Source of the DNA: Oscillospiraceae bacterium
GTDB taxonomy: Bacteria > Bacillota > Clostridia > Oscillospirales > Ruminococcaceae
Assembly (NCBI GenBank): GCA_018110825.1
Contig: JAGBCL010000108.1
Coordinates: 29,135-93,134 of the forward strand
DNA: 64,000 nucleotides
Direction: 5' to 3'
A program made the translations under genes and the position numbers. Position 1 is the stretch's first letter. Each line of letters opens with the position of its first letter. Below, piece after piece: positions 1-64,000 of the stretch. The notes under the pieces were generated by a model that saw only the letters and a list, made by a program, of their open reading frames with translations, had not been told where the DNA came from and searched no databases.

Positions 1-472
1 TAAAGCCGAGTTTGCCAGCATATTTTTCTTTGATTTCTGTTTCTATTTCCTCTGCCGAAGTACCTTTATATCCTCTTGCATTCCTCACTAATTCAGAATT
101 TATATTGCTAATGCCTACTTTTTCTTCTGTTTCAGCATTAAATTGGTTTAAAATCATTATTTGTTCTTTGGTTATACAAACCGACCTTGCAGTATAAAAA
201 TCATCAAAAGCATCTTTATACCTATTTTCAATTTCTGCATAGATTTCCGCCTTAGTCATACCGCTGTAATCAACAGCACGTCCAGCCGCCGCAACCTTGT
301 CAAGCTTCAGCTGTGTTTCAGCAATGCCGAGGTCAGCGGGTGCTGTCCTTGTGAATGTGTCTGTGTTCTGAGCCTTCTGAAGCTCAGTCTGAAAGCCTGT
401 GCCTGTTTCTTTTGCAACTGTATTGTATGTATAAACCGCATTGTTGTAATTACCGATACCCGAAATGCTCAT
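1..472 (-). CDS. Unknown protein, partial (runs off left edge)
   Basis: An ATG on the minus strand at 472, preceded by an AAAGGG ribosome binding site, opens a frame of about 157 codons that is still open at the window edge, so the C-terminus is missing. The product begins MSISGIGNYNNAVY and is rich in Glu, Ala and Lys; a segment reading SGMTKAEIYAEIE suggests amphipathic helices. No signal peptide or membrane segment is visible. The start lies 17 nt after the stop of the upstream permease, so the two are probably co-transcribed. I do not recognise the family and infer no function. Confidence 0.75.
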   Translation of the reverse strand, partial: MSISGIGNYNNAVYTYNTVAKETGTGFQTELQKAQNTDTFTRTAPADLGIAETQLKLDKVAAAGRAVDYSGMTKAEIYAEIENRYKDAFDDFYTARSVCITKEQIMILNQFNAETEEKVGISNINSELVRNARGYKGTSAEEIETEIKEKYAGKLGF

Positions 473-489
473 AAAAACACCCTTTCAAT

Positions 490-1188
490 TTATTTGTAAT
501 AATCCAGCTTCTTTTCAACCGCCGCAAACAGCGTTGTGAGAATTGCGTTCATTATGAAATAGAACACGCCCGCAATGAAAAGCGGGGTAAGGTTACTGTA
601 GGAAACCATCTGCTCCTTTGCCTTACGGAAGATTTCAGCGTAAGCGATAACCGACGCAAGCGAGGTATCCTTTACAAGCGTGATAACCTCGTTTGAGCTT
701 GCTGGAACAATTCTCTTGATAACCTGCGGAAGAACAACACGGAAAAATGTCTGACTCTTTGTCATACCAAGAGCCGCCGCCGCCTCGTACTGTCCCTTAG
801 GGATTGACTCAATACCGCCTCTGAAAATTTCAGCGAAGTACGCCGCATAGTTCAGTGCGAACGCAACAATCAGCGCATTGAACTGGTAGCTTTCGCTCTT
901 GATGTCAATTCCCGCAAAAAGGTTCTGGAGAAAAGCAGAATCCGAAACCTTCATCATTGGAATTGCGTAGTAAATTGTGATAATCTGAAGCATAAGAGGC
1001 GTACCTCTCATAATCAGTATGTACACGTTGATAAGCCAGGAAACAGGCTTGAATTTGCACATTTTAAGCAATGCAACAACCATACCAAGCGGAATGGAAA
1101 ACAGAAGAGTGAAGCCGAAAACCTTGAGCGTAGGCACAAGATATTTCAGGATAACCCCTGTACACTGGAGAATTTCTTCCCAAGTCAA
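490..1188 (-). CDS. Polar amino-acid ABC transporter permease (HisM/GlnP type)
   Basis: A 232-residue integral membrane protein with about five hydrophobic segments and the cytoplasmic EAA loop characteristic of binding-protein-dependent permeases (YEAAAALGMTKSQTFFRV, near residue 140), which docks on the ATPase subunit. Length and sequence fit the HisM/GlnP/ArtQ family that imports polar amino acids. The start is TTG at 1188: a GAGGTGA ribosome site lies just upstream and there is no better ATG. No solute-binding protein or ATPase is beside it inside the window; they would have to lie beyond the left edge or elsewhere. The substrate cannot be read from sequence. Confidence 0.9.
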   Translation of the reverse strand: MTWEEILQCTGVILKYLVPTLKVFGFTLLFSIPLGMVVALLKMCKFKPVSWLINVYILIMRGTPLMLQIITIYYAIPMMKVSDSAFLQNLFAGIDIKSESYQFNALIVAFALNYAAYFAEIFRGGIESIPKGQYEAAAALGMTKSQTFFRVVLPQVIKRIVPASSNEVITLVKDTSLASVIAYAEIFRKAKEQMVSYSNLTPLFIAGVFYFIMNAILTTLFAAVEKKLDYYK

Positions 1189-1252
1189 AAAATCACCTCA
1201 TATCAGAATTGCCATAATAATACGGCATCGCTTTATTACGATATTACAACTA

Positions 1253-1281
1253 ATTATACAACATTTTATTCCGCTTGGCAA
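1253..1281 (-). promoter_or_regulatory. Promoter for the amino-acid permease gene
   Basis: On the minus strand, TTGCCA (1276-1281) and TATAAT (1253-1258) are separated by 17 nt. The transcript would start near 1246 and carry a small hairpin (arms TGCCGTA and TATGGCA, about 1211-1228) just before the ribosome site. Confidence 0.7.
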
Positions 1282-1301
1282 TAGCTGACGGAAAATTTAG
1301 C

Positions 1302-1330
1302 TTGCAAAACAGCGCTGTATGTGATAAAAT
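1302..1330 (+). promoter_or_regulatory. Promoter for the U32-like gene
   Basis: TTGCAA (1302-1307), 17 nt, TAAAAT (1325-1330), about 30 nt before the ATG at 1361. It is divergent from the permease promoter in the same 170-bp gap. Confidence 0.65.
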
Positions 1331-1360
1331 TATTGTATATTCTTATTTCGGAGGAACACT

Positions 1361-2287
1361 ATGGATATCAACTTTCACATTCCAGATTTTACATATCATA
1401 TGTATCTCAATTCCCTGCTAATCAACACACTGCGCAAAAATCCAGAGTATTTCCATGACGGACTGAAAATTGCTTCCGTTTTCGGTAATTTTTACGGCAG
1501 TGTTTGGAACGGCGGACGTTATCTCGGCGGAATAACCGAACCGCAGATGCTTACTGCCGTAACCAAGGCACTGAATGACAAGGGTATAGCTATGCGCTTT
1601 ACTTTTACCAACCCGCTTATTACCGAAGAACACCTTGATGACGCTTTCAGCAATGCAATTCTTCGTGTCGCACACAATGGTCTTAACGAGGTAATCGTGG
1701 TATCTCCGATACTTGAAGAGTACATCCGTGAGAAGTACCCCCGCTACAAGATCACTTCCTCGACTTGCAAGGAAATCCGTGATATTAAGGGCGTTAAGGC
1801 AGAGCTGAAAAAGGATTATAAGTACGTTGTGCTTGATTACAATTTCAACAATCAGTTTGACAAGCTGGAGCAGATTGACGAAGCTGACCGTTCACGCTGT
1901 GAAATCCTTGTAAATGCCTGCTGTACACCGAATTGCCCACGCAGAGGTGAGCACTACCGTACAATCGGTCAGGACCAGATTGACGAGTGGACCTTCAAGA
2001 AAACGGGCAAGGACCCACGCACCTATGCTTCCAAAGAATTTAAATGTCAGTCAATGCTGCTTAATCTTTACGATACCGTGGGATTTTCCACACACATTTC
2101 ACCCCAGGCTATCTTTGAAAAGTATCTGCCTATGGGTTACAACAACTTCAAGATTGAGGGACGTACAATGCCTGATATCAACCTGCTTGAAACTTATATT
2201 TACTATATGGTCAAGCCTGAGTATCAGAATGAGGTGCGTCTGAAAATGGCACTTGCACTTACCAAACGTCATAAATATTTTATCTAA
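1361..2287 (+). CDS. U32-peptidase-like conserved protein
   Basis: 308 residues, ATG preceded by GGAGG. A cysteine cluster (ACCTPNCPRRGEH, about residue 187) and a late NNFKIEGRT motif (about residue 265) resemble parts of the U32 family, whose members (UbiU/UbiV, RlhA, TrhP) are TIM-barrel proteins, several with an iron-sulfur cluster used in hydroxylation. Compared with the full U32 protein at 42363-44399 this one is short and has only the barrel-like part. The protein looks cytoplasmic. It is a single-gene unit between its own promoter and a strong terminator. Family assignment is moderate; the substrate is unknown. Confidence 0.6.
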   Translation: MDINFHIPDFTYHMYLNSLLINTLRKNPEYFHDGLKIASVFGNFYGSVWNGGRYLGGITEPQMLTAVTKALNDKGIAMRFTFTNPLITEEHLDDAFSNAILRVAHNGLNEVIVVSPILEEYIREKYPRYKITSSTCKEIRDIKGVKAELKKDYKYVVLDYNFNNQFDKLEQIDEADRSRCEILVNACCTPNCPRRGEHYRTIGQDQIDEWTFKKTGKDPRTYASKEFKCQSMLLNLYDTVGFSTHISPQAIFEKYLPMGYNNFKIEGRTMPDINLLETYIYYMVKPEYQNEVRLKMALALTKRHKYFI

Positions 2288-2292
2288 AACAA

Positions 2293-2320
2293 ACGGCGTA
2301 CCGTTAATTCGGTACGCCGT
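2293..2320. terminator. Bidirectional terminator
   Basis: A perfect 11-bp stem (ACGGCGTACCG at 2293-2303 with CGGTACGCCGT at 2310-2320) and a 6-nt loop lie between two convergent genes that end at 2287 and 2325. Confidence 0.85.
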
Positions 2321-2324
2321 AATT

Positions 2325-3275
2325 TTATGTATAGTCAATTCCTGCTTCATCAAGCATTCCGCGGACTTTTTCGAGGTGTTTTTTCAGTGAAGGTTTGTCG
2401 GTGTTTTCGAAGCGTTCAAGTGCAACGCGGAAGCTTTCCGCGGATTTTTCTTTTTCGCCAAGCTTGCAGTAAAGCATTGCGTAATCAAGGCAGCACAGAT
2501 TTTTTGCTTCATCTGTCAGAGCGAACACCTTATTGATTTGCGCCGCTTTATCGTGAATTTCCAATGCCAGATTATACAATTCAAGAGATTTTTCAAATTC
2601 CTGATTTATCATAGTATAATTAAGATAACTATGAAAAACACCTAATTGTTCCGATAAAGTCATATCCCACTTCAGTTTTAAAATGTCATCATTTTTGGAA
2701 TATGTACGAAGGTAATTTTCTGCATCATCCTTATAATCGTAATACATCAGCTGTGTTTCAAGATACATTATTTTCTCAGCTTTTTTCTTTGGTGATATTT
2801 GTGAAAGCAACTTAAAACATTCATCAGCTTCATTGTCCATACAACTTTCAGCATACACCTGAATGAGAAAATAAACAGCATTAAGCTTTTCATATGGCGT
2901 TTTTGCTTTTGACAAGGTGGCTTTCAACCATTTGATTTTATCATCAGTACCCAGCTTCATTGCTTCGGTATATTTTTTTCCAAGCACCGCACTCTTAATT
3001 ATATCCATTACTGTCATTTTATGTTGTCTTGCAAAGCTTATCAGAAAAACAATTATTCCAACAATTACAAGAACTGCAATCATAGCCAACCAGCGTAACA
3101 GCTTTGTGCCAAAGCTGACACCAATAGGTGCAAAAAAGAATATAAAGCCCGATATAACACCAAAAATCAACAGACACGGAGGCAGAAACTTAGTTACATT
3201 TTTATTTAATTTGTCAAACTTTCCCCGCTCCTCCTCCAGAGCCTTTTCCAGCATCTCCCTCGTAACCTCAAACAT
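2325..3275 (-). CDS. Membrane-anchored TPR-like protein of unknown function
   Basis: 316 residues. After a charged N-terminus come two adjacent hydrophobic segments (about residues 32-52 and 62-84), then a soluble helical region with repeated helix pairs and a late stretch (KLGEKEKSAESFRVALERF) typical of tetratricopeptide repeats, which usually bind other proteins. The start at 3275 is preceded by AAAGGGG. It lies downstream of valS on the same strand, past a weak hairpin. No specific function can be given; similar small membrane/TPR proteins are common in Ruminococcus-type genomes. Confidence 0.7.
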   Translation of the reverse strand: MFEVTREMLEKALEEERGKFDKLNKNVTKFLPPCLLIFGVISGFIFFFAPIGVSFGTKLLRWLAMIAVLVIVGIIVFLISFARQHKMTVMDIIKSAVLGKKYTEAMKLGTDDKIKWLKATLSKAKTPYEKLNAVYFLIQVYAESCMDNEADECFKLLSQISPKKKAEKIMYLETQLMYYDYKDDAENYLRTYSKNDDILKLKWDMTLSEQLGVFHSYLNYTMINQEFEKSLELYNLALEIHDKAAQINKVFALTDEAKNLCCLDYAMLYCKLGEKEKSAESFRVALERFENTDKPSLKKHLEKVRGMLDEAGIDYT

Positions 3276-3302
3276 ACCAAAACCCCTTTACGTCATAGTA
3301 TA

Positions 3303-3330
3303 ACAGCACACTAAAAATATAGTGTGCTGT
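3303..3330 (-). terminator. Hairpin after valS
   Basis: An 11-bp stem (ACAGCACACTA with TAGTGTGCTGT) and a 6-nt loop. The T-tract after it is poor on both strands, so it may be a leaky terminator or an mRNA 3'-end structure between valS and the membrane/TPR gene. Confidence 0.55.
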
Positions 3331-3363
3331 TGTTATGTTATCAAAACTTATTTCACAAGAACC

Positions 3364-5985
3364 TTATTTCATAAGGGCAGCAATTGATTGTTCAATCTTT
3401 GCCATCTTTTCCTGTGCCTTTGCAAGCTTAGCCTTTTCAGCTTCAACCTGCTGTGCAGGTGCCTTTGCAACGAAGCCTGCGTTGTTGAGCTTGCCCTGTG
3501 AGAAGTCGATGTCCTTCTGAACAGCAGCCTTTTCCTTGTTAAGACGTGCAAGCTCCTTTTCCTTGTCAACCAGCTCGTCCATAGGAATGAAAATTCTTGC
3601 GCAGTCTGTAACAACTGTTACAGCGTCAGGCATATCAACCTTGTCAGCGATAACAATTTCAGCCGCAGAAGCAAGACGCTCGAAGAAGAGTCTGCCCTGC
3701 TCGAAGATTTCAGCTTCAGCTGTTTCAATGTGGAGAGCAGCCTTCTTGGAAGGCGGTACGTTCATCTCTGCACGGCGGTTTCTGATGCCGCGGATTGCAG
3801 CGATAATCTTTTCAAACTGTGCTTCCTCTACAGCAAAGTCAAGCTTTTCATCGTAAGTCGGGAATGTGGAGAGGATACAAGGTACGTCACTGTCAGAAAC
3901 AGCAGACCAGATTTCCTCTGTGATATAAGGCATGAATGGGTGGAGAAGCTTGAGCATACCCTGCATTACCCAAACGAGAACAGCCTGTGCAGTCTCAGCA
4001 GTTTCGCCGCCTGCAGCAATTCTTGGCTTTGTAAGCTCAATGTACCAGTCACAGTAAACGTCCCAGATAAAGTCATAAAGCTTTGCAACAGCAACGCCAA
4101 GTTCGAATGCTTCGAGATTTTCGTTTACTTCCTTGGCAAGACGGTTGAACTTGCTGATAATCCACTTGTCCTCAACGTTGAGGTTGGCAGGAATACCATT
4201 AAGTTTGAAATCGTCAGGAAGATTCATCATAATGAAACGGGAAGCGTTCCAGAGCTTGTTTGCGAAGTTTCTGGAGGCCTTTACCTTGTCTTCGATGTAA
4301 CGCATATCGTTACCCGGTGCATTACCTGTAGCAAGCATAAAGCGGAGTGCGTCAGCACCGTACTTTTCAATTTCTTCCAGTGGGTCAACGCCGTTGCCCA
4401 GGGACTTGGACATCTTTCTGCCCTGTGCGTCACGAACAAGACCGTGGATAAGAACTGTATCAAAAGGAACTTCACCCATATGTTCAAGGCCGCTGAACAT
4501 CATTCTGATTACCCAGAAGAAGATGATGTCATAGCCTGTTACGAGTGTGTTTGTAGGGTAGAAGTATTTGAGATCCTCAGTATTCTCAGGCCAGCCGAGT
4601 GTAGAGAATGGCCAGAGAGCAGAGCTGAACCATGTATCGAGAGTATCCTCGTCCTGACGCATTGGCTTGCCGCACTTAGGACAAACTGCACCGTTTTCCT
4701 TTGTTACAACCATTTCACCACACTCGTCGCAGTAGAATGCAGGAATCTGGTGACCCCACCAGACCTGACGGGAAATACACCAGTCCTTGATGTTTTCAAG
4801 CCAGTGGTAGTAAATCTTGTCAAAACGTTCAGGAACGAACTTTGTCTTGCCTGTCTTTACGGCGTCGATAGCAGGACCTGCGAGAGGTTCCATCTTAACG
4901 AACCACTGTGTGGAAACCTTCGGTTCAACAGTTGTTCCGCAGCGGTAGCAAGTACCAACATTGTGAGCGTGGTCCTCAACCTTGATGAGTGCGCCTTCAG
5001 CTTCAAGGTCAGCAACGATTGCCTTTCTTGCGTCGTATCTGTCCATACCTGCGTACTTAGGATAGTCAGCAACAATCTTAGCGTCATCTGTCATAACGTT
5101 GATAACAGGGAGGTTGTGACGAAGACCAACTTCAAAGTCGTTAGGGTCGTGAGCAGGTGTAATCTTTACAACACCTGTACCGAAGTCCATTTCAACATAA
5201 GTATCAGCAACAATAGGGATTTCACGGTGTACAAGCGGAAGAATAACTGTCTTGCCAATCATATCCTTGTAGCGCTCATCATCAGGGTGAACAGCAACAG
5301 CTGTATCGCCGAGGAGTGTTTCAGGACGTGTTGTAGCGAGTTCAATGTAGCCGCTGCCGTCGGAAAGAGGGTAGCGGAGGTGCCAGAAGTGGCCTGCCTG
5401 ATCCTCGTAGTTAACCTCAGCATCGGAGATAGATGTCTTACAGTGCGGACACCAGTTGATAATTCTTTCGCCGCGGTAGATAAGTCCCTTGTTGTAAAGA
5501 TTTACGAAAACCTCACGGACAGCCTTGTTACAGCCTTCGTCCATTGTGAAGCGTTCTCTTGACCAGTCGCAGGAACAGCCGAGCTTCTTGAGCTGTTCAA
5601 CAATTCTGCCGCCGAACTTAGCCTTCCAAGCCCAAGCACGTTCCATAAATGCTTCACGGCCGATGCCTTCCTTAGTAAGGCCTTCCTCAGCCATAGCCGC
5701 AACAATCTTTGCTTCAGTTGCGATAGCAGCGTGGTCAGTACCCGGAAGCCACAGTGCAGCATAGCCGCTCATTCTCTTCCATCTTACAAGGATATCTTGC
5801 AAGGTTTCGTCGAGAGCGTGTCCCATATGGAGCTGACCTGTGATGTTTGGCGGTGGGATAACGATAGTGTAAGGCTTCTTGTCAGGGTCACGGTGAGCCT
5901 TGAAGCAGTCGTTGTCCATCCAGAATTTATATATTTTATCCTCTACTTCCTTTGGGTCATAGAGCTTTGAAAGCTCCTTCTTCAT
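3364..5985 (-). CDS. valS: Valyl-tRNA synthetase
   Basis: Class I synthetase that charges tRNA-Val. It has the HIGH-type motif HMGH (residues 53-56), the KMSKS signature (about 524-528), a CP1 editing domain, a zinc-ribbon pair of CxxC motifs (about 410-435), and a C-terminal coiled coil rich in Lys, Glu and Ala that contacts tRNA. The frame extends upstream to 6096, but the start chosen is the ATG at 5985, giving 873 residues (usual for the family), with AAAGGAT 11 nt before it; the extra 37 codons look like untranslated leader. Unlike the other synthetase genes in this window, no T-box leader is visible. Confidence 0.97.
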   Translation of the reverse strand: MKKELSKLYDPKEVEDKIYKFWMDNDCFKAHRDPDKKPYTIVIPPPNITGQLHMGHALDETLQDILVRWKRMSGYAALWLPGTDHAAIATEAKIVAAMAEEGLTKEGIGREAFMERAWAWKAKFGGRIVEQLKKLGCSCDWSRERFTMDEGCNKAVREVFVNLYNKGLIYRGERIINWCPHCKTSISDAEVNYEDQAGHFWHLRYPLSDGSGYIELATTRPETLLGDTAVAVHPDDERYKDMIGKTVILPLVHREIPIVADTYVEMDFGTGVVKITPAHDPNDFEVGLRHNLPVINVMTDDAKIVADYPKYAGMDRYDARKAIVADLEAEGALIKVEDHAHNVGTCYRCGTTVEPKVSTQWFVKMEPLAGPAIDAVKTGKTKFVPERFDKIYYHWLENIKDWCISRQVWWGHQIPAFYCDECGEMVVTKENGAVCPKCGKPMRQDEDTLDTWFSSALWPFSTLGWPENTEDLKYFYPTNTLVTGYDIIFFWVIRMMFSGLEHMGEVPFDTVLIHGLVRDAQGRKMSKSLGNGVDPLEEIEKYGADALRFMLATGNAPGNDMRYIEDKVKASRNFANKLWNASRFIMMNLPDDFKLNGIPANLNVEDKWIISKFNRLAKEVNENLEAFELGVAVAKLYDFIWDVYCDWYIELTKPRIAAGGETAETAQAVLVWVMQGMLKLLHPFMPYITEEIWSAVSDSDVPCILSTFPTYDEKLDFAVEEAQFEKIIAAIRGIRNRRAEMNVPPSKKAALHIETAEAEIFEQGRLFFERLASAAEIVIADKVDMPDAVTVVTDCARIFIPMDELVDKEKELARLNKEKAAVQKDIDFSQGKLNNAGFVAKAPAQQVEAEKAKLAKAQEKMAKIEQSIAALMK

Positions 5986-6025
5986 TTCAAAACCAATCCT
6001 TTCGTGAAAATAAGTATACTTTGTA

Positions 6026-6054
6026 ATTATATCACATTTTTTTGGAACAATCAA
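6026..6054 (-). promoter_or_regulatory. valS promoter
   Basis: Minus-strand TTGATT (6049-6054), 17 nt, TATAAT (6026-6031), with TGTGA before the -10 box. It gives a short leader of about 35 nt with no room for a T-box. Confidence 0.75.
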
Positions 6055-6089
6055 CAATTTTGGTAAAAAAATAATCACGGTGTCAATTC

Positions 6090-6118
6090 TTGACAATAGA
6101 TACCGACAATGCTATAAT
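6090..6118 (+). promoter_or_regulatory. Consensus promoter for the secreted-protein gene
   Basis: TTGACA (6090-6095), 17 nt, TATAAT (6113-6118): a perfect consensus promoter. The downstream start codon is at 6205. Confidence 0.85.
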
Positions 6119-6204
6119 TTTAACATATTATACATATTTGGAATGAAAAATTCTGCTGTTCTGAATTGTTTTAATCATATATGACATTGAAAGGTTGTGC
6201 TGTA

Positions 6205-7908
6205 ATGAATAAAAACATAGCAATATTTATCACAGTTATATTTACTGTAATTATGCTGTTTCCTGCGGTGTGCGTTTCGGCAAAGGAAGCTGAACTGAAC
6301 GTTTCGTTCACATCTACAGAAAACAGTATTACCCTTGAATGGGAAGCGACAGGAGAGAAAATACTGCAAAGTACGGTTTACAAGTACAATTCCGCAAAGA
6401 AGAAGTATACAAAGCTTACTTCAACCTCAAAGAAAAGCTATACCGAAAAGAAGCTTGACGCAGGCGAAAGGGTGCAGTATAAAATTACCGCAAAGCTCAG
6501 AGGCGGAAAAACCGTTTCTAAAATTATAACAGCAAATACCCTGCTTGAAGATATCCCTATGCACGACGAAGATTATCAGGGAAGCACAAAGGCGTTTGTA
6601 TACAGCCGTTATGACACAAATACGAATTACCTGATTTACCGAAATTGCAGCGGTGAAAAGGTTATTTACAAATCAAACAAGTATTTCGATTATGAAATAT
6701 CCATTTCCGAGGACGGAACAACGGTTTATTACGCTATAAATGATATCCTTTACCGCTACTCATATGCGGAAGGCAAAAGCAAAAAAACAACCGCATTGCC
6801 AAGCGATGATGAAACTGTTCGTAACAGCGGTCATACCGTCATTTCGTCCTCCAATGGTGAATATTGTCTTGTCAGAAGCTGGAAGTCTTTCCGAGGAGAT
6901 ACTGATTGCTATAAAAATTATTTTACAATCTGGCACGACGGTAAAACCGTTACATCGGAATACACAAGTTATTATCCTATTAGTGTTAAAGGTATTTCAA
7001 ACGACGGAAGAGTTTTTTACATCGACGACCCTGAGGAAAAATTTGAACTGCACTTATTCAGCTTTGATACGGGAAAGGATGAAGTGTTTGCCGAAATAGA
7101 CTTAGAGGGATACCCTTACAGAACCGATGTATTCTTTGATAAAAACAGCTACATTATTGAAAGTTTAGATCTTATTTACGGAAAAATCGGGTCTGCATAC
7201 CAAAATGCAGTCAGCGATTTATACCGTGTTATTAAATATGATGGAAAAAGTGCAATAGTTACAACGGATGATGACACCGTTTACCGTTTGAATTTGGAAA
7301 ACGGCGACTCACTGGAACTTGTGAACGGTTTTTCATACTTTGCTTGCACCGAGGATATGGACACGGCTGTTCTCTGTGATTACCAAAGTAAAAAACTTGT
7401 GCGGCTTTCAGGCTGGAATGAAAAGGAAAACTGCTACAAAAACAGGCAGGAAATTTCTGTGCCCGAGCTTACCCATTGTCACACTATTGGCAGCTATTCC
7501 CCCGATTTGAATATCGTATGTATCAAAAATGAGTCAATTGAAGGCTCAAGCCTTATCGCATATTTTGACAGCGGAATTTTTCAGGAAACAAAGTGCAGTT
7601 ATTACCCCATTATTGACCGTTTCGGAAACGTACTGCTCCGTGAAAATGGAGCTAATTGGTATTTATTAAAGCCTGACGGAAGTGAAACGTACATTTTCAA
7701 TGACGGAAACACTTACTACAATATGTGTGATGAACGCATAGGCGGCTTTGTTATTCTTGGTCGTGAGGAAATAGTAAGTGAGGGTGACGGCTGGGACTAC
7801 GGTTATTACGTTGAATACTACATTGACGAAAACGGAAAGCCCGTTTACCTCTGGGATGACAGAGAAGATTTTGAAATTACCTACGCTCGTGATCCTGAAG
7901 AAGAATAG
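6205..7908 (+). CDS. Secreted protein with fibronectin-III-like and propeller-like regions, unknown function
   Basis: About 567 residues from the ATG at 6205. The frame also has an ATG at 6181, but AAAGGT lies correctly before 6205 and the product then begins with a clean signal peptide (basic start, hydrophobic core, cleavage after VSA). Residues about 28-115 look like a fibronectin type III domain (ITLEWEATG and a YKITAKLRGGK strand). The rest is a series of beta-rich segments with SEDGTTVYYA- and SPDLNIVCIK-like repeats, as seen in beta-propellers of the WD40/DPP-IV type. It would act outside the cell or at the surface. No catalytic motif was found. Expressed as a single gene between its own promoter and terminator. 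Confidence 0.75.
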   Translation: MNKNIAIFITVIFTVIMLFPAVCVSAKEAELNVSFTSTENSITLEWEATGEKILQSTVYKYNSAKKKYTKLTSTSKKSYTEKKLDAGERVQYKITAKLRGGKTVSKIITANTLLEDIPMHDEDYQGSTKAFVYSRYDTNTNYLIYRNCSGEKVIYKSNKYFDYEISISEDGTTVYYAINDILYRYSYAEGKSKKTTALPSDDETVRNSGHTVISSSNGEYCLVRSWKSFRGDTDCYKNYFTIWHDGKTVTSEYTSYYPISVKGISNDGRVFYIDDPEEKFELHLFSFDTGKDEVFAEIDLEGYPYRTDVFFDKNSYIIESLDLIYGKIGSAYQNAVSDLYRVIKYDGKSAIVTTDDDTVYRLNLENGDSLELVNGFSYFACTEDMDTAVLCDYQSKKLVRLSGWNEKENCYKNRQEISVPELTHCHTIGSYSPDLNIVCIKNESIEGSSLIAYFDSGIFQETKCSYYPIIDRFGNVLLRENGANWYLLKPDGSETYIFNDGNTYYNMCDERIGGFVILGREEIVSEGDGWDYGYYVEYYIDENGKPVYLWDDREDFEITYARDPEEE

Positions 7909-7920
7909 TATTGCGTTGAA

Positions 7921-7953
7921 AAAGGGTATCGGAACAAAAATCCGATACCCTTT
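7921..7953. terminator. Bidirectional terminator
   Basis: Stem AAAGGGTATCGG (7921-7932) with CCGATACCCTTT (7942-7953). T-rich sequence follows on both strands, serving the convergent genes ending at 7908 and 7957. Confidence 0.9.
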
Positions 7954-7956
7954 ATT

Positions 7957-8541
7957 TTATAGCTTTACTTTCATAAACCCATGTTTGTTGCAATAGAAAT
8001 ACAGCACACCGCCGCCAATACGCGGTAGCCTTATTGCCGCTTCCTGCTCGGGATAGAGCTTCACGAGGTGCACCCTGTCACAGCCTGCGTATGCCGCAAA
8101 GGTGATGTAGTGCGCCTTGCTCATTTCGTGGGAAAACGTCACGTAGAATTCGCCGTCAATGTCCTCGATTTTCGGCGTGTGCCCCTCATCAGGTGCAACA
8201 GCTTCAAGGGGCGCAAGCTTTCTTCCGCAGCAGGAAATTTCCCCGCTTGCCGCTGCCGTAAAAATGTTTCCGCACTCGGTGCAGATGTAGAATTTAACTC
8301 TTTTCATATTTCCTCCGATTGTATTGTTGCTTGTGATTTTGCCGTCAAGGAGAGTTTCAACGGGAACTCCGAACAATTCCGCAATATCGTTCAGCACGGA
8401 AATGTCGGGACAGCCCAGTCCACGCTCCCATTTTGAAACAGCCTTGTCGCTGACAAGAAGCTTTTCGGCAACCTGTGCCTGTGTGAAACCTTTTTCGGTA
8501 CGGAGCTTTCTGAACAGCGCTCCCATTTTTACGGAATCCAT
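7957..8541 (-). CDS. XRE-family regulator fused to a desulfoferrodoxin-like domain
   Basis: 194 residues from the ATG at 8541 (GAAAGGAAG about 7 nt upstream; an ATG two codons earlier abuts the ribosome site and upstream extensions are promoter sequence). Residues about 5-60 are a Cro/CI helix-turn-helix (FTQAQVAEKLLVSDKAVSKWERG). After a linker, residues about 76-194 match the superoxide reductase/desulfoferrodoxin family: an N-terminal zinc/iron-ribbon pair (CTECG and CCGRKL), then a domain with HEMSKAHYITF and a final CNKHGF motif, whose Cys and His residues supply the SOR iron site in that family. This suggests a DNA-binding protein able to sense iron or superoxide; that role is inferred. 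Confidence 0.8.
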   Translation of the reverse strand: MDSVKMGALFRKLRTEKGFTQAQVAEKLLVSDKAVSKWERGLGCPDISVLNDIAELFGVPVETLLDGKITSNNTIGGNMKRVKFYICTECGNIFTAAASGEISCCGRKLAPLEAVAPDEGHTPKIEDIDGEFYVTFSHEMSKAHYITFAAYAGCDRVHLVKLYPEQEAAIRLPRIGGGVLYFYCNKHGFMKVKL

Positions 8542-8563
8542 AGTCATCTTCCTTTCTGTCACA

Positions 8564-8592
8564 ATTATAGCAGACAGCATAGAATAAAGCAA
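8564..8592 (-). promoter_or_regulatory. Promoter for the XRE/desulfoferrodoxin-like gene
   Basis: Minus-strand TTGCTT (8587-8592), 17 nt, TATAAT (8564-8569). It lies between the upstream gene's terminator and the start codon at 8541. Confidence 0.75.
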
Positions 8593-8607
8593 TAAACCAA
8601 ACGTAGA

Positions 8608-8634
8608 GAAAAACGGCAGGGACAAGCCCTGCCG
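8608..8634 (-). terminator. Terminator after the diguanylate cyclase gene
   Basis: An 8-bp GC-rich stem (CGGCAGGG 8614-8621 with CCCTGCCG 8627-8634) followed on the minus strand by a TTTTTCTC tract. Confidence 0.88.
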
Positions 8635-8639
8635 CAAAA

Positions 8640-10979
8640 TTATCTGAGAATGGATTTCTTGTTTTTCTTCTGGTCGTAAAGCACGTTGTCAGCCTGAGCA
8701 AGAATTTTTGAAAGTTCAACATCGTGACCGCACTTGAAAGCGTACATACCGACACTCATATGGACGATATACGGTTTATCATGAGTCCTGTTGAAAGCAT
8801 CCGTTGCCGCTGCAACTCTGGCTTTAACAATGTCGATAACCTCTTCGCTTGTTGCGTTTTCAACCATTGCAAGAACTGAGAATTCGTCGCCGCCGATTCG
8901 TCCGATTATATCGGAGCTTCGGAATGAATCGTGGAGAATTTTTGCGGCATTTCTGATAGCAAAGTCGCCGTCCTCATGGCTGAATTGGTCATTGATGATT
9001 TTCAGGCTGTCAAGGTCAGCAAAGACGATAAGTGCGTCCCTGCCCTCGTTCATAGGGGAGCATATTACGCTGTTTGCCTGAGTAAAGAAGCCTCGTCTGT
9101 TGTAAACGCCAGTAAGCTCATCGATTTTGGAAATTGTGTCAAGAAGAAGATTTCTTTCCTTAATCTGGAGCAATGTCTGTTCAAGTTCCTGACGGATATT
9201 TTCCTTATCCTGGATAAGACGGAGAATCTTCATTGCCGCACAAAGCTGTGCTGAAAGTGAACTTATATAGTAGAAGTAATCATATTCAAGTTCACAGAGG
9301 AACAGTCCATAGTGGTCAACATTAAGGAAAATCGATGACAGAATCATCGTAACGCGTCTGTCCTTAGGCATATACTTATGGTCAAACAGGTGACGGATTG
9401 AAATTTCCTGCTCTTCCAAAGGAACAGTTTCAGCGATATCCTTATTATGGTATGACTTCAGAAGAACCTTTGACGGTGGGAGCCATTTTTCATTCTTTCG
9501 GTTAGAAAGTGTTTCAGGGAAAATATATATGTAGCTGCTTGCCATATTGAGCCGCATAAGCTTATCGGTTACAGAACCGTATCCCATATCGTCGTAGCTG
9601 TCAAAAAGAAGCATATCCTTTGTAATGGAGTTGGACTGCCATGTAAGGAATTCCACTTCTTCAACACGCTTGTTATTGAAGTTTACAACCGCACGCATCA
9701 TAATCTGGTACAGGCTGATAAAAACAGAAGCAAGACGTTTCTTGTCATCGGGATTGTCAAGTCCTGCCGCAAAGCGCTGATTAAGATAGTCAATAACGCT
9801 GCACAGCTTGTCATGTGATGTGCTGTTCATCATTTCCGCTGTAAGCAGATTTTCAAACATTTCAGGAATAGACTCGACTGCCTTGTCAGTAAGTGTGATT
9901 CCGCCATGGTCATCGGAATTCAGAACCGCAAAAACATCTCTGAGGAATTGCTCAAAATCAGCTTTAACATCAGAAATCTGATTTGATGTTCTGTAAATAT
10001 CAAACAGATATTTGCTTACTGCAATAACCGTCTGTGAGTCTGAACGGCACCAGCAATAGTTGAATACAAAAACATCTTTATATGAGAAGTCTGCTGAAAT
10101 ATCAGCTTTACAGCCGCAGGATTTACGCTTGACCATTGATGTACATACTTTTCTGCTGTTAAGCTTTCCGGTTTTACCGTATTCAAAGCATTCCATAACT
10201 GCGTCATATCCCAGTTCGGAAGCATCAGCCTTTACCGTGGTAAGGGGCGGAACAAGATTTGCTGCAATCGGTGAATCATCGAAGCCTGTTACATAAATAT
10301 CCTTGCCGATTTCAATGCCTCTTTCCTCAAATACCTCATAAGCACCGCTTGCCATTGCGTCATTAGCAAATGCAATAGCCTCAAGGTCAGGACAGCGGTC
10401 AAGCAGTTCGCTTACAACACTGTATGAATAGGGAGAAAATCTTCCGTAGGCAACCCTATCCTCATTATACTGGATACCTGAATTTTTGAGTGCATCAATA
10501 TATACGCCCAGTCTTTCATTGGCATCTTCATTTGTTTTAGGACCGCTTACAAAGCCTATTTTGCGGCAGTTATGGTCATTGATGAGGTGTTCTATACATT
10601 CCTTTATGCCGCTTTTGTTGTCAAAGCAGACCGAAGCATAGCCCTCAACCTCGGAAGCAATGGTAATGACGGGTATACCGTTAAACTGTGCGAGAAAGTC
10701 TTTTTTACGTTCGCTTGAAAGGGAATTTCCGATTGTGCCGACAAGAACAAGCAGAATATCGATATCCTCGGGGAATGCATAGGAAAACAAAGTATTATAC
10801 TGATATTCATATTCTGTACGCTTTTTATCTGCGTAAACGCCGTCTATATATCTTCCCGGAAAAATAAATAAATTCGCATCTATTTCCTTAGCGCCGATAA
10901 TTGCGCCCCGGCACACTGCACTGGCAAAATCATCTTCAAGGTGGCTTATCATAAGGCCTATATTCATGCGTTTTTCCAT
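8640..10979 (-). CDS. Diguanylate cyclase with LacI/periplasmic-binding-like sensor domain
   Basis: About 779 residues. The N-terminal ~290 residues match the ligand-binding half of LacI/GalR regulators (MNIGLMISHLEDDF start, FVSGPKTNEDANER, VTGFDDSPIAANL), but there is no helix-turn-helix and no signal peptide or membrane segment, so it should sense a cytoplasmic ligand. A middle helical region leads into a coiled coil (about 600-625) and a GGDEF domain with intact GGDEF (about residue 692) preceded five residues earlier by RSSD, fitting an inhibitory RxxD c-di-GMP site. It should make c-di-GMP from two GTP. The start at 10979 is chosen because AAAGGAG lies 8 nt before it, inside the longer frame. 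Confidence 0.88.
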   Translation of the reverse strand: MEKRMNIGLMISHLEDDFASAVCRGAIIGAKEIDANLFIFPGRYIDGVYADKKRTEYEYQYNTLFSYAFPEDIDILLVLVGTIGNSLSSERKKDFLAQFNGIPVITIASEVEGYASVCFDNKSGIKECIEHLINDHNCRKIGFVSGPKTNEDANERLGVYIDALKNSGIQYNEDRVAYGRFSPYSYSVVSELLDRCPDLEAIAFANDAMASGAYEVFEERGIEIGKDIYVTGFDDSPIAANLVPPLTTVKADASELGYDAVMECFEYGKTGKLNSRKVCTSMVKRKSCGCKADISADFSYKDVFVFNYCWCRSDSQTVIAVSKYLFDIYRTSNQISDVKADFEQFLRDVFAVLNSDDHGGITLTDKAVESIPEMFENLLTAEMMNSTSHDKLCSVIDYLNQRFAAGLDNPDDKKRLASVFISLYQIMMRAVVNFNNKRVEEVEFLTWQSNSITKDMLLFDSYDDMGYGSVTDKLMRLNMASSYIYIFPETLSNRKNEKWLPPSKVLLKSYHNKDIAETVPLEEQEISIRHLFDHKYMPKDRRVTMILSSIFLNVDHYGLFLCELEYDYFYYISSLSAQLCAAMKILRLIQDKENIRQELEQTLLQIKERNLLLDTISKIDELTGVYNRRGFFTQANSVICSPMNEGRDALIVFADLDSLKIINDQFSHEDGDFAIRNAAKILHDSFRSSDIIGRIGGDEFSVLAMVENATSEEVIDIVKARVAAATDAFNRTHDKPYIVHMSVGMYAFKCGHDVELSKILAQADNVLYDQKKNKKSILR

Positions 10980-11020
10980 TTTTTCAGCTCCTTTCATTCA
11001 AATCATACATATTCCTTGTT

Positions 11021-11026
11021 ATTATA
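11021..11026 (-). promoter_or_regulatory. Extended -10 promoter for the diguanylate cyclase gene
   Basis: Minus-strand TG-T-TATAAT, about 40 nt before the start at 10979. A convincing -35 box is lacking. Confidence 0.5.
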
Positions 11027-11210
11027 ACACATATTTTATGCACATTAATACTATATGTTATATACAAATTATGAACAATTCATAAATTAGTAATTATTAC
11101 GCATTTTATATACTATCCGAAGTGAATACAGAACAAGATAGTTTTGTGATGAAAAAAGAAAAATTTTATAATATTTTGCAAAAAGTATCGCCATTTGTCT
11201 TTTTTTGTGA

Positions 11211-11216
11211 TATAAT
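11211..11216 (+). promoter_or_regulatory. Extended -10 promoter for the 350-residue gene
   Basis: TG-A-TATAAT at the end of an AT-rich divergent region (10980-11257); the -35 region is weak. Confidence 0.5.
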
Positions 11217-11257
11217 ATAAGTTAATTGAATTATTTTACTGAAAGGACCGCTCTGAT

Positions 11258-12310
11258 ATGGAACTTGACATAATCAATTTGCTGAAACAGCTTTACGGCG
11301 CTGCAGACCTTCCGGTTGCTGCCGCTGATGCAAAGCTTGATATAATCTGGAAAAATCAGCTTGCGGAAGATTCGGATATTTTTAAAGAAGCCTCTGCGTC
11401 CTTTCTTGCGGAAAATGAGTTTCCGAACGGAATCACATCTGTCAGGATAGACAACGATTTTCATTTGTTCAATATTATAAAATATTCAGCTGATGAAATT
11501 TGTTTCATAATTGAATATCTTGGGCCTGATTCCTCACGGTGTGTTTCATACATGGAAAATTATTTTGGTTTTCTCTGCGCAAGAATCAGAGAATCTGCAG
11601 GACAGATTACAATGGCTTCTGATGATATAAATTCTTCCGTCAAGGCAGGAGATATGAACGTTGCTAATTCTCTGAACCGAATCAACCGAAATGTTATGCT
11701 TCTTCTGAACGAAGCTGTTGTTCCTGAACAAATATATTACCTGCTCAGTCCCTATTGCAAGGACGCTGCTGTAAATGTTGCTGATGAAGTTGCGGTTGCG
11801 GTTTCTGATGCAGAATACACCTTCGGCAGAAATACGGAAGTATGGCAGAACAGTGACAACGATATTTATGCTGAAATAAACAGAACTGTTCTTGAAACAG
11901 TGCTTGCGTGCATGACAGCGGCATGCTGCAATGGTGAATTGTTTCCTGAAAAGCTTGATTTCAGAGTTGAAAGAATTGATGAAGGCCATGCATTTATTTC
12001 TGTGCACAGCATAAATCTTTCCGGCAAAAAGAATATCACTTCCAATCTTTCTCTGCTGAAAACAGCTGATTTCTTTACTGACACGTTTTTCGCAGATCTT
12101 CTCAGAACTAAATACGGGGCTGAATTCGAAAAGATAAATCATTCCGATGGAATTGAATGCATCATGAAATTTGATATTCTGCCGATACAGAACGGAATTG
12201 TAAAAAGCGGTTCAAAATTCGGTATTCATGAACAGCGTTTTTCACCTATGGCAGTTATGCTGTCTGAAAAGCATTGTTCAGAACACTACAAAAACATAAA
12301 AATGGAATAA
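11258..12310 (+). CDS. PAS/histidine-kinase-like protein without clear catalytic motifs
   Basis: 350 residues, ATG at 11258 with GAAAGGA about 10 nt upstream. The first ~110 residues look PAS-like (a start reading VAAADAKLDIIWKNQ). A helical middle (GDMNVANSLNRINRNVMLLL) followed by EINRTVLETVLACMTAAC and a beta strand FRVERIDEGHAFISV resembles the dimerisation and ATP-binding layout of sensor kinases. The usual H-box, N-box and glycine-rich G-boxes are not visible, so I infer a degenerate, non-catalytic relative. There is no membrane segment. It is 28 nt upstream of a surface-anchored protein gene and divergent from a diguanylate cyclase, which suggests signalling, but the function is unknown. 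Confidence 0.5.
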   Translation: MELDIINLLKQLYGAADLPVAAADAKLDIIWKNQLAEDSDIFKEASASFLAENEFPNGITSVRIDNDFHLFNIIKYSADEICFIIEYLGPDSSRCVSYMENYFGFLCARIRESAGQITMASDDINSSVKAGDMNVANSLNRINRNVMLLLNEAVVPEQIYYLLSPYCKDAAVNVADEVAVAVSDAEYTFGRNTEVWQNSDNDIYAEINRTVLETVLACMTAACCNGELFPEKLDFRVERIDEGHAFISVHSINLSGKKNITSNLSLLKTADFFTDTFFADLLRTKYGAEFEKINHSDGIECIMKFDILPIQNGIVKSGSKFGIHEQRFSPMAVMLSEKHCSEHYKNIKME

Positions 12311-12338
12311 TTATGCATATAAGAAAGGAAAATTCATA

Positions 12339-13115
12339 ATGAAAAAAAACAGACTTGCTAAACTTGCTGTCCTCCTTGCGGCAGCTATGACTCTGACAGT
12401 CAATTCTCTTGCTGTGAATGTATTTGCTGAGGACAACGGTGCTGTTACAAGCGAAATCGTAATTGATGGCAACAGTATTCCCGGAAACGATATAGCAATA
12501 ACAACCCGTGCACTTGAAGAAGGGGATACTTATGCTATCAACAAAATCAATCCGAAAACAACGGGTGATGTCCTTGCAGGCGGATACCAGCTTGTAGACG
12601 AAAACATAGACGCTCAGGGCAAGCTTTATATGAATGGCGGCTCTAAAGTAATTATCCGTGCACAGAATTACAATGAGGATATGCAGGACATGACAACATG
12701 GGCAGATAATGCCTGTGCAATGATGAGAATTGCCAATTTTACATCTGCCTGCGATACAGTTTTCGCAGAACCTCAGCAGGTTAAGGTTTGCGGTTACGAT
12801 GCAATCATGTATGATTATGATGTTATTCAGTATGAATTTATTGATAACACTACCAAACAGCAGATTGATACATTCAAGGGCAGAAACTACTATTTCTACT
12901 CTGATAAGGACGCTTATGTAATAATGTTCGACACAAACGATGAGACTTATGAAGAACAGCTGAAGAATTTTGAGGAATTTGTTGATGACCTTCAGGTACA
13001 GAAAACTACTAAGAAAATAGATATCAAAATCATAATTTCTGCATGTGCTGCTGTAGCAATTGTGGCTGTTGTTGCAGTGATATGCGTTTTTTCAAAGAAG
13101 AAGAAAAAAGAGTAA
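12339..13115 (+). CDS. Secreted, C-terminally membrane-anchored protein of unknown function
   Basis: 258 residues with a signal peptide (MKKNRLAKLAVLL core, cleavage after VFA near residue 31), an extracytoplasmic domain of about 190 residues, and a C-terminal transmembrane helix (about 228-250) followed by a basic KKKKK tail, so it is a type I membrane protein facing outward. A ribosome site (AGAAAGGA) precedes the ATG. It follows the PAS/kinase-like gene by 28 nt, suggesting an operon. No LPXTG sorting signal or catalytic motif was seen. Confidence 0.7.
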   Translation: MKKNRLAKLAVLLAAAMTLTVNSLAVNVFAEDNGAVTSEIVIDGNSIPGNDIAITTRALEEGDTYAINKINPKTTGDVLAGGYQLVDENIDAQGKLYMNGGSKVIIRAQNYNEDMQDMTTWADNACAMMRIANFTSACDTVFAEPQQVKVCGYDAIMYDYDVIQYEFIDNTTKQQIDTFKGRNYYFYSDKDAYVIMFDTNDETYEEQLKNFEEFVDDLQVQKTTKKIDIKIIISACAAVAIVAVVAVICVFSKKKKKE

Positions 13116-13125
13116 AATTATTCTG

Positions 13126-13154
13126 TTGCATTTTTTCAGGCATTGTGATATAAT
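13126..13154 (+). promoter_or_regulatory. Promoter of the cysE-cysS operon
   Basis: TTGCAT (13126-13131), 17 nt, TATAAT (13149-13154), upstream of the T-box leader; TSS expected near 13161. Confidence 0.8.
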
Positions 13155-13160
13155 AATATA

Positions 13161-13417
13161 AATAGTATTTCAAAGACGTAGCAGTCAGAGTAGCTTACTA
13201 TGAAGCTTACAGAGAGTATCGGGTCGGTGCGACGATACAGCGGATGGTTTGTGAAGTGCGGCTGTCAGTCCGGACGGGGAACATTTTGAGTATCCGTCTG
13301 CGTGAGCTCACGTTACAGGGCACAGAGGGAGCGTCAAAAATATTGCTCCGAATTGAAGTGGAACCGTGGTAAATGTATGTTGCCGCCTTCATAGTATATT
13401 CTATGGAGGCGGTTTTT
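13161..13417 (+). promoter_or_regulatory. T-box riboswitch, tRNA-Cys specific
   Basis: A leader that reads uncharged tRNA and controls transcription of cysE-cysS. It has an AGAGAG K-turn motif followed by a GGTGCGA apical element, a specifier context GTGAAG then TGC (Cys), the T-box sequence AAGTGGAACCGTGG (about 13357-13369), and a terminator (CCGCCTTCATAG 13383-13394 with CTATGGAGGCGG 13401-13412, then T5). The UGGA of the T-box would pair with the UCCA end of tRNA-Cys, which has U73. Specifier, discriminator match and downstream genes agree. Confidence 0.93.
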
Positions 13418-13452
13418 GTTTAACGTAAATATCGAATGAGAGGAGATTTGTT

Positions 13453-14133
13453 ATGTTTGAAAAGCTTATTGAAAGTGTAAAATCCGACATTGAGTCGGTT
13501 AAAAGACGTGACCCTGCGGCAAGAAGCACGATAGAAATTCTGCTGACCTATTCGGGTCTGCACGCTATTATAATGTACCGTGCGGCTCATTGGTTCCATA
13601 CAAAAAAGATGTTTGTCATAGCACGATGTATTTCACAGTTTTCGCGTTTCCTGACGGGTATTGAAATCCACCCTGGTGCAAAAATCGGCAAGGGCTTCTT
13701 CATTGACCACGGCTCAGGAGTTGTAATCGGTGAAACAACGGAAATCGGCGATAACTGCCTTATCTATCAGGGCGTAACCCTTGGCGGTACAGGTAAGGAA
13801 AAGGGCAAGCGTCACCCTACCCTCGGCAACAATGTTATGGTTGGCTCGGGTGCAAGAGTTCTTGGTCCGTTCAAGGTCGGCGACAACGCTAAGATTGCGG
13901 CGAATGCGGTTGTGCTGGAGGAAGTTCCTCCCAACTGTACAGCGGTTGGTGTTCCTGCGAGAATTGTAAAGCGCAACGGCAAGAAGGTTACCAACAGCGA
14001 CCTTGACCAGGTGCACATTCCCGACCCAGTTGCACAGGAGCTTTGTGCGCACCTTATGCGTATTGAAAAGCTTGAAAAGCAGATGAACAAGATTGAGATT
14101 GCAGAATTGGGTAACAGATTGAACAATAAGTAA
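13453..14133 (+). CDS. cysE: Serine O-acetyltransferase
   Basis: 226 residues; makes O-acetylserine from serine and acetyl-CoA, the first step of cysteine synthesis. A short helical N-terminus is followed by the left-handed beta-helix hexapeptide repeats of the family (IHPGAKIGKGFFIDHG, GETTEIGDNCLIYQGVTLGG, GNNVMVGSGARVLG). The active-site His (FIDHG) and the VPARIV loop are visible, and the length is typical of short CysE proteins. First gene after the Cys T-box, so cysteine synthesis rises when tRNA-Cys is uncharged. GAGGAG precedes the ATG. Confidence 0.96.
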   Translation: MFEKLIESVKSDIESVKRRDPAARSTIEILLTYSGLHAIIMYRAAHWFHTKKMFVIARCISQFSRFLTGIEIHPGAKIGKGFFIDHGSGVVIGETTEIGDNCLIYQGVTLGGTGKEKGKRHPTLGNNVMVGSGARVLGPFKVGDNAKIAANAVVLEEVPPNCTAVGVPARIVKRNGKKVTNSDLDQVHIPDPVAQELCAHLMRIEKLEKQMNKIEIAELGNRLNNK

Positions 14134-14139
14134 AATGTG

Positions 14140-14222
14140 AAATTTGGAACGTGGAATGAGGAATTAATAATTATTACTTTAGGTGGTTATAACAATTCCA
14201 CTTTTCACTTTCCAAATTTCTA
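14140..14222. repeat. Imperfect inverted-repeat element
   Basis: Between cysE and cysS, a left arm (GAAATTTGGAACGTGGAAT) and a right arm whose complement reads GAAATTTGGAAAGTG and then GTGGAATT flank a short AT-rich centre. Similar GTGGAAT/GGAATG-rich sequences recur at 25893-25925, 39010-39031 and 41970-42060. It resembles a small intergenic palindromic repeat and may fold in the cysE-cysS mRNA. Confidence 0.55.
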
Positions 14223-14246
14223 ATTTGATATGAAAGGAAAATTGAA

Positions 14247-15659
14247 ATGAAACTATACAACACACTTACAAGAACAAAGGACGAATTCAAGCCACGCTTT
14301 GAGAACAAGGTGAGTATGTACACCTGCGGTCCTACAGTTTACCACTATGCACACATCGGTAACCTCCGCAGCTATATTATGGAGGACGTGCTGGAGAAAT
14401 ATTTCCGTTACGTTGGCTATGATGTGACAAGAGTTATGAACATCACAGACGTTGGTCACCTTTCCAGCGACGGCGACACAGGCGATGACAAGATGCTAAA
14501 GGGTGCAAAGCGTGAGCACAAGACAGTTATGGAAATCGCTAAGTTCTACACAGACGCTTTCTTTGCTGACTGTGCAAAACTGAACATCAAGACTCCTGAG
14601 GTTGTTGAGCCTGCTACAAGCTGCATCGACGAGTTTATCCGCGTTATCACTTCCCTTATCGAAAAGGGCTACGCTTATGAGGCTGGCGGCAACATTTACT
14701 TCGACACCTCCAAGCTTGATAAGTATTACGTTTTCAACGATTTCACCGAGGAAGACCTTGCTGTAGGTGTTCGTGAGGGCGTTGAGGAGGACTCCAACAA
14801 GAAGAATAAGGCTGACTTTGTTCTTTGGTTTACCAAGTCCAAGTTTGATGACCAGGAACTGAAGTGGGACAGCCCTTGGGGTGTTGGTTACCCGGGCTGG
14901 CACATTGAATGTTCCTGCATAAGTATGAAAAATCTTGGCGAATACCTGGATATCCACTGCGGCGGTATCGACAACGCATTCCCGCACCACACAAACGAAA
15001 TTGCACAGAGTGAAGCATACCTCGGTCACGAGTGGTGCAACTACTGGTTCCACGTACACCACCTGAACACAACAGGCGGCAAGATGAGCAAGTCCAAGGG
15101 CGAGTTCCTGACAGTTTCCCTTCTTGAAGAAAAGGGCTACAATCCGCTTGTTTACCGTTTCTTCTGCCTCCAGTCCCACTATCGCAAGTCACTTGTTTTC
15201 AGCTACGAAAATCTTGACAACGCAGCTGTTGCATACAACAAGCTTGCTGCAAAGGTTGCAACACTTTTCGATAACAGCGCTGTTGACAAGGCTGCATTTG
15301 ACAGTTTAAAAGCTGGTTTTACAGAAGCTATGGACAACGATTTGAATACTGCTCTTGCTGTAACAGCGGTTTATGACGTACTTAAGGCTGACACAACAAA
15401 CGCAACAAAACTTGCTCTTATCGAGGACTTTGACAAGGTGCTTTCCATCGGTCTTGTTGATGCAGCTAAGAAGCTTGCTGAAAGCAATTCTTCCGCAAAT
15501 GATGACATTCCTGAGGAAATCACAAAGCTTATCGAGGAGCGTAAGGAAGCAAGAAAGGCTAAGAATTTTGCACTTGCTGACGAAATCCGTGATAAGATTG
15601 CTGAGATGGGTTATGTTATTACTGAAACCCGTGAGGGCACTAAGGTTACTAAGAAATAA
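14247..15659 (+). CDS. cysS: Cysteinyl-tRNA synthetase
   Basis: 470 residues, class I synthetase. The HIGH-type motif is HIGN (residues 36-39), as usual in this family; KMSKS is at about 279-283. Zinc ligands are visible as Cys27 (TCGPTVY), the HIECSC motif and the [10 protein letters not shown] segment. The DALR/anticodon-binding C-terminus ends with a basic [14 protein letters not shown] helix. It lies in the Cys T-box operon after cysE, so charging capacity and cysteine supply are controlled together. GAAAGGA precedes the ATG. Confidence 0.97.
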
Positions 15660-15674
15660 TTATGGTTATTACGT

Positions 15675-15908
15675 CCCAAACGTGCCACTGGCACGTTTGG
15701 GAGGGTAGATTATTTTAAATTTGCAACAAAGGAGGGGCGGTCTTGTTCGCCCCTCCTCGAAAATCTGTCGATTTTCTCACCTCCTGCTCCGTTTTTATAG
15801 CAGGGGGGAATTTCGCTCTCTGCGGAGAGCGACCAAAGGGCTTTGCCCTTTGGAAACCCACAGCCTTGAAAGGCTGGCGAACTTTTTGATGTCGCCGCAT
15901 TGCGGCGA
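15675..15908 (+). repeat. Cluster of seven hairpins between cysS and hflX
   Basis: This gene-free stretch is almost entirely short palindromes: 15675-15701 (12-bp stem, 3-nt loop), 15731-15756 (9 bp), 15759-15776 (7 bp), 15783-15804 (6 bp), 15814-15831 (7 bp), 15833-15853 (9 bp), 15861-15876 (6 bp) and 15892-15908 (7 bp). None is followed by a convincing T-run. The overall look is that of a repeated intergenic palindrome cassette or a structured 5' leader of hflX. Confidence 0.7.
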
Positions 15909-15934
15909 GGGAGTTCAGGAAGGAAGTGAAATTT

Positions 15935-17185
15935 ATGACTGAAAATACAACCGAAATCATCACACGTGCGGTGCTGGTTTCCGCTGACACTGGTGAATTT
16001 GATGCGGAACGTTCCCTTGATGAGCTTAAGGAGCTTTCTGCCACGGCTGGAGTTGAAGTCGTTGGCAGGGTTATTCAGAAGCGTCCCGCCTGCGACAGTG
16101 CAACCGTAATCGGCTCGGGACGTCTTGAACAGCTTGTTGAAGAAGCTGAGGCTTTACAGACCAACCTCATCATTTTTGACTGTGAGCTTACCGCAAATCA
16201 GACCCGTAACATTGAGCGTATACTTGATATCCGTGTTATAGACCGAACGACCCTTATTCTCGATATTTTCGCACAGCGTGCTCTGACCAAGGAAGGTCGC
16301 TTGCAGGTTGAGCTTGCACAGCAGAAATATCGTTTGCCACGTCTTGCGGGCAAGGGTGTTGAGCTGTCACGTCTCGGCGGCGGTATCGGTACACGTGGTC
16401 CCGGTGAATCAAAGCTTGAAACTGACAAGCGTCACATCCGAAGACGTATCGAATCCCTTGAAGCTGAGCTGAAAGAACTTGAACGCAGACGTGAGCTTCA
16501 CCGTGCAAGAAGAAAGAAAGACAACGTACTTTCTGCGGCGATTGTTGGTTACACCAACGTTGGCAAGTCCACGCTTCTCAACGCACTTACCGATGCTGGT
16601 GTACTTGCTGAAAATAAGCTTTTCGCAACGCTTGACATTACATCACGTTCGATAGAGCTTCCCGATGGAAGAAGCGTGCTTCTTATCGACACGGTAGGAC
16701 TTATCCGCAGACTTCCTCACAATCTTGTAGAAGCTTTTAAGAGCACCCTTGAAGAAGCGGCTTCCGCTGACATCATCATCAACCTTGTTGACATCAGTGC
16801 AGATGACGGCTATGAGCAGGCTGAGGTTACGGCTGAGGTACTGAAGGATTTAGGCTGTGACGGTATTCCGAGAATTGACGTGCTGAACAAGTGCGACCTT
16901 CTGCCTGAGGCGGCAAATATCAAGTGTGATGAGCGCACCGTTAAAATTTCCGCAAAGCAGAAAAAGGGCTTCGACGACCTGCTTGACTGCATTGCGAGAA
17001 ATCTTCCCGAAACCTCGGTACGCGGCAAATTTGTTATCCCATATGACAAAACAAGTATAATTAATACTATACGTATAGACGGAAAGATACTTTCCGAGGA
17101 ATATCTTGCGGAGGGCACACTGATTGACGCAGTTGTTGACAAAAAGATTTACTACATGGTTGAGCCGTACAAAGCAAATATATAA
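15935..17185 (+). CDS. hflX: Ribosome-associated GTPase HflX
   Basis: 416 residues from the ATG at 15935 (an in-frame GTG at 15926 is possible; GGAAG lies 8 nt before the ATG). HflX splits stalled 70S or 100S ribosomes. The N-terminal HflX domain (SGRLEQL, AQRALTKEGRLQVELAQ), the glycine-rich linker GGGIGTRGPGE, a coiled coil, and a G domain with G1 GYTNVGKST, G3 DTVG and G4 NKCD are all present, followed by the short C-terminal domain. No promoter was identified; it may be read from the cys operon or from within the hairpin cluster. Confidence 0.95.
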   Translation: MTENTTEIITRAVLVSADTGEFDAERSLDELKELSATAGVEVVGRVIQKRPACDSATVIGSGRLEQLVEEAEALQTNLIIFDCELTANQTRNIERILDIRVIDRTTLILDIFAQRALTKEGRLQVELAQQKYRLPRLAGKGVELSRLGGGIGTRGPGESKLETDKRHIRRRIESLEAELKELERRRELHRARRKKDNVLSAAIVGYTNVGKSTLLNALTDAGVLAENKLFATLDITSRSIELPDGRSVLLIDTVGLIRRLPHNLVEAFKSTLEEAASADIIINLVDISADDGYEQAEVTAEVLKDLGCDGIPRIDVLNKCDLLPEAANIKCDERTVKISAKQKKGFDDLLDCIARNLPETSVRGKFVIPYDKTSIINTIRIDGKILSEEYLAEGTLIDAVVDKKIYYMVEPYKANI

Positions 17186-17190
17186 AACGA

Positions 17191-17219
17191 AACGCACCCT
17201 TATTATGGGTGCGTTTTTT
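17191..17219. terminator. Bidirectional terminator
   Basis: Stem AACGCACCC (17191-17199) with GGGTGCGTT (17207-17215), then T6 on the plus strand. On the minus strand it follows the stop codon of the zinc-ribbon gene and is trailed by TTTCGTTTTATA. Confidence 0.9.
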
Positions 17220-18378
17220 ATGACTTTACATTTCTTCTGAGGGTTTCAGCCCATATCAGCATTACCGCTCCGGCTGCGGCAAGAGTTGTACCTATGCGGT
17301 ACATGTCGGGGGAAATTACGTCGCAGGTACACTTTATTATGCTCCTTACAAGTCTGTCGCTTTCATTGTATGGAAGCTGTGCTGAAAAAAGGAATGTCAC
17401 GGCAAGCACTGCTGCCCCGCCTGCAAGAATTGTTCCGCCTCCCCATGTCAGTACGCGAGTGCCTTTTTTATTTATTGCATAAAACACTATAAGCATCGTT
17501 ACGGCAAGCACTGACGTTACGGCGATAGCGGGAATAGAGCCGAATATCCTTAAAAATGTCAGTGTGTTTCCGCCAAGATTGTATTCGATATTTTCCGCAG
17601 AAATTACTTCAAGAAATGGTTCAGCACGCTCAATTTCCGAGCAGGCAAGTTCAATATCGTGATTATTAAGGGAATAACCGAGCGTATTATCAATCAAAGA
17701 AACATTTTCACGAAAAACATTTTTCAGGCTTTCCGATGTAATCTTTTGAGGACTTTCCCCGCTTCGGATATATTCTGCATAGCCTGAAAGCTGTACTGCA
17801 AGAAAATTCTTCATGGTTGAATTTTCATAAATCGAACGGATATCATCTCTTGAAAGTCCCGTCCCCGATGACATGACATAAATCGCATCCTGAACGGTTG
17901 CGTCATCAGGTAAACCGCTGTCTGCGGAAAGAATTGAAGAACTAACAGCAGGAAGTGCCATTACATCAAGTGTATGCGCAAATTCAGAAATGCGTTTTTC
18001 ATCTGTCACAAGTCTGAATAAACCTGCGGCTACAGATAAAAATATAAATGCCAGCATAAGCACGGATGTTATCAGCGAACCTGTAAATTTTACTGCACCT
18101 GACAACATGGTTGTGTTTGCACGGTTATACACGGGAACAATAATTTCGTTGCTCTGACTTTCTCTTTTCCCTGCATATCCCGAGCTGTCAATAATTTCAG
18201 CTGACAATTCATCTTCACCGAGGCTTTCGGGAATAAGGGGTTCTGTTCCGCATTCCTGCTGCGAAATATCCATAGCTGTCTGTTCGCTGTCTTTATCAAA
18301 TGGAACAAGGTCTGCTCCGCAGCTTATACAGCAGGTCATTTTTTCGTTGTATTCCTTTCCGCAGTTTGGGCAAATCAT
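17218..18378 (-). CDS. Zinc-ribbon membrane protein, unknown function
   Basis: About 386 residues. The N-terminus is a zinc ribbon (CPNCG and CISCG, residues 3-23), then an acidic disordered stretch, one membrane helix near residue 105-125, a large extracytoplasmic helical region, and three more helices towards the C-terminus. Two in-frame ATGs (18384, 18378) and a TTG are candidates; 18378 gives the better 9-nt spacing to AAGGA. Similar zinc-ribbon membrane proteins are common in Clostridia without known function. Divergent from the methyltransferase gene. Confidence 0.65.
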   Translation of the reverse strand: MICPNCGKEYNEKMTCCISCGADLVPFDKDSEQTAMDISQQECGTEPLIPESLGEDELSAEIIDSSGYAGKRESQSNEIIVPVYNRANTTMLSGAVKFTGSLITSVLMLAFIFLSVAAGLFRLVTDEKRISEFAHTLDVMALPAVSSSILSADSGLPDDATVQDAIYVMSSGTGLSRDDIRSIYENSTMKNFLAVQLSGYAEYIRSGESPQKITSESLKNVFRENVSLIDNTLGYSLNNHDIELACSEIERAEPFLEVISAENIEYNLGGNTLTFLRIFGSIPAIAVTSVLAVTMLIVFYAINKKGTRVLTWGGGTILAGGAAVLAVTFLFSAQLPYNESDRLVRSIIKCTCDVISPDMYRIGTTLAAAGAVMLIWAETLRRNVKS

Positions 18379-18425
18379 TTTCATCAATCCTTCTCTTTTT
18401 GGAATATTATGGGTATTACAGTAAT

Positions 18426-18454
18426 ATAATATACCATTTTATTCCAAAAGTCAA
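18426..18454 (-). promoter_or_regulatory. Promoter for the zinc-ribbon membrane protein gene
   Basis: Minus-strand TTGACT (18449-18454), 17 nt, TATTAT (18426-18431). Confidence 0.75.
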
Positions 18455-18518
18455 CGAGAAATATTCGACAAAATCCGACATATACAAGGCTTGGCGCACG
18501 AATAATAATCCGCTTGTC

Positions 18519-18547
18519 TTGACGATTTATTCCTGCCATGATATAAT
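18519..18547 (+). promoter_or_regulatory. Promoter for the methyltransferase/YfhO operon
   Basis: TTGACG (18519-18524), 17 nt, TATAAT (18542-18547), 30 nt before the start codon at 18577. Confidence 0.8.
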
Positions 18548-18576
18548 TTTCTAAAAAACAAACGGAGATTGAACCT

Positions 18577-19737
18577 ATGAATGATATAAAGTCCTGCCTT
18601 GATATAATTTTCAGCGACACTCCCTCAAAAATCATAATCAGCAAGCCACCTAAGACATCTGATTTCCGCAGAATTTCCGTTCTGAAAAAGTCAGTTAATT
18701 ATCAGATTGAAAAATATACCGAAAAGCAAGTTTTTCACGAAAATGTTTCCTGCACAGATGCACTTTCCCGCTGCGTGGAATTCTTTAACGACGGATTTGG
18801 TCAGCTCAACGCATGGGGTGTAAATTACGAATATGCTCTTTCCGTATCAAAAAAAGGAAAGGTGCTTTTCAACAAGAAAAAAATTGCTGCTGAGCATGTT
18901 GCAGCTGACACTCACAACAGAAAAAAGAATTACATCATTTCTGAGGATAAGCCCTTCCCTGCCCTTGTGGATATGGGCGTTTTCACAAAGGAAGGAAAGG
19001 TTGCAAAACCGATGTATGACAAGTTCCGTCAGATAAACCGTTTTACGGAAATTATTGATGATGCTGTCCGTGAAAAGGGTTTGTCGGGAAAGAAGCTGAA
19101 AATTGTTGATTTCGGCTGTGGAAAATCCTACCTCACTTTCGTACTGTATCACTATTTTACAGAAATTCTCGGCACGGAAGTTGATATGCTGGGGCTTGAC
19201 CTTAAAGCGGACGTTATTGAAAAGTGTAATGCTGCCGCTGAGAGATACGGTTACAAAAATCTGCATTTCGAAATGGGCGACATAAGCGGCGCCTCCGTTC
19301 AGGGCAAGGTCGATATGGTTGTAACGCTTCACGCCTGCGACACGGCTACTGATTTTGCACTGCACAATGCGATTATGCGTAATGCGGATATGATTTTTTC
19401 CGTTCCCTGCTGTCAGCACGAACTCAACTCGCAGATGAAATCGGACAAGCTTTCACTTCTGACCCGCTACGGAATTATAAAGGAACGTACAGCGGCTTTA
19501 TGCACTGATGCAATCCGTGCAAACCTGCTCGAATACTGCGGCTACAAAACTCAGCTGCTGGAATTTGTAGGATTTGAACACACGCCTAAAAATATACTTA
19601 TCCGTGCGGTAAAGCGAAGCGGCACGCCACGCGGACGTGAACAGTATCTTACTGAAGCTGTTAACCTTATGAATGAATTTTCATTCGAACCGACACTATA
19701 CAAGCTTCTGAAGGAAAGCGGAAAAATTGAGAAATGA
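18577..19737 (+). CDS. SAM-dependent methyltransferase, METTL25/Methyltransf_32 type
   Basis: 386 residues. An N-terminal domain of about 150 residues leads to a Rossmann methyltransferase core with the SAM-binding loop VDFGCGKSYLTF (about residue 179), an acidic LGLDLK strand end, LHACDTATD (about 253) and VPCCQHELN (about 280). The HACDTA and PCCQH motifs mark the family that includes eukaryotic METTL25; the substrate in bacteria is not established, though RNA is often suggested. Ends 8 nt before the next gene's preferred start, so an operon with the YfhO-like gene. Confidence 0.82.
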   Translation: MNDIKSCLDIIFSDTPSKIIISKPPKTSDFRRISVLKKSVNYQIEKYTEKQVFHENVSCTDALSRCVEFFNDGFGQLNAWGVNYEYALSVSKKGKVLFNKKKIAAEHVAADTHNRKKNYIISEDKPFPALVDMGVFTKEGKVAKPMYDKFRQINRFTEIIDDAVREKGLSGKKLKIVDFGCGKSYLTFVLYHYFTEILGTEVDMLGLDLKADVIEKCNAAAERYGYKNLHFEMGDISGASVQGKVDMVVTLHACDTATDFALHNAIMRNADMIFSVPCCQHELNSQMKSDKLSLLTRYGIIKERTAALCTDAIRANLLEYCGYKTQLLEFVGFEHTPKNILIRAVKRSGTPRGREQYLTEAVNLMNEFSFEPTLYKLLKESGKIEK

Positions 19738-19745
19738 GGATTGAA

Positions 19746-22073
19746 ATGAGCCTTAATGAAAAAATACCCGCAGGCAAAAAATATTACTGGGCAGCTTTTG
19801 CGGCAGGATTATTCATATTCCTGATTGCGGCAATTCCCTTTGCAATTGAAAATAACGGTATATTCTTTTTTTACGGTGATTTCAATGCTCAGCAAATTCC
19901 GTTCACGCTTTACATGACAGAAAATATTTCGGAATTCAAATTCCCGCAATACGATTTTTCGGCAGGTACGGGGCTTGACTATTTTAATGCATACAGCTTC
20001 TACAATATGTTCAGCCCGTTCACTTTGCTTACAGCATTGATTCCTGAGGCTGTGAGACTGTATGCATACACCTTTGTAATTGCACTGAAATTCGGTGTGT
20101 GTGCAGTTTCCTCATATCACTACGCAAAACGTTTCTGCACCAAAAACGAAACCGCCCTGATTGCGGCTTTGCTTTACACGTTTTCGGGAAGTCAGATGGT
20201 CAATTTTATTTATCACTATCTTGACGGATTTGCACTTTTCCCGTTCCTTCTCAGCAGCCTTGAAGAAGCTGTAACCGAAAAGAAAAGAGGAATTTTCGGA
20301 ATTACTGTTGCGGTATGTGCGCTGACAAACTACTACATATTCGGTACAGCAGTTGTTTTTATTGTGTTGTATTTTCTCGTACGTCTTACCGACAGCCGTT
20401 TCAGAATCAACTTCAAAGATTTTCTTTGTCTCGGAACGGAATCTGTTCTTGGCGTGCTTGCGGCGGGAATTGTAATTATCCCTGCGGCGGCAATGCTGCT
20501 GAACAGTCCTAAATATGATGCGGGTTTCGGAAGTATTGCTGAAATGCTTGCTTATGAAACGCCATGGAGATATCCCAGAATTGTTCAAAGTTACTTTATG
20601 GCACCAGACCTTATGGGATATACAAACTTTTTCCCCGATTACAAGGGGGAATACCCATTGGGTTCTCGTTTCTCATCGCTGTCAATTTTTATTCCGTTTT
20701 TCGGAATGTCAGGCGTTTTTGCTTTTGTATCTGCAAACAGAAAAAGCTGGCAGACAAAGCTTATTGCAATATGCATAACCGCTTCATTCATACCTGTATT
20801 GAACAGCCTTTTCTCAATGGGCAGTCCTCTTTATTACGCAAGATGGATGTTTGCACCGACTCTTATTATGGCTGTTATGACGGCTTGTGCACTTGAAAAT
20901 GAACCCAAGCACTTCCGTATCGGATTGATTGTAAATGCGGCAGTTGTTATACTTATAATGCTGTTTGACATTATCTTCCCTATGGAAGAATTGACACGCT
21001 GGCAAAGCGGTGCATATTACAGCCTTATTCAGAACTGGGTGCAGGTTGGTTTCACGCTTGCTGGACTTGGCATTACTGCACTGATTCTGTTCAAAATGAA
21101 GCGTGACGAAAGTTTCTATCAGAAAATAATGGTGCTGACGATAATGTTTGTTTTTTCGTTTACAGAAATTACGCTTCTTTTCGGTATAGGTGAAACAGCT
21201 ATTCCTTCATCAACAATAGCTTCATTTACTCAGCAGCCTGAATTTGAAGAAAAGGAATATGGAAGCAGGATAGCACTTTCTGAATCATATTTCAACAGAA
21301 ATCTGTTGTGGAATCAAAACAGCATTTACACATTTAACAGTGCGGTAAATCCTTATGTTGAAGAATACCTGAACTATCTGGATGTAACAAATGCAAAAAT
21401 GGTATCGTGTTATCCGCTTTGCTGTCTGCTGTCGGTTGATGAGTTTGTTACTATTTCACCTAAAAATACGATAATAAAAGGTTTTCCTGATGAAGCCGCT
21501 TATTCAAGAGACAGCGGGAAATATATAATTTTTGCTCCGAATGATTTCATTCCTATGGGATTTTGCTATGATTACTGCGTATCAGAATCTGACTGGCTGA
21601 CGCTTCCTATTGAGGAACGAGGAAAATTTGCACTCAAGGCAATGATTGTCAACGACACGTCAAGCGTTTCAGATTACCTTGAGGTTATTGGCAAGGAAGA
21701 AATCACTTCTCTCAGCACGGAAGAATTTTCGGAGGAATGCCGAAAGCGTGCTGAATATTCCGCACACAACTACATCACTTCAGACGATACTGCTTCCGCA
21801 GAGATTACGCTTGATAAACCTGAGCTTGTGTTTTTCAGTATTGCCTACGATGAGAATTTCACTGCCTATGTTGACGGAAAGAAAACTGAAATTATAAATG
21901 CAAATGTAGGTTTTATGGCTGTTCCCGTTCCTGAGGGCACTCACACGATTGAGCTTGTTTATCACTCAGATATAAGAACCGCAGGCATTTTTGCAAGCAT
22001 AACCGGTATTGCAGGACTTGTTATTTATGCGGTGATTATTAAAATAACCATACAAAAAAACAAAGCAAATTAA
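19746..22073 (+). CDS. YfhO-family polytopic membrane protein
   Basis: About 775 residues with roughly 13 membrane helices: a long multi-span N-terminal two thirds, an extracytoplasmic C-terminal beta-rich domain with the family's AYDENFTAYVDGKK motif, and a last anchor helix before a basic tail. YfhO proteins belong to the GT-C-like class; in Bacillus YfhO is linked to lipoteichoic acid glycosylation. Residues FYGDFNAQQIPF near the N-terminus resemble the acidic first loop of GT-C enzymes. An ATG at 19734 overlaps the upstream stop, but AGGA sits correctly before 19746. Donor and acceptor are not known. Confidence 0.82.
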   Translation: MSLNEKIPAGKKYYWAAFAAGLFIFLIAAIPFAIENNGIFFFYGDFNAQQIPFTLYMTENISEFKFPQYDFSAGTGLDYFNAYSFYNMFSPFTLLTALIPEAVRLYAYTFVIALKFGVCAVSSYHYAKRFCTKNETALIAALLYTFSGSQMVNFIYHYLDGFALFPFLLSSLEEAVTEKKRGIFGITVAVCALTNYYIFGTAVVFIVLYFLVRLTDSRFRINFKDFLCLGTESVLGVLAAGIVIIPAAAMLLNSPKYDAGFGSIAEMLAYETPWRYPRIVQSYFMAPDLMGYTNFFPDYKGEYPLGSRFSSLSIFIPFFGMSGVFAFVSANRKSWQTKLIAICITASFIPVLNSLFSMGSPLYYARWMFAPTLIMAVMTACALENEPKHFRIGLIVNAAVVILIMLFDIIFPMEELTRWQSGAYYSLIQNWVQVGFTLAGLGITALILFKMKRDESFYQKIMVLTIMFVFSFTEITLLFGIGETAIPSSTIASFTQQPEFEEKEYGSRIALSESYFNRNLLWNQNSIYTFNSAVNPYVEEYLNYLDVTNAKMVSCYPLCCLLSVDEFVTISPKNTIIKGFPDEAAYSRDSGKYIIFAPNDFIPMGFCYDYCVSESDWLTLPIEERGKFALKAMIVNDTSSVSDYLEVIGKEEITSLSTEEFSEECRKRAEYSAHNYITSDDTASAEITLDKPELVFFSIAYDENFTAYVDGKKTEIINANVGFMAVPVPEGTHTIELVYHSDIRTAGIFASITGIAGLVIYAVIIKITIQKNKAN

Positions 22074-22145
22074 GCAATGAAGAATTGCACAAAATTGCAC
22101 CGTAAAATCCGACATTTTTCTAACCTCATGTTCACGAAATAATAC

Positions 22146-22174
22146 TTGACTAACGGGCGGTAAAGTGATATCCT
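22146..22174 (+). promoter_or_regulatory. guaB promoter
   Basis: TTGACT (22146-22151), 17 nt, TATCCT (22169-22174). The leader of about 45 nt ends in GGGGAGG before the ATG. No purine riboswitch is visible. Confidence 0.75.
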
Positions 22175-22202
22175 TATAGAAATATATTTTTATAAGTGTT
22201 AA

Positions 22203-23705
<1,503 letters not shown>

Positions 23706-23719
23706 CCCAATGCTTTTAA

Positions 23720-23748
23720 CCGCTCCGAATAATCGGGGCGGTTTTTTT
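23720..23748 (+). terminator. guaB terminator
   Basis: Stem CCGCTCCGA (23720-23728) with TCGGGGCGG (23733-23741), tetraloop ATAA, then T7. Confidence 0.93.
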
Positions 23749-23795
23749 GCTTGTCAGGGGAAATGTGAAAATCAGGAGAAATTTCTTAAAAGGTA

Positions 23796-23823
23796 TTGAC
23801 AAATGGGAAAAGCGGTGTATAAT
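23796..23823 (+). promoter_or_regulatory. groESL promoter
   Basis: TTGACA (23796-23801), 16 nt, TATAAT (23818-23823), immediately followed by the CIRCE operator. Confidence 0.9.
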
Positions 23824-23828
23824 ATTAA

Positions 23829-23855
23829 TTAGCACTCAGAAAGAAAGAGTGCTAA
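23829..23855 (+). promoter_or_regulatory. CIRCE operator (HrcA binding site)
   Basis: A perfect TTAGCACTC-N9-GAGTGCTAA inverted repeat (arms 23829-23837 and 23847-23855) overlapping the expected start of transcription. In Firmicutes this is the operator of the heat-shock repressor HrcA; hrcA itself is not in the window. Confidence 0.98.
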
Positions 23856-23917
23856 CACATTCGGACATAAAGTGCTAAAATCTGCTGAAAAGTCCGAAAT
23901 TACTTATGTTAATATAG

Positions 23918-24229
<312 letters not shown>

Positions 24230-24253
24230 TCAGAATTGATATACTATATTTAA

Positions 24254-25891
<1,638 letters not shown>

Positions 25892-25892
25892 T

Positions 25893-25925
25893 AATTCGGA
25901 TTTCGGAATGCGGAATTCGGAATGA
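25893..25925. repeat. GGAATGCGGAATTCGGAAT-type intergenic repeat
   Basis: Just after groEL, TTCGGA/GGAATGCGGAATTCGG units are tandemly arranged. The GAATTCGGAATGCGGAATT core recurs at 39010-39031 upstream of the PBP2 gene, and related GTGGAAT/GAATGAGGAA sequences lie at 14140-14222 and 41970-42060. Probably copies of a dispersed non-coding repeat. Confidence 0.5.
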
Positions 25926-25932
25926 AAATGAT

Positions 25933-25961
25933 AAAAGGCACCGAGATTTTCGGTGCCTTTT
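25933..25961. terminator. Bidirectional terminator after groEL
   Basis: Stem AAAAGGCACCG (25933-25943) with CGGTGCCTTTT (25951-25961). The convergent XRE gene ends at 25963. Confidence 0.9.
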
Positions 25962-25962
25962 G

Positions 25963-26208
25963 TTATTTCTTATTATATTTTATAATCTCGTCAGGTGAGC
26001 AATCCAGAACATAGCAAATTCGTGCAAGAACATCAAGGTCAAGCTTTTCAACTTCGTTGCTGTACCATTTGTTTATAACCTCAAATCGTGTATTTGCGGC
26101 TTTGGCAAGGTAATTTCGTGTAATATTTCTCGCTGACATAATCTCTTTAAGGCAGATGTCAATTTTACCGTATTCGTTTATTGAAACAACAGACTTTGAA
26201 TTACTCAC
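25963..26208 (-). CDS. Small XRE-family DNA-binding protein
   Basis: 81 residues from a GTG at 26208 with GAGGTGA 4 nt before it. It has a single Cro/CI-type helix-turn-helix (ITRNYLAKAANTRFEVINKWYS), followed by a LDVLARICYVLDCSPDEII segment typical of this family. It is divergent from the SLOG-domain gene and shares a promoter region with it; an inverted repeat overlaps the opposite -10 box, so it probably regulates itself and its neighbour. The target is inferred only from position. Confidence 0.82.
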   Translation of the reverse strand: MSNSKSVVSINEYGKIDICLKEIMSARNITRNYLAKAANTRFEVINKWYSNEVEKLDLDVLARICYVLDCSPDEIIKYNKK

Positions 26209-26227
26209 ATAATCACCTCATACTTTA

Positions 26228-26256
26228 ATTCTATTATTAAAGTTACAGGTTGACAA
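26228..26256 (-). promoter_or_regulatory. Promoter for the small XRE gene
   Basis: Minus-strand TTGTCA (26251-26256), 17 nt, TAGAAT (26228-26233). Its -35 box overlaps the -35 box of the divergent promoter base for base, so the two promoters compete. Confidence 0.65.
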
Positions 26257-26278
26257 TATACATATATGATGTTACTAT
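26250..26278 (+). promoter_or_regulatory. Promoter for the SLOG-domain gene
   Basis: TTGACA (26250-26255), 17 nt, TACTAT (26273-26278). Confidence 0.7.
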
Positions 26279-26289
26279 GTTAATAGTAA
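26272..26289. promoter_or_regulatory. Candidate operator, inverted repeat over a -10 box
   Basis: A perfect inverted repeat TTACTAT-GTTA-ATAGTAA spans the -10 box of the SLOG-gene promoter. A repressor bound here would block that promoter; the adjacent XRE protein is the obvious candidate. Confidence 0.55.
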
Positions 26290-26302
26290 TGAGGTGATTA
26301 AT

Positions 26303-26773
26303 ATGAAGCACATTTGCTTTACGGGACACAGAAACATAAAAATCAATCAAGACCTTGCACCACACCTTGAAGAAATTTTGCGTAAGCTTATTCAAGAAGA
26401 AAATGCTGTAGAATTTTATTCGGGCGGTGCAATAGGCTGGGATATGCTGTGTGCTCAAACTGTCTTAAATTTGCGAAATGAATTTCCGCATATCAGATTG
26501 AATTTAATTCTTCCTTGCGGAAACGAAGAACAGACAGCTTTATGGAATGCCACTGATAAAAAGCTGTTTATGGAAATTCTGTCTGATGCGGACTCGATTG
26601 AATTTACATCTGACAAATATTATAACGGCTGCATGAAAAAGCGTAATCAACGTCTTGTAGAATTATCAGATTGCTGTGTTTGCTACTACAATATACGAAA
26701 CAAATTCAGCGGAACAGGGCAAACGGTCAGGATGGCTGAAAGCAAAGGAGTTCCTATAATTAATTTATATTAA
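26303..26773 (+). CDS. SLOG-domain protein (DUF1273/YpsA type)
   Basis: 156 residues. It begins with ICFTGHRN and has a SGGAIGWDMLCAQTVL loop (about residue 40), the signature of the YpsA/DUF1273 branch of the SLOG superfamily, Rossmann-like proteins related to DprA and LOG that are thought to bind nucleotides or NAD-like ligands. Later GTGQTVRMAESKGVPII fits the family's C-terminal strand-loop. The ATG at 26303 is chosen (GAGGTGA 5 nt upstream) over an upstream in-frame GTG. Divergent from the XRE gene. Function is unknown; Bacillus YpsA affects cell division. Confidence 0.8.
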   Translation: MKHICFTGHRNIKINQDLAPHLEEILRKLIQEENAVEFYSGGAIGWDMLCAQTVLNLRNEFPHIRLNLILPCGNEEQTALWNATDKKLFMEILSDADSIEFTSDKYYNGCMKKRNQRLVELSDCCVCYYNIRNKFSGTGQTVRMAESKGVPIINLY

Positions 26774-26796
26774 CAAGTACAATTATAAATATTAAG

Positions 26797-26824
26797 GCAC
26801 TCTCAGTTGAGGGTGCTTTATTTT
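26797..26824 (+). terminator. Terminator after the SLOG gene
   Basis: Stem GCACTCTC (26797-26804) with GAGGGTGC (26809-26816), then TTTATTTT. Confidence 0.8.
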
Positions 26825-26876
26825 GTTACATCATTGTAAATATTATACATAATTGTATTAAATTCGTGGAAATATA

Positions 26877-26905
26877 TTGACTTTTGCTACAAAAAGTGCT
26901 ACAAT
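26877..26905 (+). promoter_or_regulatory. Promoter for the STAS-like gene
   Basis: TTGACT (26877-26882), 17 nt, TACAAT (26900-26905), 37 nt before the start at 26942. Confidence 0.75.
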
Positions 26906-26941
26906 TTCACCATACAATAATTTTGAATGGGAGATGTTCTT

Positions 26942-27337
26942 ATGACATTTAATCACGGTGCACAGACTATTACTACTTACACAGGCAAGAGGGTTATCAA
27001 ATCCGCTGCTGTTGGTGCTACAACCGTTGAGGAAGTAAACTGGCTCATTGACAAGCTTATTTCCCTTTCCGCACCCTGGAAGAATTCAGGCTGGGCTTAC
27101 ATTGTTGAAATCAGCAAGATGTCACCTGCTTCTCCTGAGGTAAGCGAGGTGCTCGTTACTCTTCACAAACGACTTGCAGATGCAGGCTGCAAGGTTATGG
27201 CTTTCGTAAACTTTGCTTCCTTTATCACCGGTGCTCAGGCTAAGGAGCATCAGAAGAAATCACACACAGGTATTATTGAAAACACTTTCCGTACTGAAGA
27301 TGAGGCAATGAAGTGGATTGAAACTGTACTTAAATAA
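26942..27337 (+). CDS. Small cytoplasmic protein, STAS/SpoIIAA-like fold suspected
   Basis: 131 residues from the ATG at 26942 (GGGAGATG before it; an upstream in-frame ATG at 26927 overlaps the ribosome site). Alternating strands and helices (WAYIVEISKMSPASPEV, LVTLHKRLADAGCKVMAFV) resemble STAS/SpoIIAA-like proteins, but the Ser phosphorylation site of anti-anti-sigma factors is not evident. There is no membrane segment. Biased codons suggest good expression. Single-gene unit; function unknown. Confidence 0.6.
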   Translation: MTFNHGAQTITTYTGKRVIKSAAVGATTVEEVNWLIDKLISLSAPWKNSGWAYIVEISKMSPASPEVSEVLVTLHKRLADAGCKVMAFVNFASFITGAQAKEHQKKSHTGIIENTFRTEDEAMKWIETVLK

Positions 27338-27341
27338 TATC

Positions 27342-27368
27342 AAGGGACACCGTCACGGTGTCCCTTTT
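27342..27368 (+). terminator. Terminator
   Basis: An 11-bp stem AAGGGACACCG (27342-27352) with CGGTGTCCCTT (27356-27366), 3-nt loop, T4 tail. Confidence 0.9.
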
Positions 27369-27507
27369 CTGTTTTCCTAAACCTGTTCCCCCCCAAAAAT
27401 GAATTTTTTATTTGAGAATTATAAGCATTATGGCAACAATTTGTTAAATTTACAAACAAGAATTAATATGTACACAATTTGTTCATTTATCATATGGCGG
27501 TTTTTGA

Positions 27508-27513
27508 TATAAT
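27508..27513 (+). promoter_or_regulatory. Extended -10 promoter for the two-component/HtrA operon
   Basis: TG-A-TATAAT at 27505-27513; -35 poor. It leaves a leader of about 130 nt before 27652. The stretch 27369-27651 holds no gene; it is AT-rich, with two CAATTTGTT copies and two AATTCTCTGT copies. Confidence 0.5.
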
Positions 27514-27651
27514 TAATGTATATAAATATAATTAAATAGAATTCTCTGTTGTCTAATGCTAACGTATTGTCGGCGCTGCAAATTCTCTGTATTACGCTGT
27601 ACCAATGTTTACACACCGGCATCGAAACGGAATTCTGAAAGGATGGTTAAT

Positions 27652-28356
27652 ATGTCACTCGGAAAAGTATTAGTAGTTGACGACGATAATAATATCTGCG
27701 AGCTTCTGAAGCTTTATCTTGAAAAGGAAGGCTGGAGCGTTATCATCTCACACGATGGTGATGAGGCTGTTGTTAAGTTCAACGCCCTTAAGCCTGATGT
27801 TGTTCTTCTCGACATCATGCTTCCTGAACTTGACGGCTGGCAGGTTTGCCGTGAAATCAGAAAGAAGTCCAATGTTCCGATTATTATGATTACTGCAAAG
27901 AGCGAAACTTTCGACAAGGTTCTCGGTCTTGAACTGGGTGCTGATGACTATATCGTAAAGCCTTTCGATACCAAGGAAGTTATTGCAAGAATCAAGGCTG
28001 TTTCCCGTCGTATCGGTCAGTCCAGTTCCGAATCCGAAATTAAGGAAGTACGCTACGACAAGCTCATTGTCAATATGACAAGATATGAGCTCCGTGTTGA
28101 CGGCAAGGTTATGGATACTCCTCCTAAGGAACTCGAGCTTCTGTTCTATCTTGCTTCCAATCCTAACAGAGTTTATACACGTGACCAGCTTCTTGATGAA
28201 GTATGGGGCTTTGAATACTATGGTGACTCCAGAACTATTGACGTGCACATCAAGCGTCTCCGTGAAAAGCTTGAAGGTGTTTCCGAAAAGTGGGCGCTCA
28301 AAACCGTATGGGGCGTAGGTTACAAGTTCGAAGCTGAAGAAGATATCAATGCGTAA
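27652..28356 (+). CDS. OmpR/PhoB-family response regulator
   Basis: 234 residues from the ATG at 27652 (GAAAGGATGG 8 nt upstream; the frame's extension to 27556 is leader). The receiver domain has the acidic pair DDDNN near residue 10, phospho-acceptor Asp54 (VVLLDIML), Thr in MITAK and Lys in IVKPF. The C-terminal winged helix has the DNA-recognition segment SRTIDVHIKRLREKL and the final WGVGYKF strand. It overlaps the kinase gene by 8 nt, the usual arrangement for a partner pair, and heads an operon with HtrA. Confidence 0.95.
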   Translation: MSLGKVLVVDDDNNICELLKLYLEKEGWSVIISHDGDEAVVKFNALKPDVVLLDIMLPELDGWQVCREIRKKSNVPIIMITAKSETFDKVLGLELGADDYIVKPFDTKEVIARIKAVSRRIGQSSSESEIKEVRYDKLIVNMTRYELRVDGKVMDTPPKELELLFYLASNPNRVYTRDQLLDEVWGFEYYGDSRTIDVHIKRLREKLEGVSEKWALKTVWGVGYKFEAEEDINA

Positions 28357-29773
28357 AAGCGTTTTTTCTGAATTCTTTTGTCTTTGTGCGGCGGTTATTT
28401 CTGCAGCGGTTATCTGCGTCGGTGCTGTAATGCTGATTGTTTCATGTGAACATTACAAAGCAGACCGTATTGAGTACATGCAAAGCAGGTCGGAAGCTAT
28501 GATTACTGCTACCGTTTCTGCAGTAACCGACAGCGGTGAATTTGATTTTCAGGAATTACAAAAAATCTACAACGATATGTCCGTATATATCGGAGTGGAT
28601 TTAACACTTACTGATTCTGACGGCGTTGCTTTGGTTTGCTCCGAAGCATCGCCGTGTTCGCATACTGACAAAAATATTGAGAGAAGTGTTCTGAACCGTA
28701 TCACGGAGGACGGTATTTTCGAGTTGAGTACACTAAACGGATTTTATGATGCCGACAGCTTTATTTTTGCACAGAAAATTATAATCAACGGTAGAATATA
28801 TTTCTTTATTTCTGTTCTTGGATACAATATGCTGCCCAATTATATGTTTCATCTTTTCCTTACGCTTTTTGTAACCGCTTCACTTATTCTTGCGGGTGCA
28901 TTGACTATCATGTATACGTCAACCAAGCGTCTGGTTACACCAATTAAGGAAATGACTCTTGCGGCAAGACGTTTCGGCGAAAGTGATTTTTCTCACAAGC
29001 TTCACATTGCTGACGAAAACGAACTTGGATATCTTGCCAATGCTCTTAATGAGATGGCAAGTTCCCTTGAAGAAATCGAGGAAACAAGAAAAACTTTTAT
29101 CTCTAACGTATCTCATGAGCTTAAAACTCCGATGACTACAATCGGCGGCTTTATTGATGGTATTCTTGATGGAACAATTCCGAAAGAACAGCATACCCAT
29201 TACCTGAAAATTGTTTCCAAGGAAGTAAACCGACTTGCAAGACTGGTCCGTTCAATGCTGAATATTTCCAAATATGAGTCGGGTGAACTTGCTCTTTCTA
29301 CAAAGGATTTTGATGTTCTTCCTGTTATCCTTCAGACGCTGCTCAACTTTGAAAAGCGTATCGAAGAAAAGAATATCGACATCCAGGGACTTGATACCGA
29401 CGCTGTAAGACTCAACGCTGACCCTGACCTTGCTCAGCAGGTTATTTATAACCTTGTTGAAAATGCAGTTAAATTCGTCAACAATGATGGATATATTCGT
29501 TTTGAATTCAGTGAGGAAGAAGATGGCATGCAGAAAATATCCATCAGAAACAGTGGTGAAGGTCTTAAAGCTAAGGAAATTTCAAAGGTTTTTGAACGAT
29601 TCTATAAAACTGATGAGTCAAGAGGCATTGACCCCGGCGGAGTCGGTCTGGGACTTTCTATTGTCAGTTCGATTATCAAGCTTCACGGCGGAACAATCCG
29701 TGTAAGCAGTGAACCAAATCAGTTTACAGAATTTTCTTTCAGCCTGAAGAAGGCTGTCAATAACCGCAAATAA
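28349..29773 (+). CDS. Membrane sensor histidine kinase
   Basis: 474 residues. Two membrane helices (about 10-32 and 165-190) flank an extracytoplasmic sensor domain of about 130 residues; a HAMP region follows, then the H-box SNVSHELKTP with His256, N-box NLVENAVKF, G1 ISIRNSGEGL, F-box FERFYKTD and G2 GVGLGLSIV. All catalytic boxes are intact, so it should phosphorylate the regulator encoded just upstream. With a downstream HtrA protease, the arrangement resembles envelope-stress systems such as CssRS-HtrA or the WalRK cluster; which is not decided by sequence reading alone. Confidence 0.95.
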   Translation: MRKSVFSEFFCLCAAVISAAVICVGAVMLIVSCEHYKADRIEYMQSRSEAMITATVSAVTDSGEFDFQELQKIYNDMSVYIGVDLTLTDSDGVALVCSEASPCSHTDKNIERSVLNRITEDGIFELSTLNGFYDADSFIFAQKIIINGRIYFFISVLGYNMLPNYMFHLFLTLFVTASLILAGALTIMYTSTKRLVTPIKEMTLAARRFGESDFSHKLHIADENELGYLANALNEMASSLEEIEETRKTFISNVSHELKTPMTTIGGFIDGILDGTIPKEQHTHYLKIVSKEVNRLARLVRSMLNISKYESGELALSTKDFDVLPVILQTLLNFEKRIEEKNIDIQGLDTDAVRLNADPDLAQQVIYNLVENAVKFVNNDGYIRFEFSEEEDGMQKISIRNSGEGLKAKEISKVFERFYKTDESRGIDPGGVGLGLSIVSSIIKLHGGTIRVSSEPNQFTEFSFSLKKAVNNRK

Positions 29774-29783
29774 CGGAGGTTTT

Positions 29784-31160
29784 ATGGATAATAACTTTGA
29801 TGAAAACAAGTTGAACAGCGGGGCATCTGGTGAGGAAATTCCTGCAGAAGAAAATTTTCAACAGGAACCATTTTACACAACTCCCGAACAATCAGGTATG
29901 CCTCCGCAGAATGAATATATTCCTCCCGAACAGCCCCCAAAAAGACGCATTTCAATGGGCTGCTTCTGGGGCCTTATTTCAGTAATTATTGTACTGATTA
30001 TTATTGTCGTTGTGCTGGTTGTTCTGATTGCAAAAATAAGCGGCAAATCTTCTGAAATGCCTCCTCTCTTTTTTAACAACACAGCTCAGGCAGAACATGT
30101 TGTAATTGAACTTCCGATAGCTGAAAAACCGGTTCTTGAAGAGGAATTCTACGAAAACAAGGAAACCGGTTTGCTTACACCTGTAGGAGTTGCTAAAACA
30201 ATCCTTCCCTCTCAGGTTCAGATTAAAACCTTTGATGAAGTTCCATACACTCCCGTTTCAACAGGCTCGGGTGTAATTGTTACCGCTGACGGATATATCG
30301 TAACAAACGCTCATGTTGTTGACGGAAAAACAGATTTTGCTGTTGAATTCTATGACGGAACTGAGGCGGAAGCTGTTATTGTCGGCATGGACAAGAAAAG
30401 CGACCTCGCTGTAATCAAGGTTGATAAGGACGGGCTCACACCTGCTCAGTTCGGTACTTCTTCAAATCTTGTAATCGGTGAAGCTGTTGCGCTTGCAGGT
30501 GCAGGTGCAGGCTTTGAAAACACGGTTACTTATGGATACGTTACCGGTTTAGGACGTGAAATAAGCACTGATTACATCAACAGCTCAACAATTCTCTGTA
30601 TTCAGTCCGACGTTGCTCTTAATCCCGGAAATTCAGGCGGTGCACTTGTAAATATGTACGGTCAGGTTGTGGGAATTGCTGTTGCACTTATGGACCACGA
30701 AACTTACGAAAATATCGGCTTCAGCATTGCTGTTGATGACGCTGTTCCGATTATTGAGGACCTGATTGCAAAAGGATATGTTTCTACAAGAACAAAGGTG
30801 GGTATTTCCTACGTTGAAATAGGTGATGCTCTTGCAAGCAGTTACGAAATTGAATCGGGACTCTGCGTAATGGATATCGACCCGACTTGTAATGTTGCAA
30901 GCTCCGGAATTCTCCCTTATGATATCATTACTCAAATGGACGGAATAAGAGTTCATGGTGCTGACGAAATCGGCGAAATTCTTGCAGGCAAGCTTCCCGG
31001 CGATTCACTTACCCTGACAGTTTTCAGAAAACCTGTTGCAGGCGAGGGATATGAGTTTACAGTTGATATTATTCTTGAAGCTGATACCAATTCCACTTCA
31101 GGATATTCCGTTGAAACAACACCCGAAGAAGAACAAAGCGACCCGTTTGTTATTGAATAA
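29784..31160 (+). CDS. HtrA/DegP-like serine protease, membrane-anchored
   Basis: 458 residues. An acidic, Pro/Gln-rich cytoplasmic N-terminus of about 55 residues precedes one membrane helix (about 60-85). The trypsin-like domain has the triad His177 (TNAHVV), Asp207 (KSDLAV) and Ser284 (GNSGGAL). A single PDZ domain follows (about 345-425), and the tail is acidic. HtrA proteins degrade or refold damaged envelope proteins. ACGGAGG precedes the ATG 10 nt after the kinase stop, so it is the third gene of the signalling operon and a likely regulon output. Confidence 0.95.
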   Translation: MDNNFDENKLNSGASGEEIPAEENFQQEPFYTTPEQSGMPPQNEYIPPEQPPKRRISMGCFWGLISVIIVLIIIVVVLVVLIAKISGKSSEMPPLFFNNTAQAEHVVIELPIAEKPVLEEEFYENKETGLLTPVGVAKTILPSQVQIKTFDEVPYTPVSTGSGVIVTADGYIVTNAHVVDGKTDFAVEFYDGTEAEAVIVGMDKKSDLAVIKVDKDGLTPAQFGTSSNLVIGEAVALAGAGAGFENTVTYGYVTGLGREISTDYINSSTILCIQSDVALNPGNSGGALVNMYGQVVGIAVALMDHETYENIGFSIAVDDAVPIIEDLIAKGYVSTRTKVGISYVEIGDALASSYEIESGLCVMDIDPTCNVASSGILPYDIITQMDGIRVHGADEIGEILAGKLPGDSLTLTVFRKPVAGEGYEFTVDIILEADTNSTSGYSVETTPEEEQSDPFVIE

Positions 31161-31166
31161 AAAATT

Positions 31167-31197
31167 AATCTCCTGTGAAATCACAGGAGATTTTTTT
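31167..31197. terminator. Bidirectional terminator
   Basis: Stem AATCTCCTGTGA (31167-31178) with TCACAGGAGATT (31181-31192), then T7. The convergent lipoprotein gene ends at 31199. Confidence 0.88.
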
Positions 31198-31198
31198 A

Positions 31199-31783
31199 TC
31201 AGAATTTACTGTATTCTATTTTAGTAACAATATCATCATTTCTGTTTACAATAAGCTGAAGAAATCCCGTATCCCCAGACATATCCCCATAGGAAATATA
31301 GTCATGTTCACCATCGGTAAGCACCCACATTTCCTCATCCTCGGAAAGTGCCTTACCTTTTTCACCAAAATATGCTTCTGCTTTTGCTTCTGCGTCAGCA
31401 ATTGTATCACCTACACAGATTCCGAAAATCGAATATTCGGAAGGAACATATGTAAAATCCTCAAAGCTGATTGAGGAAAGCGAAACACCTGCAACCTTGC
31501 TGCCGCTGAAAGTCAATTCAATCAGGTCATACTCCATATCAGAATCGCTGTGAGCAAAGCTGTATGAATAGAAGTCCGTACCAGTCATTGCCATAGCCTG
31601 CTGAAGCATTTCGTTGTCAACCTCATCAGCACCGCCATTGACATCCATATCGTCAAAGACATCTTTCTTTACGCCAATTGCTTCGGTAAGCTCATACTGA
31701 GAGAAGTCATAGCTTTTTCCGCAGGCTGTCATAAGCACGGCGGCAAGCAATGCGGCGGTTAATGTTATAAACTTTTTAAGCAT
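31199..31783 (-). CDS. Predicted lipoprotein, unknown function
   Basis: 194 residues with a lipoprotein signal peptide; the lipobox is LMTAC and the lipidated Cys is residue 21. The mature part is acidic and carries a pattern (GICVGDTIADAEAKAEAYFG) seen in Ruminococcus surface lipoproteins. It would sit on the outer face of the membrane. The ribosome site is AAAGGGGTAATA, unusually G-rich and complementary to the loops of the candidate small RNA at 44870-45060. Single-gene unit with a consensus promoter. Confidence 0.75.
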   Translation of the reverse strand: MLKKFITLTAALLAAVLMTACGKSYDFSQYELTEAIGVKKDVFDDMDVNGGADEVDNEMLQQAMAMTGTDFYSYSFAHSDSDMEYDLIELTFSGSKVAGVSLSSISFEDFTYVPSEYSIFGICVGDTIADAEAKAEAYFGEKGKALSEDEEMWVLTDGEHDYISYGDMSGDTGFLQLIVNRNDDIVTKIEYSKF

Positions 31784-31816
31784 AATATTACCCCTTTACA
31801 AAATATTACGAAATTT

Positions 31817-31845
31817 ATTATAACATATTGCGAAATTGTTGTCAA
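31817..31845 (-). promoter_or_regulatory. Consensus promoter for the lipoprotein gene
   Basis: Minus-strand TTGACA (31840-31845), 17 nt, TATAAT (31817-31822). It directly abuts the aspS terminator. Confidence 0.88.
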
Positions 31846-31848
31846 GAA

Positions 31849-31885
31849 AACTCCCGTCTGAACAACAAAGTTTCAAACGGGAGTT
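31849..31885 (-). terminator. hisS-aspS operon terminator
   Basis: Minus-strand stem AACTCCCGT (31877-31885) with ACGGGAGTT (31849-31857), then TTTTC. It lies 12 nt past the aspS stop. Confidence 0.85.
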
Positions 31886-31897
31886 GCTGTTTATAAA

Positions 31898-33688
31898 TTA
31901 TTCCTCTTCCTTCTTTTCCTCTACAGTAACAGCGATACCGAGAATATCAAGACTTTCCTTGTCAACTGTTGCAGGACAAGCAGACATAAGCTCGGAAGCG
32001 TTCTGTACCTTAGGGAATGCGGTTACATCACGGAGGCTGTCAGCGCCGCACATAATCATTGCAAGACGGTCAAGACCGATACCCATACCGCCGTGTGGAG
32101 CTGCACCGTATTTGTATGCGTCAACAAGGAAGCCGAACTTCGCTTCGATTTCCTCATCAGTAAGACCAAGAGCCTTGAACATTCTCTGCTGGAGCTCGTA
32201 GTCTGTGATACGGATTGAACCGCTGGAAAGTTCTGTGCCGTTGAGCACAAGGTCGTAAGCCTTAGCGTAAACCTTGCCAGGGTCGCTGTCGAGGTACTGG
32301 ATGCACTCGTCCATAGGCATTGTGAATGGGTGGTGCATAGCGAGCCACTCGCCGCTTTCCTCGTCCTTTTCAAAGAATGGGAACTCGGTAATCCAGAGGA
32401 AGTTGTACTTGCCCTCAGGAATCATATCAAGCTGCTTTGCAACCTTAAGACGGAGTGCACCGAGAGTTGAAAGTGTTGTACTGTTCTTGTCAGCAACGAT
32501 GAGAACAACGTCGCCCTTTTCTGCACCGATTTTTGCAAGGATTGCGTCAACCTCGCCCTCACCCATGAACTTTGCGAAGGAACAGTTTGGTGCGTCATCA
32601 ACCCAACGAACGTAAGCAAGACCCTTTGCACCGATGCCGCGAACGTACTCGGTAAGCTTGTCGATTTCCTTTCTTGTAAGCACGGAAGCACCATTCTTTG
32701 CAACGATTGCACGAACAGAGCCGCCTGCTTCGATTGCGGAAGTGAATACGCCGAAGCCGCAGGATTTTACCATATCGGAAATATCCTGAATTTCCATACC
32801 GAAGCGTGTATCAGGCTTGTCTGAGCCGTAACGGTTCATAGCGTCTGTGTAAGTGAGTCTTGGCAGCGGAGTCGGGATTTCGATATTCATAACTTCGTTG
32901 AAAAGACGCTTGATAAGTCCCTCGCCGATGTCCATAATATCGTCAACGTCAACGAATGACATTTCAAGGTCAATCTGTGTAAATTCAGGCTGTCTGTCAG
33001 CACGGAGGTCCTCGTCACGGAAGCAGCGTGCAAGCTGAATGTAACGGTCAAAGCCGGAAATCATGAGGAGCTGCTTGTAAATCTGCGGGGACTGTGGAAG
33101 AGCGTAGAACTTGCCGGGGTGAACTCTTGAAGGAACAAGATAGTCACGTGCACCCTCAGGTGTGGACTTAATCATCATTGGTGTTTCAATTTCAATGAAG
33201 CCGTTCTCGTAGAAGTAGTCACGTGCAACCTTGGCAATCTTGCTTCTCTTGATGATGTTTTCCTGGAGAGGACGGCGACGGAGGTCGAGGTAACGATACT
33301 TCAGACGGAGTTCCTCGTTTGTGTTTGTTTCATCAAGAATTTCAAACGGAGGAGTCTGTGCCTTTGCAAGAATACGGAAATCGTCAACGAAGATTTCGAT
33401 GTGTCCTGTTGGAATCTTGTCATTGATGCTTTCACGTGTGCGAGCCTCGCCCTTAGCCATAATAACATATTCAGCGTGGCAGGAAGCTGCCTTTTCGAAG
33501 ATTGCAGGGTCGGTTGTTTCGTTGAAGGTAAGCTGAACAATACCTGTTCTGTCACGGATTACCATAAAGATAATGCCGCCCTTGTTTCTTACTGTGTCAA
33601 CGTACCCGCCGACTGTAACTGTTTCGCCTGCGGTAAGAACCTCGCCGCAGTAATGGGTTCTTTTAAGACCCTTCATATTGTCTGCCAT
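31898..33688 (-). CDS. aspS: Aspartyl-tRNA synthetase
   Basis: 596 residues, class II synthetase. An N-terminal OB fold binds the anticodon (VGGYVDTVRNKGGIIF), motif 2 reads RCFRDEDLRADRQPEFTQ, and motif 3 is GMGIGLDRL; a bacterial GAD insertion lies between them (about 290-420). The start is the ATG at 33688, with AAAGGAAG before it; the frame extends further but without a ribosome site. It lies 33 nt after hisS on the same transcript. Whether the enzyme is discriminating or also charges tRNA-Asn cannot be told from this window. Confidence 0.97.
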   Translation of the reverse strand: MADNMKGLKRTHYCGEVLTAGETVTVGGYVDTVRNKGGIIFMVIRDRTGIVQLTFNETTDPAIFEKAASCHAEYVIMAKGEARTRESINDKIPTGHIEIFVDDFRILAKAQTPPFEILDETNTNEELRLKYRYLDLRRRPLQENIIKRSKIAKVARDYFYENGFIEIETPMMIKSTPEGARDYLVPSRVHPGKFYALPQSPQIYKQLLMISGFDRYIQLARCFRDEDLRADRQPEFTQIDLEMSFVDVDDIMDIGEGLIKRLFNEVMNIEIPTPLPRLTYTDAMNRYGSDKPDTRFGMEIQDISDMVKSCGFGVFTSAIEAGGSVRAIVAKNGASVLTRKEIDKLTEYVRGIGAKGLAYVRWVDDAPNCSFAKFMGEGEVDAILAKIGAEKGDVVLIVADKNSTTLSTLGALRLKVAKQLDMIPEGKYNFLWITEFPFFEKDEESGEWLAMHHPFTMPMDECIQYLDSDPGKVYAKAYDLVLNGTELSSGSIRITDYELQQRMFKALGLTDEEIEAKFGFLVDAYKYGAAPHGGMGIGLDRLAMIMCGADSLRDVTAFPKVQNASELMSACPATVDKESLDILGIAVTVEEKKEEE

Positions 33689-33721
33689 TTTTATTACTTC
33701 CTTTCGATATATCAATTAAAA

Positions 33722-35050
33722 TCAGTTTCCAAAATTCTCCATAACTCCGTCAAACATCTCGCTTACAACAGCGTTGGAAAATGCATCGATGAAGCCGTCG
33801 CCGAGAGTAATGTCGCTCTGCTCGCCTGTTGCCATATTCTTCAGCTTTGCAGAGCTTGTTTCAAGCTCGTTGTCGCCGAGAACAATTGTGAATGTAGCGC
33901 CGATTTTGTTAGCGTACTTCATCTGTGGCTTAAGGCCTCTGTTCGTTGTGTCAAACTCAACGAAGTATCCCTCGTCACGAAGCTGCTTTGCAAGAACGAT
34001 AGCCTTGTTCTGTGCAGCCTCGCCCATTGAAGCGATGTAAAGGTCGCACTTCTTTGCAGGAGCAAACTCTGCACCCTTGCTTTCCATTGTCATAATAAGT
34101 CTTTCAAGACCCATTGCGAAGCCGAGAGCAGGGGTTGGGTTACCGCCGAGCTGTTCAATCAGACCATCATAACGTCCGCCGCCACAGACAGTACCCTGTG
34201 CACCGATGTCATTTGTGATAAACTCGAATACTGTCTTTGTGTAGTAATCAAGTCCACGAACGATTTTCGGGTTGATGTTGAACTGAATATCCATAGCTGT
34301 GAGGTGTTTCTTCAGCTTTTCAAAGTGGTCAGAACATTCCTCGCAGAGAAAATCAAGAATTACAGGAGCGTCAGCGGCGATGCCCTGACAAATCGGGCTC
34401 TTGCAGTCGAGAATTCTCATAGGATTGCGGTCAAGTCTGTCAAGGCAGGTCGGGCACAGGTCAGCCTTCTTGCTCTCAAAATAAGCCTTCAGTGCCTTGT
34501 GGTATTCAGCACGGCAGGTCGGACAGCCGATAGAGTTGATGAAAAGGTCAACGTTGTCAAGTCCGAGGCGGTCAAGGAGAGCCTTAGCCATTGCAATAAC
34601 CTCTGCGTCAGCGCTTGCGTCCTTACTTCCGTACATTTCCGCACCGAACTGGTGGAACTCACGAAGTCTGCCAGCCTGTGGCTTTTCGTGACGGAAACAA
34701 GAGATAATATAGTAAACCTTCTGTGGAAGTGCTTCGTTAAGCAGGCCGTTTTCAATTGCCGCACGAGCCGCACCTGCTGTACCCTCAGGACGGAGTGTGA
34801 AATCGTCAGGGTCCTTGCCGTTTGCGGGGCTCTTAGCGGTTACGCCGTACATTTCCTTCTGAACAACGTCAGTTGTGTCGCCAACGCTTCTCTTGAAAAG
34901 AGCTGTGTTTTCGAAAGTAGGGAAGCGGATTTCCTTGAAGCCGTAGCACTCCGCTGTATCAGCAGCACACTTTTCAACTGTCTGCCACTTGTACGCTTCG
35001 TTAGGAACAACGTCCTGCGTACCCTTTGGTCTGTTTGTAATGATTGCCAT
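33722..35050 (-). CDS. hisS: Histidyl-tRNA synthetase
   Basis: 442 residues, class II synthetase. Motif 1 (FPTFENTALFKRSVGD), motif 2 with the TLRPEGTA loop and FRHEKPQAGRLREFHQF, the histidine-specific GLDYYTKTVFEF segment and motif 3 (PALGFAMGLERL) are intact; the C-terminal anticodon domain ends in DIALGDG-like strands. AGGAAGAG precedes the ATG. It is the first gene of the operon behind the T-box leader at 35077-35338, with aspS 33 nt downstream. Confidence 0.97.
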   Translation of the reverse strand: MAIITNRPKGTQDVVPNEAYKWQTVEKCAADTAECYGFKEIRFPTFENTALFKRSVGDTTDVVQKEMYGVTAKSPANGKDPDDFTLRPEGTAGAARAAIENGLLNEALPQKVYYIISCFRHEKPQAGRLREFHQFGAEMYGSKDASADAEVIAMAKALLDRLGLDNVDLFINSIGCPTCRAEYHKALKAYFESKKADLCPTCLDRLDRNPMRILDCKSPICQGIAADAPVILDFLCEECSDHFEKLKKHLTAMDIQFNINPKIVRGLDYYTKTVFEFITNDIGAQGTVCGGGRYDGLIEQLGGNPTPALGFAMGLERLIMTMESKGAEFAPAKKCDLYIASMGEAAQNKAIVLAKQLRDEGYFVEFDTTNRGLKPQMKYANKIGATFTIVLGDNELETSSAKLKNMATGEQSDITLGDGFIDAFSNAVVSEMFDGVMENFGN

Positions 35051-35076
35051 AGTAACTCTTCCTTTCTTTTTCGGAT

Positions 35077-35338
35077 AAAAAAATCCCTTTGGACTAATCC
35101 AAAGGGACGATAATACTTGAAAAGTATTTTAAACCGTGGTGCCACCCAGATTCGTTTCTGCAAAGCAGAAACCTCATTACCCTTTAACGCAGGGGAACGT
35201 CCGTCCTTTATCAGACGGCGGCTCAGCAGGTGTCCTTCACGCAGATCCCTCACAGACTTTCTCAGCCAACCAAACGGTTCAGTCCTCTCTTTGGATTGGA
35301 AGAAGCGTTACTCTCCTCGTCACAGCCTTTAAGCTTAT
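35077..35338 (-). promoter_or_regulatory. T-box riboswitch of hisS-aspS, tRNA-Asp specific
   Basis: On the minus strand the leader has an AGAGAGG K-turn motif, specifier context GTGAAG then GAC (35232-35234), the classic T-box GGGTGGCACCACGG (35134-35147), and a terminator (TCCAAAGGG 35098-35106 with CCCTTTGGA 35085-35093, then T7). GACAC also contains CAC (His), but the UGGC of the T-box pairs with GCCA, fitting tRNA-Asp (G73) and not tRNA-His (C73). Thus aspartate charging should control both synthetases. Confidence 0.93.
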
Positions 35339-35344
35339 GGATTA

Positions 35345-35373
35345 ATAATACCCTAAAAACCGCCGTTTGTCAA
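35345..35373 (-). promoter_or_regulatory. Promoter of the hisS-aspS operon
   Basis: Minus-strand TTGACA (35368-35373), 17 nt, TATTAT (35345-35350), just upstream of the T-box leader. Confidence 0.85.
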
Positions 35374-35407
35374 GTACCAAATACTAATAACCAATAAAAC
35401 TATAGAC

Positions 35408-35436
35408 AAAAAAGTGCGCAGTAATCCTACGCACTT
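35408..35436 (-). terminator. Terminator after mgsA
   Basis: Minus-strand stem AAGTGCG (35430-35436) with CGCACTT (35412-35418), then a T6 tract. Confidence 0.82.
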
Positions 35437-35477
35437 AAAATTCTTAATTTATGTATCCCTAACAAGTAACCCATCCA

Positions 35478-35879
35478 TCAAGCAGGATTAACAATCTGAC
35501 GCCAGTCGAGATCGCCACGTTCGAGAGCATGGATAAGAGCTTCAGCTGTAGCGATGTTTGTTGCCACAGGGATATTGTGAACATCACAAAGACGAAGCAT
35601 TGTAGCTTCGTTAGGCTCATGTGCCTTTGGAGTAAGCGGGTCACGGAAGAAGAGGAGCAGGTCGATTTCGTTGCAGGAAATTCTTGCACTGATCTGCTGG
35701 TCGCCGCCCTGAGAGCCGCTGAGGTAACGCTGGATGTTCAGACCTGTAGCCTGTGCAACCATCTTACCTGTAGTGCCTGTAGCGCAGAGATTGTGTCTGG
35801 ACAGGATACCGCAGTAAGCGATGCAGAACTGAACCAAAAGTTCTTTTTTGGAGTCATGTGCAATCAATGCTATGTTCAT
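35478..35879 (-). CDS. mgsA: Methylglyoxal synthase
   Basis: 133 residues; converts dihydroxyacetone phosphate to methylglyoxal and phosphate, a bypass of lower glycolysis. Family motifs are [18 protein letters not shown] (phosphate binding), [10 protein letters not shown] with the catalytic Asp, [11 protein letters not shown], and [11 protein letters not shown]. The start is the ATG at 35879 (AGAGGA 9 nt upstream); an ATG three codons earlier abuts the ribosome site. It lies 67 nt after minD, presumably on the same transcript, an association common in Clostridia. Confidence 0.95.
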
Positions 35880-35946
35880 TATTATCATTCCTCTCTTTTT
35901 TACTTATGCCAAAGCGGTCTGACAATATAAACCGCCGCCAACTGTC

Positions 35947-36693
35947 TTACTGAAGAAGCACCTTGAAACTGAGTGGAACATCCTCGCCCTTGATTCTCTT
36001 AGAAATAGCATCAAATGCCTTGAATGCAAGAGAATTGGATGGGAGCGGAATACCCTTACCTGTGGAAATTACAACCTCGTTATCGCTTGGGATAACGCCG
36101 ATAAGCTGAACACCTACTGTATCAATGATATTGTCAAGGTCAGGAATAATGTCAGCCTTGAAGATATCAGGGTCAACCTTATTGATGATGAGACGCTGCT
36201 TCTTGTTGCCTCTCTTATAGAACTCATCGGACATAAGTCTTGCGTCACGAACGCAGATTGGGTCAGGAGTTGTATTGATAAGAATGAGGTCAGACTGTTC
36301 AACAACGTCAAAAACGCTTTCGTTTGTACCTGCAGATGTATCAACGATTATGTATTCGTAATACTTACGCATTTCGTTACAAATGTTGGAAATTGTTTCA
36401 GCATCAACCTTTGCAAACGGATCCTCAGGAGCACATACAATGCTCAGGTTGCTTGCGAGCTTAACAGGTGTTGTAGCCTTGTAAATATCACATTCGCCCT
36501 TGAGTACATTACCGAGGTCGTAAGTGATGTTATCCTTAACACCCAGCATAATATCAAGGCATCTCAGACCGAAGTCAAGTTCAATGATAAGCGTTCTATG
36601 GCCCTGCTTTGCAAGTGCAAAACCGAGTTCAGAGCATATAGTAGATTTGCCTGTGCCTCCCTTACCGGAGGTAATCGCAATAATTTTAGACAT
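35947..36693 (-). CDS. minD: MinD-type ATPase
   Basis: 248 residues, ParA/MinD superfamily. The deviant Walker A motif GKGGTGKST (residues 10-18), the MinD segment ELDFGLRCLDIMLG, the DTSAG Walker B region and NKVD are present. MinD places the division inhibitor MinC at the membrane. No minC or minE is next to it, unusual for a canonical Min cluster, so partners lie elsewhere or it works differently. The C-terminal helix (AFDAISKRIKGEDV) is not a clear copy of the MinD membrane-targeting sequence. AAGGAG precedes the ATG. Confidence 0.85.
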   Translation of the reverse strand: MSKIIAITSGKGGTGKSTICSELGFALAKQGHRTLIIELDFGLRCLDIMLGVKDNITYDLGNVLKGECDIYKATTPVKLASNLSIVCAPEDPFAKVDAETISNICNEMRKYYEYIIVDTSAGTNESVFDVVEQSDLILINTTPDPICVRDARLMSDEFYKRGNKKQRLIINKVDPDIFKADIIPDLDNIIDTVGVQLIGVIPSDNEVVISTGKGIPLPSNSLAFKAFDAISKRIKGEDVPLSFKVLLQ

Positions 36694-36766
36694 AAGGAAC
36701 TCCTTTCGCGGGATATGCCGAAGGCGATAAAAAACACTTACGGCATAAGATTTTCAGCTAATTTAT

Positions 36767-36794
36767 ATTATACCACAATTTGTTGATTTGTCAA
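36767..36794 (-). promoter_or_regulatory. Promoter of minD-mgsA
   Basis: Minus-strand TTGACA (36789-36794), 16 nt, TATAAT (36767-36772). The leader of about 65 nt can form a hairpin with arms TATGCCG and CGGCATA (36714-36747) near the ribosome site. Confidence 0.8.
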
Positions 36795-36887
36795 AGCGTT
36801 TTTGAGTAATCTGCACATTTTTGGCGGCTTGTTGCTAAACGATTTGTTGTTTTTGTATATTTTGTACAACTATTTTTTAACAACGAT

Positions 36888-38987
36888 TTACTCTTCATCA
36901 GTTTCATATATTCCATTCTTCGCAAGAGCCGCCTTCAGCTCCTCAGGAGAATACACAATCGGGTCGGCAGGCTCATAATTTTCATCATAATAAGCCTCAA
37001 TAATCTGCCTTATCATAAACTTGGAATATTCACCATGCTCAATAAATCCCGAAAACGCAATTACGGGGTCATCGGCAGGATAAAATCCGATAAATGCCGA
37101 ACCCGTATCCTCTGCTGTTCTCATCTGAGGAGTACCTGTTTTGATTGCTGCCTGCTCTGGAAGTTCGGAAAGGAGGTAAGGTGTATAGTAATCCGAAACT
37201 TTCGGATAGCTGTACGGAACGAAATCCGCTGCCTGCTCCATACCCTGAATTATAAGGTCAAAAGTTTCTCCCGTTTTATCAGGAATTGTTGAAACAATCT
37301 CAGGCTGTGTTTTCCATACAAGACTTTCCATATTATATGTGTGAACGCTGTCAACAAGGTACGGTTTATAGCGTACGCCTCTGTTAGCAAGGGTGCCCGC
37401 CTGAACAGCCATCTGTAGCGGGGTAACACTGGTTTCCGATTGTCCGATTGCAACCTGTACAATAAGGCCTGCCTGCCAATCCATATTAAGCTCAAAAATC
37501 GAGTCAGGGTTGGCAATTCGTCCCGTATAGCCGCCTGTTTCAAGTCCCAGGTCAGTACCAAGGCCGTACATATTTGCATATTCAGTAAGGATATCAGGGC
37601 CCATAAGTCTGCCCAGTTCGTAAAAGAATATATTGCAGGATTTTTCAATTGCTGTAACTACATTTATTCTTCCGTGCCAGCCCGTACATTTCGGCTTGTA
37701 GTCATCCCAGTAAGTGTAGACGTTGTTGCATACAATACAGGTATCTCCACCGTTCAGGAAACCTTCATTGAGTGCAGCTGTTGCTGTAACTGTCTTAAAG
37801 GTTGAACCAGGACGGTAAAGACCGTGAGTAACACGGTTTGTCAGCGGGCCGTTTTCACCATTGACAATGGAAGCATAATCCGTAAGGTAATCATTTATAT
37901 CGTAAGTCGGAGAGGTTGCCGCAGCAAGAAGCGCACCTGTCTTTGCGTCAAGCACAACTATTGCCCCTGCATCTGCCTCATATCCTTTTCTGTCCTTGTG
38001 AGTCTGATTGTTAAGCCAAAGAATATGATTTTCGAGGATTTCCTGAACATCACGCTGATACTCCGAATCAATCGTGAGCTGAACAGTATTTCCAGGTACA
38101 GCGTCCTGAGTAACGATATCTGAAACCACAACACCGCTCATCAGTTCAAGCGTACGGGTACCCTTGTCGCCGCGGAGTTCGTCCTCCATAGCCTTTTCAA
38201 TACCTGACTTGCCGATTACATCATTGAGAGCGTAGCCCTCATCACGTTTCAGCTCATATTCCTCGGCATTGATTGAACCGATTGTACCGATAAGATGCGG
38301 TGCAACATCACCTGCCACATAGATGCGGACAGCTTCCTCGATAATATCCATACCTTCAAGAGTATATGCGGCCTCTTTGAGCTTTACGACCGTATCCATC
38401 GGAATATCCTCAGCATAGGTGTAACGATTGGAAAGCGAAAAGCTTCTCATTATCATTTCATAACGCACACCTGCGATAATACGTTTCTGCTCATCGGTAT
38501 AGCTTTCATCGATTTCATACTGCTTATACATTTCAATCAGGCAGTCCTCGGCAGTTGCATAATGCTGAACACCAATGGTTTTTCTCAGTTTTACAATATC
38601 ACTGTCGCGTGCTTCAAGGTATTCATATGGCTTATCCATTGTAATCGGCAAGGTGTCAATCCACTCTACGCCGTCCTCATCAAGGATTTCCGCAATACCG
38701 CAGATAATACGGTTCATTTCCGCCTTGTCACTCGGAAAGAAAGCCTTTTCAATTACAACATTGAAACCTGTCTTATTGCTTACTATCTCGTTGCCGTTTA
38801 TATCGACAATTTCACCTCTCGGAGAGGAAATAACCTGACTTGCCTGACTTGTTGTCTTTGACCTTTCAAGGTATTCCGCACCGTCAACAATCTGAATTTT
38901 CATCAGGTCAATTGCACACAATGCAAACATTGCAAGAATTACAACAAAAAAGAAAACTGCTCTTAATCGCTCAAAAATTTTATTCAA
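36888..38987 (-). CDS. mrdA: Penicillin-binding protein 2 (elongasome transpeptidase)
   Basis: 699 residues from a TTG at 38987 with GGGAGGG about 8 nt before it; the longer frame to 39041 crosses the ribosome site and an intergenic repeat. After a short cytoplasmic tail comes one membrane helix (about 8-29), a class B dimerisation domain, and the transpeptidase domain with SxxK STFK (Ser395), SxN SCN (about 450) and KTG (about 616). With MreB, MreC and MreD it builds side-wall peptidoglycan. It lies 123 nt after mreD. No convincing terminator was found in 36795-36887. Confidence 0.94.
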   Translation of the reverse strand: MNKIFERLRAVFFFVVILAMFALCAIDLMKIQIVDGAEYLERSKTTSQASQVISSPRGEIVDINGNEIVSNKTGFNVVIEKAFFPSDKAEMNRIICGIAEILDEDGVEWIDTLPITMDKPYEYLEARDSDIVKLRKTIGVQHYATAEDCLIEMYKQYEIDESYTDEQKRIIAGVRYEMIMRSFSLSNRYTYAEDIPMDTVVKLKEAAYTLEGMDIIEEAVRIYVAGDVAPHLIGTIGSINAEEYELKRDEGYALNDVIGKSGIEKAMEDELRGDKGTRTLELMSGVVVSDIVTQDAVPGNTVQLTIDSEYQRDVQEILENHILWLNNQTHKDRKGYEADAGAIVVLDAKTGALLAAATSPTYDINDYLTDYASIVNGENGPLTNRVTHGLYRPGSTFKTVTATAALNEGFLNGGDTCIVCNNVYTYWDDYKPKCTGWHGRINVVTAIEKSCNIFFYELGRLMGPDILTEYANMYGLGTDLGLETGGYTGRIANPDSIFELNMDWQAGLIVQVAIGQSETSVTPLQMAVQAGTLANRGVRYKPYLVDSVHTYNMESLVWKTQPEIVSTIPDKTGETFDLIIQGMEQAADFVPYSYPKVSDYYTPYLLSELPEQAAIKTGTPQMRTAEDTGSAFIGFYPADDPVIAFSGFIEHGEYSKFMIRQIIEAYYDENYEPADPIVYSPEELKAALAKNGIYETDEE

Positions 38988-39009
38988 AGTTATCCCTCCC
39001 TCTTTGAAA

Positions 39010-39031
39010 ATTATGAATTCGGAATGCGGAA
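39010..39031. repeat. GAATTCGGAATGCGGAAT repeat copy
   Basis: Between mreD and mrdA, a copy of the sequence found after groEL at 25893-25925. It lies just upstream of the TTG start of the PBP2 gene. Confidence 0.45.
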
Positions 39032-39110
39032 TTATATTCAACAGTCAAACCCAAGAGTTTTTCGCATAGCGGAAAACTCGGAACTGAAAAAATGCACAGC
39101 ATTTTTCAGT

Positions 39111-39677
39111 TTACTCTCTGACGATGTCATCGGACTTTTCCTCAATGTAATTTTCTACTATTACGCCGAATTTCTTCACGAGAAATCTTATCAGAAAGAA
39201 AAACGGCAAAACAGCTATTGCTGTATAAATCATAACCGGCAGGAATCTGTCAAGGAAAATCTGTCCGCCCTTATCGTACTCCCATATTGCATAAAAGAAA
39301 AAGTAATGGAGCACGCCCTGAATAACAGCTGCTGCCGCATTGAGCATGATGATGTTCAAAATATGTCTGCGCATAAAGAAATGAAACAGCAATGATGTTC
39401 CAAGACAGCACCATAGCATTGCAATTCCACTGAAACCGATAAGTGTACCCTGTGCGGTGTCCAGAAGCAGACCTGCGGCACAGCCTATAACCGCTGAATC
39501 GAAAGGCTCTTCATACATTGCGATACACATTACAATCGGAATAACGAAAAGCGGCGTTCTGAGAGTCAGCGGCGCCGTTGTCATATATATATAGGAAACC
39601 GCCAGAAGCAGTCCGTAGATGCACCATCTTATGACGGAATTCCTTTTTTCCTTCTTTCGTTTTAAATCAATATTCAT
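39111..39677 (-). CDS. mreD: Rod-shape determining protein MreD
   Basis: 188 residues with about five membrane helices, starting with a basic N-terminus (MNIDLKRKKEKRNSV). The helix GCAAGLLLDTAQGTLIGFSG carries the family's LxxD-G-G pattern. The start is the ATG at 39677, 14 nt past the mreC stop; the frame's extension overlaps mreC. MreD is part of the membrane elongasome. No strong ribosome site is seen, suggesting translational coupling to mreC. Confidence 0.9.
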   Translation of the reverse strand: MNIDLKRKKEKRNSVIRWCIYGLLLAVSYIYMTTAPLTLRTPLFVIPIVMCIAMYEEPFDSAVIGCAAGLLLDTAQGTLIGFSGIAMLWCCLGTSLLFHFFMRRHILNIIMLNAAAAVIQGVLHYFFFYAIWEYDKGGQIFLDRFLPVMIYTAIAVLPFFFLIRFLVKKFGVIVENYIEEKSDDIVRE

Positions 39678-39690
39678 CGGACAACACCAT

Positions 39691-40557
39691 TTATTCCGCT
39701 TCCGTTTCCTCGTCAGCACCGCCCTGACCGTTGAAGCTTGTAATAACAAAAACAGTTGATACGTCATCGGGATTTATCGCAGGCTTGATAACAGCATACT
39801 GTGAAAGACCGCTGTCCTCCATACCGAACTCCTCAATCGTGCCGAGAAGTTGATTTGCGGGGAAGGTTTCGCTTCCCGATGTAACAATTATGTCACCAAC
39901 CTTAAGGTCAGCGGTTTTGCTGATGTAATTCATACGGCAGAAGCCTTCCTCGGTAAGCTCGTAGTCACCTTCGATAATTCCCGTAGCCTTTGAGCGGACA
40001 ATAGTTGCACCAACCGCAGTTTTCGGGGAATAAAGTGTACGCACCTTGCTTGTGCTTCGTGACACGTCATAGCAGATTCCCACAAGACCTGACGAAGTTA
40101 TAACAGGGTCATAAGGTGCAATTCCGTCATCACTTCCCTTGTCAATCGTAAATGAATGATAAGGGTCGTTTGTTGTACGGGCGATAACCGTGCACGGAGG
40201 AGAAAACTGATAATCATTGTATTCCTCTTTAAGTCCCAGCAGTACACGAAGCTGTTCATTCTCACGTGTAACCTGGTCATAGTCGATGATATCGTTGTAG
40301 ACCTCGTTGAGTTTTTCTTTAAGTTCAATGTTTTCTTTGTAGTACTTTTCAGCATTGAACATCATATCAAGGGTAGATGTAACCTTATTTGAAATATTGG
40401 TAGAGAGTCTTTGAAACGGTTCAAATATAATACCGAACACAGAAGAACTGTCAGAAGCGTAGCCGCCCGTTGTAACGGAATAAATCATAATGCCCACAAT
40501 TACCGCCATAACAGCAACAAGCACCTTGAACTTGGTTGTTCTGAAAAAGTCCTTCAT
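39691..40557 (-). CDS. mreC: Cell-shape protein MreC
   Basis: 288 residues: a cytoplasmic start, one membrane helix (about 11-28), a coiled coil (about 68-105), and a beta-barrel extracytoplasmic domain (TVIARTTNDPYHSFTIDKGSD, SSGLVGICYDVS). It links MreB inside with penicillin-binding proteins outside. AAAGGAAAGGAG precedes the ATG. An acidic tail (GGADEETEAE) ends the protein. It lies between the 28-residue peptide gene and mreD. Confidence 0.95.
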   Translation of the reverse strand: MKDFFRTTKFKVLVAVMAVIVGIMIYSVTTGGYASDSSSVFGIIFEPFQRLSTNISNKVTSTLDMMFNAEKYYKENIELKEKLNEVYNDIIDYDQVTRENEQLRVLLGLKEEYNDYQFSPPCTVIARTTNDPYHSFTIDKGSDDGIAPYDPVITSSGLVGICYDVSRSTSKVRTLYSPKTAVGATIVRSKATGIIEGDYELTEEGFCRMNYISKTADLKVGDIIVTSGSETFPANQLLGTIEEFGMEDSGLSQYAVIKPAINPDDVSTVFVITSFNGQGGADEETEAE

Positions 40558-40584
40558 AAAGCTCTCTCCTTTCCTTTAAAATAA

Positions 40585-40671
40585 TTACGCCCAGATTATA
40601 AGCACCACCGCAGGAACAAGCATACATATTACACAAATAATCTGTGCCGCTGTAATCATAAATCCGTCCAT
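40585..40671 (-). CDS. 28-residue single-pass membrane peptide between mreB and mreC
   Basis: A minus-strand ATG at 40671 opens a 28-codon frame ending in TAA at 40585, 27 nt before mreC. GAGGTG lies about 8 nt before the ATG. The product begins MDGFMITAAQII and continues as an almost unbroken hydrophobic helix ending IIWA, so it is predicted to be a membrane-embedded peptide with a tiny acidic N-terminus. Its ribosome site, spacing and place inside the mre operon argue for translation. Chance is possible for so short a frame. Function unknown; an elongasome modulator is a guess from context. Confidence 0.6.
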   Translation of the reverse strand: MDGFMITAAQIICVICMLVPAVVLIIWA

Positions 40672-40686
40672 AGCTTATACACCTCG

Positions 40687-40749
40687 AACTTGAAAGCAGG
40701 TTTTCAATTTGCTTTCAAGTTGAAAAGGGCGAACAGCCATAGTTCGCCC
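40687..40749 (-). terminator. Two hairpins after mreB
   Basis: Minus strand, in order: GGGCGAAC (40742-40749 side) with GTTCGCCC, 8 bp, followed by TTTTC, then AACTTGAAAGCA with TGCTTTCAAGTT, 12 bp with an 11-nt loop (40687-40721). The first resembles a terminator and may reduce transcription between mreB and the rest of the operon. Confidence 0.65.
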
Positions 40750-40769
40750 GTAAATGTTGAAAATTATGA

Positions 40770-41786
40770 TTAATAATATTTAGAGTCGTCGTTGAGAACC
40801 TCACGGAGCTTGTCGATTTCTTCAAGCACCTTGCCTGTACCGTCAGCAACACAGTCAAGAGGTGAATCAGCAACGTAAACAGGCATACCTGTTTCCTTGT
40901 TGATAAGCTTGTCAAGACCTCTGATGTTTGCACCGCCGCCTGCAAGTGTGATACCCTGGTCGATGATATCAGCCGCAAGTTCAGGTGGTGTCTTTTCAAG
41001 AGTAACCTTGATTGCCTCGATTACTGTAGCAAGGGATTCTGCAAGTGCCTCACGGATTTCAGCAGAAGTTACAACGATATTCTCAGGAAGACCGTTGAGA
41101 AGGTTACGTCCCTTGATTTCCATTTCAGTTTCCTGTTCCATAGGGAAAGCGGAGCCGATTGCAATCTTTACATTTTCAGCTGTACGCTCACCAATGAGGA
41201 GGTTATACTTCTTCTTGATATAGTTAATGATTGCAGCGTCAAAAGCATCACCTGCACAGCGAACGGAACGGGAAGTTACAATACCGCCGAGAGAAATAAC
41301 CGCAACTTCGGAAGTACCGCCGCCGATATCTACAATCATAGAACCCTGCGGTTCAGAAACAGGAAGACCTGCACCGATTGCAGCAGCCATAGGTTCTTCG
41401 ATGACATTAACTCTCTTTGCGCCTGCGTTTTCAGCAGCTTCCTTTACAGCACGTCTTTCAACAGCTGTTACACCTGATGGAATACAGATTACAACATGAG
41501 CCTTGGAGAAGAGAGAACCCTTGAGAGCCTTCTTGATAAATTCCTGAAGCATGGTTGTGGTAATTTCAAAGTCAGCGATAACGCCGTCCTTAAGAGGTCT
41601 TACAGCAACAATAGAACCGGGAGTACGTCCGATAACATCCTTAGCTTCCTGACCAACATACTTTGCACGGTCAGTTCTTGTATCAACAGCAACAACGGAA
41701 GGTTCACGGATAATAATGCCCTTGCCTCTCATATAAACCAGAGTATTCGCAGTACCGAGGTCGATACCGATTTCTTTTGTAAACAT
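40770..41786 (-). CDS. mreB: Actin-like cell-shape protein MreB
   Basis: 338 residues. Phosphate-1 GIDLGTANT (7-15), phosphate-2 [10 protein letters not shown] (about 160), and the adenosine motif [10 protein letters not shown] are present. The N-terminal MFTKEIG is short, as in Gram-positive MreB. It forms membrane filaments that position side-wall synthesis. First gene of the mre cluster with its own promoter; AAAGGAT lies upstream of the ATG. Confidence 0.97.
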
Positions 41787-41849
41787 CTTAAAACAATCCT
41801 TTCTGACGATTTATTTAAACAAAATCAATTTGAAAAATGCTACCTTAAT

Positions 41850-41878
41850 ATTATATCACTTTAAAGCACGGTCTACAA
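41850..41878 (-). promoter_or_regulatory. mreB promoter
   Basis: Minus-strand TTGTAG (41873-41878), 17 nt, TATAAT (41850-41855). Confidence 0.75.
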
Positions 41879-41930
41879 GTAATTTTTCAATTTTTTCACC
41901 AATTTGTAAATTTTGTTTTTTTGAGTGAAA

Positions 41931-41954
41931 AAAGCACGGATAAAACCGTGCTTT
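41931..41954 (-). terminator. Terminator after the DUF4321 gene
   Basis: Minus-strand stem AAAGCACGG (41946-41954) with CCGTGCTTT (41931-41939), then a T6 tract. It separates the zapA/U32/DUF4321 operon from mreB. Confidence 0.88.
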
Positions 41955-41969
41955 TCGTGCAATTTTTCG

Positions 41970-42060
41970 TTATGGAATGAGAAATTAGGAATGAGGAAAG
42001 TGGAAAGTGGAATTGTATACGTTACATCAAAACTTGTCAATTCATCATTTCACATTCCAC
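41970..42060. repeat. Imperfect inverted-repeat element
   Basis: Sequence rich in GGAATGAGAAAT, GAATGAGGAAAGTGG and AGTGGAATTG on the left, with complementary TTCACATTCCACTTTT on the right. It closely resembles the element at 14140-14222 in composition and arm sequence. Confidence 0.5.
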
Positions 42061-42070
42061 TTTTAACATT

Positions 42071-42346
42071 TTATAATCCTTTACAGGTCTTGTTATAAAT
42101 CAGAAGTGAAGCAATAATACAGATAATCTGTGCCGTATTTACTGTCAGTGAGAAGCCGAAGGCAACCTTGAACACGATTAAATCCAGCACCAGCGGTGAA
42201 GCCGTGTCGAGTCCCACAGACATTGAATAAGCCAGCCACGAAAGGAAGGAAACACCCTCGCATAGTCTGCCGAGAATTGTTCCCAGCACAATTCCTGCCA
42301 GAAGGAACATCAGAAATGCAATCGTTCTTTTAAAATCCTTAGCCAT
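42071..42346 (-). CDS. Small membrane protein, DUF4321-like
   Basis: 91 residues with two to three hydrophobic segments (about 8-28, 48-65 and 68-88) and the GIVLGTILGRL start typical of the DUF4321 family, small Clostridia membrane proteins near cell-shape genes. AAAGGA precedes the ATG. It lies 17 nt after the U32 gene, so it is the third gene of the zapA operon. Function unknown. Confidence 0.7.
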   Translation of the reverse strand: MAKDFKRTIAFLMFLLAGIVLGTILGRLCEGVSFLSWLAYSMSVGLDTASPLVLDLIVFKVAFGFSLTVNTAQIICIIASLLIYNKTCKGL

Positions 42347-42362
42347 TTAACCAATTCCTTTC

Positions 42363-44399
42363 CTATTCAATGCCTCTGTAGTAAAGTCCCCGTGTAAAGC
42401 CGCCGTCAGAAAGCTTTCTTCCCTCCCTGTAACAGCTTATCACACGTTTTACCTCTGCAGCTGTTTCATCGGTAAAATCAAGCAGCACAAAATCGGCACA
42501 GATTTCGTCCATTCTGTCGCTCATCATCAGCAAATCGCTGTTGAGAATTTCGGTTGAAATTCCGTCACACTTCACCCTGAACTCACGTCCTGTTCTGTCA
42601 GTAAGCTTACCTGTGCAGTTCTTGCAGCTTCCAACTGCCTGCTTTACGGGACAATTTCTCGTCAGCATAAGCGGCAGATATCCGTAGCCGATTATCCCCA
42701 CAGGAATGTTGCCGCAGATTTTAGGAAGCTGTGAAACCTTCATTTCAAAGCTTGCAGTAACATCTGCAAGTCCCAGCTGTCGTGCCGTTTCCACGGAATA
42801 GGGGCTTACAACGTTCAGTCCGAAACCGCCGTGCAGAGTAAATTCAAGCGCCTTGCCAAGCTGAACGTGTGCAAGGTTAGTGCAAAGGATATGCGTAAAT
42901 CCGTTTTGCTTTACAACTTCAAGCTGTTTTATCAACTTGTTTTCATCATCAACAAATCTCGGAAGTTCTACTATTATATTTTCCGCCGCCTGCACCTTGC
43001 CGCAAAGCTTTAACGGTACAACAATTTCGTCAGCATCCGTCGCACCTGCAAGCTGTTCAGCATCGGAAACCTTCACGCGGATTTTCGCAGGATAACGGTT
43101 TTCTCGTTTGAAGCCAAGGTCAACCTCGCAGATATGCTGTTTTGGCTTTGCCGCTTCAATTCGTTCCGCATCCATTTTTTCAACCGCTTCACGTCGCAAA
43201 GCGTTGATTGCAGACGCCGGCAACATTAACCCATCGTCAATTTCAGTATAAATATTACCAATAGTATAAACTGTATCACCCAATTTATCAAGCTGACGGG
43301 CGATATAATCCTTATCGGCAGGACGATTTTTCGCAGCTTCGGGAACAGTACCCTCCGCCGTAACCGTTATTCCTCCGCAGGTCATTTCAAGCTGTGACGG
43401 CTTACCGCTTTTTATATATGCACAAAAGTCGGCAGTTGCCGCCTTTGTTTCTTTTCTGTATTTTTCACGCAATTCAGGCAGAACAGCTTCCGCCGAAACC
43501 ACGTCCTCTTTTCTTCGGTAACCGAACATTTCCGTGCCAAGCTTTCCTGTAAGATAACCGTCTGTAAAGCCGCTTCGTGAGAAAACAGCTTTCAGTGTGT
43601 CAAGGTCAGGGTTGTTTCCGTCCAATGCTGCACGGCAAGCCGTTACTGCCGCCGCAACATATTCAGCACGTTTCATACGTCCCTCTATTTTCAACGATGC
43701 AATACCGATTTCGGTCAGCTTGTCAATCTGAGGAATTCCGCATAAATCCTTTAATGACAAGTCATAGCGTTCCTTGCCGCCAGTTGCAGAAAACGGAAGT
43801 CTGCAAGCCTGGGCACACATTCCCCTGTTTGCACTTCGTGAACCAATCATCGCACTCATAAAGCATTGTCCCGAAACGGACATGCAAAGTGCACCGTGCA
43901 CGAAAGCCTCAATTTCGATACCCGTATTGGTCATTTCTTTCAGTTGTTCAAGGGACAGTTCCCTCGCCGCAACAACTCTTGAAAATCCCATTTCTTTTGC
44001 AAGCCGTGCACCCTCAGGAGTATGAATGGTCATCTGTGTTGAAGTGTTCAGCTTCATATCGGGAAGCATTTCACGAAGCAATCTTGCCGCACCGATATCC
44101 TGCACGATAAGACCGTCAGCACCCATTTCCGCAGAGCGTTTTGCTGCCGCAAGAAAATCCTTCATTTCCTCCGCAAACACAACCGTATTCATTGCACGGT
44201 ACACCTTTACGCCGTGCAGATGACAATATTCAATCGCCTGTGCAAGCTCATCATCGTTAAAGTTTGTTGCATTTGCACGTGCAGAAAATTTTGCTCCGCC
44301 GACATATACCGCATCAGCACCGCACCTTACCGCTGCATAAATGCTTTCCATGCTTCCCGCAGGAGCGAGAAGCTCAGGTTTGTTTAAAAGTCCCTTCAT
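42363..44399 (-). CDS. U32-family protein, RlhA-like RNA hydroxylation type
   Basis: 678 residues. The N-terminal TIM barrel starts with ELLAPAGSMESIYAAVRCGADAVY; the cysteine-rich signature EAFVHGALCMSVSGQCFMS followed by MCAQACR, plus later CPVKQAVGSCKNC, supplies the four-Cys iron-sulfur site. LKIEGRMKRAEY is the family hallmark. A C-terminal DUF3656-type extension is present. Members include RlhA (23S rRNA C2501) and TrhP (tRNA), both RNA hydroxylation factors; older annotations call them collagenases. Its start overlaps the zapA stop by 4 nt, so they are translationally coupled. Which RNA is modified is not certain. Confidence 0.9.
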   Translation of the reverse strand: MKGLLNKPELLAPAGSMESIYAAVRCGADAVYVGGAKFSARANATNFNDDELAQAIEYCHLHGVKVYRAMNTVVFAEEMKDFLAAAKRSAEMGADGLIVQDIGAARLLREMLPDMKLNTSTQMTIHTPEGARLAKEMGFSRVVAARELSLEQLKEMTNTGIEIEAFVHGALCMSVSGQCFMSAMIGSRSANRGMCAQACRLPFSATGGKERYDLSLKDLCGIPQIDKLTEIGIASLKIEGRMKRAEYVAAAVTACRAALDGNNPDLDTLKAVFSRSGFTDGYLTGKLGTEMFGYRRKEDVVSAEAVLPELREKYRKETKAATADFCAYIKSGKPSQLEMTCGGITVTAEGTVPEAAKNRPADKDYIARQLDKLGDTVYTIGNIYTEIDDGLMLPASAINALRREAVEKMDAERIEAAKPKQHICEVDLGFKRENRYPAKIRVKVSDAEQLAGATDADEIVVPLKLCGKVQAAENIIVELPRFVDDENKLIKQLEVVKQNGFTHILCTNLAHVQLGKALEFTLHGGFGLNVVSPYSVETARQLGLADVTASFEMKVSQLPKICGNIPVGIIGYGYLPLMLTRNCPVKQAVGSCKNCTGKLTDRTGREFRVKCDGISTEILNSDLLMMSDRMDEICADFVLLDFTDETAAEVKRVISCYREGRKLSDGGFTRGLYYRGIE

Positions 44400-44791
44400 T
44401 TCTTCACGCTGTCGAGAGTAAGCTGTTCATCAATATCAGACTTCATTTTCTTTATCTGAAGCTCATTTTCCAGTGCAGAAATTCTTGCAAGGAGAGCCTT
44501 TTCGTTCTTAACTGCCTCATCACGTTCAAGTCTTGCCTGACAAGCATCATCAACGTATTCCTTAATCTGAGTACGGATATTGTCGATACTGTCATTAGCT
44601 TTCTGTGCTTCATCAAATGCCTGAAGAGCAACAAGAATTGCTGCAGACTGGACAGAAATATTATCTGCAGAAGCCGCCATTCTGTAGATTTCTGTATCAA
44701 CCTTTTTTGCAAGACCAATAAAATAGCTTGGTGCATCATCAGTTTTCAGACTGAATTCTTTGCCGCAGATGGTAACCTTAACCTTATTCAT
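44396..44791 (-). CDS. zapA: Cell division protein ZapA
   Basis: 131 residues from the ATG at 44791 (GGAG and GAGG upstream). The N-terminal domain (KVKVTICGKEFSLKTDD) and the long C-terminal coiled coil (KNEKALLARISALENELQIKK) match ZapA, which cross-links FtsZ filaments. The frame extends upstream, but the region between is leader. Head of the operon with the U32 protein and DUF4321, the arrangement seen in many Clostridia. Confidence 0.88.
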   Translation of the reverse strand: MNKVKVTICGKEFSLKTDDAPSYFIGLAKKVDTEIYRMAASADNISVQSAAILVALQAFDEAQKANDSIDNIRTQIKEYVDDACQARLERDEAVKNEKALLARISALENELQIKKMKSDIDEQLTLDSVKK

Positions 44792-44828
44792 ATAACCTCG
44801 CTCCTTAAAAAAATTACTAATCACATTA

Positions 44829-44857
44829 ATTATAACTTATTTTCCGACACATTTCAA
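44829..44857 (-). promoter_or_regulatory. zapA operon promoter
   Basis: Minus-strand TTGAAA (44852-44857), 17 nt, TATAAT (44829-44834). Confidence 0.8.
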
Positions 44858-44869
44858 GTATATTCTTCA

Positions 44870-45060
44870 CAAAAAGAAAGTGGCTCTGCCTTAGGGGTAA
44901 AGGCAGAGCCGAAGATCATGATATAGGATTATTGGGGGTTTCCATAAGCTGTAGGGGTAAACAGCTTATGGCGGTCTTTTATATGGTTTTCACCTGACAG
45001 ACTTGCGGGGTAACAAGTCTGCATATAAAAGCTTTTGGGGGATTAGTACTCTTGTTGAGT
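44870..45060 (-). ncRNA. Candidate small RNA with five exposed C-tracts
   Basis: On the minus strand this gene-free stretch contains, in order: a GTACTC/GAGTAC hairpin (45046-45062), CCCCC (45037-45041), a 10-bp stem CTTTTATATG/CATATAAAAG enclosing an 8-bp hairpin with loop TTACCCCG (44976-45031), an 11-bp hairpin with loop TTACCCCT (44942-44971), CCCCC (44934-44938), and an 11-bp GC-rich hairpin with loop TACCCCT (44882-44910) followed by CTTTCTTTTT, which looks like its terminator. The C-tracts sit in loops or between stems, the layout of antisense RNAs that pair with G-rich ribosome sites. No open frame explains it. Strand choice is inferred from the promoter and terminator. Confidence 0.6.
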
Positions 45061-45063
45061 ACA

Positions 45064-45091
45064 GTTATATAATAACCCCTTTTTGTGTAAA
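45064..45091 (-). promoter_or_regulatory. Candidate promoter for the small RNA
   Basis: Minus-strand TTTACA (45086-45091), 16 nt, TATAAC (45064-45069), placing the RNA start at about 45057. Confidence 0.5.
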
Positions 45092-45213
45092 TCATGTGAA
45101 AAGACGTTGAAATGCATACGAAAAAATCAATTCTTTTTATCACCAAATCTTTCTGCATAATTTCGTCAGTCTGATGTAAAGTTCCAAAAACTAACCGTAT
45201 AATTATACGAGAT

Positions 45214-45321
45214 GTTGAAAAAACGGTTGAAAACGTTGGAAACATACATTTCTGTGGAAATTTTACCCTCGAAAACACGTTGTTTCAACATGCTTTTCAA
45301 CATTTTCAACTTGTTTTCAAC
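45214..45321. repeat. Cluster of GTTGAAA/TTTCAAC repeats
   Basis: Two forward GTTGAAA copies (45214, 45226) and a variant GTTGGAAA, then four TTTCAAC copies at 45283, 45295, 45304 and 45315, spaced 12, 9 and 11 nt. A 14-bp palindrome CGTATAATTATACG precedes them at 45196-45209. No gene is present in 45092-45352. It may be a protein-binding array. Confidence 0.55.
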
Positions 45322-45352
45322 ATTCACAATGTTAAAAACGGAAAGCATTAAC

Positions 45353-45385
45353 AAAAAAGCCATTCCCGAAATGGAAATGGCTTTT
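45353..45385 (-). terminator. Terminator after the M23 peptidase gene
   Basis: Minus-strand stem AAAAGCCATT (45376-45385) with AATGGCTTTT (45355-45364), followed by a T6 tract, 8 nt past the stop codon. Confidence 0.9.
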
Positions 45386-45392
45386 CTTACTA

Positions 45393-47225
45393 TTAATACT
45401 GTGAAACATAATCCAGTGGATCCTCATAAGAACCATATGGAGAACGAATTTCAAAGTGGAGATGGTTACCTGTGGAATCACCTGTACTTCCAACGTAACC
45501 GATGAGCTGTCCCTTTACAACATAATCACCGTAGCTGATTTCTGCAAGTGAACTCATGTGAGCATACATTGCTACCTCACCATTATCATGCTTAATCTTT
45601 ACACAAGTACCGTAGCCGCCGTTCCAGCCGCTTTCAGCCTGAGTAATTGTACCGGACTCTGTTGCATAGATAGGTGTTCCGTACGGAGCAGCAATATCAA
45701 TACCCTTGTGACCTCTGCCGTCGCCCATATATGCGGAAATGTAGCCACCGTCAACCGGCCAGAAGTAAACGCCTGAACCGCCGCTTCCTTCGCTGACTGG
45801 AGTAATTGTTTCTCTTGTACCGACTCTTCTGTATTCTGTAACCGGCTCGGAAACAACTTCCTCGCTGATAACATCTGTTGCAACCGCTGTGTCGCCCTTA
45901 TATGTAACCTTTGCAACAACTTTCTTTACGCCCTCAACACCTTCTACATCGACTTCATAGTCACCCTTGTAGATGTCAGGGTCATCAGTTTTTACAATTT
46001 CATAATCAATTGATTCTGTATATTCAACTTCCTTTGTTGTCATTACCTGAAGATAAGGAACTTCCTCAGACAGCTGGATAACAGCACCAATCGGGAAATA
46101 TTCTGTGATATCCTCAATTTCCTCGCCCTTATAGGAAGCGAAGCATTCATTGAGTTCATCCATTGTCATATCATTATCCATAGCAACATCCCATGGATTG
46201 TCGCCCTTTACAACCTCGTAATAAACCGGTTCTGTAACAAGTGAATCCAGCTTTTCGATGATTTCTGTCTCATCTACAATCTGGTCAGGCATTACATAAT
46301 CTTCATATGCATATTCGATATTCTTGTCAAAAGAAATATCAATAACACCTTCATCTGCATATTCAGCCTTCTTTGTTTCAAGGAAATTTTCAATTGCTGT
46401 ATACTCTGAAACAGCACCTGCAAACTCACCGTCAATTGTTACAATGTAAGCTCTTTCTTCATTTGTGTTTTCAGCCACATCAACAGGTTCTCCCTGAACT
46501 TCAACTTCAACAGGAACTTCAGCTTCAACAATCTGTGTATCAATCTGTTCCTGGATAGCGTCCGCAAGCATCTGCTCATCAATAACCTCATCTTGAGCAC
46601 CGAGCGGCTTCAGAGAAAGGGTTGCAGTAATATATGTTTCACTTTCTGTATCAAAATAGGTAACTCTGTCAGCTACAACCTGCTGAGCTTCATTGAGGAC
46701 TGCTTCCTCTGAAACCACACCGATTTCCTGACCGTTATATTCAATTGAAACGCCGTAATCCGCAGATGTTTTTTCAGCAACAACACCTATAAGCAATGCA
46801 ATACTTGCAACCGGCACTACGTGATTAATAACTGTTTTTGCAAAATTCTTGTTGTTCTTAATGGCTGTACCGATATCGGAGAGCTGAAGAACCAGCGCTT
46901 TTCCTAATCCCTCTTCACTGACTCTGCCTGAAAACTTTTTACATGAAGCTGCAATACTTTCTGTAAAGCCTACAAAGCTTCTTTTGAAATTCATAATCTT
47001 TTCGGCGAAAACCTCTGCAGCCTTCTTACCGAACGGAATGAGTTTTCTGGTAACTGTTTTCACTGCGCAGCCTGCAACCGCAAGCGTTCTCTTAATGGCA
47101 GAGGAGCATATATATGTAACGAGTGTACCGATATTCACCATAGCTGACTCGATACTTAATATATTTTTCTTATCAAGTTCAGCGTTATTCTCCGCTTGCT
47201 TTTCAGCATTTGGATGAATGCTCAT
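45393..47225 (-). CDS. M23-family peptidoglycan endopeptidase with LysM and G5 domains
   Basis: 610 residues from the ATG at 47225 (AAAGGAG 8 nt upstream). A long cytoplasmic helical N-terminus leads to a membrane helix (about 131-150); outside are a region of repeats, a LysM-like segment (YYEVVKGDNPWDVAMDN), a G5 domain (VEYTESIDYEIVKTDD to EYRRVGT) and a C-terminal M23 domain with zinc ligands in GHKGIDIAAPYG and HLHFEI and the MYAHMSSL motif. It should cleave peptide cross-links in the wall. The long cytoplasmic N-terminus is unusual for this class. Confidence 0.93.
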   Translation of the reverse strand: MSIHPNAEKQAENNAELDKKNILSIESAMVNIGTLVTYICSSAIKRTLAVAGCAVKTVTRKLIPFGKKAAEVFAEKIMNFKRSFVGFTESIAASCKKFSGRVSEEGLGKALVLQLSDIGTAIKNNKNFAKTVINHVVPVASIALLIGVVAEKTSADYGVSIEYNGQEIGVVSEEAVLNEAQQVVADRVTYFDTESETYITATLSLKPLGAQDEVIDEQMLADAIQEQIDTQIVEAEVPVEVEVQGEPVDVAENTNEERAYIVTIDGEFAGAVSEYTAIENFLETKKAEYADEGVIDISFDKNIEYAYEDYVMPDQIVDETEIIEKLDSLVTEPVYYEVVKGDNPWDVAMDNDMTMDELNECFASYKGEEIEDITEYFPIGAVIQLSEEVPYLQVMTTKEVEYTESIDYEIVKTDDPDIYKGDYEVDVEGVEGVKKVVAKVTYKGDTAVATDVISEEVVSEPVTEYRRVGTRETITPVSEGSGGSGVYFWPVDGGYISAYMGDGRGHKGIDIAAPYGTPIYATESGTITQAESGWNGGYGTCVKIKHDNGEVAMYAHMSSLAEISYGDYVVKGQLIGYVGSTGDSTGNHLHFEIRSPYGSYEDPLDYVSQY

Positions 47226-47318
47226 TACAACAACTCCTTTCTTTTTTGTTTCACACATATTATATATTCATAAGATCGTTTTCAAAACAAACAGTTACAA
47301 AAGAGTAACATTACTACT

Positions 47319-47346
47319 ATTATACCCATTTTGCACAAAAAATCAA
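47319..47346 (-). promoter_or_regulatory. Promoter for the M23 peptidase gene
   Basis: Minus-strand TTGATT (47341-47346), 16 nt, TATAAT (47319-47324). The leader contains a GTTAC-N6-GTAAC repeat. Confidence 0.75.
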
Positions 47347-47622
47347 CCTTTAATCGTTTTTAGTCACACTTTTTTCATCTTTTTTGGATACTATCACAAA
47401 ATAAGGCTTTTCTTTTGTCTACTTTTTATATGTTTTTCGTTTATTTTCCCACGCTTTAGTGTATTTTTTCGTTTTATCACAGTAAATTTTACAATTTATT
47501 ACAGTTACATTTTGTAACTTTTACTCAGAGTGGTTTCTGAAAAACAACGTAAAACAGCCACTTTACCCTGATTTGAATTATTACAAAACGGTAACAAACC
47601 AAATTCGGATTGTTACAATTCA
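47347..47622. other. AT-rich intergenic region
   Basis: No gene is visible. It holds several TGTAAC/GTTACA/TTGTAA hexamers (47488-47518 and about 47590-47616) and homopolymeric T tracts, and may carry regulatory sites for the wall hydrolase. No clear terminator follows the pseudouridine synthase gene. Confidence 0.4.
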
Positions 47623-48558
47623 TTATTCAAATACCGCAAGCATATCCTCTCTTAACGGACAAACCACTTCAATTTTCTCACCGTTAACCGATGTAAAACT
47701 CATCTCTCCGCAATGAAGCGCCTGGGCCTTGAAACATTCCAGACTTCCGCCGTAAAAATCGTCACCCGCAAGTGGATGGCCGACGGAAGAAAAATGAACA
47801 CGTATCTGGTGTGTACGCCCCGTTTCAAGATTCACTCTTACAAGGCTGAATTTTTCATTGCTTTTTTCAATAGTATAGTTTGTAACCGCCTGCTGTCCGT
47901 CACTGCGCACTTCTCTGCGGATTATTGATTCACCTGCTCTGCCGATGGGAGCATTGATTCTATACACACCTTCAGTTTTTTCTGTCCATTCAATTCCGTC
48001 CCGTTGTGCATCAGGAATCGGTTTGCCCTCTGTAACGGCATAGTATATCTTTTTGATTGAACCGCTGTAAATGTTTGCGGCATGAGCATTTTTGGCAACC
48101 GCGCAAAGTCCCGATGTATCCTTATCAAGTCTGTTTATCGGGCGGAAAGTAAGCTTCGGAAACATTGCCGAAAAGCAATTCCCCAGCGTATCGCCCTGAT
48201 GCTTTATTGACGGGTGGACAGGCATTCCGTCAGGCTTGTTGAAAACAACAAGATTTTCGTCCTCGTAAGCAATAGGAACATTCAGATTCTCATTCGGTTC
48301 AAGCAGACTTTCATCAACATTTTTCAGAACTATAACCTCACCTGCAAAAACCTCGTCAATTGTCCTCACAAGTTCATTGCCACGGGTTATCCCCATAGGC
48401 ACACGCTTCAGCTTTGTAACAAGCCTTCTTGAGACACCGCATTTTCTCAGGAATTCTGCGCAGGTCATACCGTCCGAAGCTTGTTCCACAACAAATTCAA
48501 TCGTATCCTCACGTTCCCGCACATCATTATTTCTGTTCAATTCCGACCAACCTGTCAT
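47623..48558 (-). CDS. RluA-family pseudouridine synthase
   Basis: 311 residues. An N-terminal S4-like RNA-binding domain (MTCAEFLRKCGVSRRLVTKL) is followed by the synthase domain with the catalytic motif RPINRLDKDTSGL (Asp near residue 144), ETGRTHQIRVHF and HPLAGDDFYGG. It isomerises uridine in rRNA or tRNA; RluA, RluC, RluD and YjbO-type proteins cannot be told apart here. The start overlaps the upstream membrane-protein gene by 32 nt, with GAGGAAGG before it. Confidence 0.92.
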   Translation of the reverse strand: MTGWSELNRNNDVREREDTIEFVVEQASDGMTCAEFLRKCGVSRRLVTKLKRVPMGITRGNELVRTIDEVFAGEVIVLKNVDESLLEPNENLNVPIAYEDENLVVFNKPDGMPVHPSIKHQGDTLGNCFSAMFPKLTFRPINRLDKDTSGLCAVAKNAHAANIYSGSIKKIYYAVTEGKPIPDAQRDGIEWTEKTEGVYRINAPIGRAGESIIRREVRSDGQQAVTNYTIEKSNEKFSLVRVNLETGRTHQIRVHFSSVGHPLAGDDFYGGSLECFKAQALHCGEMSFTSVNGEKIEVVCPLREDMLAVFE

Positions 48559-49330
48559 TTTTAAAGCCTTCCTCTATAATTTCATTTATAGCCGATGTAT
48601 AAAGCATCATCATTCTCGGAATTACAAAAACCATCGAAAAAACAATCACACACGGCACAAGCATAAATGCACAGTTGCTCATAGCTTCTGCCATATAACC
48701 ATTCTTCCCTTTCATAAAGCTTACGCTTTCCTTAATTATTTCATCGACAGGTCTGTCATGTCCCAATGCAAAAAGATATGGTGCAGCAGCATATTTCAAA
48801 GTAATCATCGAGTACGCAATGCACATCACAACCGACAGCATGAGCAGGATTACAACAATCACATTATACAACACACTACCTCCGACTGCGTCTGCTTTCA
48901 TTATCAGAAATATGCTTGTTCCCAGAAATGCGGCAAGCGGTACAACCAGCACAAGCTTTTTCAACGCAAGCACTGCACTGATTCTGTACACCTGCATCAT
49001 TCTTTTGAATGAAAAATAACAGCTGAACACACTCTTTGCATGAACCGAATGTCCTCTTACCTGCTGCAGTCTGTACCACCTCATACCATAATTATAAGGC
49101 TGTGTTATAATCCACATTACAACAGCAATTGCAGCAGCTACTGCAAGCATAACCGGGTCGCCGGCACTGCTTATTACATCAAAGGTTATAAGAAAATCCA
49201 TAGTCAGATATATGGCAAATACAGCTGCAATCACAATTCCCGATGAAACAAAAAACAATGCACAGCATTCACCCCAGCATCTTTTCATGCGGGAAGCAAT
49301 ATCTTCCTTAAGTTTCTTTACAGTTTTCAA
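48527..49330 (-). CDS. Polytopic membrane protein, unknown function (DUF975-like layout)
   Basis: 267 residues with about five membrane helices (near 25-48, 60-76, 124-143, 152-178 and 220-243) and a cytoplasmic YRLQQVRGHSVHAKSVFSCY loop. The start is TTG at 49330, with GGGGGAA 7 nt upstream. It lies 15 nt after the histidine phosphatase gene and overlaps the pseudouridine synthase gene, so the three form an operon. The layout resembles DUF975 proteins, but that is a weak match. Confidence 0.65.
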   Translation of the reverse strand: MKTVKKLKEDIASRMKRCWGECCALFFVSSGIVIAAVFAIYLTMDFLITFDVISSAGDPVMLAVAAAIAVVMWIITQPYNYGMRWYRLQQVRGHSVHAKSVFSCYFSFKRMMQVYRISAVLALKKLVLVVPLAAFLGTSIFLIMKADAVGGSVLYNVIVVILLMLSVVMCIAYSMITLKYAAAPYLFALGHDRPVDEIIKESVSFMKGKNGYMAEAMSNCAFMLVPCVIVFSMVFVIPRMMMLYTSAINEIIEEGFKNDRLVGIEQK

Positions 49331-49345
49331 GTTCTATTCCCCCGA

Positions 49346-49963
49346 TTATTCATTTCCGGGAATTTTGCCCAGAATCTCAAAGGTATTTCCATTCTGCCAC
49401 ATCATTGCACTTACAAGAATTTCGTAGCCCTCACCCGGTGCACATGCAAACTCCATCGGTTTCATTTTCGGCAAGCCAAAACAGGACATCATATTCATAA
49501 GTATTCCTGAGTGTGTTACAACACCTGTATGAGTGTAGCCGTTCTTCATCATATCCATTATAATAAGGTTAAGTGCAGAATAGCAGCGCATCATCATGCT
49601 GCGGAGGGTTTCTCCGTTCGGCGGAGGATTGTCGAGACCGCCCTTGAGCCATTTCTTATAGCTGTCAAGCTGAATAAGCTCCTCAGCAGGAAGCCCTTCA
49701 AATACGCCGAAGTCCATTTCCCTCAAATCGTCTACAATAACTATTTCGCGGTCAGGGAAAAGTATTTCCGCTGACTGGACAGCTCTTTCCAGCGGACTTG
49801 AATACACTCTCTGCACCTTCGGATATTCAAGCTGGTCATATTTATCTTCCAGAGCCTCTCTGCCCGCATCCGAAAGCGGCAGGTCGGTTTTTCCTATATA
49901 AATTCCGTTTTCATTAGCCTCTGTAAGGCCGTGACGAAGTATGCTTATACGATATCCTTTCAT
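49346..49963 (-). CDS. Histidine phosphatase / phosphoglycerate mutase family protein
   Basis: 205 residues. The catalytic RHG motif is at residues 10-12 (LRHGLTEAN), with YSSPLERAVQSAE, a DLREMDFGVFEG segment carrying the acidic partner, and the second His at 151 (VTHSGIL). Such proteins remove phosphate from small metabolites (for example GpmB- or CobC-type); the substrate is not known. AAAGGA precedes the ATG. First gene of an operon with the membrane protein and pseudouridine synthase. Confidence 0.9.
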   Translation of the reverse strand: MKGYRISILRHGLTEANENGIYIGKTDLPLSDAGREALEDKYDQLEYPKVQRVYSSPLERAVQSAEILFPDREIVIVDDLREMDFGVFEGLPAEELIQLDSYKKWLKGGLDNPPPNGETLRSMMMRCYSALNLIIMDMMKNGYTHTGVVTHSGILMNMMSCFGLPKMKPMEFACAPGEGYEILVSAMMWQNGNTFEILGKIPGNE

Positions 49964-50070
49964 TTGAATCGTTCCTTTCTTTTGTTAAATATTGGAATTA
50001 TTTGATACTTTTTTATACAATTATACAAAAAATTTATTCAACATTTATCGACTTTTTTTGCGTAAACCTA

Positions 50071-50099
50071 TTTACAAATTGTACGTTATAAGTTATAAT
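50071..50099 (+). promoter_or_regulatory. Promoter for the XRE regulator
   Basis: TTTACA (50071-50076), 17 nt, TATAAT (50094-50099). Two GTACGT copies (50081-50086, 50105-50110) flank the -10 box and could be an operator. Confidence 0.7.
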
Positions 50100-50135
50100 T
50101 TACAGTACGTAAAGAACTTTTCAGGAGGTGACATG

Positions 50136-50843
50136 ATGAATTCGGACTTTCCAAGAATTATAACTCTGCTCAGGAAAGAACGCGGCATCAGTCAGAAAAA
50201 AGCAGCTGCTGACCTTGGCATTTCACAGGCTCTCCTTTCACATTACGAAAAGGGTATCAGAGAATGCGGTCTTGAATTTCTCGTTAAAACAGCTGATTAT
50301 TATAATGTTTCCTGCGATTATCTGCTCGGACGCTCTCCGGAACCTGCAGGAAAAACCATTTCATATGAAGATATTCCCGAACACGACCCCAACAGCAAGG
50401 AAAAGATTGCAGCGGGCGGTGTAATGGCTTCCTTCAACAAAAAACTTGTTGTAAATGCTGTTACAGTTCTGTTCTCACTGGTTCAGAAAACCAAAAGTGC
50501 AACTATCCTCAAGGAAGTTTCCAATTACCTGATGCTTGCCATTTACAAGATGTTCCGCATAGTGTATTCGGCTAACCCTAAAAATGACCAGCATTTCTTC
50601 ACAATTCCTGAAATTATTGCGTCAGGTTCAGCTTCAGCTGCGATGTCCGTATGTGAAGCAAACGCTTCTGCAGCTGCAAATGGTATCGCTGTAAACGGGA
50701 ATGATGTTGCTGCCGAAACAGATGAAACACTTATCACGGCAAACTCTCTTGCTGATGAATATGCAGGTTCGGCTTCATCACTTCTTAATGTCATCAAAAA
50801 CAGCGAAGCGAAAATTCAGATTATCAACAACGCTGACAAGTAA
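50136..50843 (+). CDS. XRE-family regulator with alanine-rich C-terminal domain
   Basis: About 235 residues. The frame is open from 49992, but AGGAGGTGA lies just before ATGATG at 50133/50136, so translation starts there. Residues about 5-62 are a Cro/CI helix-turn-helix (ISQKKAAADLGISQALLSHYEKG). The C-terminal half has an amphipathic helical segment and an alanine/serine-rich stretch, with no recognisable ligand or peptidase domain. No membrane helix is obvious. Divergent from the histidine phosphatase operon. Target unknown. Confidence 0.82.
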   Translation: MNSDFPRIITLLRKERGISQKKAAADLGISQALLSHYEKGIRECGLEFLVKTADYYNVSCDYLLGRSPEPAGKTISYEDIPEHDPNSKEKIAAGGVMASFNKKLVVNAVTVLFSLVQKTKSATILKEVSNYLMLAIYKMFRIVYSANPKNDQHFFTIPEIIASGSASAAMSVCEANASAAANGIAVNGNDVAAETDETLITANSLADEYAGSASSLLNVIKNSEAKIQIINNADK

Positions 50844-50885
50844 TATTTTAACACACTTTTCTATTTATTTCAATAGGGTAAAAAT

Positions 50886-50910
50886 AAAGGTACCGAAATT
50901 CGGTACCTTT
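50886..50910. terminator. Bidirectional terminator
   Basis: A 12-bp stem AAAGGTACCGAA (50886-50897) with TTCGGTACCTTT (50899-50910), then TTTTTCATTTT; the convergent sod gene ends at 50917. Confidence 0.9.
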
Positions 50911-50916
50911 TTCATT

Positions 50917-51522
50917 TTATTCCGCGCCGCCAAGACGGCTTTCAGCTTTCTCCCAATCAAGCAGTTTCATTACTGTACGAAGATACTCTCTCCGTTCATT
51001 TTGTCTGTCCAGATAATAAGCATGTTCCCACAAATCAATCAGCAGCAGCGGATTATATTTGTCTAAATCAATGGTTTCCTGATTCGGAGTAATCATTACT
51101 TCAAGATTCTTCTGCGGTCCGAACACAATCCACAGCCAACCTGAGCCGTTGTGATTCGTACCCAAATCTGCAATCTCATCATAGAACTCCTTTTCTGAAC
51201 CAAAACTACGGAGGATAAGATTCCTCATGTTTTCTGAGGGTTCCTTGTAATCAGGGGTAAGCGAATTGAAGTACAGTTCGTGATTGTAAGTTCCGCCTGC
51301 GTTTTTCTGCAAATCTTCATCTCCCATTTTCGTCAGAACCTCCAACGGAACATTCTGCATAAGAGGATGGTTTGCAAGAATTTCATTAAGCTTGTCAAGA
51401 TAATTTTTGTAATGCTTATCGTGGTGGAAATAAACAGTGTACCTGCTTATATGCGGTTCAAGTGCTGCAACATCATACGGCAGCGGCAGATAGGAAAAGG
51501 GGTAATAGTTTTCAGAATTCAT
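50917..51522 (-). CDS. sodA: Iron/manganese superoxide dismutase
   Basis: About 201 residues from the ATG at 51522; longer upstream frame crosses the PEPCK terminator. Metal ligands fit His24 (LEPHIS), His81 (YNHELYF), Asp163 and His167 (DLWEHAYY). The usual aromatic NHxFFW stretch is NHELYF here. Gly77 with Gln148 in PNQET points to the manganese-type arrangement, in which the outer-sphere Gln comes from the C-terminal half; an iron or cambialistic enzyme is not excluded. The gene follows the PEPCK terminator, so it may be transcribed by readthrough or from an unseen promoter. Confidence 0.93.
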   Translation of the reverse strand: MNSENYYPFSYLPLPYDVAALEPHISRYTVYFHHDKHYKNYLDKLNEILANHPLMQNVPLEVLTKMGDEDLQKNAGGTYNHELYFNSLTPDYKEPSENMRNLILRSFGSEKEFYDEIADLGTNHNGSGWLWIVFGPQKNLEVMITPNQETIDLDKYNPLLLIDLWEHAYYLDRQNERREYLRTVMKLLDWEKAESRLGGAE

Positions 51523-51573
51523 TCTCAACCGACCTTTCAGAAAGTTATCGGTTAAGTATATGCGTACAGCGAT

Positions 51574-51611
51574 AAAAAAAGAACAAAGCCGCCTCCGTAA
51601 AGGAAGCGGCT
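51574..51611 (-). terminator. Terminator after the PEPCK gene
   Basis: Minus-strand stem AGCCGCTTCC with GGAGGCGGCT (51587-51611), then a T-rich tract including T7. Confidence 0.9.
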
Positions 51612-51625
51612 GATTGTTTGTAAGA

Positions 51626-53461
51626 TTACTTAGCAAGTCTTGCTTCAAGAGCGTCGAGCTGTGCTTCGAGAGCAGCAGGGATACGGCCGCCCTTTGCAGC
51701 GATATCTTCGCTGTAGTATCTTCTCATTTCAGCGATTTCAGCTGTCCAGAGGTCCTTGTCAACAGCGAGGAGCTTATCCATGATTTCAGGTGTAACTTCA
51801 TCTTCAAGACCAGCGATATTGATGTCACCCTTCTTAGGGAGGTAACCGATAGCTGTTTCTTCAGCGTCGATTTCGTCATCACATCTCTTGATAATCCAGT
51901 CGAGAACTCTCATGTTGTCGCCGAAACCAGGCCACATGAAGTTGCCTTCTTCGTCCTGCTTGAACCAGTTAACGTTGAAAATCTTAGGAGCCTTGTCGCC
52001 GAGCTTTTTGCCCATTTCGAGCCAGTGTGCCCAGTAGTCGCCTACATTGTAGCCGATGAATGGCTTCATAGCCATTGGGTCGTGACGGAGCACGCCTACT
52101 GCACCTGTTGCAGCAGCTGTTGTTTCAGAGGAAACAGCAGAACCGATATATGTGCCGTGTGTCCAGTCGAAGGACTGATATACGAGAGGAGTTGTGGAAG
52201 CACGTCTGCCGCCGAAAATGATAGCGGAAACAGGAACACCCTGTGGATTGTTGAATTCGGAAGAAATGCAAGGGCAGTTTTCAGCAGGAGCTGTAAATCT
52301 GGAGTTAGGGTTAGCAAGCTTCTTGTTCTTGCCGTCAGCACCCTTTTCAGCTGTGAATTCAACACCGTTAACCTTGAGACCTGTCCACTCTGTAGCGTTT
52401 ACAGGAGGGTTCTTGTCGAGACCTTCCCACCAAACTGTGTTATCATCATTGTTGATAGCAACGTTTGTGAAGATTGTGTTCTTCATTGTGGAAGCGAGAG
52501 CGTTGTAGTTGGACTTAGCGTTTGTACCCGGAGCAACGCCGAAGAAGCCGTTTTCAGGGTTGATAGCGTAGAGTCTTCCGTCAGGACCCTGCTTCATCCA
52601 AGCGATATCATCACCAACTGTGAATACTTCGTAGCCGTCCTTACGGTATCCCTCAGGCGGAATAAGCATAGCAAGGTTTGTCTTGCCGCAAGCGGATGGG
52701 AAAGCAGCTGTGATGTACTTGATTTCGCCGTTTGGCTTCTTAACGCCGAGGATGAGCATGTGTTCAGCCATCCAGCCTTCGTTCTTACCCTGATAGGAAG
52801 CAATACGGAGAGCGAAGCACTTCTTGCCGAGGAGAACGTTACCGCCGTAAGCGGAGTTAACGGACCAAATTGCGTTGTCTTCTGGGAAATGAACGATGTA
52901 TCTCTTTTCAGGGTCAACATCAGCCTTGGAGTGGAGACATCTTACGAAGTCGTTGGACTCGTTGCCGAAAGCGTCCATAACTTCCTTACCCATTCTTGTC
53001 ATGATGTTCATGTTGAGAACAACGTAGATAGAGTCAGTGATTTCAACACCAACCTTAGCGATAGGGGAACCGATAGGACCCATGGAGTAAGGGATGATGT
53101 ACATTGTTCTGCCCTTCATAACGCCGTCATAGAGCGGTGTGAGCTTAGCGTACATTTCCTGTGGGTCGCACCAGTTGTTTGTAGGGCCTGCATCTTCCTT
53201 GTTCTTGCAGCAGATAAAAGTTCTGTCTTCAACACGGGCAACGTCGTTTACCTGTGTTCTGTGATAGAGACAGCCAGGGAGCTTATCCTGGTTGAGCTTG
53301 TACATCTTATCCTTGCTATCATCAGGAAGAGCGCAAACCTCTTCAGTAAGAGCATCGAGCTGTTCCTTAGAGCCGTCAATCCAGACAACGTTGTCAGGCT
53401 TGCAGAGGGCAACCATTTCATCAATCCACTTGAGGATATTAGGGTTCTGTGTAAGTGACAT
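51626..53461 (-). CDS. pckG: Phosphoenolpyruvate carboxykinase, GTP-dependent
   Basis: 611 residues, the usual size of the GTP-dependent enzyme that interconverts oxaloacetate and PEP. The P-loop/kinase-1a motif is FPSACGKTNLAM with the hyper-reactive Cys258; the YGGNVLLGKKCFALR substrate loop, the GDDIAWMK metal-binding region and the WFKQDEEGNFMWPGFGDNMRVL nucleotide segment are intact. In a fermentative Clostridia it may run in the carboxylating direction to form oxaloacetate (inference). GGAG precedes the ATG, and the promoter is near consensus. A strong codon bias suggests high expression. Confidence 0.97.
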   Translation of the reverse strand: MSLTQNPNILKWIDEMVALCKPDNVVWIDGSKEQLDALTEEVCALPDDSKDKMYKLNQDKLPGCLYHRTQVNDVARVEDRTFICCKNKEDAGPTNNWCDPQEMYAKLTPLYDGVMKGRTMYIIPYSMGPIGSPIAKVGVEITDSIYVVLNMNIMTRMGKEVMDAFGNESNDFVRCLHSKADVDPEKRYIVHFPEDNAIWSVNSAYGGNVLLGKKCFALRIASYQGKNEGWMAEHMLILGVKKPNGEIKYITAAFPSACGKTNLAMLIPPEGYRKDGYEVFTVGDDIAWMKQGPDGRLYAINPENGFFGVAPGTNAKSNYNALASTMKNTIFTNVAINNDDNTVWWEGLDKNPPVNATEWTGLKVNGVEFTAEKGADGKNKKLANPNSRFTAPAENCPCISSEFNNPQGVPVSAIIFGGRRASTTPLVYQSFDWTHGTYIGSAVSSETTAAATGAVGVLRHDPMAMKPFIGYNVGDYWAHWLEMGKKLGDKAPKIFNVNWFKQDEEGNFMWPGFGDNMRVLDWIIKRCDDEIDAEETAIGYLPKKGDINIAGLEDEVTPEIMDKLLAVDKDLWTAEIAEMRRYYSEDIAAKGGRIPAALEAQLDALEARLAK

Positions 53462-53558
53462 AATTTACAACTCCTTATAGAATTTTGAAATAAAATCCGA
53501 ATGTCTATGCAATTACAGTTGATACTCCGCAAAAACATTCAAATTTTCCACATATACT

Positions 53559-53587
53559 ATTATACTTTATTCCCGTCAATAAGTCAA
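53559..53587 (-). promoter_or_regulatory. pckG promoter
   Basis: Minus-strand TTGACT (53582-53587), 17 nt, TATAAT (53559-53564), giving a leader of about 90 nt. Confidence 0.85.
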
Positions 53588-53754
53588 GGGCGATTTGAAA
53601 TTTTCATTATCCCAACACAACAATTTTTCGGGAGTTTTTTCGTCATAATGCACTTAAAAGAGGGGGAATGACAACTTTTTAACAATTTGTTCCTTAAAAT
53701 GGATAAAAAGTGGAGAAAGTAAAAATGAAATTTTGATTTTGAAAACTTGCAAAA

Positions 53755-53783
53755 ATGCGTACCCGAACAAATCGGATACGCAT
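53755..53783 (-). terminator. Terminator after the acidic lipoprotein gene
   Basis: Minus-strand stem ATGCGTATCCGA (53772-53783) with TCGGGTACGCAT (53755-53766), then TTTTTG. 53588-53754 downstream shows nothing recognisable. Confidence 0.85.
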
Positions 53784-53798
53784 TTGATTAAGTACCTA

Positions 53799-54434
53799 TT
53801 AAAGAGCCTTGATTGCTTCAACGAGTGCCGGTTCAGCCTCAGCAGCAGCTGCTGCAAGAATGAAGTAAGCGTAGTCGCCTTCTGTGCCTACGATGGAAGC
53901 TTCTGCAAGTTCAACATCGTTAGGATACCAAGCATCCTGTGTGATAGCCTTTTCACGGCGTGCGTTGAGGTCAGCCTTTGCAGCTTCAACGTCATCAGCT
54001 TCGATGATGATAACCTCGCTCATTGTTGCACTCATAGGGCACTGCATAACAATCATATTGCGGTAGTTAGCGTTTTCAGGGTCAAGCATAAAGTAGTCTG
54101 TAAGCATCATTGTGTCGGTAATTTCCATCATTGCCGGCCACTCGCCTGCTGCAAGAGCTGCATCAGCAAGAGCCTGGAGAGGATTTGCTCCGACTTCGCC
54201 GCCGTCTTCGGAAGGAACATCTTCCTCTGTGGATTCTTCAACAGATTCTTCCGTTTCAGCAGGAACTTCGTCAACACTTTCTTCTGTTTCCTCAGCAACT
54301 GTTTCGGATACTGTTGTATCAGCAACGGTTGTTTCTGTTGTTTCAGTGGCTGATGTATCAGATTCGCTGCTGCAAGCTGTAAACATTGCTGCACACATTG
54401 CTACTGCGGAAATCATTGCTATAATCTTTTTCAT
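53799..54434 (-). CDS. Acidic lipoprotein, DUF4358-like
   Basis: About 211 residues from the ATG at 54434 (AAAGGA 9 nt upstream, inside the longer frame). A lipoprotein signal peptide has the lipobox MFTAC; then a Thr/Glu/Ser-rich stalk of about 60 residues, followed by a globular domain that fits DUF4358 (IIIEADDVEAAKADLNARR, YPNDVELAEASIVG). Lipid anchoring would place it outside the membrane with the stalk as a spacer across the wall. Function unknown. Confidence 0.8.
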   Translation of the reverse strand: MKKIIAMISAVAMCAAMFTACSSESDTSATETTETTVADTTVSETVAEETEESVDEVPAETEESVEESTEEDVPSEDGGEVGANPLQALADAALAAGEWPAMMEITDTMMLTDYFMLDPENANYRNMIVMQCPMSATMSEVIIIEADDVEAAKADLNARREKAITQDAWYPNDVELAEASIVGTEGDYAYFILAAAAAEAEPALVEAIKAL

Positions 54435-54462
54435 ATTTCTAATTCCTTTCATTTGTACAACT

Positions 54463-54481
54463 TTAAGGGTAATTCCCTTAA
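54463..54481 (-). promoter_or_regulatory. Leader hairpin of the acidic lipoprotein gene
   Basis: TTAAGGG (54463-54469) with CCCTTAA (54475-54481) lies just after the expected transcription start; it may be an operator or a 5' mRNA structure. Confidence 0.5.
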
Positions 54482-54490
54482 GCCAAACTA

Positions 54491-54518
54491 ATTATAGCAT
54501 GCTAAACAAAAAATGCAA
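54491..54518 (-). promoter_or_regulatory. Promoter for the acidic lipoprotein gene
   Basis: Minus-strand TTGCAT (54513-54518), 16 nt, TATAAT (54491-54496). Confidence 0.75.
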
Positions 54519-54597
54519 GCGATTTTTATAACATTTAACGATTGCGTAACAATTTGTAATCCTGCTGTAACTGATTATGAAGTTTTTGCACAAAATG

Positions 54598-55182
54598 TCA
54601 ATCTGTTTCAGCAGTTGTTTGAGTCAAAGTTTCCTTTTCTTCCATCTCGTCAAGTGTTTCAAACCCTTTTATTTCCGCGGTAAGCGCCGCTTCAGGAATT
54701 TCCAGCAGCACAGGTTTCAGACTTTCGCTGTCAAATGTCAGGTGGTAAACCACACCGCCGAACTCACCCTCGTAATACATACCATCTTCTGTATCCGTGC
54801 AGGAAAGCTTATTTGCCGCCGCATTGTCCAGGGCTTTGAAAATCAATGCAAAAACAGCTTTATCACGTACATCCTCCATAGGAATATCAAGCACAAGCTC
54901 ATCGAGGGTTGCCTTTACCCCCTCGCTGTTCATTGCAACAGTCATCCCTGCCAACGTATCAGGTGAATCGACATTCATCTCCCAGAATTCCGTGCCGAAA
55001 CGTTTTACCGTACATGAAAACTCAAGCTCACCCGCTTGCACCGACATCTTGGTTGCGTATTGCTTATTAAGGTCGGGAGTTTTAGCCAGAAAGTTTACAT
55101 TTTTACCATTACAGGCTGTACAAACAAACATTAAGATTACTAAAAGTAAAATAATTGACACAACTTTTCTGAATTTGCACAT
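54598..55182 (-). CDS. Predicted lipoprotein, unknown function
   Basis: About 194 residues from the ATG at 55182, with GGAGGG 7 nt upstream. Signal peptide with lipobox VCTAC; the mature part is a single beta-rich domain (YEGEFGGVVYHLTFDSESLKPVLLEI), ending in an acidic Thr/Glu tail. It lies 56 nt after the NAD(P)HX repair gene, in the same direction, so probably co-transcribed. The domain's strand pattern resembles LolA/LppX-type lipid-binding proteins; this is only a shape impression. Confidence 0.7.
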   Translation of the reverse strand: MCKFRKVVSIILLLVILMFVCTACNGKNVNFLAKTPDLNKQYATKMSVQAGELEFSCTVKRFGTEFWEMNVDSPDTLAGMTVAMNSEGVKATLDELVLDIPMEDVRDKAVFALIFKALDNAAANKLSCTDTEDGMYYEGEFGGVVYHLTFDSESLKPVLLEIPEAALTAEIKGFETLDEMEEKETLTQTTAETD

Positions 55183-55238
55183 AAAAATGCCCTCCATTCA
55201 AAGAACAGAGGGCAATAATCACTATGTATCGTTCCGCC

Positions 55239-56756
55239 TTATCTGTTCCATTTCTTGAACACAAAAGGCAGATTTTCTATCACGTCAGAAGGAAGCATAC
55301 CCATTTCTGACAGCTTTTCAGCTGCAAGGTCAGCCGCCGCACCGTGTACGAACACGCCTGCTGCAGCCGCATCAACGGGTTCAAGTCCCTGTGCCGCAAA
55401 TGCCGCAATAATTCCCGTCAGTACGTCACCGCTGCCGCCCTTACTTAAGCCAGGGTTGCCTGCGGGGATAACGTAAGCCTTGCCCTTGCCCACGACAATA
55501 GTGGGGGTACCCTTTGCAACAACGGTTACGCCATACTCTCTTGACAGATTTACCGCAAGAGTGAGCCTGTCAGCAACAGCTTCTTCGGTGGTTGTACCGC
55601 AAAGTCTTGCAAGTTCGCCTGCGTGCGGAGTGATAATCAGTTCTGCTTTTTTGTCCCTGATTATATCTATGTTGTCCGCAAGGCAATTTATTCCATCTGC
55701 GTCAAGAATTACAGTGCAAGCCGCATTTTTAATGATTTTTTCAACAAGCTTCTTTGTTTCAGCTGTTACAGAAAGGCCGCAGCCCACAGCGACAGCATCC
55801 TTGCCATCACATTCTTTTACAATAGTATCGGCGTCAGCCTTATCGGTAACAAGGTACATTGCTTCAGGCATATCCGCCGCAATTCTGCTGATTACTATTT
55901 CGCTTGAAGCAAGTGTTACAAGTCCTGTGCCTGAACGAAGTGCAGCCTTTGTGGAAAGTGCCGCCGCACCGCTCATATTTGCACAGCCTGCAACGTTGAG
56001 CAATTTGCCGAAGTCGCCCTTGTGGGAATTTTTAGCACGTTTCGGGAATAGTGGGGTAACGTCCTTTTCCTCGAAAAGTGTAGGAAGGAGTTCAACACCC
56101 GTCGCTGCCTTTGCAGGCAGACCGATTTCGCCTACAACGATTTCACCGCAGTATTCAGCAAGAGGTTCGAAAAGCATACCTATTTTCTTGTAACCGAAAG
56201 TAACGGTATAATCACACTTCAGCGTGCCTTCCTCAACAGTACCCTTTAAGCAGTCCGCACCCGACGGCACATCAGCCGCAATCTTTATAGCTGGACTTCT
56301 CTGAGCGAAGGAGAAGCAGGCTTTTATCTGCGGAGGTAGGAAGCCATGGAAGCCAGTGCCGAAAACACAGTCCACGATTACCGCCGCAGAGGCAAATTTT
56401 GAGAAAACCTTGTCGATGTTGTCGTTAAGGTTGAGCACCTCAACACCGTGCACACCGCTGAGCTCGCAGTATTCCATAGCCGCAAGCTCGGTTGACGGGT
56501 CACCGCAGGCCAGTACAACAGTAACGTTTGAGCCGCTTTCAGCCAGCAGACGAGCCGCAACGAAACCGTCGCCGCCGTTGTTGCCGCTGCCGCAGACAAA
56601 CACTACCCCCGAAGAAATGTCGGTTTCCTGACCTATTTTATAAATGAGCATAGTAAGAGCGCCGCCTGCGTTTTCCATAAGCTCGCGGCAGGACACTCCG
56701 TTCTTCTCGGAATTTTCCTCGATTGTCTTCATTTGCTTAGGTGTAGGAAAAATCAT
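55239..56756 (-). CDS. nnr: Bifunctional NAD(P)HX epimerase/dehydratase
   Basis: 505 residues. The N-terminal YjeF epimerase domain (CGSGNNGGDGFVAARLL near residue 55) interconverts the R and S forms of hydrated NAD(P)H; the C-terminal ribokinase-like domain (about 225-505), with LDADGINCLAD, LIITPHAGELARL and GNPGLSKGGSGDVLTG, dehydrates the S form using ADP or ATP. Both halves look complete. It is next to an AcpS-like gene, as in many Firmicutes. Confidence 0.95.
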   Translation of the reverse strand: MIFPTPKQMKTIEENSEKNGVSCRELMENAGGALTMLIYKIGQETDISSGVVFVCGSGNNGGDGFVAARLLAESGSNVTVVLACGDPSTELAAMEYCELSGVHGVEVLNLNDNIDKVFSKFASAAVIVDCVFGTGFHGFLPPQIKACFSFAQRSPAIKIAADVPSGADCLKGTVEEGTLKCDYTVTFGYKKIGMLFEPLAEYCGEIVVGEIGLPAKAATGVELLPTLFEEKDVTPLFPKRAKNSHKGDFGKLLNVAGCANMSGAAALSTKAALRSGTGLVTLASSEIVISRIAADMPEAMYLVTDKADADTIVKECDGKDAVAVGCGLSVTAETKKLVEKIIKNAACTVILDADGINCLADNIDIIRDKKAELIITPHAGELARLCGTTTEEAVADRLTLAVNLSREYGVTVVAKGTPTIVVGKGKAYVIPAGNPGLSKGGSGDVLTGIIAAFAAQGLEPVDAAAAGVFVHGAAADLAAEKLSEMGMLPSDVIENLPFVFKKWNR

Positions 56757-56771
56757 GTTTATTCCTCCGAT

Positions 56772-57131
56772 TTATTCGTAGAATGTAACAATTCCCGAAG
56801 CAATATTCTTTGTGTGAGAACAGCTTACTGCAACTCTGCACTTCTTAGTGGCAAAAACCTTCTTGCCCTTACCTGTAAGGCTGATATAATAAGCACCACT
56901 ATAATCGGTAAGAACGGAAATCTCATTGAGGCTGATGCCTGTGGAGTTGATGCCCATGGCCTTGAGAAAGGCAAACTTAGCGGCAAACATTTCACCCATT
57001 GCAAACATGGGGAAGTGTCTTTCCATAAGATACTTCATTTCCTGCGGGGAATAATATTTGGCAAGGAATCTTGGCTTGGCAGCCATTTTTTTAAAGCGGT
57101 CAAGCTCTACAAGATAGGAACCAATGGTCAT
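56772..57131 (-). CDS. AcpS-like protein lacking both metal-binding residues
   Basis: 119 residues, similar in size and order to holo-[acyl-carrier-protein] synthase. The His of the SHTK motif (VSCSHTKNIA) and a KAMG segment are kept. Aligned by eye with Bacillus AcpS, the metal ligand Asp in GxD is Tyr here (IGSYLVELDRF), and the Glu in FAAKEAF is Phe (MFAAKFAFLK). Both are thought to hold the Mg ion for phosphopantetheine transfer. Either the protein works differently, is a regulatory paralogue, or a second AcpS exists elsewhere. Gene neighbourhood (nnr 15 nt downstream) is that of acpS. Confidence 0.8.
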   Translation of the reverse strand: MTIGSYLVELDRFKKMAAKPRFLAKYYSPQEMKYLMERHFPMFAMGEMFAAKFAFLKAMGINSTGISLNEISVLTDYSGAYYISLTGKGKKVFATKKCRVAVSCSHTKNIASGIVTFYE

Positions 57132-57177
57132 AAAAATACATCCTTTCGGTTAATAATAGTTGTGGTAAGATTTATGC

Positions 57178-57711
57178 TTATTGTTTATTAAGATTAACCT
57201 TGAGCTGTCTTGGAAGGAAAGGTCTGATTGCCTCGATAACTTTCTCCTCTGCGGAAATGATAAGACGGACCTTGCCTGCGGAAGCGTGAGTGAAGTCAGC
57301 ATACCATTCTTCTGTTTTCTCACCGCTGAGGCTGATTCCGACAGCTTTTACAATTGTAACGCTACTGTCGATTTCGGGTGCGTTTTCGTACTTGCCGAAA
57401 GCTTCAAAAGAAGAAACTTTTCCTGTGATAAGGCGGGAACGCTTTCTCTTGGCGATAATCTTGTCAATATCGATTTCGCCGTTGGTTACGATATATTCAT
57501 ATTCCACGTCACAGCCGGAAATAAGGTAATAACCTCCGTAAACAACGCCGCACAGTACCAAAAGAGCAATACCAGAAAACGGCGGAACAATCATCATCAC
57601 GAATGCAAGCACTGCTGCAATCAGACACATTCCTACAACCAAAAGCACTTTCTTTGCCGTATCTTTGCCATCCTGGGCTTTCTTTACAATTTGTTCAACA
57701 AAAATGTCCAT
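57178..57711 (-). CDS. Two-helix membrane protein with PH-like domain
   Basis: 177 residues: basic N-terminus (MDIFVEQIVKKAQDGKD), two membrane helices (about 22-43 and 47-66), then a beta-rich C-terminal domain (YEYIVTNGEIDIDKIIAKRKR) reminiscent of bacterial PH/DUF6106-type proteins. AGGAGG precedes the ATG. Head of the operon with the AcpS-like and nnr genes. Function unknown. Confidence 0.7.
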   Translation of the reverse strand: MDIFVEQIVKKAQDGKDTAKKVLLVVGMCLIAAVLAFVMMIVPPFSGIALLVLCGVVYGGYYLISGCDVEYEYIVTNGEIDIDKIIAKRKRSRLITGKVSSFEAFGKYENAPEIDSSVTIVKAVGISLSGEKTEEWYADFTHASAGKVRLIISAEEKVIEAIRPFLPRQLKVNLNKQ

Positions 57712-57750
57712 TTTTTCCTCCTGGATTGAAATAGTTTTTGTACAAAATAT

Positions 57751-57779
57751 ATTATAGCATACTTTTTTTCAACTTTCAA
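57751..57779 (-). promoter_or_regulatory. Promoter for the membrane protein/AcpS-like/nnr operon
   Basis: Minus-strand TTGAAA (57774-57779), 17 nt, TATAAT (57751-57756). Only 11 bp separates its -35 box from that of the divergent phe operon. Confidence 0.82.
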
Positions 57780-57790
57780 GAAAAATTTAC

Positions 57791-57819
57791 TTGCAATTTG
57801 TGACGGGATTGTATATAAT
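57791..57819 (+). promoter_or_regulatory. Promoter of the phe operon
   Basis: TTGCAA (57791-57796), 17 nt, TATAAT (57814-57819). Confidence 0.82.
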
Positions 57820-57825
57820 AGTATT

Positions 57826-58206
57826 TGTAATAATAATCCCGAAACACGATGACCTGGGAAAACCAAAGCATCTGCGATGCTTTGGCTCCGAGAATTTACC
57901 TGCGGTAAATTCTCTTGGCTGTGCTGAAACAGTATAGAGAATTGTCCGATAAATTCTTGGCTGTGCCGAATTGGTACAGAATTAGTAAGCGTATGGAAAA
58001 CGGTATACACAGAGAGAGGGGCGTAAGCTGGAAGTCCCTTTGTACCTCCGTATGACGAATTTCGCTCACGAGTGGTTCCGCTGAAACATCTGCAAGTAGG
58101 CGGAAACGTATTTGCTGCGTTAAGGCATAGAGGATGATTGTCCTTTGTGGGTGGTTTATAAGCAAGGTTATGCCTTGTCCCGTTCAGGGGCAGGGCTTTA
58201 TTTTTT
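57826..58206 (+). promoter_or_regulatory. T-box riboswitch, tRNA-Phe specific, with extra 5' hairpins
   Basis: Leader of pheS. The T-box part (from about 57984) has AGAGAGAG, specifier context GACGAAT then TTC (Phe, 58061-58063), a second stem with TTCCGC/GCGGAA, the T-box GGGTGG (58149-58154) continuing TTTATAAGC, and a terminator (GCCTTGTCCC 58172-58181 with GGGGCAGGGC 58187-58196, then TTTATTTTTT). The UGGU fits ACCA of tRNA-Phe (A73). Before it, 57863-57983 holds two extra perfect hairpins (10 and 11 bp, loop TGC) and a pair of TTGGCTGTGC-containing hairpins, so the leader is longer than usual. Confidence 0.88.
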
Positions 58207-58252
58207 GCATAGAATTCCTCGTAATTTCGGGATAAGGAAAGGATTGTTTTTA

Positions 58253-59272
58253 ATGAAGGAACAGCTTGAAAAAATCAGACAGCTTGCAGAAGCAGAGCTT
58301 GCCGAGTGCAATTCCGCTGAAGCGCTTGAAGCGCTCCGTGTAAAGTACCTCGGTAAAAAGGGTGAGCTTACCGCTATTCTGAAGCAGATGGGCGGACTTT
58401 CCGCAGAGGAAAGACCTGTTATCGGTCAGCTTGCAAACGAAGTAAGAAAGAGCATCGAGGACACACTTGCAGCAAGAACAGCTGCTCTCAAGTCCGAGCT
58501 TGCGGCTAAAAAGCTGAAGGAAGAAACTATCGACGTTACTCTCCCGGGTAAGGTTCAGTCCGTTGGTAAGCTTCACCCTCTTACAGCCGTTCTCAACGAA
58601 GTTAAGGAAGTTTTCCTTGGTATGGGCTTCGAGGTTGTTGAAGGCCCTGAGGTTGAAACAGACCACTACTGCTTTGAGGCACTGAATATGCCTAAGCACC
58701 ACCCAGCACGTGACACTCAGGATACATTCTACATCAGCGAAAACGTGCTTCTCCGTACACAGACTTCCTCCGTACAAATTCGTACAATGGAGAACAAGAA
58801 GCCTCCTATCAGAATTATCTCCCCAGGACGTGTTTACCGTTCCGACGCTGTTGACGCAACACACTCCCCACTCTTCCATCAGATTGAAGGCCTTGTAATC
58901 GACAAGGGCATCACATTTGCTGACCTTTGCGGTACACTTGAACTTCTTATGCAGCGTCTCTACGGCGAGGACTGCAAAATTCGTCTGCGTCCGCACCACT
59001 TCCCTTACACAGAGCCTTCCGCTGAGGTTGATATCATGTGCTTCAACTGTCACGGCGAGGGTTGTCCGATGTGTAAGAACGAGGGCTACATCGAGCTTCT
59101 CGGCGCAGGTATGGTTCACCCTAAGGTACTTGAAGGCTGCGGCATTGACCCTGAGGTTTACAGCGGCTTTGCGTTCGGTATCGGTCTTGAACGTATCACA
59201 ATGGGACGTTACGAAATCAACGATATGCGTCTGCTTTATGAGAACGATATGAGATTCTTGGGACAGTTTTAA
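58253..59272 (+). CDS. pheS: Phenylalanyl-tRNA synthetase alpha subunit
   Basis: 339 residues, catalytic subunit of the alpha2-beta2 synthetase. An N-terminal coiled coil (about 1-90) contacts tRNA-Phe; motifs 1 to 3 of class II are visible, including [30 protein letters not shown], and [11 protein letters not shown] at the end. The start is the ATG at 58253 (AAGGAAAGGA upstream); the frame is open back into the leader. Downstream are an inserted small gene and pheT. Confidence 0.97.
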
Positions 59273-59297
59273 TGAATAATAACAGGGAGTTACAACT

Positions 59298-59762
59298 ATG
59301 GAAAACAAAATTACAGACAGCAGAATTGATTACGAGCCGAAGGGCTGTATAAAATCAAATCCTGCGGTATCAAAGGGCTTATATATTTTTGCGGCAATTT
59401 TAATCATAGCAGGGGTAATCGTTAATTTTACGGTTATGTCAGACATTCTTATTATTCTTGTGTTTGTATTTTGTGCAGCACTTTCCGCATTTGCAGGATT
59501 TGCTTCCGCAAAGCATGCGTGGTATTGGAACGATGAAAAATTTTCGGTTTTACAGCTTGGTGCAAAGCCTGCAACATACAATTTCAATGAAATCGACCAG
59601 ATATATTCCGTAACCGAGGGACCTGCCGTTACAATTATGCTCCGTATGAAAAACGGAAAGCAGTATGGTCTTTCCCCTAACAGTAACGGCACAAAGGAAT
59701 TTCTCGAACACCTTAAAGCAATACAGGAAAACACTCAGTCCGCTAATGAGGAAAATGTTTAA
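59298..59762 (+). CDS. Small membrane protein inserted between pheS and pheT
   Basis: 154 residues: two membrane helices (about 27-46 and 49-70), then a PH-like beta-rich domain (WYWNDEKFSVLQLGAKP to LSPNSNGTKEFLEHL) facing the cytoplasm. GGGAG precedes the ATG 26 nt after pheS, and pheT starts 39 nt after its stop, so all three should share one transcript under the Phe T-box. pheS and pheT are normally adjacent; this gene has no evident link to aminoacylation. Similar in plan to the protein at 57178-57711. Confidence 0.75.
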   Translation: MENKITDSRIDYEPKGCIKSNPAVSKGLYIFAAILIIAGVIVNFTVMSDILIILVFVFCAALSAFAGFASAKHAWYWNDEKFSVLQLGAKPATYNFNEIDQIYSVTEGPAVTIMLRMKNGKQYGLSPNSNGTKEFLEHLKAIQENTQSANEENV

Positions 59763-59800
59763 TCCCGTATCTGCAAAAACTTAACAGGAGGAAAAATAAA

Positions 59801-62218
59801 ATGAATTTATCAATGAGATGGCTGTCGGATTATATTGACGTGTCCGACCTTTCAATAAAAGAATTCTGCTCAGGTCTTACAATCAGCGGTTCAAAGGTTG
59901 AGCGCTGGGAAACCGAGGGCGAAGAAATCAGTAAGGTTGTTGTGGGTAAGCTTCTTTCCGTTGTACCACACGAAAATTCCGACCACCTTGTAGTGTGTCA
60001 GGTTGACGTGGGCAAGGCAGGAAACGGCGAGCCAATCCAGATTGTAACAGGTGCGCCTAACGTTAAGGCTGGCGACATTGTTCCTGTAGCAATGGACGGC
60101 TCAACTCTCCCTAACGGCATCAAAATCAAGAAGGGCAAGCTCCGTGGCGTTGAGTCCAACGGTATGCTCTGCTCACTTGGCGAGCTTGGTCTTACAACTC
60201 ACGATTTCCCTTACGCAATCGCTGACGGTATCTTCATTATGCAGCAGGAAGAAGGCTGTCCTGAACTTGAACTTGGTATGGATATCAAGGAAGCAATCGG
60301 TCTTAACGATACTTCCGTTGAATTCGAAATCACTTCCAACCGTCCTGACTGCCTTGCTGTAATCGGTCTTGCAAGAGAAACAGCTGCAACTTTCGACCGT
60401 CCTTACACAGTCAAGGAACCAACCTACAAGGGCATTGAGGGCGACATCAACTCCATGCTGAAGGTTAACGTGCAGAACACAGACCTCTGTTCACGCTATA
60501 TTGCAGGTGTTGTCAAGAACGTTAAAATCGGTCAGTCCCCACGCTGGATGAGAGAACGTCTCCGTGCAAGCGGTGTACGTCCTATCAACAATTTCGTTGA
60601 CATCACAAACTATGTAATGCTTGAATACGGTCACCCTATGCACGCTTTCGACATCCGCTACATCAAGGGCAACGAAATCAATATCCGTAACGCTAAGGCA
60701 GGCGAAACAATCACAACTCTCGACGGTACAGAGAGAGCTCTTACCGAAAATATGCTCGTTATTGCTGACGCTGAAAGCCCTGTTGCTGTAGCAGGCGTAA
60801 TGGGCGGCGAGTACAGCGGTATCATGGACGATACAGTTGACGTTGTTTTCGAGTCCGCTTGCTTCGATGGTGCTTCCGTTCGTACTACAGCAAAGGCTCT
60901 CGGTATGAGAACTGACGCTTCCGCACGTTTCGAAAAGGGCATTGACCCACAGAACGCTTACCCTGCAATTATGCGTGCATTCGAGCTTGTTGAAATGCTC
61001 GGCTGCGGCGAGGTTGTAAACACAATTATCGACGCTGACCACTCTGACAAGACACCAAAGGGTGTTGAGTTCAACCCTGCTTGGATTAATGGTTTCCTCG
61101 GCACAGACATCTCCGAGGACGTTATGAAGAAGTGCCTTGAAAAGCTTGATTTCAAGATTGAAAACGGTATGGCTTACGCTCCTTCCGTTCGTATCGACAT
61201 CGAGTGCAAGGCTGATATTGCAGAAGAGGTTGCAAGAATTTACGGCTACAACAACATTCCAAAGACAATTATCCGCGGTGTTGCAGCTGCTGAGCTTACC
61301 GAAAAGCAGAAGTTCGAGCGTAAGATTATGAACGCTATGACCTCACTCGGTGCTTACGAAATCACAACTTACTCCTTCATCAGCCCTAAGTATTTCGACA
61401 AAATCCGTCTTCCTGAGGACAGCAAGCTGAGAAATACAGTTGTTATCACAAATCCTCTCGGCGAAGATACTTCCGTAATGAGAACAACTCTCATTCCTTC
61501 AATGTGTGAGGTTCTCGCAAGAAACTACAACAACCGTAACGCTTCCGCCTGCCTCTTTGAGCTTGGCAACGAGTACCTCCCTACAGGTGCAGAACTTCCT
61601 GACGAGCCTGTACGTCTGAGCGTTGGTATGTACGGCGGCAACCGTGATTTCTACGACATCAAGGGTATCGTTGACGCTATGCTGAAGAATGTCGGCGTTG
61701 AAGATTTCGAGTACGAGGCTTGCACAGACAGCGCAGTATTCGCAGAAGCTGACGCTTTCCACCCTGGCAGATGTGCAGTAATCACAAAGGACGGCAAGGC
61801 AATCGGTATCGTTGGTGAGCTTCACCCTGAAACTCTCGAAAACTACGGTATCGGCACAAAGGCTTACGCAGCTAAAATCAATGTAACAGAAATTCTCGAA
61901 GTTGCTGTTGCAACAAAGACATACAAGCCGCTTCCTAAGTTCCCTGCAACAACACGCGACCTCGCTATCGTTTGTGACGAAGCACTCCCAGTTGCAAAGC
62001 TTGAAAAGGCTATCAAGAAGGCTGTAGGCAGCATCCTAGAAACAGTTACTCTCTTTGACGTATACCAGGGCAAGCAGATTGCAGAGGGCAAGAAGTCTGT
62101 TGCATACGCTATCTCAATGCGTTCCCACGAGGGTACACTTACCGACGAACAGGCTGACGCAGCTGTAAAGCGTGTTCTGAAAGAACTCTCCGCCCTGGGC
62201 GCAGAACTCAGAGCATAA
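59801..62218 (+). CDS. pheT: Phenylalanyl-tRNA synthetase beta subunit
   Basis: 805 residues, full bacterial length. An N-terminal EMAP-type tRNA-binding domain (about 40-150), a B3/B4 editing region, the B5 domain (about 400-470), a degenerate class II core, and a C-terminal ferredoxin-like anticodon-binding domain (PATTRDLAIVCDEALPV onward) are all visible. AGGAGG precedes the ATG. Last gene of the phe operon; no clear plus-strand terminator follows. Confidence 0.97.
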   Translation: MNLSMRWLSDYIDVSDLSIKEFCSGLTISGSKVERWETEGEEISKVVVGKLLSVVPHENSDHLVVCQVDVGKAGNGEPIQIVTGAPNVKAGDIVPVAMDGSTLPNGIKIKKGKLRGVESNGMLCSLGELGLTTHDFPYAIADGIFIMQQEEGCPELELGMDIKEAIGLNDTSVEFEITSNRPDCLAVIGLARETAATFDRPYTVKEPTYKGIEGDINSMLKVNVQNTDLCSRYIAGVVKNVKIGQSPRWMRERLRASGVRPINNFVDITNYVMLEYGHPMHAFDIRYIKGNEINIRNAKAGETITTLDGTERALTENMLVIADAESPVAVAGVMGGEYSGIMDDTVDVVFESACFDGASVRTTAKALGMRTDASARFEKGIDPQNAYPAIMRAFELVEMLGCGEVVNTIIDADHSDKTPKGVEFNPAWINGFLGTDISEDVMKKCLEKLDFKIENGMAYAPSVRIDIECKADIAEEVARIYGYNNIPKTIIRGVAAAELTEKQKFERKIMNAMTSLGAYEITTYSFISPKYFDKIRLPEDSKLRNTVVITNPLGEDTSVMRTTLIPSMCEVLARNYNNRNASACLFELGNEYLPTGAELPDEPVRLSVGMYGGNRDFYDIKGIVDAMLKNVGVEDFEYEACTDSAVFAEADAFHPGRCAVITKDGKAIGIVGELHPETLENYGIGTKAYAAKINVTEILEVAVATKTYKPLPKFPATTRDLAIVCDEALPVAKLEKAIKKAVGSILETVTLFDVYQGKQIAEGKKSVAYAISMRSHEGTLTDEQADAAVKRVLKELSALGAELRA

Positions 62219-62234
62219 CAAAATAAATAAAAAT

Positions 62235-62256
62235 ACCGCTTCACTTATGGGGCGGT
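62235..62256 (-). terminator. Terminator of the recombinase remnant
   Basis: Minus-strand stem ACCGCCCC with GAAGCGGT (8 bp with G-T pairs), then TATTTTTATTTATTTTG. It is oriented against pheT. Confidence 0.7.
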
Positions 62257-62304
62257 CGATAAAGAAGTTTTATCGTATGTACCGAAAGGTTGTGTAGGAA
62301 AATC

Positions 62305-63250
62305 CTACGCAGCCTTTCTCTTTTTGTCGTAAACCATACTGTCAGCGACAGCAGTTGCAACTGCGACATTGAAGCGGAAATGAATATCAATCTGCTGTGT
62401 TCTGTGCCCGCTAGACTTGTCGGGTGCGTATACGACAATCTTTTCAATAAATTCGTGCATAATTTCAGGAGTGAGCTTCGGGATTTCGGAATACTTGCGT
62501 ACAATTCCGATAAACTGAGCCGTGTCAGCATTCTTTTGCTCCCTTGCTTCAATAAACTGAGATAATTCGGGAATAATCTGTCGAAGCTCCTTCTGCTCGG
62601 ATTCGTAATTCTTCGACATCATCTCAAAGCGCTCATCCGAAAGCTTGCCGGATACATTGTCCTCGTAAATCCTCGTAAAAAGCTTGTCCAGTTCGGAAAT
62701 TCGCTTTTCCGACTGTGCAAGCCTTTTCTTTGCAACTTTCAGCTCTGCGGACTGTTTCTATGCTGAATTCTGCATTGCAAGCTCAACGAATTCTTCCTCG
62801 TGTTCTCTGACATAGGTCGTTATCTTCCGCAGTTCCTTCAGCACGAGTTCTTCAAGAACAACAGTGCGGATAAAATGCGCTGAACATTCGTCCTTGCGTT
62901 TTGCATAAGTGCCACATTTTAAGTGTTCTTGGTCTGAATTGAGCCTTTTGGAACGGCAGAGATACATTTTCTTGCCGCAGTCAGCACAGTATACCATTCC
63001 CGAAAACGGATTAACTTCTTCGAGCAGTCACGGGCATACCAGTCATTAAACACATTCTTGAAAACCATCATTTCGTTTTCACTACGCAGAGTGTCAACGT
63101 TGTCATTGATTGCGATATACCGAACCTCGTAGTCGGGAAGCACCATTTGACACGGTAAAACACCGCTCCCTGCACACGCCCTGAAACGAGGTACACCGAG
63201 GTTGCCCTGAAATAAGTCGTCCTTTGAAATAATCACGCTGATATTTTTCA
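62305..63250 (-). pseudogene. Decayed large serine recombinase (TnpX/DUF4368 type)
   Basis: Pieces of one protein in order on the minus strand: a catalytic-domain fragment (EVRYIAINDNVDT to NDWYARDCSKK, about 63160-63030), then after a frameshift and a missing stretch of about 200 residues the zinc-ribbon (FSGMVYCADCGKKM, from about 63010), then an in-frame TAG at 62758-62760, then coiled coil and DUF4368 C-terminus (YEDNVSGKLSDERF, PDKSSGHRTQQIDIHFRFN) ending at 62305. The N-terminal catalytic serine region is not recognisable. Such enzymes move conjugative or mobilisable elements; here only a relic remains 3' of pheT. Confidence 0.85.
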
Positions 63251-63301
63251 TAGAATAGCCGATTTGCTTAAATGATACATCAGCTATTTCAAGCAAAACA
63301 A

Positions 63302-63396
63302 AAAGCCGTTACACTCACACAACTACAACAAGCCAGACCCAACAGTTTTTCTGATGAGCCAGACTTATTCGATTGTTATGTCAGTGTAACGGCTTT
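63302..63396. repeat. 14-bp inverted repeat with internal direct repeats
   Basis: AAAGCCGTTACACT (63302-63315) and AGTGTAACGGCTTT (63383-63396) are perfect complements around a 67-nt centre that contains AGCCAGAC twice (63331-63338, 63357-63364). It could be a long stem, an element terminus or an attachment site linked to the recombinase relic. Confidence 0.6.
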
Positions 63397-63810
63397 AAAT
63401 TTCCGTTATCATTCGGCTAAAAAATTACAGCCGACCGCCTGAGCAAAATTGCTCGGCACAATATATACGCTACTCTTGATAGAGTGCAAAATGCAAGAAC
63501 GCTCGTTCTGCTACATTTCCTGTTTTACAACATTATTCGATTTTTGTCAACCCCAAAATGTCAAAAAACTGCGTAACCAAGCCGTTTCTAAGTTCCGATA
63601 TAGCGGTGGAGTAATAGGGATTAGATTTGATTTTTCGCATAACTTCTGAGAAAAATATATCCGCTGTATCATTTTTGAGACAGGTAGTGGGTGGAGATAA
63701 CTCCAAAATTTTCACAAAAATTTCACATTTGAAATTGAGGTATGACACTGATTTTTTAAAAATAGGACAAGTGCGCAACGAACTGCGTTGAGTTATTGCG
63801 GGTGAGAGAA
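63397..63810. other. Gene-poor region beside the recombinase relic
   Basis: No convincing gene. A minus-strand frame ends in a stretch reading SNPYYSTAISELRNGLVTQFF that could be a gene relic, but it has no ribosome site. A GAGCAAAATTGCTC palindrome lies near 63438. Probably decayed mobile-element DNA. Confidence 0.4.
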
Positions 63811-63848
63811 AAAACAAAAATCGAGTCTACGCTTTGTAAACCCGATTT
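63811..63848 (-). terminator. Terminator after the LuxR-type gene
   Basis: Minus-strand stem AAATCGGGT (63840-63848) with ACTCGATTT (63818-63826), then TTTTTGTTTT. Confidence 0.8.
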
Positions 63849-63855
63849 ATAGTAT

Positions 63856-64000
63856 TTACGTCCAATCCTCTTTTCCGTCCCTATGCTGTTTCAAGGCGGC
63901 GAAGCGAAGCAGCTGCTTGCGTGAGGAAATTCCCAGCTTGCTGTAAATATTCTTGTTGTGATATTTGAGTGTATTTTCGGTAATGTGAAGAATTTCTGCA
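63856..64000 (-). CDS. LuxR-family regulator, partial (C-terminal HTH only)
   Basis: The minus-strand frame from the right edge to a TAA at 63856-63858 gives the last 48 residues of a protein. It reads EILHITENTLKYHNKNIYSKLGISSRKQLL, the recognition helix and end of a LuxR/NarL-type helix-turn-helix, followed by a basic and acidic tail. The sensor or receiver part lies beyond the window, so the class (NarL response regulator, MalT-like or solo LuxR) is undetermined. Confidence 0.85.
   Translation of the reverse strand, partial: AEILHITENTLKYHNKNIYSKLGISSRKQLLRFAALKQHRDGKEDWT

Follow-up and report, generated by a model that had tools for sequence, protein, structure and literature searches.

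The window analysed here is a stretch of 64,000 nt from an Oscillospiraceae bacterium (GCA_018110825.1, contig JAGBCL010000108.1, positions 29,135–93,134 of the forward strand). On its minus strand, the interval between an M23/G5 peptidase gene and zapA contains a structured RNA of about 190 nt, with a regulator-type promoter ahead of it and a terminator at its end. The features of the locus, in window coordinates, are as follows.

45396–47258: peptidase gene with M23 and G5 domains (Pfam)
45084–45123, minus strand: regulator box recognised from the sequence, four repeats with an 11-bp period (TTTCG at 45123, TTTCA at 45112, TTTCACA at 45101, TTACACA at 45090)
45101–45084, minus strand: core of the regulator box, TTTCACATGATTTACACA
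45064–45069, minus strand: -10 element TATAAC, 16 nt after TTTACA (TATAAT in locus L002)
44870–45062, minus strand: putative small RNA of about 190 nt, identified by fold (z −10.6) and covariation; 5' end predicted
45046–45062, minus strand: 5' hairpin GTACTC..GAGTAC of the fold, which may be only partly transcribed
45037–45041, minus strand: C-tract 1 (CCCCC), in single-stranded linker 1
44976–45031, minus strand: outer helix CUUUUAUAU/AUAUAAAAG around stem-loop SL2
44997–45022, minus strand: SL2, 10 pairs in the fold, loop UUACCCC; C-tract 2 at 45010–45007
44942–44971, minus strand: stem-loop SL3, 11 bp, loop UUACCCCU; C-tract 3 at 44957–44954
44918–44938, minus strand: nearly invariant linker CCCCCAAUAAUCCUAUAUCAU, which holds C-tract 4
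44882–44910, minus strand: terminator hairpin of 9–11 bp, UUACCCC loop with UUACCCCU; C-tract 5
44871–44880, minus strand: U-rich tail CTTTCTTTTT after the terminator hairpin
44829–44857, minus strand: promoter-like site of zapA, TTGAAA-N17-TATAAT (11/12 matches), separate from the RNA promoter
44399–44791, minus strand: zapA (Pfam PF05164), downstream neighbour outside the RNA

The motif TTTACA-N16-TATAAC, which a previous sequence-only reading of this DNA had proposed as the promoter of the RNA, is present upstream of it, and it was absent from the output of a generic promoter scan. Sites of the zapA-promoter type were about equally frequent in shuffled sequences (2 found vs. 2.4), and zapA itself adjoins the RNA in only part of the relatives (5/12 inspected). 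A cluster of GTTGAAA/TTTCAAC direct and inverted repeats (window about 45210–45330) was also noticed in the interval that separates the RNA promoter from the M23 peptidase gene.

The minus-strand fold has a predicted energy of −76.6 kcal/mol, compared with −36.6 ± 3.8 kcal/mol for 200 dinucleotide shuffles (z −10.6), none of which was as good. The three stem-loops and five repeated C-tracts of the earlier description are all present in this fold as SL2, SL3 and the terminator hairpin, with every C-tract of the window RNA unpaired; the fold also contains a short 5' hairpin and the outer helix around SL2, the latter being absent from that description. In the predicted folds of 45 loci the C-tracts were unpaired in 141 of 164 cases, a count in which the automatic 5' limit shortened some RNAs (e.g., L013) and in which locus L060 was kept.

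Covariation was analysed in several alignments. In the genus alignment, SL3 and the terminator hairpin pair in 99.2% of 360 cells with two-sided changes at 11 of 20 pairs, and neither the pairing nor the two-sided changes nor the covariation score was reached by any of 500 shuffles; when the partners were slid by one column, pairing fell to 34–41%. Further standard pair types showed no excess over shuffles, either in the genus set (242/500) or in alignment A6 (416/500), which consists of 13 of the 19 genus sequences. For these 13 sequences the whole RNA was 91.7% paired, with two-sided changes at 16 of 50 pairs. SL2 (helix 3) was 91.9% paired and changed on both sides at 5/10 pairs, while SL3 (helix 5) was 100% paired with such changes at 7/11 pairs. 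All nine pairs of the outer SL2 helix are invariant, so covariation says nothing about this helix either way. The 5' hairpin was 39% paired in the trimmed A6 alignment, which is unfit to score it.

The loop letters ACCCC were found to be invariant, with the stem rewritten, in 30 sequences from about 10 genera (alignment A5 and R2 were built without L060 and L038, i.e., from 30 of 32 sequences). The proposal that the stems vary while the C-rich loops are kept therefore holds within the genus and in other genera, and a lack of loop conservation in relatives, named beforehand as evidence against the RNA, was not observed. At loci L017–L019, C-tracts 1 and 2 have been lost, and in two of the three GAAA caps one hairpin instead; thus, not every tract is needed.

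The distribution of the RNA was evaluated at several taxonomic levels. A DNA search of 41 genomes revealed it in 19 of 21 genomes of the genus, the exceptions being G005 and G007 (74% and 78% complete, G007 matched only by a promoter), and a partial RNA in another genus (G022). A 20-base piece of the linker, searched in a collection of 84,980 species, matched 23 contigs once each, all of them bearing the title of an Oscillospiraceae, Ruminococcus or Clostridia metagenome assembly; no match to this piece was found in viral contigs. The covariance search of relatives that the sequence-only reading had suggested recovered loci with covarying stems and loops that keep ACCCC. The first covariance model, built from the 19 genus sequences and used at E ≤ 0.01, matched 37 of 297 family genomes (35 of the 221 good ones) in 14 of 126 genera, with one match in 36 of the 37 and two in G296. 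All 37 were inspected individually, and the second model, R2, bore out G041, G063, G121 and G295. It gave no confirmation for G077, G150 and G171, which were set aside, as was G057 (L060), where the loop reads CACUCC and the linker is changed; the accepted set comprises 33 genomes from 11 genera. Tandem duplicates of the RNA were seen in genus g45, at L071 (1501–1609 and 1695–1803, G296) and L074 (1501–1605 and 1741–1846, G064).

Beyond the family, R2 gave five matches with strict filters in 394 genomes of the order, all of them inside the same family and one weak, and in 291 genomes of the class only three weak matches in two genomes besides G000. Four weak loci (G663, G740 twice, G747) were judged to be chance on reading. 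No match outside the family was convincing, and within the reach of these searches the RNA is one of the family level. Because the two covariance models depend on the linker, they would overlook members in which it has diverged. A member behind the kinase gene of G283 (L297) scored 40 bits with the second model and has a box of 17.9, although it was negative with the first. RNAs with ACCCC-type loops were also recognised by eye, with no model match, behind the kinase in G202 (L299, box 23.5) and G143 (L292, box-like, score 2.7).

Rfam gave no match for the RNA: none in the window at gathering score, none that was credible between 44600 and 45400 even with E up to 5, and none at 20 loci from relatives, where two SAM riboswitches were the only matches. 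These riboswitches lie near the RNA locus in genus g36 (L063 2931–3033 and L064 1329–1431, both minus strand). Elsewhere in the window Rfam identified a T-box leader (13170–13393, plus strand; RF00230, 103 bits). Judged by the listings of the papers, literature searches on small or structured RNA in Ruminococcus found no such RNA among the papers listed, those on secretion stress, HtrA, kinase and small RNA in Clostridia found nothing relevant, and those on CssRS, sRNA and secretion stress found no sRNA reported in the CssRS regulon. As far as these searches go, Rfam has no such family, and the RNA family itself, its place in the regulon and its linkage are new. With its strong fold, covariation and lack of an Rfam family, the RNA agrees with the proposal of a stand-alone, undescribed minus-strand RNA; the observation of a structured minus-strand RNA made in the sequence-only reading is confirmed, and its interpretation is partly supported. 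The two-component box, the co-regulation with htrA, the linkage to a kinase operon and the nearly invariant linker were not part of that reading.

The RNA promoter contains 11-bp-spaced repeats, TTTTCACA-N3-TTTACACA, which match the published CssR box. In the parts of the source used here, CssRS of Bacillus subtilis is described as an autoregulated two-component operon controlling HtrA-type proteases, with TTTTCACA as the CssR box and with a proposed link to PrsA (PMC6749698). Repeats of the TTTCACA-N4-TTACACA type with an 11-bp period lie upstream of the -10 element in 45 RNA promoters. A consensus search with one mismatch was useless (36 matches vs. 33 in the reversed control; four exact matches, one of them, on C35, inside a long ORF), and a weight matrix was used instead. 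The best box sites scored 14.2–27.8 at 45/45 RNA loci, L060 included, but the matrix was trained on the same loci and the result is not independent.

In the 864 kb of the own genome that were scanned, 14 box matches of at least 13 were found, compared with 2 in the reversed control. Among them are the RNA and htrA (27.8 each), a lipoprotein of the cyclophilin type (Pfam PF00160; score 19.6), a solute-binding protein that is secreted (18.1) and whose gene is also boxed in G001 (14.7), and an operon of an OmpR/PhoB-type regulator and a histidine kinase (14.1; assignments by Pfam). Several of the remaining matches look like chance. A strong box, TTTCACAAAAATTTCACA (score 23.3, window 63710–63727, plus strand), lies near the contig end, and no gene was seen downstream of it before that end.

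The htrA box was found in 13/13 close orthologs identified by protein search, one per genome, in four genera (15.2–27.8). Four further boxed loci (L021–L024) were brought in by the promoter match itself; their promoters serve a 445–448-aa HtrA-type protease with trypsin and PDZ domains and not the RNA. The best HtrA match in eight other genomes had a box of 14.6–17.5 in four cases and of 12.6–12.7 in two, while L194 had no box and L195 could not be placed. In the scoring that covered the close orthologs and the regulator operons, the open frame starts upstream of the box at L179–L182 and L186, and the start was taken to lie further downstream. None of nine further HtrA-like paralogs had a box of at least 13. 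Boxes before the regulator operon in other genera scored at least 13.0 in 8 of 10 regions and in 6 of 10 exceeded 13.2, which is the 99.9th percentile for random windows of 260 nt; the exceptions were L087, with a weak box (11.6), and L081, with none. Boxes before htrA and before the autoregulated operon, as expected of a CssRS-type regulon, are thus present, being weaker in more distant genomes. In G114 (L305) a box of 21.0 lies between the histidine kinase gene and a gene for a PrsA/SurA-like foldase lipoprotein (above the cut-off in Pfam, below it in NCBIfam), and the matrix scan of G293 gave few convincing sites besides htrA. The RNA appears to be switched on together with the machinery for quality control of exported proteins.

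The regulator belongs to the OmpR/PhoB type and the kinase to the HisKA type according to Pfam. Because the regulator is below the cut-off for every one of its best 25 NCBIfam families, and no CssR/CssS model occurs among these best 25 matches, the name CssR is used here on the basis of box and regulon and not of orthology. The regulator-kinase operon is immediately followed by the RNA, on the same strand, in 16 of the 33 accepted genomes, where coordinates place the RNA at most about 2.4 kb downstream of the regulator; in G173 the distance is 3.2 kb. The kinase gene stands between regulator and RNA in 10/10 regions analysed from distant genera (10 of 15 candidate regions, L088–L092 being left out). 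In the own genome the boxed regulator is located on another contig (C97) and is 76% identical, other regulators being at most 47%. With a regulator query from the RNA-bearing genus and E ≤ 1e-84, the regulator was found in 32 of 33 accepted RNA genomes and in 130 of 264 others (Fisher 2.3e-8, uncorrected for phylogeny); for all 37 model-positive genomes the figures are 36/37 and 126/260 (Fisher 1.2e-9, likewise uncorrected). Since many regulator-positive genomes have no RNA match, the RNA is either an optional arm or was missed there by the strict filter (cf. G283).

The sequence-only reading had also pointed to ribosome sites complementary to the C-tracts. Both complements exist: AAAGGGGTAATATT-ATG at 31783 and AAAGGGGTTTTGGT-ATG at about 3275 on the minus strand. 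The first belongs to the following gene.

31202–31783, minus strand: lipoprotein gene with a AGGGGTAA ribosome site, candidate target

This lipoprotein was found in only 4 of the 20 genomes tried, in five copies. Its start region contains AGGGGTAA, which is able to pair with a C-tract, in G000 and in both G017 copies; G004 has GGGGGATTTG, with GGGGGATT able to pair likewise, and G001 has AGGGGTATG within the first codons, with AGGGGTA able to pair in the same way. In the own genome, AGGGGTAA-N1-10-ATG is hardly commoner than the reversed pattern (18 vs. 13 places). Eleven of the 18 places precede ORFs of at least 57 aa, the seven shorter ORFs not being counted, and 8 of the 11 encode membrane proteins or lipoproteins by hydropathy, against a background of 255/760 (binomial p 0.009; the motif had been named by the sequence-only reading before this comparison). 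The other three are an ORF that we take to be YlxM-like, a small HTH protein and a doubtful 104-aa ORF (L325). Compared with other AGGGG sites the membrane share is weakly raised (8/11 vs. 15/36, Fisher p 0.07). The bias was not reproduced in two other genomes, with no AGGGGTAA site among 362 genes of G001 and two among 660 genes of G293, one of them membrane; in all three genomes the genes were crudely called as ORFs and the sequence covered was a part of the whole (864 kb of 3.12 Mb in the own genome, 781 kb in G293, 394 kb in G001). Mean duplex energies of the loops and linker with start regions were no better than those of shuffled segments; the SL2 segment only had a stronger 1% energy tail (−15.7 vs. 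−13.4 ± 0.65). By analogy with known systems and from the anatomy of the RNA, the most likely mechanism is that the repeated C-tracts pair with G-rich ribosome sites, and the targets, which may include membrane and secreted genes with AGGGGTAA sites, are candidates only and unproven. A membrane-protein leader in G293 (L360, 3368 on the minus strand), CATGATATAAGGGGTAAAA-ATG, resembles the linker and loop complements.

C-rich-loop sRNAs under envelope stress are already known as a kind. In the passages of the sources drawn on here, LhrC of Listeria monocytogenes is induced by envelope stress through a two-component system, carries three redundant UCCC motifs and pairs with the SD regions of targets that include cell-surface proteins (PMC4132741, PMC8079631). 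Its family is described there as having the UCCC/CU-rich motif in loop A, in a single strand and in the terminator loop. The C-tracts of the present RNA, repeated in its hairpin loops, its linkers and the loop of its terminator, read UUACCCC or CCCCC and not CUCCC, and the RNA shares its box with htrA and the two-component operon. It has no Rfam match to LhrC or any other family, and LhrC is multicopy whereas the present RNA usually occurs once (36/37 genomes), with tandem pairs at L071 and L074. It is further distinguished by its long linker of near invariance, by occurring in Clostridia and not Listeria, by targets that are candidates only and, in many genomes, by physical linkage to its own kinase operon. 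sX13 of Xanthomonas also forms stable stem-loops with apical C-rich (CCCC) loops and, with Hfq dispensable, represses mRNAs with GGGG motifs near the start codon; it is proteobacterial and unrelated in sequence, and the portions of the paper used here mention no tie to an envelope-stress two-component regulon (PMC3771888). The present system resembles CssRS in its TTTTCACA-type box, HtrA-type protease and presumably autoregulated operon. The best reading of these likenesses is that the RNA may work like LhrC and sX13 without being their relative. In enterobacteria, the sigma-E sRNAs MicA and RybB add an RNA arm to an envelope-stress regulator and lower envelope-protein synthesis. The logic would be the same here, although regulator, seed sequence, membrane type and RNA family differ.

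We assume, with a probability of about 0.64, that this is a trans-acting sRNA of a secretion- or envelope-stress two-component system, whose C-tracts occlude G-rich ribosome sites. This assumption builds on structure, strand, conservation, loop C-tracts, the box shared with htrA and the regulator operon, and linkage, as they appear at the sequence level. We infer that the RNA is transcribed when a histidine kinase is activated by misfolded exported protein or envelope damage, the presumed signal, and that an OmpR/PhoB-type regulator, presumably the partner of this kinase, binds the tandem TTTCACA-type boxes. The bound regulator would turn on its own operon, HtrA, foldases and the RNA. The latter would present between two and six C-tracts, located in linkers and in the loops of its hairpins and terminator, and these could pair with AGGGGTAA-type G-rich ribosome sites of mRNAs for membrane and secreted proteins. 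In this way the RNA probably lowers the production of such proteins, and the reduced translation would mean a smaller load on the export pathway. With this finding, a family of gut bacteria gains an RNA family that Rfam lacks, and this RNA is connected to a two-component regulon (HtrA, foldases, regulator). Why the loops are kept when the stems change, and what role the invariant linker has, thereby become testable questions. If the mechanism is true, Gram-positive secretion-stress systems have an RNA arm with a logic comparable to that of the enterobacterial sigma-E sRNAs, and C-rich-loop sRNAs under envelope stress arose more than once.

Alternative explanations concern the strand, the mode of action and the stimulus. 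A plus-strand transcript with GGGGUAA loops is barely credible: a terminator-like hairpin does exist on that strand as well (44942–44971), but alignment A3 contains 16 G-U/U-G cells against one C-A and no A-C, and since the 16 cells would be A·C mismatches on the plus strand, a minus-strand transcript is favoured by the sequences. Relatives preserve the box, the -10 element and the U-rich tail, each of which indicates the minus strand, whereas the plus-strand T-run, which the sequence-only reading feared might mark a transcript ending at 45084, survives at just 3 of the 19 loci in the genus. It is also highly improbable that the RNA is a cis-acting leader or attenuator of a downstream gene. 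The window and the 5 of 12 relatives mentioned above have zapA downstream in the same orientation, yet the terminator hairpin and U-rich tail come before its separate promoter, other genes lie downstream in other relatives, and in 16/33 genomes the RNA is found behind the kinase operon instead.

The same RNA and mechanism could belong to a phosphate- or cell-wall-sensing system (PhoB/PhoP- or WalR-like) and not to secretion stress. Direct repeats of 11 bp suit PhoB-type regulators in general, and the best NCBIfam scores of regulator and kinase are to RpaB/PhoB/YycF and WalK/PnpS models, all below cut-off. This assignment is nevertheless quite unlikely, given that the neighbours of the boxes are HtrA, cyclophilin, a PrsA-like foldase and the operon itself and that no phosphate gene was recognised among the 14 own-genome box matches, not all of which have an annotated gene. 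It is unlikely, to a lesser degree, that the stress-induced RNA mainly binds a protein as a sponge or scaffold through its C-rich loops and linker instead of pairing with mRNA. The linker is invariant at most positions, yet its 17-nt complements elsewhere in 21 genomes are as few as in the reversed control, and the loops and linker show no general excess of mRNA complementarity. Against this, we know of no poly-C-binding regulator of such a kind in Firmicutes. C-rich loops complementary to SD sequences are, in the parts of the sources used, an established pairing design in LhrC and sX13 (PMC4132741, PMC3771888), in line with the preferred reading of a trans-acting sRNA.

Across genera, hardly any position of the linker, CCCCCAAUAAUCC(C)UAUAUCAU, varies, although some loci were found through it and its apparent invariance is thereby inflated. 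This invariance exceeds the need of a short SD-pairing seed. In 19 of the 21 genomes of the genus, the RNA locus is the sole exact match of the linker's 17-nt core. Complements of 17 nt with up to two mismatches occurred 22 times in the 21 genomes, 19 of them at the RNA locus; because the other three equal the three of the reversed control, a long antisense seed was rejected as the main cause of the invariance. No excess of 7–10-nt complements was found for the linker. It is possible, though doubtful, that regulator, kinase and RNA form an ancient secretion-stress cassette of this bacterial family in which C-rich loops silence envelope mRNAs and the linker CCCCCAAUAAUCCUAUAUCAU would be a dedicated site for a conserved partner (protein or RNA), an undescribed RNA design. 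No linker matches of at least 12 nt occurred in the examined parts of G001 and G293, while single matches of 12–14 nt were found at L163 (6747) and L146 (8987), i.e., two against 0.13–0.27 expected from shuffles. L146 (own genome, C97) carries three adjacent similar genes for zinc-ribbon membrane proteins, at 8987, 9740 and 10515, whose leaders match part of the linker over 14, 8 and 8 nt and may represent a target cluster.
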